Assembly: GCA_020720665.1 (NCBI GenBank)
Contig: DYOF01000012.1
Location: forward strand, 1-37,296
From: Acetofilamentum sp.
GTDB lineage: Bacteria; Bacteroidota; Bacteroidia; Bacteroidales; JAADGE01
Direction of reading: 5' to 3'
Length of the DNA: 37,296 nucleotides
The position numbers were made by a program, and so were the translations under genes. The notes under the pieces were generated by a model, which saw only the letters and a program-made list of their open reading frames with translations, was not told the DNA's origin and made no database searches. Shown in pieces: positions 1 to 37,296 of the stretch (position 1 is its first letter; the number at the start of each line of letters is the position of its first letter).

Positions 1-20
1 TTAAATAATATTCAAATATA

Positions 21-1526
21 ATGAGAGAACTTGAAATTTTAATGAATCCGAATCAGTTGGTTCAGCATTTAAAAAAACCCGCTGATGAATTTACAAGATA
101 TGATATTATTAAATTTATTGATGACAAAAAAATTGAAATGCTCAATTTCAGATATGTCGGAGAAGACGGGAAATTAAAAACACTAAATTTCGTAATAACA
201 GGAAAAAATTACTTAGAATCAATATTAGCAACCGGAGAACGCGTTGACGGTTCAAGTTTGTTTTCTTATATTGAAGCCGGTTCGAGCGATTTATATGTTA
301 TTCCGCGATTCAGTACGGCATTTGTAAATCCGTTTGCCGAAAAACCTACCTTAGATATTTTGTGCTCATTCTATACAAAAGACGGGCAAGCATTAGAAAG
401 TGCTCCTGAATATATTTTAAAAAAAGCCCATAAATTATTTTTAGAAAAAACCGGCTATACTTTTAAAGCAATGGGCGAGCTGGAATATTATGTAATAGGT
501 AAAGATGACGATTTATATCCGGGCGAAGACCAAAAAGGCTATCATTCATCACTCCCTTTCACAAACTATGAACAGTTAAGATTAGAAGCAATGCATTTAA
601 TTGCGCAATGCGGAGGAAAAATAAAATACGGACACTCGGAAGTAGGAAATTTTAAAGACGGCAGTTTTATATATGAACAACATGAAATCGAATTCATGCC
701 GGTTGACCCGGAAAATGCAGTTGAACAACTTATTATTGCAAAATGGATTCTACGAATGCTCGGAAAAAAATACGGTGTAGTTATCAGCTTTGCTCCCAAA
801 ATTACTGTCGGAAAAGCCGGCAGCGGAATGCACATACATTTTCAAGTTGATAAAGACGATGTGAATATTATGGCAAATGAAAACGGATTAACGGAAGTTG
901 CCAAGAAAGTAATTTCCGGAATTTTAGGACGTGCTCAATCCTTAACCGCTTTCGGAAACACAATTCCTACTTCCTATTTACGTTTAGTTCCGCACCAAGA
1001 AGCACCGACGATGGTTTGTTGGGGCGACAGTAATCGTTCGGCTCTGGTAAGGGTTCCCTTAGGATGGCTGAAGAAAACAGAAATGATAAAGGATGCAAAT
1101 CCGCAAGAACGAGGTGTTGTTCCGTATGTAACCGGCAAACAAACGGCGGAATTTCGTGTGCCCGACGGCTCAGCAGATTTATATCATCTTCTTGCAGGAC
1201 TAATTCTTGCGGCTATGGAAGGAATATTGAATCCTGATGCTATAAAAAAAGCCGAAGAACTCTATGTTAATGTGAATATTTTTAACGATAAGCAAAAACA
1301 TATTCTTGAAAAATTAGTTGCTTTACCGGCTTCATGCTCAAAATCAGCCGATTATCTTGAAATAGAAAGAAAGTTTTATGAATCAGACGGTATTTTTCCG
1401 TCCGGAACAATTAACACATTTATAAAAAAATTAAAATCATACAACGATGAACGATTAAGCGAAGAATTATTCGGAAAAAATGATAAAATCAAAGACTTAG
1501 TTGATAAATATATCCATTGCATGTAA
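21..1526 (+). CDS. glnA: Glutamine synthetase (type I-like)
   Basis: Makes glutamine from glutamate, ammonia and ATP in the cytoplasm. The 501-residue product carries the family signature: an early MGELEYYV segment (metal-binding glutamates), HSEVGNF, GSGMHIHFQ (ATP-binding strand), NRSALVRVP, and AEFRVPDGSADLYHLLAG near the C-terminal third. The length fits short GlnA proteins and not the roughly 700-residue GSIII (GlnN) that many Bacteroidota also carry. An alternative ATG at position 42 gives MNPNQ; with no Shine-Dalgarno sequence in this lineage I cannot choose between the two starts. Only 20 bases of upstream sequence are in the window, so the promoter is not seen. No adenylylation-site motif was recognised. 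The family call is secure; GlnA-type subdivision is inferred. Confidence 0.93.
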   Translation: MRELEILMNPNQLVQHLKKPADEFTRYDIIKFIDDKKIEMLNFRYVGEDGKLKTLNFVITGKNYLESILATGERVDGSSLFSYIEAGSSDLYVIPRFSTAFVNPFAEKPTLDILCSFYTKDGQALESAPEYILKKAHKLFLEKTGYTFKAMGELEYYVIGKDDDLYPGEDQKGYHSSLPFTNYEQLRLEAMHLIAQCGGKIKYGHSEVGNFKDGSFIYEQHEIEFMPVDPENAVEQLIIAKWILRMLGKKYGVVISFAPKITVGKAGSGMHIHFQVDKDDVNIMANENGLTEVAKKVISGILGRAQSLTAFGNTIPTSYLRLVPHQEAPTMVCWGDSNRSALVRVPLGWLKKTEMIKDANPQERGVVPYVTGKQTAEFRVPDGSADLYHLLAGLILAAMEGILNPDAIKKAEELYVNVNIFNDKQKHILEKLVALPASCSKSADYLEIERKFYESDGIFPSGTINTFIKKLKSYNDERLSEELFGKNDKIKDLVDKYIHCM

Positions 1527-1529
1527 TGA

Positions 1530-1556
1530 AAAAAGCTGTTTTAAACAGCTTTTTTC
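1530..1556. terminator. Bidirectional terminator between glnA and the phosphorylase
   Basis: A perfect inverted repeat, AAAAAGCTGTTT paired with AAACAGCTTTTT, lies in the 42 bases between the two convergent stop codons. A-run on one side and T-run on the other let it act as an intrinsic terminator in both directions. Confidence 0.85.
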
Positions 1557-1568
1557 ATTTTTCAAAAA

Positions 1569-2384
1569 TTACATTCGTTCAATTAAACCTACAATTATTT
1601 TGGTCATTTTAGGTTCAACTAAACCGGCAACATCTTGAACTTCTTCATGAGTAGTTATTTCATCAGGATTTTCTCTTACGCTTTCATTTGTAATTACTGA
1701 CATACCGAAAATTTTCATTCCTTGATGGTGTGCAACAATAACTTCAGGAACTGTTGACATTCCCGTTGCATCTGCTCCGAATGTTCTGAATAAACGATAT
1801 TCTGCCGGCGTTTCTAAGGTCGGTCCGGAACTTCCGATGTAAATACCTTGATGAATACTAATGTTGTTTGCTTTGGCAATTTCTTCGGCTATTCTGATGT
1901 ATTCAGCATGATATACTTTACTCATATCCGGAAAACGAACACCTAATTCATCAATATTCTTGCCTCTTAACGGATGCTCCGGAAAATTATTAATATGGTC
2001 ATTAATAATCATTAAATCTCCTTGTCGGAATTTAGGATTCATTCCTCCGGCAGCATTTGAAACTATTAATTTATCTGCTCCCAAAAATTTCATAACTCGA
2101 ACCGGAAAAGTTACAAATTTCATATCATATCCTTCATAATAATGAAATCGTCCTTGCATTGCAACAACTTGTTTCCCGCCTAATTCTCCGAAAATAAGCT
2201 GTCCTGAATGCCCTTCGACTGTAGAAACCGGAAAATTTGGAATGTCTGAATATTTTATAAATATCGGATTTTTTATTTTGTTTCCTAAACCGCCTAAACC
2301 GCTCCCTAAAATAATCCCGATTTCAGGTTGATGTTTTATTTTCAAATTTATAAAATCAGCTGTTTCTTTATATTTATTAAGCAT
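1569..2384 (-). CDS. Purine nucleoside phosphorylase (trimeric, inosine/guanosine type)
   Basis: Splits inosine or guanosine with phosphate into free base and ribose 1-phosphate (purine salvage, cytoplasm). The 271-residue sequence has the class I trimeric PNP motifs in order: GSGLGGLG phosphate loop near residue 27, EGHSG, GRFHYYEGY, SNAAGGMN, GSSGPTLETPAEYR, DATGMSTVPEVIVAHH, and ITNESV near the C-terminus where the purine-binding Asn sits. Length matches the family (about 270). It starts with ATG and shares a 142-base divergent intergenic region with icmF; no TAnnTTTG element was found on its strand there. Together with upp and the NupG-like carrier at the far end of the window it would form a salvage pathway, though it is not linked to them. 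Confidence 0.93.
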   Translation of the reverse strand: MLNKYKETADFINLKIKHQPEIGIILGSGLGGLGNKIKNPIFIKYSDIPNFPVSTVEGHSGQLIFGELGGKQVVAMQGRFHYYEGYDMKFVTFPVRVMKFLGADKLIVSNAAGGMNPKFRQGDLMIINDHINNFPEHPLRGKNIDELGVRFPDMSKVYHAEYIRIAEEIAKANNISIHQGIYIGSSGPTLETPAEYRLFRTFGADATGMSTVPEVIVAHHQGMKIFGMSVITNESVRENPDEITTHEEVQDVAGLVEPKMTKIIVGLIERM

Positions 2385-2485
2385 AATAAGTTTAATTTAA
2401 TTTTTATTATAAACTGTAAATATATAAATTTTATGTTTTGATACAATTGCTTTTGTGTATATTCTTAAATTGAGGCTATTTTTTA

Positions 2486-2493
2486 TATTTTTG
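2486..2493 (+). promoter_or_regulatory. Possible -7 element for icmF
   Basis: TATTTTTG fits the Bacteroidota -7 consensus TAnnTTTG 33 bases before the ATG. No TTTG at the usual distance upstream was found, and the region is very AT-rich, so this could be chance. Confidence 0.35.
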
Positions 2494-2526
2494 TAAATTA
2501 TATTTTATATTTAAAATAAAAGTTCG

Positions 2527-5500
2527 ATGTTGACAATAAATAAATATAAACCAAAAAATCATATCAGAATTGTTACAGCAGCTTCTTTATTTGACGGACA
2601 CGATGCGGCAATTAATGTTATGAGAAGACTTATTCAGGCGACAGGTGCCGAAGTTATTCATCTCGGACACAATCGTTCGGTTCAGGAAATTGTTGATTGT
2701 GCCGTACAAGAAGATGTTCAGGCTATAGCAATTACGAGTTATCAAGGCGGACATATCGAGTTTTTTAAATACATGAAAGACCTTTTAAAAGAAAAAGGAC
2801 GAGACGATATTAAACTTTTCGGAGGCGGAGGCGGTGTTATTCTCCCCTCAGAAATTGAAGAATTGCACCAATACGGAATTACTCGTATCTATTCTCCTGA
2901 TGACGGCCGCGAAATGGGTTTGCAAGGTATGATTAACGATTTAACGGAAAAATCCGATTTCCCCGTTTCAACCGGCAAAATGTCCGAAATAGAAAAAATT
3001 AAATCCAAAGATATAAATTCAATTGCCCGACTCATTAGCTCTGCCGAATGCTGTTCGGATATTTATGCCGATTTTTTGACTGAAATTTCTAAAATTGCAG
3101 ATTCAAAAAAAATTCCCGTTTTGGGAATAACGGGAACCGGCGGTTCCGGTAAATCTTCTTTAGTTGATGAACTTGTAAGAAGATTTATCGATGATTTTAA
3201 AGATAAAACTATTGCAATAATTTCCGTTGACCCTTCAAAAAGAAAAACCGGCGGTGCGTTATTGGGCGATAGAATCAGAATGAACTCAATAAATCATCCG
3301 CGAGTATATATGCGTTCATTAGCAACACGACAGGCAAATCTTGCCATGTCACCGTTCGTTAAAGATGCTGTTAATATTGTGAAAGCTGCAGGTTTTGATT
3401 TGGTAATTCTTGAAACTTCAGGAATCGGGCAATCCGACACAGAAATTGTTGAACACAGCGATGTTTCTATGTACGTAATGACTCCCGAATACGGAGCTGC
3501 AACTCAGCTCGAAAAGATTGATATGCTTGACTTTGCAGATGTTATCGCTATAAATAAATTTGATAAACGCGGTGCACTTGATGCTTTGCGTGATGTGAAA
3601 AAACAATTTCAAAGAAATCATGAATTATTTGAAACGGATATTGAAAAAATGCCCGTTTACGGAACTATCGCTTCACAATTTAACGATACCGGCGTTAATC
3701 TTTTGTATAAAGATTTAATTAAATTGATTTCAGAAAAAACAAATATTCTTTTTGAGTCAACTTCCGATTTATTTTCTCACGAACACGAAAAATTACAAAT
3801 AATTCCGCCATCAAGAGTAAGATATTTATCCGAAATTTCAGAAACAGTCAGAAAATACAATAATTGGTCGGAAAAACAAGCCGAAATTGCAAGCGATTTA
3901 TTTGCATTTAAGAAAACAAAAGAAAATATAAAGAATACTGAAACTGCTAAATCTATTCAGGAAATTTATGATAATAAAGAACTTGAACTCGACCCCAAAA
4001 ACAAAAAAATCCTTGAAACATGGGATTCTAAAGTTAAAAATTATTCGGGAGACGAATTTGTTTACCAAGTTAGAGGAAAAGATATTTGTGTGAGTACGAA
4101 AACTGAAAGTTTAGCTCATTTAAAAATCCCGAAAATATCATTACCAAAATATAAAGATTGGGGCGAAATTTTGAAATGGAATTTAAAAGAAAATCTTCCC
4201 GGAGAATTTCCTTATGCAGCCGGAGTATTCCCGTTTAAGAGGGAAGGAGAGGACCCCACGCGTATGTTTGCCGGAGAAGGCGGTCCTGAAAGAACAAATA
4301 AACGATTCCATTATGTTTCATTCGGAATGCAAGCAAAACGGCTTTCAACTGCGTTTGACAGTGTTACTCTTTACGGCGAAAACCCCGATGTCAGACCCGA
4401 TATTTACGGCAAAATCGGCAACTCAGGAGTTTCAATTGCTTGTCTTGACGATGCCAAAAAACTTTATTCGGGCTTTGACCTTACAAATCCGGCAACTTCG
4501 GTTTCAATGACAATTAACGGTCCGGCGCCGATTATGACTGCGTATTTTATGAATGCCGCAATCGACCAAGAATGTGAAAAATATATTATTGAAAATAATC
4601 TGCAAAAAGAAGTTGAAGCTAAAATTAGAGATTTTTATAAGAAGAAAGGAACACAACGACCCGAATATCAAGGTGAATTACCAAAAGGAAACAACGGTTT
4701 GGGACTAATGCTTTTGGGGGTTACCGGCGATGAAGTTTTACCCGAAGATATTTACAAAAAAATAAAAGCCGATACAATTACTAAAGTTCGCGGAACTGTT
4801 CAAGCCGATATTTTGAAAGAAGACCAAGCACAAAACACTTGCATTTATTCAACTGATTTTTCTTTAAAATTGATGGGCGATATGCAGGAATATTTTATCG
4901 AAAATAATGTAAGAAATTTTTATTCGGTTTCTATTTCCGGTTATCATATAGCCGAAGCAGGTGCAAATCCGATTTCACAATTGGCATTTACACTGGCAAA
5001 CGGCTTTACTTACGTTGAATATTACGTTTCACGAGGAATGGACATTAACAAATTTGCCCCAAACTTGTCATTCTTCTTCTCAAACGGTCTCGACCCCGAA
5101 TATTCAGTAATGGGGCGAGTTGCTCGTCTTATTTGGGCGAAAGCAATGAAATTGAAATACGGAGCAGATTCTCGTTCTCAAATGTTAAAATATCACATAC
5201 AAACTTCAGGTCGTTCGCTACATGCTCAAGAAATTGATTTTAATGATATCAGAACCTCACTTCAAGCGCTTTATGCAATTTACGACAATTGTAATTCGCT
5301 TCATACCAACGCATACGACGAAGCTATTACAACCCCTACTGAAGAAAGCGTTCGGCGTGCAATGGCAATTCAATTAATTATAAATCATGAACTCGGATTA
5401 GCAAAAAATCAAAATCCGCTTCAAGGCTCTTTTATTATTGAAGAATTAACCGATTTAGTTGAAGAAGCAGTTCTTGCCGAATTTGACAGAATAACCGAAC

Positions 5501-5889
5501 GCGGCGGAGTTCTCGGAGCAATGGAAACAATGTATCAGCGAAGTAAAATTCAGGAAGAATCATTGTATTATGAAAACTTGAAACATTCCGGCGAATTACC
5601 GATAATGGGAGTGAACACATTTTTATCGTCAAAAGGTTCGCCTACAGTTACTCCCGGAGAAGTAATTCGTGCTACGGAACAAGAAAAAGAATATCAAATA
5701 TTTATGCTCGAACAATTACACAAAACCCGTGAAGACAGAACCAAAGAAGCATTGGAAAATTTGAAAGAAAGCGCAACTAAAAATAAAAATATTTTTAATC
5801 AATTAATGGAAACCGCAAAATTCTGTTCAATCGGACAAATAACCGGAGCACTTTTCAGTGTCGGCGGTCAGTATAGAAGAAATATGTAA
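2527..5889 (+). CDS. icmF: Fused isobutyryl-CoA mutase IcmF (B12 domain - G-protein - mutase)
   Basis: A 1120-residue three-part protein. Residues 1 to about 150 are the cobalamin-binding domain, with D23-G-H25 as the lower-ligand motif. A MeaB-like GTPase follows, with P-loop GTGGSGKSS at residues 203-211. From about 550 to the end is the methylmalonyl-CoA mutase-type barrel ([39 protein letters not shown]). This domain order is that of IcmF, which interconverts isobutyryl-CoA and n-butyryl-CoA using adenosylcobalamin and carries its own repair chaperone. The segment that in methylmalonyl-CoA mutases contains the carboxylate-binding Arg (PPQPSMR) reads STDFSLK here (K781), arguing against methylmalonyl-CoA as substrate. 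Substrate choice among short branched acyl-CoAs is inferred. No separate meaB or small-subunit gene adjoins it. Confidence 0.92.
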
Positions 5890-5947
5890 AATAAATTGAA
5901 AAATAGTTTAAAAATAAAGAAATCTTTTCTTAAGTTGTTCAAATTAC

Positions 5948-5955
5948 TATCTTTG
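5948..5955 (+). promoter_or_regulatory. -7 promoter element for the aldolase-accD unit
   Basis: TATCTTTG matches TAnnTTTG exactly, 30 bases before the aldolase ATG. The -33 region at the expected distance is only T-rich (AATCTTTTCT). It sits in the 96-base gap after icmF, so aldolase and accD probably have their own promoter. Confidence 0.65.
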
Positions 5956-5985
5956 AATTTTCAATTTAACTAAAATCAATAAATC

Positions 5986-7065
5986 ATGGCATTTAAAAAA
6001 ATTAAACCCGGAATTTTATCAGGTAAGGCTGTTCAAGAGCTATTTAATATTGCTAAACAAAATAATTTTGCCATCCCGGCGGTTAACGTAGTCGGTTCTA
6101 ATACGGTTAATGCTGTTTTAGAAGCTGCTTCGAAAGTGAATTCACCGGTTATTATTCAACTCTCAACCGGAGGAGCTCAATTTTTCGGAGGAAAAAGTTT
6201 AAATAATGATAACAATGCTGCACAAATTATCGGCGGAATAGTCGGAGCCAAATACGTACACACAATAGCCGAAGCCTACGGAATCCCCGTAATTATGCAT
6301 ACCGACCATGCGGCAAAAAAACTTCTTCCGTGGATTGACGGTCTTTTAGATGAAGGAGAAAAGCATTTTATGAAATACGGTAAACCCTTATTCAGTTCGC
6401 ATATGTTGGATTTATCAGAAGAAAATATAGAAGAAAATATTGAAATATCAGAAAAATATCTAAAACGAATGTCGAAAATAGGTATGACTTTGGAAATAGA
6501 ATTAGGTATAACCGGCGGTGAAGAAGACGGTGTAAATAATGAAGACGCTGATGAAACAAAGTTATACACACAACCGGAACATGTAGCTTTTGCTTTTGAA
6601 AAATTGCGAAAAATAAGTAATCAATTTACAATAGCCGCATCATTTGGCAACGTTCACGGAGTGTATAAGCCCGGAAATGTAAAATTGTCGCCTAAAATTT
6701 TGTTAAATTCACAAAAATATATTCAAGAAAAATATCAAACCGAAGAAAAACCGGTTGATTTTGTTTTTCACGGAGGTTCAGGTTCAAGCCGAGATGAAAT
6801 AAGAGAGGCTCTTTCATACGGGGTTATAAAAATGAATATTGATACGGATACCCAATGGGCTTTTTGGGACGGTGTCAGAAAGTATGAAAAAACAAAACAT
6901 GATTATTTGCAAGCCCAAATCGGAAACCCTGAAGGAGAAGATTCTCCGAATAAAAAATATTATGACCCGAGAATATGGTTAAGAGAAGGTGAAAATGCCT
7001 TGGTCGAACGATTAAAAATTGCTTTTGAAGATTTGAATTGCATTAACCGTAATGAACTACTGTAA
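5986..7065 (+). CDS. fbaA: Fructose-bisphosphate aldolase, class II (FbaA type)
   Basis: Zinc-dependent cleavage of fructose 1,6-bisphosphate to glyceraldehyde 3-phosphate and dihydroxyacetone phosphate (glycolysis and gluconeogenesis). At 359 residues it has the same length as E. coli FbaA. Visible motifs are HTDHAAK (H105, H108), SSHMLDLSEE, ELGITGGEEDGV, HGVYKPGN (H224), VFHGGSGSS (H262) and NIDTDTQWAFW. H108, H224 and H262 are the expected zinc-ligand histidines. This is the class IIA form. The gap to accD is 29 bases, so the two are likely co-transcribed from the -7 element at 5948. Confidence 0.96.
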   Translation: MAFKKIKPGILSGKAVQELFNIAKQNNFAIPAVNVVGSNTVNAVLEAASKVNSPVIIQLSTGGAQFFGGKSLNNDNNAAQIIGGIVGAKYVHTIAEAYGIPVIMHTDHAAKKLLPWIDGLLDEGEKHFMKYGKPLFSSHMLDLSEENIEENIEISEKYLKRMSKIGMTLEIELGITGGEEDGVNNEDADETKLYTQPEHVAFAFEKLRKISNQFTIAASFGNVHGVYKPGNVKLSPKILLNSQKYIQEKYQTEEKPVDFVFHGGSGSSRDEIREALSYGVIKMNIDTDTQWAFWDGVRKYEKTKHDYLQAQIGNPEGEDSPNKKYYDPRIWLREGENALVERLKIAFEDLNCINRNELL

Positions 7066-7094
7066 AAATATTTTAATTTTTTAAATTAACAGCA

Positions 7095-7955
7095 ATGATT
7101 GAAGCAGAAAATACCGGTTGGTTTAGCCGAACAGAGCAGGGCATTGTAACTGAAACTAAGGACAAAAAAGAAATTAAGGAAGGAATGTGGTATAAATGTC
7201 CGAGTTGTAAAGTAATAATTACAACAGAAGACCACATAAAAAAATTAAATGTATGTGATTGCGGATACCATGACAGAATTTCGGCACAAAGATATTTTGA
7301 AATATTATTTGATAATCAAGAATATAAAGAATTTGATGAACATTTGACATCAGCCGATCCCTTAAATTTTTTCGACAGAAAAAAATATTCCGAACGATTA
7401 ACTGAAGTTGAGAAAAAAACAGGTATGAACGATGCCCTTACTAATGTTGTCGGGAAAGTCGGCGGTCATGATATAGTGATTTCAGCAATGAACTTTGAAT
7501 TTATAGGCGGCTCAATGGGTGCAGTTGTCGGAGAAAAAATTGCCAGAGCAATTGATTATTCATTAGAACATAAAATACCCTATATGATTATATCAAAATC
7601 CGGCGGTGCTCGAATGATGGAAGCTGCGTTTTCTTTAATGCAAATGGCAAAAACATCAGCAAAATTAACCCAATTATCAGATGCCAAAATTCCTTATATT
7701 TCTTTGTTGCTTGATCCTACAACCGGAGGAGTTACGGCTTCATTTGCCATGTTAGGTGATATTAATATTGCCGAACCGGGCGCTTTGATAGGTTTTGCCG
7801 GTCCGCGAGTCATCAGAGATACTGTCGGCCATGACTTGCCGCCCGGTTTTCAACGAGCCGAGTTTGTTAAAGAACACGGTTTTTTAGACTACATTATTGA
7901 CAGAAGACAATTAAAAGAAAAATTATCTCAGCAATTAAGAATGTTTGCTGATTAA
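7095..7955 (+). CDS. accD: Acetyl-CoA carboxylase carboxyltransferase, beta subunit
   Basis: Beta half of the carboxyltransferase that moves CO2 from carboxy-biotin to acetyl-CoA, giving malonyl-CoA for fatty acid synthesis; the partner is AccA, not in this window. The 286-residue product has the N-terminal zinc ribbon and a crotonase-like fold with [36 protein letters not shown] and [25 protein letters not shown]. The ribbon is odd: C35-x2-C38 is normal and the 15-residue spacing to C54 is normal, but the second pair is C54-D-C56-G and not CxxCG, as if one codon were lost. The core looks intact, so it is probably functional. It is the last gene of the aldolase unit. Confidence 0.95.
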
Positions 7956-7974
7956 CCGGAGTATAAAATCGAAT

Positions 7975-8010
7975 AAAACTGTCATGATTAATTTACTGTC
8001 AGTTTTTATA
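7975..8010 (+). terminator. Probable terminator after accD
   Basis: AAAACTG (7975-7981) can pair with CAGTTTT (8000-8006) and is followed by a T/A-rich stretch. The stem is short with an 18-base loop, so this is a weak to moderate intrinsic terminator. Confidence 0.5.
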
Positions 8011-8089
8011 TTTAAAAACAGACTAAGATATATCATACAAGATAAACTATTTTTCACACAAAGGAATATGGTTTCAAGTATTTATATAT

Positions 8090-8097
8090 TACTTTTG
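8090..8097 (+). promoter_or_regulatory. -7 promoter element for the symporter leader
   Basis: TACTTTTG matches TAnnTTTG exactly. Transcription would start a few bases downstream, near 8103, just before the repeated leader at 8110. This puts the whole leader in the 5' untranslated RNA. The -33 element is not clear. Confidence 0.6.
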
Positions 8098-8109
8098 TTC
8101 AAAGAAAGT

Positions 8110-8200
8110 GTTCCTATGTGCAGAGAAAAATATGCATTATAAATAAGTATTAGAAATCAATTTGCAGATTGTTAATTAATTGCAAAATTATAAACACATG
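8110..8200 (+). promoter_or_regulatory. Repeated 91-nt leader, copy A (upstream ORF plus hairpin)
   Basis: Matches 37206-37296 (opposite strand) at 76 of 91 positions without gaps. Identical blocks are GTTCCTATGTGCAG (8110-8123), GCATTATAAATAAGTAT (8134-8150) and TCAATTTG (8157-8164). The element ends on the ATG of the symporter. It holds a possible 8-codon ORF, a hairpin TTTGCA/TGCAAA (8161-8166 with 8181-8186), and TATGTG (8115-8120), which can pair with CACATG (8195-8200) over the start codon. The reading as a regulatory 5' leader is inference; the repeat itself is seen directly. It matches no RNA family I can name. Confidence 0.75.
8116..8142 (+). CDS. Possible leader peptide MCREKYAL (8 codons)
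   Basis: ATG TGC AGA GAA AAA TAT GCA TTA TAA. The equivalent ORF in copy B reads MCRKEQAL. Met-Cys-Arg at the start and Ala-Leu-stop at the end are the same in both, with a synonymous AGA/AGG change for Arg, while the three middle codons all differ with no indel. The stop lies 55 bases before the main ATG in both copies. With the -7 element at 8090 the ATG would be about a dozen bases from the transcript 5' end. Translation is not shown. Confidence 0.45.
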   Translation: MCREKYAL

Positions 8201-10039
8201 AAAAAAGTTTTATTCAGCCTGTTATTTTTAGTTAGTTTTTTATATGCTAAAAGTCAAGACATTCAATTACAAGTTAAACTATCAAACGAATCAAAAAAGA
8301 TTAATGACGGAACAGCGGTTTTAATTGTTACAGGCGGAACAGAACCTTATAAATATTATTGGTCAGACCAAAAAGTTGATTTAAAATCACTTGTTGCCGA
8401 TAAATTATCCGAAGGAACCGAATATACCGTTGAAGTTACTGATATAACCGGAAAAAGTGCAAAAACTTCATTTATAGTTCCTGCAGAATCAACAGATGAA
8501 AAAATAAATTCGTTTTTTACCCCGATTGTAAATGCAATAGCAGCCGTTTTAATGTTTGATGTATTTGATGCCCTGCATTTATATGACCCTGTTTTAAAAA
8601 ATGATTCCGGCGAAACTATAAAATATCCTAACGGCGACCCTCAAAAAATGAAAATACCTTTTGTTGTTGTATGGTTAGTTATTGGTGCGGTATTTTTTAC
8701 AATTCGAATGAATTTTATAAATTTCAGAGGATTTAAACATGCTATAAATTTAATCAGAGGTAGATATGATAATCCTGAACACAAAGGTGAAGTAACTCAT
8801 TTTCAAGCTTTAACAACTGCATTATCAGCAACGGTAGGTTTAGGTAATATTGCCGGAGTTGCCATAGCTATTACAATAGGCGGACCCGGCGCCACATTAT
8901 GGATGATTATTGCCGGTTTACTCGGTATGGCTTCCAAATTTACAGAAGTTACTTTGGGCGTTAAGTATAGAAATATAGATGAAGACGGCCAAGTATCCGG
9001 CGGACCGATGTATTACTTGAGTAAGGCTTTGAAAAAGAAAAATTTAGGAGGACTCGGAAAAATATTAGCAGTAATTTTTGCCGTATTAGTTATAGGCGGT
9101 TCTATAGGCGGCGGAAATATGTTTCAGGCAAATCAAGCCTTCTCACAGTTATCTTTAAAATTAGCTCCTTTTATTTCAGGTGTTGAAGGATACGGTGCAT
9201 ATTTCGGAATATTAATTGCAATTTTTGTAGGAATTGTTGTTATCGGCGGTATTAAAAGTATTGCAAATGTTACTGAAAAAATTGTTCCGTTTATGGCAAT
9301 CCTATATGTTGCAGCGGCTTTAATCATCATCGGAATAAATTTTCATGAAACCGGTCATGCTATTCGTTTAATTTTTGAAGGTGCTTTTGCAGCCGATGCA
9401 ATGAAAGGAGGTTTAATAGGTGTTCTGATTGTAGGATTTCAAAGAGCAGCTTTTTCTAATGAAGCCGGAGTCGGTTCAGCTTCTATTGCACATTCGGCAG
9501 TTAAAACAAACAGACCTGTAAGTGAAGGATTTGTTGCACTTTTAGAACCCTTTATTGATACGGTTGTGATTTGTACAATGACTGCCTTAGTTATTATCTT
9601 TACAGGATTTTATGATCCTTCCGTTGCCGGAGGCTTAGCCGGTGTTGAATTAACATCTAAAGCTTTTGACAGTGTTTTCCCTTGGTTTTCTTGGATATTA
9701 TTATTAGCTGTTTTATTATTTGCTTTTTCAACTATGATTTCCTGGTCATATTATGGTTTAAACGGTTTCCGATTTCTATTCGAAAAATTGTTTAAATATA
9801 AAAAGCTAAGTTCTAATTTATATTTAAGTTCTCTTGTTTATTATATTATTTTCTTAGTATTTATTGTTGTCGGCTCAGCTTCCAGTTTAGGAGCTGTTGT
9901 TGATTTTTCAGACTTTATGATACTTAGTATGGCATTCCCTAACATTTTGGGACTTATTATTTTAGCCCCCGAAATTAAACAAGATTTAAAAGAATATATC
10001 AGAGATTTGAAATCAGGTGTAATAAAACGGTTTAAATAA
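8198..10039 (+). CDS. Sodium/alanine-type symporter (AGCS family) with N-terminal SprB-like domain
   Basis: Inner-membrane carrier, probably sodium:alanine or glycine symport. The 613-residue product begins with a signal peptide (MKKVLFSLLFLVSFLYAKSQ), followed by an extracytoplasmic domain of about 85 residues with GGTEPYKYYWSD (46-57), the signature of SprB/PKD-like repeats of Bacteroidota surface proteins. The AGCS core follows: INFRGFKHAINLIRG, THFQALTTALSATVGLGNIAG, GGPGATLWM, VSGGPMYYL, FSNEAGVGSASIAHSA, and about ten hydrophobic segments. An insert of about 30 residues (DPVLKNDSGETIKYPNGD) lies between the first and second hydrophobic segments. I chose the ATG at 8198, not a TTG 18 bases upstream inside the hairpin, because it begins the signal peptide and because the leader repeat ends exactly there. 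The substrate is inferred from the family. Confidence 0.9.
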   Translation: MKKVLFSLLFLVSFLYAKSQDIQLQVKLSNESKKINDGTAVLIVTGGTEPYKYYWSDQKVDLKSLVADKLSEGTEYTVEVTDITGKSAKTSFIVPAESTDEKINSFFTPIVNAIAAVLMFDVFDALHLYDPVLKNDSGETIKYPNGDPQKMKIPFVVVWLVIGAVFFTIRMNFINFRGFKHAINLIRGRYDNPEHKGEVTHFQALTTALSATVGLGNIAGVAIAITIGGPGATLWMIIAGLLGMASKFTEVTLGVKYRNIDEDGQVSGGPMYYLSKALKKKNLGGLGKILAVIFAVLVIGGSIGGGNMFQANQAFSQLSLKLAPFISGVEGYGAYFGILIAIFVGIVVIGGIKSIANVTEKIVPFMAILYVAAALIIIGINFHETGHAIRLIFEGAFAADAMKGGLIGVLIVGFQRAAFSNEAGVGSASIAHSAVKTNRPVSEGFVALLEPFIDTVVICTMTALVIIFTGFYDPSVAGGLAGVELTSKAFDSVFPWFSWILLLAVLLFAFSTMISWSYYGLNGFRFLFEKLFKYKKLSSNLYLSSLVYYIIFLVFIVVGSASSLGAVVDFSDFMILSMAFPNILGLIILAPEIKQDLKEYIRDLKSGVIKRFK

Positions 10040-10048
10040 TACCTTAAA

Positions 10049-11182
10049 TTGTCCCGAAAATCTCAAATAAAAGAATATTTTTCTTTCACAAAAGGTGAGA
10101 AAAAAGGTATTATATTTCTTTTAATATTAATTTTTATCACCGTTTTAATAAATCAATTCTCTCATTTATTTACATCTGAAAATCAAGTACAATTAAAAAA
10201 GTATTCAGATAATATTAAACATTTCGAAAAATCATTGGCTCACTATGACAGTACCGAAAATAATAAGTTTATTGTTAAAGATTTTTCAAATATAAAACCA
10301 TTCAAATTTAACCCAAATACAAATACTGAATCAGATTGGAAACTGCTCGGATTTTCTGACAGGCAAATTAATACTATAAAAAATTGGCAGCGGAAAGGCG
10401 GTAAATTTAAGTATAAATCTGACTTACAAAGAATTTACGGTGTTTCGTTTGAACTCTATGAATTTTTAGAACCTTATATTAATCTTCCCGAAAAAAAAGA
10501 GAGTTTTCAAAATCAATATTCTGAAAATCAAGTAACCGAAACTTTAAATGATGTACCCGAAGTTAAGCGATTTTTTGATTTTAACCCAAATCTAATTTCA
10601 GATAACGAATGGCTTGAACTCGGATTTACTCTTAAACAAATTTCTGTTATAAGAAACTATTTATCAAAAGGCGGAGTTTTTAATAAAAAAGAAGATTTAA
10701 AGAAAATATACGGAATTAACGAATTTCAATACGAACGAGTTAAGGATTACATTAACATTCCTGATAAACCGGAAAACCATCAAGTAATTAAAATAGATTT
10801 AAACAATTTTTCGGAAGAAGAGTTCATTAAATTAGGCGGGTTTTGGAAAAATAATGCCGGCAGAATTGTAAAATATCGTAAACTACTCGGCGGTTTCAGT
10901 TCGATGGAGCAACTTTCGGAAGTTTACGGCGTAAAAGCCGAGTATTATACAGCTAAAATTAATGATATTTACATAGATACAGAAAAAATTGTCCGTTTAA
11001 ACATAAATTTTGCAGAAAAAACAGAACTAAAACACCCATACCTTTCTTATACCGACATTGATAAAATTATTGATTACAGAAACAAAAACGGAGCCTACAA
11101 AAATATTTCCGATTTAAAAGAAAAAAGTATTCTTTCTATAGAAATATTTAACAAAATAAAACCGTATTTAACCCTTAAATAA
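10049..11182 (+). CDS. Membrane-anchored helix-hairpin-helix repeat protein (ComEA-like)
   Basis: Starts with a short cytoplasmic segment (YFSFTKGEKKG), one transmembrane helix (about residues 21-37), then an external region with four helix-hairpin-helix-type repeats. Each repeat has the pattern F/L-x-LGF-(x)-Q/I...KGG-x-F-x-x-x-x-DL-x-x-IYG, around residues 80-140, 165-230, 240-300 and 315-377. Such repeats bind double-stranded DNA without sequence preference and occur in DNA-uptake and repair proteins; the role here is not known. The start is TTG: an in-frame stop (10037-10039) is 9 bases upstream, and no ATG occurs before the conserved N-terminal motif. It follows the symporter by 9 bases and is probably co-transcribed with it. 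Confidence 0.82.
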   Translation: MSRKSQIKEYFSFTKGEKKGIIFLLILIFITVLINQFSHLFTSENQVQLKKYSDNIKHFEKSLAHYDSTENNKFIVKDFSNIKPFKFNPNTNTESDWKLLGFSDRQINTIKNWQRKGGKFKYKSDLQRIYGVSFELYEFLEPYINLPEKKESFQNQYSENQVTETLNDVPEVKRFFDFNPNLISDNEWLELGFTLKQISVIRNYLSKGGVFNKKEDLKKIYGINEFQYERVKDYINIPDKPENHQVIKIDLNNFSEEEFIKLGGFWKNNAGRIVKYRKLLGGFSSMEQLSEVYGVKAEYYTAKINDIYIDTEKIVRLNINFAEKTELKHPYLSYTDIDKIIDYRNKNGAYKNISDLKEKSILSIEIFNKIKPYLTLK

Positions 11183-11273
11183 TTAAATTTTTCAGCTTTT
11201 TTTTATTAATTTTACAGAATATTTAACCAATCGCTTAAACATAAATTGTTAATTAATCTGTAAATATTATTTT

Positions 11274-12422
11274 ATGAATTTTGACTTATCTGATGAACAA
11301 AAATTAATCAAGCAAACGGTTCGTGATTTTGCCGAACGAGAAATTAAACCAATTGCACAAGAATTGGATGAAAAAGCTCAATTCTCCGTAAATTTGACTA
11401 AGAAAATGGGAGATTTAGGTTTATTCGGTATGTATTTACCCGAAAAATACGGAGGTCAAGGACTTGATACTTTATCCTACATTATAGCCGTAGAAGAATT
11501 GGCACGTATTGACAGTTCGCAGGCAGCAACATTAGCTGCACATAATTCATTAGGAATAGGCCCGCTGTATTATTACGGGACAGAAGAACAAAAAATGAGA
11601 TTTCTTCCCAAATTATGTACCGGAGAAAATTTATGGGCATTCGGTTTAACCGAGCCCGATGCCGGCTCCGATTCAAGAGGAACAAAAACAACAGCTGTTC
11701 TCGAAAACGGAGAATGGATTATAAACGGCTCAAAAATATTTATCACAAACGGTGCATCCGAAATAGCTGCCGGTACAACGGTTCAAACAGTAGCCAAAGT
11801 AAAAGCCGAAGGTTCAAAAGAATTTACAACAATTCTGGTTGAAAAAGGAACTCCGGGGTTTAGTCAAATACCGATGCACGGGAAAATGATGTGGAGAGCT
11901 TCAGATACAGCAGAACTCTATTTCGATAATTGCAGAGTTCCCGAAGAAAATATTTTGGGTACATTCGGAAAAGGTTCAAGCATTATGTTAAGTACACTTG
12001 ATAACGGCAGATTGTCTATTGCTGCTATGGGACTTGGTTTGGCGCAAGGAGCTTTTGAGCAGGCAGTTAAATATTCAAAAGAAAGAATTCAATTCGGAAA
12101 ACCAATCAGTAAATTTCAAGCAATTTCATTCCGTTTGGCTGAAATGGCAACAAAAATTGAATTAGGACGAAATCTGCTCTACAAAGCCTGTTGGCTGAAA
12201 GACAACAACAAAACTTTCGGAAAAGAAGCGGCAATGTCTAAATTATATTGTTCCGAAATAGCAAAAGAAGTTGCAGACGATGCCGTTCAAATACACGGCG
12301 GATACGGTTTGATGAAAGATTATGATATAGAGCGATTTTACAGAGATCAACGATTGTTGCAAATCGGCGAAGGAACCTCTGAAATACAAAAACTTGTAAT
12401 TGCTCGTAAAGTGTTAGAATAA
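11274..12422 (+). CDS. Short-chain acyl-CoA dehydrogenase (butyryl-CoA type)
   Basis: Flavoprotein that oxidises an acyl-CoA to the trans-2-enoyl-CoA, passing electrons to ETF; could also run as butyryl-CoA dehydrogenase in fermentation. The 382-residue length is typical. FAD-binding motif WAFGLTEPDAGSDSRGTKT, substrate loop RIQFGKPISKFQAI, and the C-terminal QIHGGYGLMKDYDIERFYRD and LQIGEGTSEIQ are all present. E366 in that last motif is at the position of the catalytic base of the short/medium-chain branch. Starts at ATG with no Shine-Dalgarno sequence. Functional pairing with IcmF in branched or butyrate metabolism is possible but the genes are 5 kb apart; no etfAB adjoins it. Confidence 0.92.
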   Translation: MNFDLSDEQKLIKQTVRDFAEREIKPIAQELDEKAQFSVNLTKKMGDLGLFGMYLPEKYGGQGLDTLSYIIAVEELARIDSSQAATLAAHNSLGIGPLYYYGTEEQKMRFLPKLCTGENLWAFGLTEPDAGSDSRGTKTTAVLENGEWIINGSKIFITNGASEIAAGTTVQTVAKVKAEGSKEFTTILVEKGTPGFSQIPMHGKMMWRASDTAELYFDNCRVPEENILGTFGKGSSIMLSTLDNGRLSIAAMGLGLAQGAFEQAVKYSKERIQFGKPISKFQAISFRLAEMATKIELGRNLLYKACWLKDNNKTFGKEAAMSKLYCSEIAKEVADDAVQIHGGYGLMKDYDIERFYRDQRLLQIGEGTSEIQKLVIARKVLE

Positions 12423-12455
12423 TATTTTATTAAACTATTGTTTTTTTAAAATAAA

Positions 12456-12486
12456 TTTGGTAATTTTATATGAATTAATACTTTTG
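12456..12486 (+). promoter_or_regulatory. Strong promoter of rpsU
   Basis: TTTG (12456-12459), 19 bases, then TACTTTTG (12479-12486): both elements and spacing fit the Bacteroidota housekeeping promoter (TTTG-N19-TAnnTTTG). The start site would be near 12492, leaving about 40 bases of leader that includes the Shine-Dalgarno sequence of rpsU. Confidence 0.85.
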
Positions 12487-12518
12487 TGGTTCAAAAATTT
12501 TATTACTTCATTAAAAAA

Positions 12519-12524
12519 AAGGAG
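12519..12524 (+). promoter_or_regulatory. Shine-Dalgarno sequence of rpsU
   Basis: AAGGAG is placed 6 bases before the ATG, the ideal distance. No other gene start I checked here has one, as expected for Bacteroidota. Established work in Flavobacterium johnsoniae shows that rpsU keeps a strong Shine-Dalgarno sequence so that ribosomes lacking bS21, whose anti-Shine-Dalgarno is exposed, favour its translation. Confidence 0.85.
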
Positions 12525-12530
12525 AATTTT

Positions 12531-12725
12531 ATGATTAAAATACCCGTTAAAGAAGGCGAAAGCATTGAAAGAGCTTTGAAACGTTTAAAACGTAAAACTG
12601 ACAGTACCGGAGTTATTAAAGAAGTTCGTATCAGAAAACAATTTAATAAACCATCTGTAATTAAACGTCAGCAATTAATCAAAGCAATATATGTAGAGCA
12701 ATTGCGAAGAAAAGAAAACGAGTAG
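12531..12725 (+). CDS. rpsU: Ribosomal protein bS21
   Basis: A 64-residue, strongly basic small-subunit protein (VKEGESIERALKRLKRK... IKAIYVEQLRRKENE). In Bacteroidota bS21 helps hold the 3' end of 16S rRNA so that the anti-Shine-Dalgarno sequence is hidden; Tyr54, implicated in that contact in F. johnsoniae, is present here at exactly residue 54. The ATG at 12531 is chosen over an upstream in-frame GTG (12486), which overlaps the -7 element and lies before the Shine-Dalgarno sequence. It has its own promoter and terminator, so it is transcribed at least partly alone, ahead of xerC and hpf. Probable autogenous control at translation. Confidence 0.96.
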   Translation: MIKIPVKEGESIERALKRLKRKTDSTGVIKEVRIRKQFNKPSVIKRQQLIKAIYVEQLRRKENE

Positions 12726-12737
12726 TTTAATTCTTTT

Positions 12738-12774
12738 AAAACTTTTCCGTAATAATTTTCGGAAAAGTTTTTTT
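12738..12774 (+). terminator. Terminator after rpsU
   Basis: AAAACTTTTCCG pairs with CGGAAAAGTTTT across a 10-base loop and is followed by T residues. It separates rpsU from xerC and may be partly read through. Confidence 0.88.
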
Positions 12775-12809
12775 CAATTTTTTTCTTTTTGTTTATTAGA
12801 ATTAAGTCA

Positions 12810-13700
12810 ATGTATAAGGAGAAATTTTTAAAATATTTAGAATTTCGAAAAAAATATTCTCCCTACACCGTTAATTCTTATGCAATAGACATTGACCAGT
12901 TTAACTCATTTTATTACCGTTTATTTTCAGAACTTCCGCAAAACGGTATTATAGAAGACTATAAAATAATCAGAAAATGGATTGCCGAATTATCCTCCGG
13001 GGGCATCAGTCCTAAGTCTATAAACAGAAAACTTTCTTCATTAAAAACATATTACCGATATTTGATGAAAGAAAATTATATCAAAACCAATCCGGTATCT
13101 AAAATTATTCGCCCTAAAATTGAAAAAAAATTACCCGAATTTTTAAGCGAAGAAAAAATTAACAATCTTTTAAACAGCAGTATATTTAATGATGATTTTG
13201 AAGGAATAAGAGATCGCTTGGTTATAGAATTATTATATGCGACAGGAATAAGACGTTCAGAATTAATTTTTTTAAAATTATCAGATATTGATTTAGATAA
13301 GAACCAAATAAAAGTAACAGGAAAAGGAAATAAACAAAGAATTATACCGTTCCCTAAAGTAATACTGCCAATACTAAATGAATATATTAAAATTAGAGTA
13401 AAAACAGAAACAGAAACAGATAATTTAATTATAACAATAAAAGGGAAAGAAGTTTATCCGAATTTAATATATAGAATCGTTAAAAATAATGTTTCACTTG
13501 TTTCGTCAATGCAAAAAAAAAGCCCGCATACCTTACGCCATTCATATGCAACACATTTGTTAAATAACGGAGCTGATATTAATGCAGTAAAAGAATTATT
13601 GGGTCACGCCAATCTTTCGGCAACACAAATATATACGCACAATACGTTTGAAAAACTAAATAAAATTTATAAACAAGCTCATCCCAGAGCAAAAAAATGA
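12810..13700 (+). CDS. xerC: Tyrosine recombinase, XerC/XerD type
   Basis: Probably resolves chromosome dimers at dif with a second Xer protein. The 296-residue product has an N-terminal SAM-like core-binding domain (KYSPYTVNSYAIDIDQF) and a full catalytic set: R148 (ATGIRRSE), K172 (TGKGNKQR), H240-x-x-R243 (HTLRHSYATH), H266 (LGHANL) and nucleophile Y275 (QIYTH). The C-terminal AHPRAKK is typical of XerC. I use the ATG at 12810; a TTG 21 bases earlier is less likely. The rpsU-xerC-hpf neighbourhood and absence of any att-like repeat or phage genes argue for a housekeeping Xer and not a mobile-element integrase. hpf follows after 6 bases. Confidence 0.9.
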   Translation: MYKEKFLKYLEFRKKYSPYTVNSYAIDIDQFNSFYYRLFSELPQNGIIEDYKIIRKWIAELSSGGISPKSINRKLSSLKTYYRYLMKENYIKTNPVSKIIRPKIEKKLPEFLSEEKINNLLNSSIFNDDFEGIRDRLVIELLYATGIRRSELIFLKLSDIDLDKNQIKVTGKGNKQRIIPFPKVILPILNEYIKIRVKTETETDNLIITIKGKEVYPNLIYRIVKNNVSLVSSMQKKSPHTLRHSYATHLLNNGADINAVKELLGHANLSATQIYTHNTFEKLNKIYKQAHPRAKK

Positions 13701-13706
13701 AAAATT

Positions 13707-14003
13707 ATGGATATAAACATTAAAACAACGCATTTTGATGCTGACAAAAAATTAATTGACTTTGTAAAAAATAAAGTTAATAAATTGGATAAATACTTTG
13801 AAGGAATTATTCGTTCAGAAGTTGTATTAAATTTTGATAAATCAAAGGCAAAATTTACCGAAAACAAAGAAGCAAAAATAAGAATTGAAATACCCGGAAA
13901 TGATTTATATGCCGAAAAAGAAGCTACCTCTTTTGAAGAAGCAGTAGATTTAACTATAGAAGCCTTAGAAAAACAAGTTAAAAAATATAAAAGCAAACTT
14001 TAG
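13707..14003 (+). CDS. hpf: Short ribosome hibernation promoting factor (HPF/RaiA)
   Basis: Binds the small subunit in stationary phase, blocking the decoding site and aiding 100S dimer formation together with RMF-like factors or alone. The 98-residue sequence covers only the beta-alpha fold of HPF/YfiA (MDINIKTTHFDADKKLIDFV ... VDLTIEALEKQVKKYKSKL), with no C-terminal dimerisation domain, so it is the short form. It lies 6 bases after xerC, almost surely in one operon with it. No terminator hairpin was recognised after it, but a separate strong promoter for the tRNA cluster begins at 14024. Confidence 0.9.
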   Translation: MDINIKTTHFDADKKLIDFVKNKVNKLDKYFEGIIRSEVVLNFDKSKAKFTENKEAKIRIEIPGNDLYAEKEATSFEEAVDLTIEALEKQVKKYKSKL

Positions 14004-14023
14004 AAAAAAAAACATAAAACATT

Positions 14024-14054
14024 TTTGTTGATTAAAAAATAATATCTAAATTTG
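14024..14054 (+). promoter_or_regulatory. Promoter of the tRNA-tuf-rpo supercluster
   Basis: TTTG (14024-14027), 19 bases, TAAATTTG (14047-14054): a consensus Bacteroidota promoter. Start would be near 14060, about 70 bases before the first tRNA. Because no other clear promoter was found up to secE, it may drive tRNAs, tuf and the genes beyond. Confidence 0.82.
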
Positions 14055-14131
14055 CAATCCGATTTTTGAGAATAAAAAGTCGTGATAGTTCTTTAAGGAA
14101 ATAGTTTATCTCTAAATAAATAAAAGAGTTT

Positions 14132-14205
14132 GCCGATATAGCTCAGTTGGCCAGAGCAGCTGATTTGTAATCAGCCGGTCGGCGGTTCGAATCCGTCTAT
14201 CGGCT
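14132..14205 (+). tRNA. tRNA-Thr (anticodon TGT)
   Basis: Acceptor arms GCCGATA and TATCGGC pair fully; D-arm AGCTCAGTTGGCCAGAGC, anticodon loop TTTGTAA, T-arm with GGTTCGAATCC. Discriminator T; CCA not encoded. First of four tRNAs in the order Thr-Tyr-Gly-Thr ahead of tuf. Confidence 0.95.
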
Positions 14206-14221
14206 CTTTTTTTTGATAAAG

Positions 14222-14304
14222 GGGGGGATTCCAGAGCGGCCAAATGGGGCAGACTGTAAATCTGTTGGTTTATACCTTCGGAGGTTCGAATCCTCCTCCC
14301 CCCA
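14222..14304 (+). tRNA. tRNA-Tyr (anticodon GTA)
   Basis: Acceptor GGGGGGA/TCCCCCC, anticodon loop with GTA in GACTGTAAATCT, a long variable arm (class II, as expected for Tyr), T-arm GGAGG/CCTCC around TTCGAAT, discriminator A. 83 nt, CCA not encoded. Confidence 0.95.
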
Positions 14305-14329
14305 CAAATCAAAAAAAAGAAATGATTAA

Positions 14330-14402
14330 GCGGGAGTAGCTCAGTTGGTAGAGCGGCAGCCTTCCAAGCTGCAGGTCGCGGGTTCGAGCCTCGTCTTCCG
14401 CT
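14330..14402 (+). tRNA. tRNA-Gly (anticodon TCC)
   Basis: Acceptor GCGGGAG/CTTCCGC with a G-T pair, D-arm AGCTCAGTTGGTAGAGC, anticodon loop CTTCCAA, T-loop TTCGAGC, discriminator T. 73 nt. Confidence 0.95.
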
Positions 14403-14413
14403 CTTTTATATAA

Positions 14414-14485
14414 GCCGGTGTAGCTCAGGGGTAGAGCGTTTCCTTGGTAAGGAAGAGGTCATGAGTTCAATTCTCATCATCGGCT
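14414..14485 (+). tRNA. tRNA-Thr (anticodon GGT)
   Basis: Acceptor GCCGGTG/CATCGGC, D-arm AGCTCAGGGGTAGAGC, anticodon loop TTGGTAA, T-loop TTCAATT, discriminator T. 72 nt. It ends 55 bases before tuf. Confidence 0.94.
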
Positions 14486-14540
14486 CTGATTTTAATAATC
14501 ATAAATTTTTCAATCACTTTAATATTAATTTAAAATAATC

Positions 14541-15728
14541 ATGGCTAAAGAAAAATTTGATAGGTCAAAACCTCATGTTAATATTGGTACAATCGGTCAC
14601 GTTGATCACGGAAAAACAACTTTAACAGCTGCTATTACAATGGTGCTTAATAAGAAAGGTTTAGCGGAGATAAAAGACTTTGATTCAATTGACAATGCTC
14701 CTGAAGAAAAAGAAAGAGGTATTACAATTAATACAGCACACGTTGAATATCAAACAGAAAAAAGACATTACGCACACGTTGACTGTCCCGGACACGCTGA
14801 CTACGTTAAAAATATGATTACAGGTGCTGCTCAAATGGACGGTGCCATTATCGTTGTCGCAGGTACAGACGGTCCTATGCCTCAAACAAGAGAACATATT
14901 TTATTAGCTCGCCAAGTAAACGTTCCGAAACTTGTTGTTTTCATCAATAAAGTTGATATGGTTGACGACAAAGAACTTTTGGAACTTGTTGAAATGGAAA
15001 TGAGAGAATTGTTAGCATTCTATGAATTTGACGGTGATAATACTCCTGTAATTTTAGGATCTGCACTAGGTGCTTTAAACGGTGAACCCGAATGGGAAGA
15101 AAAGGTTATGGATTTAATGGATGCTGTTGATACATGGATTCCAATTCCTCCGAGAGATGTTGATAAACCGTTCTTATTACCCGTTGAAGATGTTTTCTCA
15201 ATTACAGGTAGAGGTACAGTTGCAACAGGAAGAATTGAAACAGGTTTGGTTCATACCGGAGACGAAGTTCAAATCATTGGTTTAGGTGCCGATAAATTAA
15301 AATCAGTTGTAACCGGAGTTGAAATGTTCAGAAAAATATTAGATGACGGACAAGCAGGTGACAATGTAGGCTTATTACTCAGAGGTGTTAAAAAAGAAGA
15401 AATTTCAAGAGGTATGGTAATTGCAAAACCAAATTCAATTACTCCTCATACTAAATTTAAAGCTGAGGTATATATCTTGAAAAAAGAAGAAGGCGGACGT
15501 CATACTCCTTTTCACAATAATTACAGACCTCAATTTTATTTAAGAACTCTTGATGTTACCGGAGAAATCGTTTTATCTGAAGGTACAGAAATGGTTATGC
15601 CGGGCGATAATGTTACAATTCAAGTTAATTTAATTACCCCTGTTGCATTAGATAAAGGTTTAACTTTTGCTATCAGAGAAGGCGGAAGAACTGTAGGTGC
15701 AGGTCAAGTAGTTGAAATTATTGAATAA
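14541..15728 (+). CDS. tuf: Elongation factor Tu
   Basis: GTPase that brings aminoacyl-tRNA to the ribosome. The 395-residue protein is full length: G1 GHVDHGKT (19-26), G2 region with [13 protein letters not shown]3 DCPGHADY, G4 NKVD, then the two beta-barrel domains ([40 protein letters not shown]). It lies between four tRNAs and tRNA-Trp/secE, in the order seen around tufB of E. coli. No promoter was seen in the 55 bases before it, so transcription with the tRNAs from 14024 is likely. Confidence 0.98.
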
Positions 15729-15751
15729 TTGTTATAGATAATAATATTTTA

Positions 15752-15787
15752 AAATTAATTCGGCGGAATTTTCTGCCGAGTTAATTT
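15752..15787 (+). terminator. Hairpin between tuf and tRNA-Trp
   Basis: AAATTAATTCGGC pairs with GCCGAGTTAATTT (13 bp, one G-T pair) around a 10-base loop. The T-run after it is short and interrupted (TTTGTTAAAC), so it may be an attenuator or RNA-processing site and not a full terminator; tRNA-Trp begins 10 bases later. Confidence 0.6.
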
Positions 15788-15796
15788 GTTAAACAA

Positions 15797-15869
15797 ACGG
15801 GAGTAGCTCAGTTGGTAGAGCATCGGTCTCCAAAACCGAGTGCCGGGAGTTCGAGTCTCTCCTCCCGTG
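15797..15869 (+). tRNA. tRNA-Trp (anticodon CCA)
   Basis: Acceptor ACGGGAG/CTCCCGT, D-arm AGCTCAGTTGGTAGAGC, anticodon loop CTCCAAA, T-loop TTCGAGT, discriminator G as is usual for Trp. 73 nt; secE starts 13 bases downstream. Confidence 0.95.
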
Positions 15870-15882
15870 CTAAATTTTGAGT

Positions 15883-16074
15883 ATGAAGATTAAAAGCTAT
15901 GTAAAAGAGTCATATAATGAACTCGTTAATAAAGTCACCTGGCCCGCATGGTCAGATTTACAAAATAGTGCAATTGTTGTAATGATTGCATCATTTATAA
16001 TTGCTTTAGTCGTGTATCTGATGGATATTTCATTTAGTTTCATTATGGATTTTATTTACGAGCTCGCAAAATAA
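15883..16074 (+). CDS. secE: Protein translocase subunit SecE
   Basis: Small essential partner of SecY in the inner-membrane translocon. The 63-residue form has the short amphipathic helix with KVTWPAWSDLQNS (family signature W-P) followed by one transmembrane helix (AIVVMIASFIIALVVYLM). A TTG two codons earlier also opens the frame; the ATG at 15883 is the better start. nusG begins 3 bases after its stop. Confidence 0.95.
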   Translation: MKIKSYVKESYNELVNKVTWPAWSDLQNSAIVVMIASFIIALVVYLMDISFSFIMDFIYELAK

Positions 16075-16077
16075 ACT

Positions 16078-16635
16078 ATGAGTGAACTTACTGATAATAA
16101 AGCGAAATGGTATGTACTGAGAGCAATCGGAGGAAAAGAAAAGAAAGTTAAATCATACATTGAAACAGAAGTTACCCGATTAAATCTCGAAGATTTTATT
16201 TTACAAGTTATCATTCCGACAGAAAAAGTTTTCCAAGTCAGAAACGGAAAAAAAATCAGCAGAGAACGAAACTATTTTCCGGGTTACGTTTTTGTTGAAG
16301 CAATTTTAATCGGTGAAATTCCTCACATTCTTAAAAATGTGCCTAATGTAATTAGTTTTCTTAGTGAAAATAAAGGCGGTGAACCCGTTCCGTTAAGGCA
16401 AAGCGAAGTAAACAGAATGTTAGGAAAAGTTGATGAATTAACCGAAAGTCAGGAATCTATTTCAATTCCTTATTATGTAGGTGAAAATGTTAAAGTTACT
16501 GACGGACCGTTTAACGGTTTCACAGGAATTATAGAAGAGGTTAACGAAGATAAGAAAAAGTTAAAAGTAATGGTAAAAATCTTCGGTAGAAAAACACCTC
16601 TTGAATTAAGTTTTATGCAAGTAGAAAAAGAATAG
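16078..16635 (+). CDS. nusG: Transcription termination/antitermination factor NusG
   Basis: Binds RNA polymerase and links it to Rho or to ribosomal protein uS10. The 185-residue protein has the N-terminal NGN domain (KWYVLRAIGGKEKKVKSYIE ... RNYFPGYVFVEA) and a C-terminal KOW domain (VGENVKVTDGPFNGFTGIIE). Normal length with no large insert. secE-nusG are tightly spaced (3 bases) and precede rplK by 65 bases, in which I recognise no hairpin. Confidence 0.97.
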   Translation: MSELTDNKAKWYVLRAIGGKEKKVKSYIETEVTRLNLEDFILQVIIPTEKVFQVRNGKKISRERNYFPGYVFVEAILIGEIPHILKNVPNVISFLSENKGGEPVPLRQSEVNRMLGKVDELTESQESISIPYYVGENVKVTDGPFNGFTGIIEEVNEDKKKLKVMVKIFGRKTPLELSFMQVEKE

Positions 16636-16700
16636 CTGTTACGTTTATTAATTAAATGCTTCCAAACACACACGTTTAAACACTTTCAAATAGAAAGAAA

Positions 16701-17138
16701 ATGGCTAAAGAAGTAACAAAAGTTGTAAAGTTACAAATAAAAGGCGGAGCTGCAAACCCATCTCCACCGGTCGGACCTGCTCTTGGCTCTGCCGGCGTTA
16801 ATATTATGGAATTCTGTAAACAATTTAACGCCCGTACACAAGATAAAGCAGGACAAATTATTCCGGTTCAGATTACAGTTTATAAAGATAAGTCGTTTGA
16901 TTTTGTAACAAAAACTTCTCCCGCTGCTGTCCAGTTATTACTGGCCTCTAAGTTGAAATCCGGTTCAAAAGAACCTAACAGAGACAAGGTAGCCACTTTA
17001 ACATGGGAACAAATCAGAACAATAGCTGAAGATAAAATGGCAGATTTAAATGCCTTTAAAATCGAATCAGCTATGAAAATGGTTGCAGGCACGGCAAGAA
17101 GTATGGGAATTGTCGTGAAAGGCGAATTTCCCGTTTAA
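16701..17138 (+). CDS. rplK: Ribosomal protein uL11
   Basis: 145 residues. N-terminal domain with the Pro-rich [22 protein letters not shown] (the first helix region bound by thiostrepton-type drugs and RelA-related signalling), and C-terminal rRNA-binding domain ending [16 protein letters not shown]. First gene of the stalk-protein block; rplA follows after 27 bases. In other bacteria uL1 represses this pair by binding the mRNA leader; I cannot recognise that site here. Confidence 0.97.
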
Positions 17139-17165
17139 GATGAACTAATTAATCTTCCTAATAAA

Positions 17166-17864
17166 ATGGCAAGAATAAGTAAAAATGCAAAAACAGCCTT
17201 AGCAAAAGTAGAAAAAGGCAAAAAGTATTCATTGGCTGATGCTGCATCTTTGGTTAAAGAAATTTCATTCACTAAATTTGATTCATCCGTTGATATAGAC
17301 GTTAAATTAGGTGTTGATCCAAGAAAAGCTGATCAAATGGTCAGAGGCACTGTTTCCCTACCTCACGGTACCGGAAAAGATGTCAGAATTCTTGTGATTT
17401 GTACCCCTGATAAAGTTGACGAAGCTAAAGCAGCAGGTGCCGATCATGTAGGATTGGATGAATATATTGAAAAAATCAAAGGTGGTTGGACGGATATTGA
17501 CGTAATTGTTGCGACACCATCGGTAATGGGAAAATTAGGTCCTTTAGGTCGTATTTTAGGACCCAGAGGTCTAATGCCTAATCCGAAAATAGGAACAGTA
17601 ACTATGGACATCGAAAAAACTGTAAATGAGTTAAAACAGGGCAAAATTGACTTTAAGGTTGATAAATACGGTATCGTACATACTTCAATCGGTAAAGTTT
17701 CCTTTGAGCCTGATAAAATTGTTGATAATGCGAAAGAGTTTCTTAAAACTATTAATAAACTTCGTCCGTCATCATCAAAAGGTACTTATTTACAAAGTAT
17801 TTACATTTCCAGTACAATGAGTCCGGGAATCAGTATTGATGAAAAATCAGTGAATACTGAATAG
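17166..17864 (+). CDS. rplA: Ribosomal protein uL1
   Basis: 232 residues, the usual length. The conserved segments [27 protein letters not shown], and [15 protein letters not shown] are present. uL1 forms the mobile stalk at the E site and, in other bacteria, represses rplKA translation. It is 27 bases after rplK and 26 before rplJ. Confidence 0.97.
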
Positions 17865-17890
17865 TACAAATTATTTCAAATAATCTGATT

Positions 17891-18412
17891 ATGACACGTG
17901 AAGAAAAAAATCAGGTAATCGATTTACTAACAAAAAAAATTAATAACGCAACTCATATTTACGTTACCAATTCCTTAGGCTTAAATGCCGGACAAACCGT
18001 AAAATTGAGAAAAGAATGTTATAATAATGACATTGAGTTAGTTGTCGCTAAAAATACCTTATTAAAAAAAGCGATTGAAAAGTCCGATAAAGACTTATCA
18101 GAATTGTTTGAGGCACTTTCAGGTTCCTCTTCTGTAATGTTTTCAGAAGTAGGTAACAAGCCCGCAAAGCTTATTCAAGATTTCAGAAAGAAAAATAATC
18201 TTGAAAAACCGATTTTAAAAGGCGCTTATGTTGAAGAAGGTTTCTATATCGGAGACAATTATTTAGAAACATTAGTTTCAATAAAATCAAAAGAAGAGCT
18301 AATTGCAGACCTTATCGGTATGTTACAATCACCGATTATGAATGTTGTCTCAGCATTACAAACAGGAGGGAATACTCTTACAGGTATCTTGAAAACTCTT
18401 GAAGAAAGATAA
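17891..18412 (+). CDS. rplJ: Ribosomal protein uL10
   Basis: 173 residues. Base of the L12 stalk: N-terminal rRNA-binding domain (KLRKECYNNDIELVVAKNTL), then a C-terminal helix that binds bL12 dimers. The gap upstream is only 26 bases, too short for the large uL10 leader fold known in E. coli, so any autoregulation must work differently or within rplA. Confidence 0.96.
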   Translation: MTREEKNQVIDLLTKKINNATHIYVTNSLGLNAGQTVKLRKECYNNDIELVVAKNTLLKKAIEKSDKDLSELFEALSGSSSVMFSEVGNKPAKLIQDFRKKNNLEKPILKGAYVEEGFYIGDNYLETLVSIKSKEELIADLIGMLQSPIMNVVSALQTGGNTLTGILKTLEER

Positions 18413-18452
18413 TAATAATTTAAGTAATTAAACTAGTTTAAAATTTAATAAA

Positions 18453-18830
18453 ATGGCAAATATTAAAGATTTTGCAGAACAATTGGTTAACTTAACAGTT
18501 AAAGAAGTTAAAGAATTAGCTGATATTCTTAAAAATGAATACGGAATTGAACCTGCTGCTGCTCCTGTAGCTGTTGCAGCTGCCGTAACCGGTGGCACTG
18601 ATAATGTTGCTGAAGAAAAAACAGAATTTGATGTAATATTAAAATCTGCAGGCGAAGCTAAATTAAAAGTTGTTAAAAAAGTTAAAGAATTAACAAGTCT
18701 TGGTTTAAAAGAAGCTAAAGACATCGTTGATGGTGCACCTTCTACTATTAAAGAAGGAGTTTCTAAAGAAGAAGCTGAAACTTTAAAAAGCGAATTAGAA
18801 GCAGAAGGAGCAGAAATTGAACTGAAATAA
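18453..18830 (+). CDS. rplL: Ribosomal protein bL12
   Basis: 125 residues. N-terminal dimerisation helices, an Ala-rich flexible hinge ([14 protein letters not shown], residues ~35-50) and the C-terminal factor-binding domain with the conserved [13 protein letters not shown] and [14 protein letters not shown]. Acidic, as usual. Followed by a strong hairpin before rpoB. Confidence 0.97.
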
Positions 18831-18851
18831 CTATGTATTATTAGTTTAGCG

Positions 18852-18889
18852 AGGTTTAGAGTTAAAGCAATTTAACTCTAAACCTTTTG
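18852..18889 (+). terminator. Attenuator hairpin between rplL and rpoB
   Basis: A perfect 15-bp stem, AGGTTTAGAGTTAAA with TTTAACTCTAAACCT, closed by a GCAA tetraloop and followed by TTTTGTTG. Placed between the stalk genes and rpoBC, where other bacteria have a partial terminator lowering polymerase output relative to ribosomal proteins. No other clear promoter was found before rpoB, so it must be read through at least in part. Confidence 0.85.
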
Positions 18890-18926
18890 TTGTAATTTAT
18901 AAACTATTATAAAATCAATATTTCTG

Positions 18927-21900
18927 ATGACATCTCCAACCCAAAGAATAAATTTCGCATCCACCGGATCAACTTTTGATTATCCGGACTTTCTTGAAAT
19001 TCAACTTAAAACATTTCAAGAATTTTATCAACTGAATTCAACTTACGAAGAACGTAAAAGTGAAGGACTTTATAAAGTCTTTCAAGAAAATTTTCCGATA
19101 ACTGATACACGAAATAATTTCGTCCTCGAATTTTTGGATTATAGCTTGGATCCTCCAAGATATTCTATCGAAGAATGTTTGGAAAGAGGACTTTCATATA
19201 GTTTGCCGTTTAGAGCAAAACTAAAATTATATTGCACAGATCCCGAACATGAAGATTTTGATACGGTTATACAAGATGTATATTTAGATCAAATTCCTTA
19301 CATGACCCCAAAAGGTACTTTTATAATAAATGGTGCCGAGCGTGCTATAGTTTCTCAACTTCACAGATCGCCGGGAGTATTTTTCAGCCAAAGCATTCAT
19401 GCAAACGGCACAAAATTATATTCTGCCCGAATTATTCCTTTTAAAGGTTCATGGATTGAATTTGCTACTGACATAAATAATGTCATGCATGCATATATTG
19501 ACAGAAAAAAGAAATTACCGGTTACAACCTTGTTAAGAGCTATCGGTTTTGAGAGCGATAAAGAAATACTCGAAATTTTTGATTTAGCCGATGAAATAAA
19601 AGTAACCAAAACATCCCTGAAAGAATCTGTAGGAAAGAAATTAGCGGCAAGAGTTCTTAAATCATGGGTTGAAGATTTCGTTGATGAAGATACAGGAGAG
19701 GTTGTTTCAATTGAAAGAAACGAAATCATAATTGACAGAGAAACCGTAATTGAAGAAGAGCACGTAGCTCAAATATTAGATTCCGGTGCAAAAACCATAT
19801 TATTGCATAGGGAAACCAAAAGTCAGATAGATTATGCTTTAATATACAGCACATTACAAAAAGACCCCTGCAATTCTGAAAAAGAAGCGGTTTTATATAT
19901 TTACAGACAATTACGAAGCGCTGAACCGCCGGATGAATCAACGGCAAGAGAAGTGATTGAAAACTTGTTCTTTTCTGATAAACGCTATGATTTAGGCGAT
20001 GTAGGAAGATACAAAATGAATAAAAAATTAAACCTTAATATTCCTGAAGAAACTAAGGTTTTAACTAAAGAAGATATTGTTGCTATTATCAAGCATTTAA
20101 TAAAATTAATCAATTCGAAAATTGATGTTGATGATATAGACCATTTAAGCAACAGAAGAGTTCGAACTGTTGGCGAACAATTAGCCAATCAGTTTAGTGT
20201 TGGTTTAGCCAGAATGGCAAGAACTATCAGAGAACGTATGAATGTGCGTGATAATGAAGTCTTTACTCCGGTTGATTTAATTAATGCTAAAACCTTATCA
20301 TCGGTAATTAATTCGTTTTTCGGAACAAACCAACTTTCTCAATTCTTAGACCAAACGAATCCTTTGGCAGAAATGACTCACAAAAGAAGGATGTCAGCAT
20401 TAGGTCCGGGCGGTCTGTCAAGAGAAAGAGCCGGTTTTGAGGTAAGAGACGTCCACTATACACATTACGGACGACTTTGTCCGATAGAAACTCCTGAAGG
20501 ACCAAATATCGGTTTGATTTCATCCTTATGTGTGTATGCAAAAATTAACGAATTAGGGTTTATTGAAACCCCATATAGGAAAGTTGTATCCGGTAAAATA
20601 AATATTTCTGACAAAGGAGTTGTATATTTAAGTGCAGAAGAAGAGGATGATAAAATAATAGGCCAAGCAAATTCCCATTACAATAAAGAAGGATTTCTTA
20701 TGACCGAAAGAGTAAAATCCAGATCTCATGGTGATTTTCCTGATATTGAAAAGGATAAACTTGATTATATGGACGTTGCTCCTAACCAAATTGCATCAAT
20801 TGCTGCTTCATTAATACCGTTTTTAGAACATAATGATGCGAACCGTGCATTAATGGGGTCGAATATGATGAGACAAGCAGTTCCCCTAATTACATGCGAT
20901 TCTCCGATAGTCGGAACGGGAATAGAACCTGCGGTTATTCGAGACGGAAGAATTCATATTTTTGCCGAAGGTGAAGGCGTAGTTGAATACGTTGATGCTG
21001 ATGAAATTCTTATCCGATACAGTCGTTCTGATGACGACAAATTTGTGAGTTTCGATGAAGATACCGTTCGTTATACAATTCCTAAATTTAGAAAAACGAA
21101 CCAAAATACAACTGTAAACTTAATTCCGGTTGTAAAAAAAGGCGATAAAGTTTCCAAAGGACAAATTTTAACTGACGGATATTCTACCGATAATTCTGAG
21201 TTAGCTTTAGGAAAAAATCTTAAAGTTGCATTTATGCCTTGGAAAGGTTATAATTTTGAGGATGCTATTGTAATTTCAGAACGCGTAGTTAGAGAAGATG
21301 TTTTTACTTCAATACATGTAGAAGAGCATATCCTTCAAGTTCGTGATACTAAAAGAGGTGCTGAAGAATTAACACCTGACATTCCTAATGTAAGCGAAGA
21401 TGCCACTCGTCAATTAGATGAGAACGGAATGATTCGAATCGGAGCACATGTAAATCCCGGAGATATTTTAATCGGAAAAATTACTCCGAAAGGAGAATCT
21501 GACCCGTCTCCTGAAGAAAAATTATTACGTGCAATTTTCGGCGATAAAGCCGGTGATGTAAAAGATGCTTCTTTAAAAGCTTCCCCGTCACTTAAAGGCG
21601 TAATTATAGATAAAAAATTATTTTCTCGTTCCTTAAAAAACAAGAAAAATAAAAATACCGATAAACCATTATTGGAAAAAATTGAGACAGAGCAAGATAG
21701 AGAAATTTTAGTTTTAAATGAAAAATTAATTGATAAATTATTTATTTTAGCTAACGGAAAAACCTCGCAAGGCGTATATGATTTTCTTAATGTTGAACTT
21801 ATTTCAAAAGGTAAGAAGTTCGTAATAAAAAAATTAAAAGAAATTGATTATTTATCTGTAAATCCGACTAATTGGACAACCGATGAAAAAACAAATAAAT

Positions 21901-22733
21901 TAATTGAGCGATTATTACATAATTTCATCATCCGATATAAAGAAATTCAAGGACATTATAAAAGAAAAAAATATAGTATTACTGTCGGTGATGAGCTTCC
22001 GATAGGTATTGTTCAATTAGCAAAAGTATATATTGCGAAAAAGCGAAAAATAAAAGTTGGTGATAAAATGGCAGGTCGCCACGGAAATAAAGGTATTGTG
22101 GCTCGTATTGTAAAAGATGAAGATATGCCTTTCTTAGAAGACGGAACCACGGTTGATATCGTTTTAAACCCATTAGGTGTTCCCTCTCGGATGAATTTAG
22201 GTCAAATTTACGAAACCGTACTTGGTTGGGCAGGTTTAAAATTAGGATTAAAATTCTTTACTCCTATTTTTGACGGTGCAACACTCGACGATATTAATGA
22301 ATATACCGATCAAGCCGAAATCCCGAGATACGGAAAAACATATTTATATGACGGCGGTACCGGTGAAAGATTTCATCAGCCGGCAACCGTTGGTGTAATA
22401 TATATGTTAAAATTAGGACATATGGTTGACGATAAAATGCATGCTCGTTCTATAGGTCCGTATTCATTAATTACACAACAACCTTTAGGAGGTAAAGCTC
22501 AATTCGGCGGTCAACGTTTCGGAGAAATGGAAGTTTGGGCACTCGAAGCATTCGGTGCATCAAATATCCTTCAAGAAATGTTAACAATTAAATCTGATGA
22601 TGTTATCGGAAGAGCCAAAGCTTATGAAGCTATTGTAAAAGGAAGACCTATTCCGAAACCCGGAATCCCCGAATCATTTAAAGTTATTTTACACGAACTG
22701 AGAGGACTTGGTTTAAGAATTAATTTAGAATAG
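18927..22733 (+). CDS. rpoB: RNA polymerase beta subunit
   Basis: 1268 residues, normal for Bacteroidota. The rifampicin-binding region ([20 protein letters not shown], residues 469-488) keeps Asp475, His485 and Ser490 at the positions of E. coli Asp516, His526 and Ser531, so it looks drug-sensitive; E. coli Asn518 is Thr477 here. The active-site end has [12 protein letters not shown] and, near the C-terminus, [20 protein letters not shown]. rpoC follows after 53 bases. Confidence 0.98.
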
Positions 22734-22786
22734 CAAATTGAGATTTAAAAATAATTTATTATTTATAACAGTTTTAATATAATAAT

Positions 22787-25700
22787 ATGGCTTTCAGACA
22801 AAAAACAAAAGCTACACATGATTTTTCCAAAGTCGTAATTAGTTTATCTTCTCCGGAAGAAATCCTTGAACGTTCAAGTGGTGAAGTTTTAAAACCGGAA
22901 ACAATTAATTACAGAACTTATAAACCCGAAAGAGACGGATTATTTTGCGAACGTATTTTCGGACCTGTAAAAGATTATGAATGTCATTGCGGCAAATATA
23001 AGAGAATCAGATATAAAGGTATTGTTTGCGACCGATGCGGTGTTGAAGTTACAGAGAAAAAAGTAAGAAGGGACAGAGTCGGTCACATTGCATTAGTCGT
23101 ACCTGTTGTACATTTATGGTATTTCAGATCATTACCTAATAAGATGGGGTATTTGTTGGGTATTCCGACAAAAAAATTGAATGCAATTATATATTACGAA
23201 AAATATGTTGTTGTTCAAGCCGGTGTTAAAAAAGAAGACGGTATCAGTGATTTAGACTTCCTGACAGAAGAAGAATACATGGATGTACTCGATACATTAC
23301 CGAATGATAATCATTTACTTGATGACTCCGACCCCAATAAATTTATTGCAAAAATGGGTGCCGAGGCTATTGAGAAACTTTTAGGACGTTTAGACTTAAA
23401 AAGTCTTTCTGTTGATTTAAAAGAAAAAGCAAATAATGAAACTTCGCAACAACGCAAAAGTCAAGCTTTAAAACGTTTAAATGTTGTGAATGCATTTATA
23501 GCATCCGAAAAAATTAACAAACCCGAATGGATGATAGTTAAAGTTTTACCCGTTATTCCTCCTGAACTAAGACCCTTAGTTCCTTTGGACGGCGGAAGAT
23601 TTGCAACTTCTGATTTGAATGATTTATATCGAAGAGTAATAATAAGAAACAATAGGTTAAAACGATTAATTGAAATAAAAGCACCGGAAGTAATTTTGCG
23701 AAACGAAAAACGCATGCTTCAAGAAGCGGTTGACTCATTATTTGATAATTCCAGAAAGTCAAGTGCCGTTACAACTGATGCCAACAGACCTTTAAAATCA
23801 TTAAGCGACAGTTTAAAAGGTAAACAAGGACGTTTTCGTCAAAACTTATTAGGTAAAAGGGTTGATTATTCAGCACGTTCTGTAATTGTTGTAGGTCCTG
23901 AGTTGAAATTGCATGAATGCGGTTTACCAAAAGAAATGGCAGCTGAACTTTACAAACCATTTATTATAAGAAAGTTAATTGAAAGAGGTATTGTAAAAAC
24001 AGTTAAATCTGCTAAGAAAATTGTTGACAGAAGGGATGCTGTAGTTTGGGATATTTTAGAAAATATTTTAAAAGGACATCCTGTTTTATTAAATCGTGCA
24101 CCAACCCTCCATAAGCTTGGTATTCAGGCATTTCAACCGAAATTAATAGAAGGAAAGGCCATACAATTACACCCTTTGGTTTGTACCGCGTTTAATGCCG
24201 ACTTCGATGGTGATCAAATGGCAGTACATTTGCCCTTAGGCAATGATGCCGTTATAGAAGCTCAAATGTTGATGTTAGCTTCACATAATATATTAAACCC
24301 GGCAAACGGTGCCCCAATTACCGTACCTTCGCAAGATATGGTTTTAGGTCTTTATTATATTACCAAAGCCAGAAAATCGAATTCAAATTATAAAGTTAAA
24401 GGTGAAGGATTAATTTTTTATTCATCCGAGGAAGTAATTATTGCTTATAATGAAAGAGCAGTTGAATTACACGCCGTTGTGAAAGTTATGATTAATGAAA
24501 AATTAGTCGAAACAACAGTGGGTAGGGTAATTTTTAATCAATCTGTTCCTGAGGAAGTCGGATATATTAATGAGGTATTAACAAAAAAATCTTTACGAAC
24601 AATTATCGGTAATGTATTAAATATATGCGGTGTTTCCAAAACTGCAAAATTCCTTGATGATATTAAAGATTTAGGTTATAAAACAGCTTTTGAAGGCGGT
24701 TTATCATTTAATTTAGATGATGTTATCGTACCGAATTTAAAAGAAGAGATGGTTAATGACGGTTATTTGCAAGTGGAAGAAGTTATGAATAACTTCAATA
24801 TGGGTTTTATTGCAAATAACGAAAGATACAACCAAATTATCGATATTTGGACACATACCAATGCTCGTTTAACACAACAAGTTATGAATGAAATCAGTTC
24901 TGATAAAGACGGTTTCAATTCAGTCTATATGATGTTGGATTCGGGTGCGAGGGGTTCAAGAGAACAAATTCGTCAGTTATCCGGAATGAGGGGCTTAATG
25001 GCGAAACCTCAAAAATCAGGTGCAACAACCGGTCAAATTATTGAAAACCCGATTTTATCAAACTTTAAAGAAGGGCTGTCAGTATTGGAATATTTTGTGT
25101 CAACTCACGGTGCTCGTAAAGGTTTGGCTGATACGGCTTTAAAAACTGCCGATGCCGGATATTTAACAAGACGTTTGGTTGATGTTGCTCAAGATGTTGT
25201 TATTACTGAAGAAGATTGTGGTACATTAAGAGGTTTAGAAGCAACAACAATCATGAACAAAGATGAAATTGTAGAAACCTTACACGACCGAATTTTAGGA
25301 AGAACAGCTGTTCATGATATTTACCATCCGAGTGAAAACTATTTAATTGTTGAAGCCGGAAATGAAATTACAGAAAGTATAGCCAAACAAATCGAAGATT
25401 CTCCTATTGAACGTGTTGAAGTCAGATCGGTATTAACTTGCGAATCAAGACAAGGCGTTTGTGCAAAATGTTACGGACGAAACTTATCAACCGGCAGAAT
25501 GGTTCAAAGAGGTGAAGCTGTGGGTGTTATAGCAGCACAATCTATCGGTGAGCCGGGTACACAGTTAACTCTTCGTACGTTCCACGTAGGAGGGGTTGCC
25601 GGAGGTGCAGCTTCTGAAAACAGTATTATTGCAAAATATGACGGAATTGCTAATTTTGATGAACTAAGAACTGTTGAAGTTGAGAAAAACGGCGAAAAAT

Positions 25701-27046
25701 TCGATATCGTAGTCAGCCGTATGACTGAATTGAAAATTCATGATAAAAATACCGATATCGTGTTAACAAGTTATTCAATTCCTTACGGTTCAAAATTATA
25801 CAATAAAGGCGGTGCCGTTTCAAGAGGACAATTAATTTGTGAATGGGATCCTTATAATGCTTTAATTATTTCAGAATTTACAGGTGTCGTTGATTTCAAA
25901 CAATTATCCGAAGGGATTACATTCAAAATTGAAAGAGATGAACAAACCAATTATGCAGAGAAAGTTATTATAGAATCAAAAGATAAAAGAAAGAACCCTG
26001 AAATTGCAATTATAGATAAAAACGGTGAATCGTTAAGAGATTACAATTTACCTGCAGGTGCTCACTTGTCGGTAGATCACGGTGATAAAATTAACCAAGG
26101 CGATATAATAGCTAAAATTCCGAGAAGCGCAGGAAAAGCAGGTGATATCACCGGAGGTTTGCCGAGAGTTACAGAGTTAGTTGAAGCAAGAAATCCTTCA
26201 AATCCGGCAACCGTTTCAGAAATTGACGGAATAATTTCATTCGAGAAAGTTAAAAGGGGTAAAAAAGGCGTTATTGTTACATCTAAAACCGGTGAAAAAA
26301 AATTATATTATATTTCACTGTCTAAACAAATTTTAGTTCAATCCGGTGATTTTGTTAAAGCCGGAATGGCTCTTTCTGACGGTGCGATTACTCCGAAAGA
26401 CATTTTAGAAATTCAAGGAGCAACCAAAGTACAAGAACATATTGTGAACGAAGTGCAAGATGTATATCGTTTACAAGGCGTTAAAATAAATGATAAGCAC
26501 TTTGAGGTTATTGTTCGTCAAATGATGAAAAAAGTTGAAATTGAAGATGCCGGCGATACACGTTTCAGAGAAAAACAAATTGTTGATAAATGGGATTTCA
26601 TTGATGAAAACGATAACATTTTCGGAATGAAAGTTATTAAAGATGCCGGAGAATCTGAAAATTATAGCGAAGGAGAAATTATTTCTAACCGAAAATTAAG
26701 AAACGAAAACTCATTATTGAAACGAAAAGATAAAGTTCAGATGCAAGCCGAAGATGCTATTCAGGCAACTTCAATACCGGTTTTACAAGGAATTACCAAA
26801 GCCTCCTTAGCAACAAAAAGTTTCTTATCGGCTGCCTCATTCCAAGAAACTACAAAAGTGTTGAATATGGCTGCAATAGCCGGTAAAACTGACTATTTAT
26901 TGGGTTTGAAAGAAAATGTTATTGTAGGTCTTAAAATTCCTGCCGGAACCGGTATGAAAGAATATGATTCTATAATTGTCGGTTCAAAACAAGAATATGA
27001 AAAAATTAAAAGTGAAAATTTTCAATTTGATGAGGATGACGAATAA
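22787..27046 (+). CDS. rpoC: RNA polymerase beta' subunit
   Basis: 1419 residues. N-terminal zinc ribbon [20 protein letters not shown], the catalytic magnesium loop NADFDGDQM with Asp472, Asp474 and Asp476, the bridge-helix/trigger-loop region ([41 protein letters not shown]) and the second zinc site ([13 protein letters not shown]). No insertion as large as those of gamma-proteobacteria. A terminator follows the stop codon by about 26 bases. Confidence 0.98.
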
Positions 27047-27072
27047 TTTATTATAAAAAATTATTAATTTTG

Positions 27073-27106
27073 AAAAGCTTAAGTGATTACTTGAGCTTTT
27101 CTTTTA
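27073..27106 (+). terminator. Terminator after rpoC
   Basis: AAAAGCTTAAGT pairs with ACTTGAGCTTTT (12 bp with one G-T pair) around GATT, followed by CTTTT. It ends the ribosomal/polymerase cluster; the DUF3467 gene begins 12 bases past it. Confidence 0.82.
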
Positions 27107-27117
27107 AAATATTTACG

Positions 27118-27429
27118 ATGGAAAATACCGAAAATAAAGGCGGATTAAATATTGAATTATCCGAAGAAGTTGCACAAGGAATATACTCAAATTTAGCAGT
27201 TATTTCTCATTCTGCATCTGAATTTATTGTTGATTTTGTCAGAATGATGCCGGGTATCCCTAAAGCTCCCGTAAAATCACGAATTATTTTATCACCGGAT
27301 AATGCTAAACGTTTGCTGATGGCATTAAGTGAAAACGTGAAAAAATATGAACAAACTTTCGGGGAAATTAAAGAACATAAAGGACCTAAAATTCCGATGA
27401 ATTTTGGCGGGCCTACGGCGAAAGCATAA
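27118..27429 (+). CDS. DUF3467 family protein
   Basis: 103 residues: a small protein of about 85 ordered residues (LNIELSEEVAQGIYSNLAVI, EFIVDFVRMMPG, SRIILSPDNAKRLLMALSEN) with a glycine/proline-rich end. The family has no established function. The ATG at 27118 is used; earlier in-frame TTG codons fall in the rpoC terminator. A TAATTTTG (27065-27072) could serve as its -7 element, but then the start site would lie inside the terminator stem. It converges on the ATP-grasp gene with one base between stop codons and no terminator of its own. Confidence 0.82.
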   Translation: MENTENKGGLNIELSEEVAQGIYSNLAVISHSASEFIVDFVRMMPGIPKAPVKSRIILSPDNAKRLLMALSENVKKYEQTFGEIKEHKGPKIPMNFGGPTAKA

Positions 27430-27430
27430 A

Positions 27431-28327
27431 TCAGAGCAGTTTTTTTAAAGTTTCTGCAAATAAATCAGCAGCAGGAGGATGAAATCTGAACCATAGTTCA
27501 GGTTCTGTTAATTCTAATTCGCTGACAGCAGGTTTGTCTAAATTGTCAAAAAATACATCAACTCGTGCGTAAATCGGGCGAGGATTGCACGATTTTACAA
27601 CTTGTTCAGCAAATTTGATTTCTTCATTTGTTGGTGTATAATTATGAACTGTACCGCCAAAGTCATCTTGTACTCTGAAATCACCTTCTTTTGCTTTTTT
27701 TAAAACAGCATGTGTAAATTTACCGTTAATTATAATAAATGCAATTTCACCTTTAGTTGTAATTTGATATTGAAATTCTTGAAGCATTAAATCTTCGTCA
27801 TATATTAATTTCTTAAAAATTACTTCATAATCAGAAATGTTTGCTTCGTTTATTTTATACGTATGCCTTCCTGCACCTGAAACTACAGGCTTTAGTACAG
27901 CTTCTTTCCATTCTGTTTTTTGAAAAATAGTTTTTAAACTTGAAGCTGAATTTTTTGAAATAAAGAGAGTCGGAGGAATATTTATACCCGAATTTTTTAA
28001 TTCAAGCAAGTAGTGTTTATCAATATTTTTATAGACAATTTCCGGTGAATTTATGAAACGCGTTTTTTTCTCTGTTTTTTTTAACCATTCCGAAAATTCG
28101 TTAAATCGATGAAAATAATCCCAAATTGCTCTGAAAACAACTATTTTAGTTTCAGAAAAATCAAAATCGGGATTATCCCACCATGTTCTGCCGGCTTTTA
28201 AACCTTTTCTTTTCAGTGCTTCTGACAATAAATTATCTTCTTGTAAAACTTGTTTTGCATACCAATCAGGATTTTTTGGCTTGTAAAAATCTTTTTTTGT
28301 AAGTAAAACAACATCAAATAATTTCAC
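27431..28327 (-). CDS. ATP-grasp domain protein, substrate unknown
   Basis: 298 residues. ATP-grasp ligase pattern: an N-terminal alpha/beta domain, then a subdomain with VLKPVVSGAGRHTYKI (ATP-binding lysine and glycine-rich loop), ISDYEVIFKKLIYDEDLMLQEF, KGEIAFIIINGKFTHAVLKK, and a metal-binding end ARVDVFFDNLDKPAVSELEL. It resembles the RimK/glutathione-synthetase-like group that joins a carboxylate to an amine; the exact substrate cannot be read. The GTG start at 28327 (MKLFDVVLLT) is preferred over a TTG 18 bases upstream because the Rossmann strand begins there. It is the last gene of the lptF operon, 40 bases after ribBA. Its upstream end (TTTTAGACACGTG) resembles the end of the repeated leader. 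Confidence 0.8.
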   Translation of the reverse strand: MKLFDVVLLTKKDFYKPKNPDWYAKQVLQEDNLLSEALKRKGLKAGRTWWDNPDFDFSETKIVVFRAIWDYFHRFNEFSEWLKKTEKKTRFINSPEIVYKNIDKHYLLELKNSGINIPPTLFISKNSASSLKTIFQKTEWKEAVLKPVVSGAGRHTYKINEANISDYEVIFKKLIYDEDLMLQEFQYQITTKGEIAFIIINGKFTHAVLKKAKEGDFRVQDDFGGTVHNYTPTNEEIKFAEQVVKSCNPRPIYARVDVFFDNLDKPAVSELELTEPELWFRFHPPAADLFAETLKKLL

Positions 28328-28367
28328 GTGTCTAAAATTATGCAATTAATTTCATAGAGATTTAATA

Positions 28368-29597
28368 TCAAAGTTTTTTTAGGTTGTGTCCCATTTTTAC
28401 TTTCTTTGTTTCCATATAAAATCTGTTGTATTTATTTGTAGGCGTTTCAATCGGTACAACTTCAACAATTTCTAAACCGTAGCCTTCAAGTCCGGCACGT
28501 TTAACAGGGTTATTGGTCATTAATCGTATTTTGCAAATCCCTAAATCTCTTAAAATTTGAGCTCCTACGCCATAATCTCTTTCATCGTCATCAAAGCCTA
28601 ATTTATGATTGGCTTCAACGGTATCATATCCTTCTTCTTGTAATTTATAGGTTTTAATTTTATTAAAATAGCCTATTCCTCTTCCTTCCTGGCTCATATA
28701 TAGAACTAAACCTTTTCCTTCTTTTTCAACCATTCGCATTGCTTCATGTAATTGATTACCACAATCGCAACGTTTTGAACCAAAAATATCTCCGGTAACA
28801 CATGAAGAGTGAACTCTTACTAAAACCGGTTCCTCTTTGTTCCAAGAACCTTTTATCAGAGCTGAATGTTCAAATCCGTTAGAGAGTTGTTTGTATGGAA
28901 TTAGCTCAAAATCACCGTATTCTGTCGGCATTTTTACTTTTTCACCGCGTTCTATTGATGTTTCTTCTTTTAATCGGTAAGAAATTAAGTCTTTAATTGT
29001 TACAATTTTTAACTGATGTAATTCGGCAACCTTAATTAATTCGGGCAGCCTTGCCATTGTTCCGTCGTCGTTCATAATTTCAACTAATGCACCGCCGGGT
29101 TTTAAACCTGCGAGAACAGTTAAATCAACAGTAGCTTCGGTATGACCGGCTCTTCTGAGTACGCCCATATTTTTTGCTTTAAGCGGGAAAATATGTCCTG
29201 GTCGGGCTAAATCTGTCGGTTTTGTTGTTTTTGTAACCAATGCTTTTATGGTTTTAGCTCGGTCAGATGCTGAAATTCCTGTGGTGCAACCCTGTCCGAT
29301 TAAATCAACAGATATGGTAAACGGAGTTTCGTGTAGTGATGTATTTTGTTGTTTTCCTACCATTAAATCTAAATCTAATTCAACGCATTTAGTTTCCGGA
29401 ATTGCCGCACAAATCAACCCTCTGCCGTATTTTGCCATAAAGTTAACTTTTTCGGCAGTAATTAATTCTGCCGATGTAATAAAATCTCCTTCATTTTCAC
29501 GATCTTCATCATCTACAACAATTATTATTTCTCCTTTTTTTATAGCATCAATTGCTTCTTCAATTGTGTTTAATTTATCTTTAAACTCTTTGCTCAT
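28368..29597 (-). CDS. ribBA: Riboflavin synthesis RibBA: DHBP synthase plus GTP cyclohydrolase II
   Basis: A 409-residue fusion. The first half is 3,4-dihydroxy-2-butanone 4-phosphate synthase ([18 protein letters not shown] metal-binding loop, GHTEATVDL). The second half is GTP cyclohydrolase II with zinc cysteines ([20 protein letters not shown]), GRGIGYFNK and [17 protein letters not shown]. Together these supply both precursors of riboflavin. I start at [10 protein letters not shown] (29597); an upstream frame extension would overlap the glycosyltransferase. No FMN riboswitch was recognised, and it is buried in an envelope operon (7 bases after the glycosyltransferase stop) so its expression is tied to those genes. 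Confidence 0.95.
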
Positions 29598-29604
29598 TTT
29601 GTTA

Positions 29605-30795
29605 TTACTTTTGGTATTGATTTCGATTTGTCGGTTTCCAAATGCCGCTCTTAACACCGGCTATATATTTAAAAAATCCGAACATTAAAGCTAAATTCAT
29701 TGAATAAAAATGACTTATGAATCGTATAATTTTAAAATTTTTGTGATTTAATAAAAATATTAAGTCAAATAATAATGCAGCTATTGTTCCTGCAAATATA
29801 ATCAGCATAATTTTATAGAAGAGAATATGAACTAAAAAAAATAGTGATAAAATAGCCGTCAAAATTAAGAAAGGACCTAACCACCTGATAATTTTGTGAG
29901 ATATAAAATTAAAAGAAAGACCTTTTATACGTGAAAATATCAAGTGTTTAAATAAAAACAGGTTTTGAAAATTTCCGGTTGAAATACGTACTTTTCTTCT
30001 GAACTCTTCCTTTATATCGCTTGAGGCATCTTCATAAACAAATGATTCTTTGCTGCTTATGGATTGGAAACCTTGTTTTAGAACATTTAGATTGATATAA
30101 AAATCGTCAACTAAAAAGTTATCGGGTACTTTTTTATATAATTCTTTTCTGATTGAATAACAACCGCCGAAAGGTCCCATCATTGTTCCCCATATATTTC
30201 CTTCGTGTTGTTTTATTTTAATTTCTCTTGAAATATAGCTGCTTTCTTGAATTGAAATACCGTTTTTCACAACAGAATCTTTTTGAATTATAAGTTGAGA
30301 ATCTACTAAACCTATAAATTTATTTTTAAAATGTTTAACCATTTCAAAAATGGTATTTTCAGAAAAGAAAACATTTGCGTCAGTTATAATAAGGATTGAA
30401 CCTTTTGCTTCATTTTCTAATAAATTAATTGTTTTGGGTTTACCTTGTCGCTGTTCAAATTTGTGAAATTTTATATTTGTTATTGTTTTTGCTTTTGAAC
30501 TGATAATTTTGTTTGTCAAATCAGTTGAGGCATCAGAACCGATTAAAATTTCAAATTTTGATGAGGGGTAGTTTGATGCGATTATACTTTGTAATTTTTT
30601 TTCAATCACGTTTTCTTCGTTATATACTGACATTAAGATTGATACATAAGGAAGTTCTTCTTCGTTTTTTTGAAAAAACAGGCTATTGGCTTGTTTTTTT
30701 TTGGATAATACTTTTAGAATTATCGGAAATAAAACATATGAATGAAAAATGCTTGTTACTGAAACCCAAAATAATATTTGAAATATGATATTCAA
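29605..30795 (-). CDS. Membrane-bound glycosyltransferase, family 2
   Basis: 396 residues. One N-terminal transmembrane helix, then a GT-A fold: [39 protein letters not shown], the metal-binding TDANVFF, a [15 protein letters not shown] segment, and RRKVRIS (a QxxRW-like acceptor motif). At least three further hydrophobic segments form the C-terminus. The architecture is like processive polysaccharide synthases or lipid-linked sugar transferases. Sugar and acceptor cannot be told. One base after the next glycosyltransferase gene, in the lptF operon, so a cell-surface polysaccharide or lipid role is likely. Confidence 0.85.
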
Positions 30796-30796
30796 T

Positions 30797-32017
30797 TTAA
30801 GATTTTTCTGTTTTTAATACGCTTTGATAAAAATCAAGCAGTGAATTTGAAAGTGCAAAATTATCAAAATTATTTAGAATAAAGTGTTGAGCATTGTTTG
30901 ATATTTGCTTGCAAGGATAATTATTTTCAATGATATTAATCAGAGAGTTTTTAAAGTTTTCCGGAGTATCGGCTATAATAAAATCTATAAGATGTTTTCC
31001 GTTTATTCCTTCGGCACCTTTTGATGTTGATAAAATGATATTTCCGGATGCCATTCCTTCAATTATTTTTATTCGCATTCCGCTTCCTGAAAGCAACGGA
31101 ACAATCATAACATTGTTTTTTTGCATGAATGCTTTGGCATTTTCAATTTCTCCGAGATAGTTAAGGTTTTTGTATGATTTAAGTTTTTTGATGAAGTTTT
31201 CGGGAGCATTTCTTCCGGCAATTGAAAATACTTGTTCGGGATAAATTTTTGAAACAGAGTTCCATATATTTTCGATAAACCAAATTAAACCTTCTTGATT
31301 CGGATACCAATCGAGTGAACCGATGAAATAAAGTTTAATTTCAGAAAAATCTATATGTTCCGGTTTATATTCTTCGGCATTTAATCCGGTTTGTGAAACG
31401 AAAACCGGTTTGGTATTTCCGGCTTTTTTCCAATAATCGGCATCAAGTATTGAAATAGGGACTAAAAAATCGTATTTATTAACGAAGGATAGTTCAAATT
31501 TATTCATTCGTTTTAAAATAATTTTTAAATATAATTTTTTAAGAATACTTTTTTCTTTTTCAACAGTTTGTTCCCAAATTTTGTGTTCAATATTATGTGC
31601 TCTGTATGCAATTTTTGATTCAGTATATTTTTTTATTACGTCGATATACGGCATCATGTATAAACCTTCAATTTGAATTAAATCGTATGAATTTAGCTGT
31701 AATTTGTTTATAAGTTTCTTCTTAAACTTATTGTTGATAAAACGGGCAGCATTATATGGTAATTTAGAAAAAAAAAGGTTAAATAATGCCTTTAAGGGTT
31801 TTAAATCTGTATTTAAAAATACTTCAAATATATTAATGTCAGAACTTAAATTGTGTTTAAAATTATCAGTTTTTACAAAGTGTTTTTTTGTATTGAAAGC
31901 TAAAATATCAACTTTATTTCCGGCATTTACAAAACCGGAGGTTAAATTAAATACAGCAATTGAACCTCCGTCTTTTGGGGGATAGGGAATTTTATTGTGA
32001 ATTTGCAGAATTTTCAT
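30797..32017 (-). CDS. Glycosyltransferase, GT4-like (GT-B fold)
   Basis: 406 residues, cytoplasmic or membrane-associated. N-terminal MKILQIHNKIPYPPKDGG is the usual GT-B opening (glycine loop DGGS). The C-terminal half has IYFIG-like KLYFIGSLDWYPNQEGLIWF, VFSIAGRNAP, and the nucleotide-sugar binding segment MIVPLLSGSGMRIKIIEGMA, whose glutamate is the diagnostic E of the EX7E-like region. Two bases separate it from lptF and one base from the GT2 gene. Specific sugar unknown. Confidence 0.85.
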   Translation of the reverse strand: MKILQIHNKIPYPPKDGGSIAVFNLTSGFVNAGNKVDILAFNTKKHFVKTDNFKHNLSSDINIFEVFLNTDLKPLKALFNLFFSKLPYNAARFINNKFKKKLINKLQLNSYDLIQIEGLYMMPYIDVIKKYTESKIAYRAHNIEHKIWEQTVEKEKSILKKLYLKIILKRMNKFELSFVNKYDFLVPISILDADYWKKAGNTKPVFVSQTGLNAEEYKPEHIDFSEIKLYFIGSLDWYPNQEGLIWFIENIWNSVSKIYPEQVFSIAGRNAPENFIKKLKSYKNLNYLGEIENAKAFMQKNNVMIVPLLSGSGMRIKIIEGMASGNIILSTSKGAEGINGKHLIDFIIADTPENFKNSLINIIENNYPCKQISNNAQHFILNNFDNFALSNSLLDFYQSVLKTEKS

Positions 32018-32019
32018 TA

Positions 32020-33504
32020 TTATGAACCTATTTTAATAAAACGGGCTATTGAACTAAAAATTTGTTCAAATTTCTGAGTATTGATAATTTTAGAGTCTTT
32101 AGTTGCTTTATAGGTGATATAAACGCCTAAAGGAAATAAAACGGCGGCAGCCAACCAAGCACCGATAATTACCGGAAAAACACCTTCGGTTGCTGCTTTT
32201 TCACCTACTCTGTGGAGTATGTAATAAAAAATAAATAAAACAATTGATATTAAAATAGGTAAGCCGAAGCCTCCTTTTCTGATAATTGAACCTAAGGGAG
32301 CACCGATAAAGAAAAATATGAGGCAAGCAAATGACATCGAAAATTTTTTATACCAAGCTAATTGATGTTTTTTTAGCCATTTAAATCTGTTATAGGTAGA
32401 CATATAATCATTTTCTATGTTTATTTTCATTCGCTCAGCGGAAGATAATGCGGTTTCTAAAGCCTGTAATTTATTATTTTCACTTAAGTTTAGAAATATA
32501 CTGTCTAAGTTTTTTGAAACTTTTAATTCTTCGGGTTTTTTATATTTACTTAGCGAATCTTTGATTAATTTTGTTTTGTCTTTTGTTTTTTCATATTTTT
32601 TTTCATGTTTGAAATAATTGTATTTCAATATTTTATCGTTAAAACTGTTTGTCTTTTCAGTATAATCATTTTTTAAAGAGTCTATAGCAATTGAAAGTTG
32701 TTTTGTGTTCAGAATTTCATAGTGCCTTTCAAACAAACTTTCATCGCTTTTTTTTAAGGAAATATCCGGTAGTTTAAATATGATAGTTTCTTTAGTGAAA
32801 AAATCTTGTCGGTAAGGAAATTCTTTTTGACCCGAATTATTTTTTTCTTTCATTTCGGAATAGTTGCTGCCGTTATATAAGCTTACAATCATATTTTTTT
32901 GGTCAACGGTAATATTCATTTCACCGGAATCGGCAACAATAACTTCGCTGTTTCCTCTTTGTTTTGTATGGTCATATATCATAAAACCGTACATCATACC
33001 GGTGCTTGAATTTTTATCATCAACTTTAATACTGTAACCGTCAATGTCATTATTGAAAACCCCTGTTTTAATGTTTAATTCAGGTCTTTTTCGGGAAATG
33101 TCATATAATAACCCGGCATATTTAATATTTGTATAAGGCAAAACAATATTTGAGAAATAAAAAGCTCCTATGCTTAAAGCTATTATGAAAAAAATAAGAG
33201 GGCTCATAATTCTCCACAAAGAAATTCCGGATGTTTTCATTGCAGTTAATTCAAAATGTTCTCCCAAATTTCCGAATGTCATAACCGAAGCTAATAACAC
33301 AGCTAACGGAAGTGCCATCGGCACCAGCATTGCTGCCGCATAAAACATGATTTTTAAAATGATAAATGCTTCTAATCCTTTTCCTACTAAATCTTCAACC
33401 CATAACCAAATAAATTGCATTAAAAAAAATAGAATTGAAATGGTAAATGTGATAATAAAAGGACCGATGAATGATTTTATAATTAAAATATGAATTTTCT
33501 TCAC
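32020..33504 (-). CDS. LptF/LptG-type permease of lipopolysaccharide export
   Basis: 494 residues. Six transmembrane segments in two blocks (residues about 10-125 and 385-475) with a periplasmic region between. The YjgP/YjgQ pattern is clear: VLLASVMTFGNLGEHFELTAMKTSGISLWRIM at the N-terminal coupling region, and GAPLGSIIRKGGFGLPILIS after the periplasmic part. The periplasmic region ends with a lysine-rich helical stretch (about 240-370), typical of Bacteroidota members and longer than in E. coli. Partners LptB and the second permease are not here. The start is GTG 13 bases or so after a probable transcription start. It heads a five-gene operon with very short gaps. Confidence 0.9.
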   Translation of the reverse strand: MKKIHILIIKSFIGPFIITFTISILFFLMQFIWLWVEDLVGKGLEAFIILKIMFYAAAMLVPMALPLAVLLASVMTFGNLGEHFELTAMKTSGISLWRIMSPLIFFIIALSIGAFYFSNIVLPYTNIKYAGLLYDISRKRPELNIKTGVFNNDIDGYSIKVDDKNSSTGMMYGFMIYDHTKQRGNSEVIVADSGEMNITVDQKNMIVSLYNGSNYSEMKEKNNSGQKEFPYRQDFFTKETIIFKLPDISLKKSDESLFERHYEILNTKQLSIAIDSLKNDYTEKTNSFNDKILKYNYFKHEKKYEKTKDKTKLIKDSLSKYKKPEELKVSKNLDSIFLNLSENNKLQALETALSSAERMKINIENDYMSTYNRFKWLKKHQLAWYKKFSMSFACLIFFFIGAPLGSIIRKGGFGLPILISIVLFIFYYILHRVGEKAATEGVFPVIIGAWLAAAVLFPLGVYITYKATKDSKIINTQKFEQIFSSIARFIKIGS

Positions 33505-33522
33505 TCTGACATATATTTATGA

Positions 33523-33530
33523 CAAAAGTA
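33523..33530 (-). promoter_or_regulatory. -7 promoter element for the lptF operon
   Basis: Read on the minus strand this is TACTTTTG, an exact TAnnTTTG match, 18 bases before the GTG of lptF. The -33 element is not evident. Confidence 0.65.
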
Positions 33531-33597
33531 AAAAATTAAAAATGAAAAAGAGATTAAGGAAAGTTAAATTAGCTTAATTTTTAGACTATACATGTAC

Positions 33598-33720
33598 TTA
33601 AAACTTTCTGTTTTCAAAATGCTCGTCCTTTTTGTCTTTTTGTTTTTTTAAGATTAAAAAAATAACGGCAATAATTACTATCAGCAATAAAGTCAATTGA
33701 ATAATACCAATAATTAACAT
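33598..33720 (-). CDS. 40-residue single-pass membrane protein
   Basis: ATG to TAA, 40 codons: a hydrophobic helix (MLIIGIIQLTLLLIVIIAVI, then FLIL) followed by a charged tail (KKQKDKKDEHFENRKF). One transmembrane helix followed at once by positive residues predicts an N-out/C-in or simple inner-membrane anchor. It lies 10 bases after the YbjQ-like gene on the same strand, so probably the last gene of that unit. No homologue is recognised. Coding status rests on spacing and protein-like composition only. Confidence 0.6.
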   Translation of the reverse strand: MLIIGIIQLTLLLIVIIAVIFLILKKQKDKKDEHFENRKF

Positions 33721-33730
33721 TTTATTTAAT

Positions 33731-34045
33731 TTATGATAATTTTACGGCTGTTCCGAAAGCCAAAATTTCAGCAGCACCCTGTGAAACGGCTGACGTTGAA
33801 AATCGGACATTAACAATAGCATCTGCACCTAATGTTTGAGCATCTGATACCATTCGCTCAAGAGCTTGTTCTCTGGAATCGGCAAGTAGTTTTGTATATT
33901 CACTGATTTCACCGCCGGCAATGTTTTTTAAACCGGCAAGTATATCTCTTCCGATATTTCTGGCTCTTACGGTACTTCCTCTTACTAATCCGAGAGTTTC
34001 AGTTATTTCTCTGTTTTTAATAGTTTCTGTTGTTACGATTATCAT
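33731..34045 (-). CDS. YbjQ/UPF0145 family protein
   Basis: 104 residues, the whole family domain: TTETIKNREITETLGLVRGS, AGGEISEYTKLLADSREQAL, GADAIVNVRFSTS, ILAFGTAVKL. Structures of this family form pentameric rings; it is sometimes called a heavy-metal-binding domain, but no function is proven. The gap to the START-like gene upstream is 18 bases and to the small membrane gene downstream 10 bases, so the three form one unit. Confidence 0.9.
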   Translation of the reverse strand: MIIVTTETIKNREITETLGLVRGSTVRARNIGRDILAGLKNIAGGEISEYTKLLADSREQALERMVSDAQTLGADAIVNVRFSTSAVSQGAAEILAFGTAVKLS

Positions 34046-34063
34046 GATTTTTTGTTTTAAAAA

Positions 34064-34444
34064 TTATACGCCTAAAGTGTGTTTTAATCCTTCAATTTGT
34101 TCATTCCACATTTCTATGGAGTTTTCTTTCTCTTCCGGTTCAACAAAGTCAATAATTTGAAGTGCAACTTCACCGGTTAGTTCTTGCATTGTAATTGAAA
34201 ATTGAAAAAAGGTATTATCGTCAGAATCAAGCCATTTGTATCTGACAAAAGAATCTGTTTTTTTTTCAAGAAGTATAGCTTTTTGTTCAGAATTAGACCA
34301 TTTAAAGGTATATATTCCGTTTTCAAATACAACTTTTGTTGCAAACCATTCCTCTAAACCGGAAGGATTGCTTAAACGGTAATATAAAATTTTAGGTATT
34401 GTATTTATTGTATATTCCAATTCAATTCGTTCTATTTTACTCAT
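34064..34444 (-). CDS. START-like/SRPBCC fold protein of Bacteroidota
   Basis: 126 residues: helix-grip fold related to AHSA1 proteins (IERIELEYTINTIPKILYYR, SNPSGLEEWFATKVV, YTFKWSNSEQKAILLE, FSITMQELTGEVALQIIDF, and a long C-terminal helix EMWNEQIEGLKHTLGV). Members are widespread in Bacteroidota; no function known. The ATG at 34444 is used; the upstream frame extension (28 codons) reads as low-complexity intergenic sequence. First gene of a three-gene unit. Confidence 0.85.
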   Translation of the reverse strand: MSKIERIELEYTINTIPKILYYRLSNPSGLEEWFATKVVFENGIYTFKWSNSEQKAILLEKKTDSFVRYKWLDSDDNTFFQFSITMQELTGEVALQIIDFVEPEEKENSIEMWNEQIEGLKHTLGV

Positions 34445-34531
34445 AATCTTAATATGTATAATTTCATTGCAATTTAATGAAAAAAAATTAAATAAAAAAT
34501 ATAATTTACTTTTAGATTTAGACAAAATTTA

Positions 34532-34539
34532 TATATTTG
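34532..34539 (+). promoter_or_regulatory. -7 element of the tRNA-CAT gene
   Basis: TATATTTG fits TAnnTTTG, 13 bases before the tRNA 5' end. The -33 element is only TTTTA-like, at 17 bases. Confidence 0.6.
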
Positions 34540-34552
34540 CGACCTCAAAAAC

Positions 34553-34626
34553 GGCGAGGTAGCTCAGTCGGTCAGAGCGTCGGATTCATAACCCGGAGGT
34601 CACGAGTTCAATTCTCGTTCTCGCCA
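34553..34626 (+). tRNA. tRNA with CAT anticodon, probably elongator Met
   Basis: Acceptor GGCGAGG/TCTCGCC (one G-T pair), D-arm AGCTCAGTCGGTCAGAGC, anticodon loop TTCATAA, T-arm ACGAG/CTCGT, discriminator A. The paired first base excludes initiator tRNA. The CAT anticodon is also used by tRNA-Ile2; the overall sequence looks like elongator Met, but Ile cannot be excluded. 74 nt. Confidence 0.9.
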
Positions 34627-34628
34627 CG

Positions 34629-34663
34629 AAAAAAGAGGCTGTCATTTAGGCAGCCTCTTTTTT
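34629..34663. terminator. Terminator between the tRNA and upp
   Basis: AAAAAAGAGGCTG pairs with CAGCCTCTTTTTT around a 9-base loop, with runs on both sides. It serves the tRNA on the plus strand and, overlapping its stop codon, upp on the minus strand. Confidence 0.88.
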
Positions 34664-35312
34664 ATATTTTATCGCCGAATGCCAAATCACCGGCATCTCC
34701 TAAGCCGGGTACTATGTATGATTTTGCAGTCAATTCGTTGTCTAAAGCCCCTATCCAAATCGTATATTTATCTTTTGGTAAGTGATCTTGCATGTATTCT
34801 ACGCCTTCTTTTGCTGCAATAATAGTAACAATATGAATGTGTTTAGGATTTGATTCTCGTGTTAAATCTTTATAAGCAAGAGCAAGCGAAGATCCGCTTG
34901 CAAGCATCGGGTCAGAGAGAATTAAAAATTTATCTTCTATATCAGGAGACGAGAGATAGCCTGATTTGATTTCAAATGTATTGTCTTTATGATATTTTCT
35001 GAATGAACCGACAAATGCATTTTGAGCATAATCAAAATAATTTAATAAACCTTGGTGAAGCGGTAAACCGGCACGTAATACTGTTGCTAAAACAATATTA
35101 TCTTGCATAATATTAATTTCGGCAGTTCCCAGCGGAGTTATAACTTCCTGAGTTTTAAACTCTAAGTCTTTGCTTATTTCGTATGCAAAAATTTCACCTA
35201 TTCTTTCCAAATTTCTTCTGAATCGGAGTCGGTCAGTTTGAATTTTTGCATCTCTTATTTCTGAAATAAATTTATTTAAAATCGAATTTTGTTCGCCAAG
35301 AATTTTAACCAT
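34662..35312 (-). CDS. upp: Uracil phosphoribosyltransferase
   Basis: Converts uracil and PRPP to UMP (pyrimidine salvage). 216 residues. PRPP-binding loop SDPMLASGSSLALAY near 133-147, GLGDAGDLAFG at the uracil-binding C-terminus, TVLRAGLPLHQGLL in the middle. Slightly divergent PRPP loop (ASGSS for the common ATGGS), still of the family. A MFS carrier of nucleosides lies 60 bases upstream on the same strand; the carrier has its own terminator, and no clear promoter was found for upp in that gap. Confidence 0.94.
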   Translation of the reverse strand: MVKILGEQNSILNKFISEIRDAKIQTDRLRFRRNLERIGEIFAYEISKDLEFKTQEVITPLGTAEINIMQDNIVLATVLRAGLPLHQGLLNYFDYAQNAFVGSFRKYHKDNTFEIKSGYLSSPDIEDKFLILSDPMLASGSSLALAYKDLTRESNPKHIHIVTIIAAKEGVEYMQDHLPKDKYTIWIGALDNELTAKSYIVPGLGDAGDLAFGDKI

Positions 35313-35330
35313 AATATTATTTATTTTTTA

Positions 35331-35367
35331 AAAAAGAGCTTTATACTCAATTGATTTAAAGCTCTTT
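35331..35367 (-). terminator. Terminator after the nucleoside carrier
   Basis: An 11-bp stem, TAAAGCTCTTT with AAAGAGCTTTA on the plus strand (35357-35367 with 35333-35343), followed on the minus strand by T residues. Just past the carrier stop codon. Confidence 0.8.
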
Positions 35368-35372
35368 AAGTA

Positions 35373-36623
35373 TTAATGTTGAAAATTTTCTGTTTCTTTC
35401 GGATTGTGTTTATGTTTAAATAAAATTGCAAATAAAACAGCAACAACTACAGAGTAGCCTGCAAAAGTAAGCCATATTCCGTTCCAATCTTTGCCTGTTT
35501 CGGTTAAGAAAAATTTGTCAATTATTATTCCGCTGGTCCAACTTCCGAAAACTGCACCAAAACCGTTTGTCATCATCATGAATACTCCTTGTGCACTGGC
35601 TCTGATTTTAGGATCACTTTGTGTTTCGACAAATAAGGAACCTGAAATATTAAAGAAATCGAAAGCCAAGCCGTAAACAATACATGATAAAACTAACATC
35701 CATAAACCTCCTGCCGGATCACCAAAACCGAATAAACCAAATCGTAAAACCCATGCAATCATACTAAACAGCATAACTTTTTTTATGCCGAATCGTTTTA
35801 AAAAGAAGGGTATTGCTAATATAAAAACGGTTTCGGATATTTGTGAAACAGACATAATAATTGCGGGATATTTAACCGCTAATAAGTCTTTAAATTCGGG
35901 TATTTTTGCAAAGTCATGTATAAAAGTGTCTCCGTATGCATTAGTTAATTGTAATGAAGCACCTAATAACATAGAAAAAATGAAAAATAATGCCATTTTT
36001 TTATGTTTAAATAATGTAAATGCTTTTAGTCCTAAGGATTCAACCATTGATTTCTTTTCAAAATCCTTGTTAACGGCACATTTAGGAAGTGTAAACGAGT
36101 ATAAACCTAAAATTAATGATGCAGCAGATGCAACATAAAATTGCATTGCCGAAGTTTCTAATTTTGATAAGCTGATTGTCCACATGGCTATAATGAATCC
36201 GACAGTACCGAACACTCGAATAGGGGGGTATTTTTTTACTACATCCATGCCTACTTGTTTCATAGAAGAATATGAAACGGTAATTGATAAAGCAATGGTA
36301 GGCATATAAAAAACCATATTTGCCAGCATTACCCAAAACATAGCGGCAGGAGAATTAACTTGAGGCAGCATAAATAAAATTATTGCACCTGAAATATGGA
36401 ACATTCCTAACAGTTTTTCGGCGTTTATCCATCTGTCGGCTATAATACCTGCAATAGCCGGCATAAATAAGGAGGCAATACCCATTGTTGAAAATATGGC
36501 TCCGAAATCCGTGCCTGACCAGCCTTTATTTTGAAACCAATACCCGCCGATTGTTATCAGCCAAGAACCCCAAATAAAAAATTGAAGGAAGTTCATTATT
36601 GTCAATCTTAATTTTAATCCCAT
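35373..36623 (-). CDS. Nucleoside:proton symporter, NupG/XapB-like
   Basis: 416 residues, about 12 transmembrane helices, of the nucleoside:H+ symporter family within the major facilitator superfamily. The opening MNFLQFFIWGSWLITIGGYW, GIIADRWINAEKLLG (MFS loop 2-3 motif with AD-R), YPPIRVFGTVGFI and the repeat of helices 7-12 fit. Probably imports nucleosides, giving substrates to the phosphorylase and upp of this window. The gene is 3 bases after the nuclease/UVR gene and so probably shares its leader-controlled transcript. Confidence 0.85.
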   Translation of the reverse strand: MGLKLRLTIMNFLQFFIWGSWLITIGGYWFQNKGWSGTDFGAIFSTMGIASLFMPAIAGIIADRWINAEKLLGMFHISGAIILFMLPQVNSPAAMFWVMLANMVFYMPTIALSITVSYSSMKQVGMDVVKKYPPIRVFGTVGFIIAMWTISLSKLETSAMQFYVASAASLILGLYSFTLPKCAVNKDFEKKSMVESLGLKAFTLFKHKKMALFFIFSMLLGASLQLTNAYGDTFIHDFAKIPEFKDLLAVKYPAIIMSVSQISETVFILAIPFFLKRFGIKKVMLFSMIAWVLRFGLFGFGDPAGGLWMLVLSCIVYGLAFDFFNISGSLFVETQSDPKIRASAQGVFMMMTNGFGAVFGSWTSGIIIDKFFLTETGKDWNGIWLTFAGYSVVVAVLFAILFKHKHNPKETENFQH

Positions 36624-36626
36624 AAC

Positions 36627-37208
36627 TTATTTTTCTTTTCGTTTTTTTATTTCGTCTCTTATTTTTGAAGCGGTTTCATAATCTTCTTTTTCAACTGCTT
36701 CATCCATAATTTTTTGTAGCTCTTTTACAGAATAATCTTCAAAATTATCGCTTTTTTGTTTTTTTTCAGAATTTTCGGTATCAGATTCTCCTATATCTTC
36801 ATTAAATAATATTCCTGCTTTTTCTATTATTTCTTCCGTTACAAAAATTGGCGCATTAAAACGTAAGGCAATAGAAATTGCATCAGAAGTTCTTGAGTCA
36901 ATTTTTATTTTTGCTAATTCTCGTTTGCAAATTATTTCAGAGTAGAAAATTCCCTCTTCTAATTTTACAATATTAACTTCTGTAACTGTTATATGAAATG
37001 AGTTTGCCATACTGACAAATAAATCGTGAGTTAAAGGTCTGAATGGTTTTAAACCTTCCAATTGTATTGCTATGGATTGAGCTTCAGAAGTTCCTATAAT
37101 AACCGGTAAACGTCTGTTCCCGCTTTCTTCTTCCAAAATCAATGCATAAGCTCCGTGACGAGTTTGGCTGTATGATAATCCGGCAATTTTTAAACGAATT
37201 TTTTTCAT
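36627..37208 (-). CDS. Bifunctional nuclease (DUF151) with C-terminal UVR motif
   Basis: 193 residues. Residues 1 to about 130 form the BFN/DUF151 domain (ALILEEESGNRRLPVIIGTSEAQSIA, RPLTHDLFVSMAN, DSRTSDAISIALRFNAPIFV), described in plants and Thermotoga as a nuclease or structural fold. After an acidic linker (about 140-155), the last 35 residues are a UvrB/UvrC-type coiled-coil motif (KELQKIMDEAVEKEDYETAS). This combination is common in Bacteroidota; a DNA-repair or stress role is suggested but not proven. Its ATG ends copy B of the repeated leader. The MFS carrier follows 3 bases downstream. Confidence 0.88.
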   Translation of the reverse strand: MKKIRLKIAGLSYSQTRHGAYALILEEESGNRRLPVIIGTSEAQSIAIQLEGLKPFRPLTHDLFVSMANSFHITVTEVNIVKLEEGIFYSEIICKRELAKIKIDSRTSDAISIALRFNAPIFVTEEIIEKAGILFNEDIGESDTENSEKKQKSDNFEDYSVKELQKIMDEAVEKEDYETASKIRDEIKKRKEK

Positions 37209-37296
37209 GTGTCTAAAAATTTGTAAATAATTAATAATCTACAAATTGAATGCTTATACTTATTTATAATGCTTGTTCTTTCCTGCACATAGGAAC
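37206..37296 (-). promoter_or_regulatory. Repeated 91-nt leader, copy B (upstream ORF plus hairpin)
   Basis: Minus-strand copy of the element at 8110-8200, ungapped, 76 of 91 identical; the window ends at its first base. It ends on the ATG of the nuclease/UVR gene. The hairpin arms TTTGTA and TACAAA (minus strand, 37245-37240 with 37225-37220) replace TTTGCA/TGCAAA of copy A: a compensated C-G to T-A change. The promoter lies outside the window. Confidence 0.75.
37264..37290 (-). CDS. Possible leader peptide MCRKEQAL (8 codons)
   Basis: Minus strand ATG TGC AGG AAA GAA CAA GCA TTA TAA. Same length and same end residues as the ORF at 8116-8142, with the stop 55 bases before the main start in both. 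Translation is unproven. Confidence 0.45.
   Translation of the reverse strand: MCRKEQAL

What the first reader, a model, noticed from the sequence alone, without database searches (positions are those of the whole stretch)
8110..8200. A 91-nt leader repeated in front of two unrelated genes
The 91 bases ending at the ATG of the AGCS symporter (8198) match, without a gap and at 76 of 91 positions, the minus-strand bases 37296-37206 that end at the ATG of the nuclease/UVR gene. The match stops at the start codon in both cases; the proteins share nothing apart from the common Met-Lys-Lys opening. A block of 14 and a block of 17 bases are identical. This looks like a modular cis-regulatory 5' leader, and I know no described Bacteroidota element like it.
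Basis: partly seen in the sequence, partly recalled or inferred. Interest (0 to 1): 0.85.

Follow-up and report, generated by a model that had tools for sequence, protein, structure and literature searches.

The report
Mobile leader inserted at start codons
The repeated leader is one of more than a hundred copies of a small non-coding mobile DNA element that inserts at the start codons of unrelated genes, rebuilds the start codon and becomes the gene's new leader, a habit that our literature searches did not turn up.

Summary
One model finds 154 matches in this genome and 3 to 94 in six other genus genomes. Units end in CASATGAA, whose ATG is usually the start codon of an unrelated gene (78 proteins, 77 clusters). 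Most intact units are also preceded by ATGAA. Three empty orthologous sites show leader-ATGAA-gene against leader-ATGAA-[171-172 bp ending ATGAA]-gene. So this is a mobile element that inserts after the ATGAA of start codons. Subfamilies share two stem-loops: the left end pairs with internal GGYGTT, the right end with adjacent TATSTG; both helices show compensatory changes, though not every subfamily keeps the first. No autonomous partner was found. Single-strand (HUH/Y1) transposition is favoured but inferred.

The parts
8037..8202 (+). nearly full-length unit, left end decayed, right end intact, in front of the AGCS symporter gene
   Evidence: nhmmer 8039-8202, E 2e-31; model R1 8037-8203, E 1.2e-28
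8115..8120 (+). TATGTG, 5' arm of helix P2 (pairs with 8195-8200)
   Evidence: sequence; covariation of this helix
8195..8200 (+). CACATG, 3' arm of helix P2, includes the start codon
8198..8202 (+). ATGAA right end of the unit = start codon of the symporter gene
8198..10039 (+). sodium:alanine symporter gene downstream of the unit
   Evidence: Pfam PF01235
37203..37296 (-). 3' module of a second unit, cut by the contig end
   Evidence: model R1, E 1.4e-21
36627..37208 (-). bifunctional nuclease / UVR gene downstream of the second unit
   Evidence: Pfam PF02577 and PF02151
28323..28355 (-). probable third, internally deleted and decayed remnant (ATGAA + last ~28 nt of a unit, start now GTG)
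   Evidence: weak nhmmer match, E 0.46; sequence
27431..28327 (-). ATP-grasp gene downstream of the remnant
   Evidence: Pfam PF02955 on 27431-28333

Best explanation
The repeat is a non-coding, non-autonomous mobile element of about 171 bp (about 122-178 bp among the subfamily members). It inserts immediately 3' of the sequence ATGAA where this is the start codon of a gene, in the orientation of the gene. Because its own right end is CACATGAA or CAGATGAA, insertion rebuilds ATGAA in front of the rest of the gene. The protein is unchanged, while the native leader is displaced and the element becomes the new leader. As a single strand it can fold into two adjacent stem-loops: P1 joins the left end (AACACCC) to an internal GGYGTT, and P2 joins an adjacent TATSTG to the right end CASATG. 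A further insertion into the ATGAA of a resident unit would give the head-to-tail arrays. Shown: copies, position at start codons, flanking ATGAA, empty sites, conserved P2 and, in most subfamilies, P1. Inferred: that the two-stem-loop single strand is the moving form, mobilised in trans by a single-strand (HUH/Y1, IS200/IS605- or REP-type) transposase (about even odds for that step alone). The preference for start codons over other ATGAA sites comes either from target recognition or from retention, since removing the unit later would remove the working start. The confidence given is for the mobile, start-codon-directed element, not for the Y1 step.
For: Model R1 finds 154 matches in the own genome, 94 in G003, 67 in G004, 14 in G008, 7 in G005, 5 in G013, 3 in G001, 0 in 7 other genus genomes (150 candidates scored per genome). 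Of 125 units in fetched own-genome stretches: 78 precede an ORF >=100 aa, 2 an ORF of 50-99, 3 an ORF <50, 19 another unit, 13 lie at contig ends, 6 lost the ATG, 3 are cut, 1 runs out of the stretch. 72 of 90 with an intact left end have ATGAA directly before it; most of the other 18 differ from ATGAA by one base. Empty sites: of 14 flank pairs tried between G003 and G004 (91-96% identical at shared loci), 3 are clean empty sites, 7 look filled in both from the spacing of the two flank hits (one shortened), 1 keeps a remnant, 3 had no clear ortholog. In 447 kb: 76 of 82 scorable units begin ORFs >=100 aa, against 82 start, 255 intergenic and 2003 intragenic free ATGAA; odds ratio start:intergenic 39-118. 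Helices on 36 units: P1 81.6% and P2 98.1% of cells paired, covariation score 0.125 against 0.061 in shuffles, 0 of 500. RNAalifold found P2 unprompted in A1; DNA folding of L319 gives P1 and P2.
Against: No autonomous copy or dedicated transposase was found. Y1_Tnp is in 11 of 14 genus genomes and does not track the element; the own genome has one match, fused to dapF, with relatives in G008, G009, G002, G012 and G013 (some only fragments) and none in G003 or G004. Of 49 Y1 matches I scanned 30 loci; none has unit ends on both sides of the gene (L103 has a deleted unit as its own leader). In G003/G004, 14 of 51 units precede an ORF <50 aa; 7 of these run into a further or decayed unit, the other 7 (such as L208, L189, L219) have no evident gene in the frame. 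P1 is lost in the G005 subfamily, in L331 and in L320, its outermost pair is unpaired in 23 of 36, and RNAalifold on A1 did not predict P1. In one search two of the five measures (pairs with double change, further pair types) do not exceed shuffles. Folding: family-A consensus is no better than shuffles as DNA or RNA; of three subfamily members, L330 forms neither helix, and L327, given without its left end, pairs an internal AACACCC instead of P1. Gene calls were crude ORFs.
Confidence: 0.8

Rival explanations
1. A cis-regulatory 5' leader (attenuator or riboswitch-like) shared by a large regulon, spread by duplication and kept for regulation; P2 opens and closes the start codon.
For: Copies sit at start codons of many genes; P2 contains the start codon and covaries.
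Against: Empty sites in a sister species, flanking ATGAA, tandem units, at least four subfamilies differing between species, downstream genes unrelated in sequence and, in the ten scanned, without a common theme.
Confidence: 0.12
2. A circular element integrated by a tyrosine or serine recombinase, with ATGAA as the crossover core shared by circle and target.
For: ATGAA at both ends and exact tandem junctions fit site-specific recombination of a circle; P1 and P2 together could bridge the circle junction.
Against: No inverted recombinase-binding arms round ATGAA are evident in the consensus; no composite unit with a gene inside was seen. Recombinase families were not searched.
Confidence: 0.15
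3. RNA-guided IS110/IS1111-type element whose internal GGYGTT-TATSTG is a bridge-RNA-like guide to its own ends.
For: The internal segment is complementary to both ends and changes with them.
Against: The IS110 transposase family PF02371 has no match in the element-rich genomes G000, G003, G004 and matches in 4 of 14 (draft genomes); both guide halves pair with the same strand.
Confidence: 0.04
4. RNA-mediated spread (a bacterial SINE-like retroposon) by a resident reverse transcriptase.
For: Non-coding, one orientation, short flanking duplication, and some copies lack the 5' part.
Against: Of the 16 5'-short copies printed, only L167 clearly has ATGAA at the break; one (L187) is a later deletion by comparison with its G003 ortholog. 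Reverse transcriptases were not searched.
Confidence: 0.06

Closest known systems
IS200/IS605 family non-autonomous derivatives (HUH Y1 transposition)
   Same: No terminal inverted repeats, a fixed short target on the left flank, stem-loops at the ends, internal bases pairing with the right end, one orientation, precise empty sites.
   Different: Target equals right end (ATGAA); helices run almost to the ends; no partner with the same ends found; strongly biased to start codons.
REP/REPIN elements with their RAYT (TnpA-REP); subclass 2.6 of Bacteroidetes with 'atypical secondary structures' (PMC6006769, passages read)
   Same: Small, high-copy, hairpin-forming, non-coding, species-specific families in one genus; a RAYT-like gene exists in some carriers.
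   Different: No GTAG-type foot, not inverted doublets, at start codons rather than extragenic space, no cognate RAYT found in all carriers. The structures of subclass 2.6 are shown in a figure that is not held, so they could not be compared.
MITEs (definition recalled)
   Same: Short, non-coding, non-autonomous, high-copy, flanked by a short repeated target.
   Different: No terminal inverted repeats; start-codon target that rebuilds the reading frame.
HEARO/IsrB elements (insertion at ATGA recalled, not read; passage on the NTGA TAM preference of an IsrB read in PMC9581776)
   Same: Structured non-coding element next to an ATGA-type motif.
   Different: No gene in the ~171-bp unit, no Rfam match of the window copies, start-codon bias. 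Nucleases of this kind were not searched in the genus.

Membership tests
IS200/IS605-type non-autonomous element | fixed short target flanking the left end, precise insertion | tested here: met
   ATGAA before 72 of 90 intact left ends; 3 empty sites
IS200/IS605-type non-autonomous element | no terminal inverted repeats, hairpins near the ends | tested here: met
   alignments by eye; helices; folding mixed
IS200/IS605-type non-autonomous element | tetranucleotide guide just 5' of each hairpin foot pairing with the cleavage sites (passage) | tested here: inconclusive
   internal segments pair with both ends but in another geometry
IS200/IS605-type non-autonomous element | shares its ends with an autonomous element encoding a Y1 transposase | tested here: not met
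   30 of 49 Y1 loci scanned; none has unit ends round the gene; draft assemblies, so not decisive
REP/REPIN | GTAG-type foot on a 21-65 nt hairpin, often inverted doublets (passages) | tested here: not met
   consensus
REP/REPIN | cognate RAYT in the carrier genome | tested here: not met
   RAYT domain of the own genome has no relative in G003 and G004
IS110/IS1111 with bridge RNA | DEDD transposase in carriers | tested here: not met
   PF02371 without match in G000, G003, G004
MITE | terminal inverted repeats | tested here: not met
   consensus by eye
known structured RNA leader (Rfam) | match to a family model | tested here: not met
   only tRNAs at gathering cut-off in the window; nothing near cut-off at 8000-8320
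cis-regulatory leader | changes expression of the downstream gene | not testable with these tools
   needs expression data

The most novel reading that the evidence does not exclude
A transposition system whose target recognition reads translation start sites as such (ATGAA plus the initiation-region context), so that a mobile element spreads through housekeeping genes without harming them and swaps the leaders of many ATGAA-starting genes, using a two-stem-loop single strand whose internal splint pairs with both ends.
Probability: 0.35. Interest if true: 0.92.

Novelty: new variant of a known kind. Interest (0 to 1): 0.82.

Why it matters
Many small mobile elements persist between genes. This one lands on the start codon of genes, housekeeping ones included (phosphofructokinase, RlmN, GcvT, RidA-like), and appears to survive by carrying its own leader and rebuilding the start. 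That would be a new safe-landing strategy and a natural, repeated experiment in swapping 5' leaders across a genome. It makes testable how an insertion system can come to sit at start codons and how these bacteria start translation from an imported leader.

Tried and rejected
Rejected: an open reading frame through the unit (on average 3 or more stops per unit in each frame). A gene family behind the repeat (78 proteins, 77 clusters). Rfam families for the window copies. IS110. The dapF-RAYT fusion as the general mover. Classifying Y1 genes by motif: 15 of the 30 loci gave a readable motif set, without a pattern that follows the element. Composite autonomous copies: half-profiles over the fetched stretches gave only lone or degenerate half units. 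A left-half model over 8 genomes gave new subfamilies, not an autonomous copy; I read 22 of its listed matches (16, 6, where two were printed off the match) and left the rest, mostly weak, unread. A common internal promoter is not evident in the consensus. Literature searches for a start-codon-targeted element turned up none (listings or empty results; passages read; open-licence papers only). The exact 41-nt core was found in 1 of 60 genomes, the own one; the looser core in 0 viral contigs.

Selections: alignment A1 holds 44 of 47 full units plus the window copy (two identical copies and L042_4176 left out). A3 holds 36 of 37 hand-picked units (L324 left out, its guide region is degenerate). 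One search found guides by a TTC anchor, which fixes the first P1 pairs and misplaces some guides; of 138 rows, 110 had a right end, and 93 of these are G-C or C-G at the variable P2 position (1 more A-T).

Full report
Observation. The two 91-nt stretches match at 76 of 91 positions without a gap. Shuffled versions of the 91-mer reach at most 53 anywhere in the window, so the match is real. The window is contig C48 of a 2.60-Mb, 237-contig, 99% complete genome. The minus-strand copy begins at 37296 because the contig ends there, and the plus copy extends upstream to about 8037.

Copies. The exact core occurs 8 times in the own genome and in none of 59 relatives. A 174-nt query gives 55 matches. 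A sequence-only model built from 45 units gives 154 matches (150 candidates were scored per genome, so counts of rich genomes are probably low). Of 14 genus genomes, 7 match this model: 154, 94, 67, 14, 7, 5 and 3; a left-half pattern also hits once in G012, which I did not read. That pattern was found in 3 of 393 genomes of the order, all of the same genus; G003 and G004, which carry many units, were not in that draw. In the named collection the core pattern is found in 33 stretches, from uncultured Chlorobi/Chlorobiota MAGs and one MAG named Acetofilamentum (the own genome may be left out there), and in no viral contig.

Position. I fetched 76 stretches of the own genome round matches. With the window and L103 they hold 125 units. 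78 are followed by an ORF of 100 aa or more that begins with the unit's own ATG, 2 by ORFs of 50-99, 3 by shorter ones; 19 are followed by another unit, 13 lie at contig ends, 6 have lost the ATG, 3 are cut and 1 runs out of the stretch. In G003/G004, 32 of 51 precede an ORF >=100 aa, 1 an ORF of 50-99, 14 an ORF below 50 aa, 2 have no ATG and 2 are cut; of the 14, 7 run into a further or decayed unit and 7 (such as L208, L189, L219) have no evident gene in the frame. In the other genomes 15 of 15 fetched units precede an ORF >=100 aa. The 78 own-genome proteins form 77 clusters. Ten downstream proteins that I scanned are a short-chain dehydrogenase, OmpH, HypD, cobalamin adenosyltransferase, Ham1, phosphofructokinase, saccharopine dehydrogenase, RlmN, GcvT and an L-PSP/RidA-like protein (eight from the own genome, two from G003).

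Insertion. Of 90 own-genome units with an intact left end, 72 are directly preceded by ATGAA, and most of the other 18 differ from it by one base. The base after the right-hand ATGAA is whatever the gene has (A, T, C or G), while the base after the left-hand ATGAA is A in 65 of 66. The unit is therefore A-CACCC...CASATGAA inserted after ATGAA; five duplicated bases and a five-base target cannot be told apart. G003 and G004 are 91-96% identical at shared loci. I joined the flanks of 14 units and searched both genomes. Three loci are cleanly empty in the other species (L217/L254, L186/L255, L202/L258; aligned). Seven look filled in both, judged by the 118-167 bp between the two flank hits (one clearly shortened); one (L220/L256) keeps a short remnant; three (L208, L210, L219) had no clear ortholog. 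The empty alleles read leader-ATGAA-gene.

Target preference. In 447 kb of own-genome stretches there are 2003 free ATGAA inside genes, 255 between genes and 82 at starts. Of 82 scorable units, 76 begin ORFs >=100 aa and 6 shorter ORFs; 16 more run into a second unit and 8 have lost ATGAA. Start against intergenic gives an odds ratio of 39 to 118, depending on whether all 6 or only 2 of the short ones are counted as intergenic. Gene calls were crude ORFs, and the stretches were chosen for holding units, so the share of starts occupied is not a genome-wide estimate. Of the 24 (of 78) units most similar to a unit elsewhere (>=90%), 18 are at ORFs, 5 in tandem, 1 at a contig end. Loss of neutral copies elsewhere, with retention where the unit carries the working start, could produce part of this bias.

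Anatomy. No frame of the unit is open (3 or more stops on average). Across subfamilies the recurring parts are the left end AACRCCC, an internal CATGAYTA-like motif, GGYGTT-CC-TATSTG, and the right end CASATGAA. The left end can pair with GGYGTT (P1) and TATSTG with CASATG (P2), giving two adjacent stem-loops that reach almost to the element's ends. In family A of the own genome the variable P2 pair is G-C in 20, C-G in 16 and otherwise in 9 of 45; together with a linked neighbouring column it is the strongest long-range association that reaches the right end. Subfamily B (L319, L321, L322) has AACGCCC with GGGCGTT and CAGATG with TATCTG; L320 carries a hairpin insert that breaks P1. Subfamily C can carry an extra hairpin between the two guide halves (L327-L329, L333). 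On 36 units P1 is paired in 81.6% and P2 in 98.1% of cells; the covariation score is 0.125 against 0.061 in shuffles (0 of 500), and sliding the partners destroys it. Against this: two of the five measures do not exceed shuffles, the outermost P1 pair is unpaired in 23 of 36, the G005 subfamily and L331 lack P1, RNAalifold on family A predicts P2 but not P1, family-A consensus folding is no better than shuffles, and of three other members folded as DNA only L319 gives both helices. Relatedness among units inflates such counts.

Consequences. The native ATG stays upstream and now opens a short uORF that ends inside the unit (median 15 codons in 62 own-genome units, 8 in 16 of G003/G004, 4 in 11 of the others; all end within 57 codons). 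The gene is then presumably started at the unit's own AT-rich right end; that step is inference. P2 would hide the start codon in the mRNA, so an effect on expression is plausible, but untested.

Mover. Of 49 Y1 transposase matches in the genus I scanned 30 loci; none has unit ends on both sides of the gene. The own genome's single Y1 match is fused to dapF; its domain has relatives in G008 (84%), G009, G002, G012 and G013 (some fragments) but none in G003/G004. It carries a deleted unit as its own leader, but many genes carry units. IS110 transposases have no match in the element-rich genomes. Recombinases, reverse transcriptases and TnpB/IscB nucleases were not searched. Single-strand transposition by a Y1 enzyme fits the one-sided target, the lack of inverted repeats and the end-pairing internal segment, and the published rules for IS200/IS605 and REP systems (PMC6006769, passages). 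It remains inference.

Verdict. A real and larger feature than reported: a family of small mobile elements that insert at start codons and become the leaders of genes. I found no description of such a target habit in the searches named, which cover open-licence papers only.

Noticed in passing
L103:370-1830 (+) and L134 from 649 (+): A diaminopimelate epimerase gene carries a C-terminal RAYT-like Y1 transposase domain (486 aa) in two species of the genus, 84% identical over the transposase part.
   Followed up: partly
L047, L042, L052: Tandem units of one array share the 3' module including private changes but differ in the 5' module, suggesting local copying or recombination between units.
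   Followed up: no
L327-L329, L333 and L320: Some subfamily members carry a small hairpin inserted between the two internal guide halves.
   Followed up: no
L117:389-430: A gene in G008 (transaldolase-like by eye, not scanned) has a leader matching only the last ~45 nt of the unit; similar solo right-end matches appear. Remnant or native look-alike is open.
   Followed up: partly
window 8198-10039: The symporter has about 190 residues before the PF01235 match, beginning with a signal-like stretch by eye.
   Followed up: no
contig ends of the own genome, 13 of 125 fetched units: Contigs often end inside units or arrays, so the element probably breaks the assembly and counts are likely low.
   Followed up: partly
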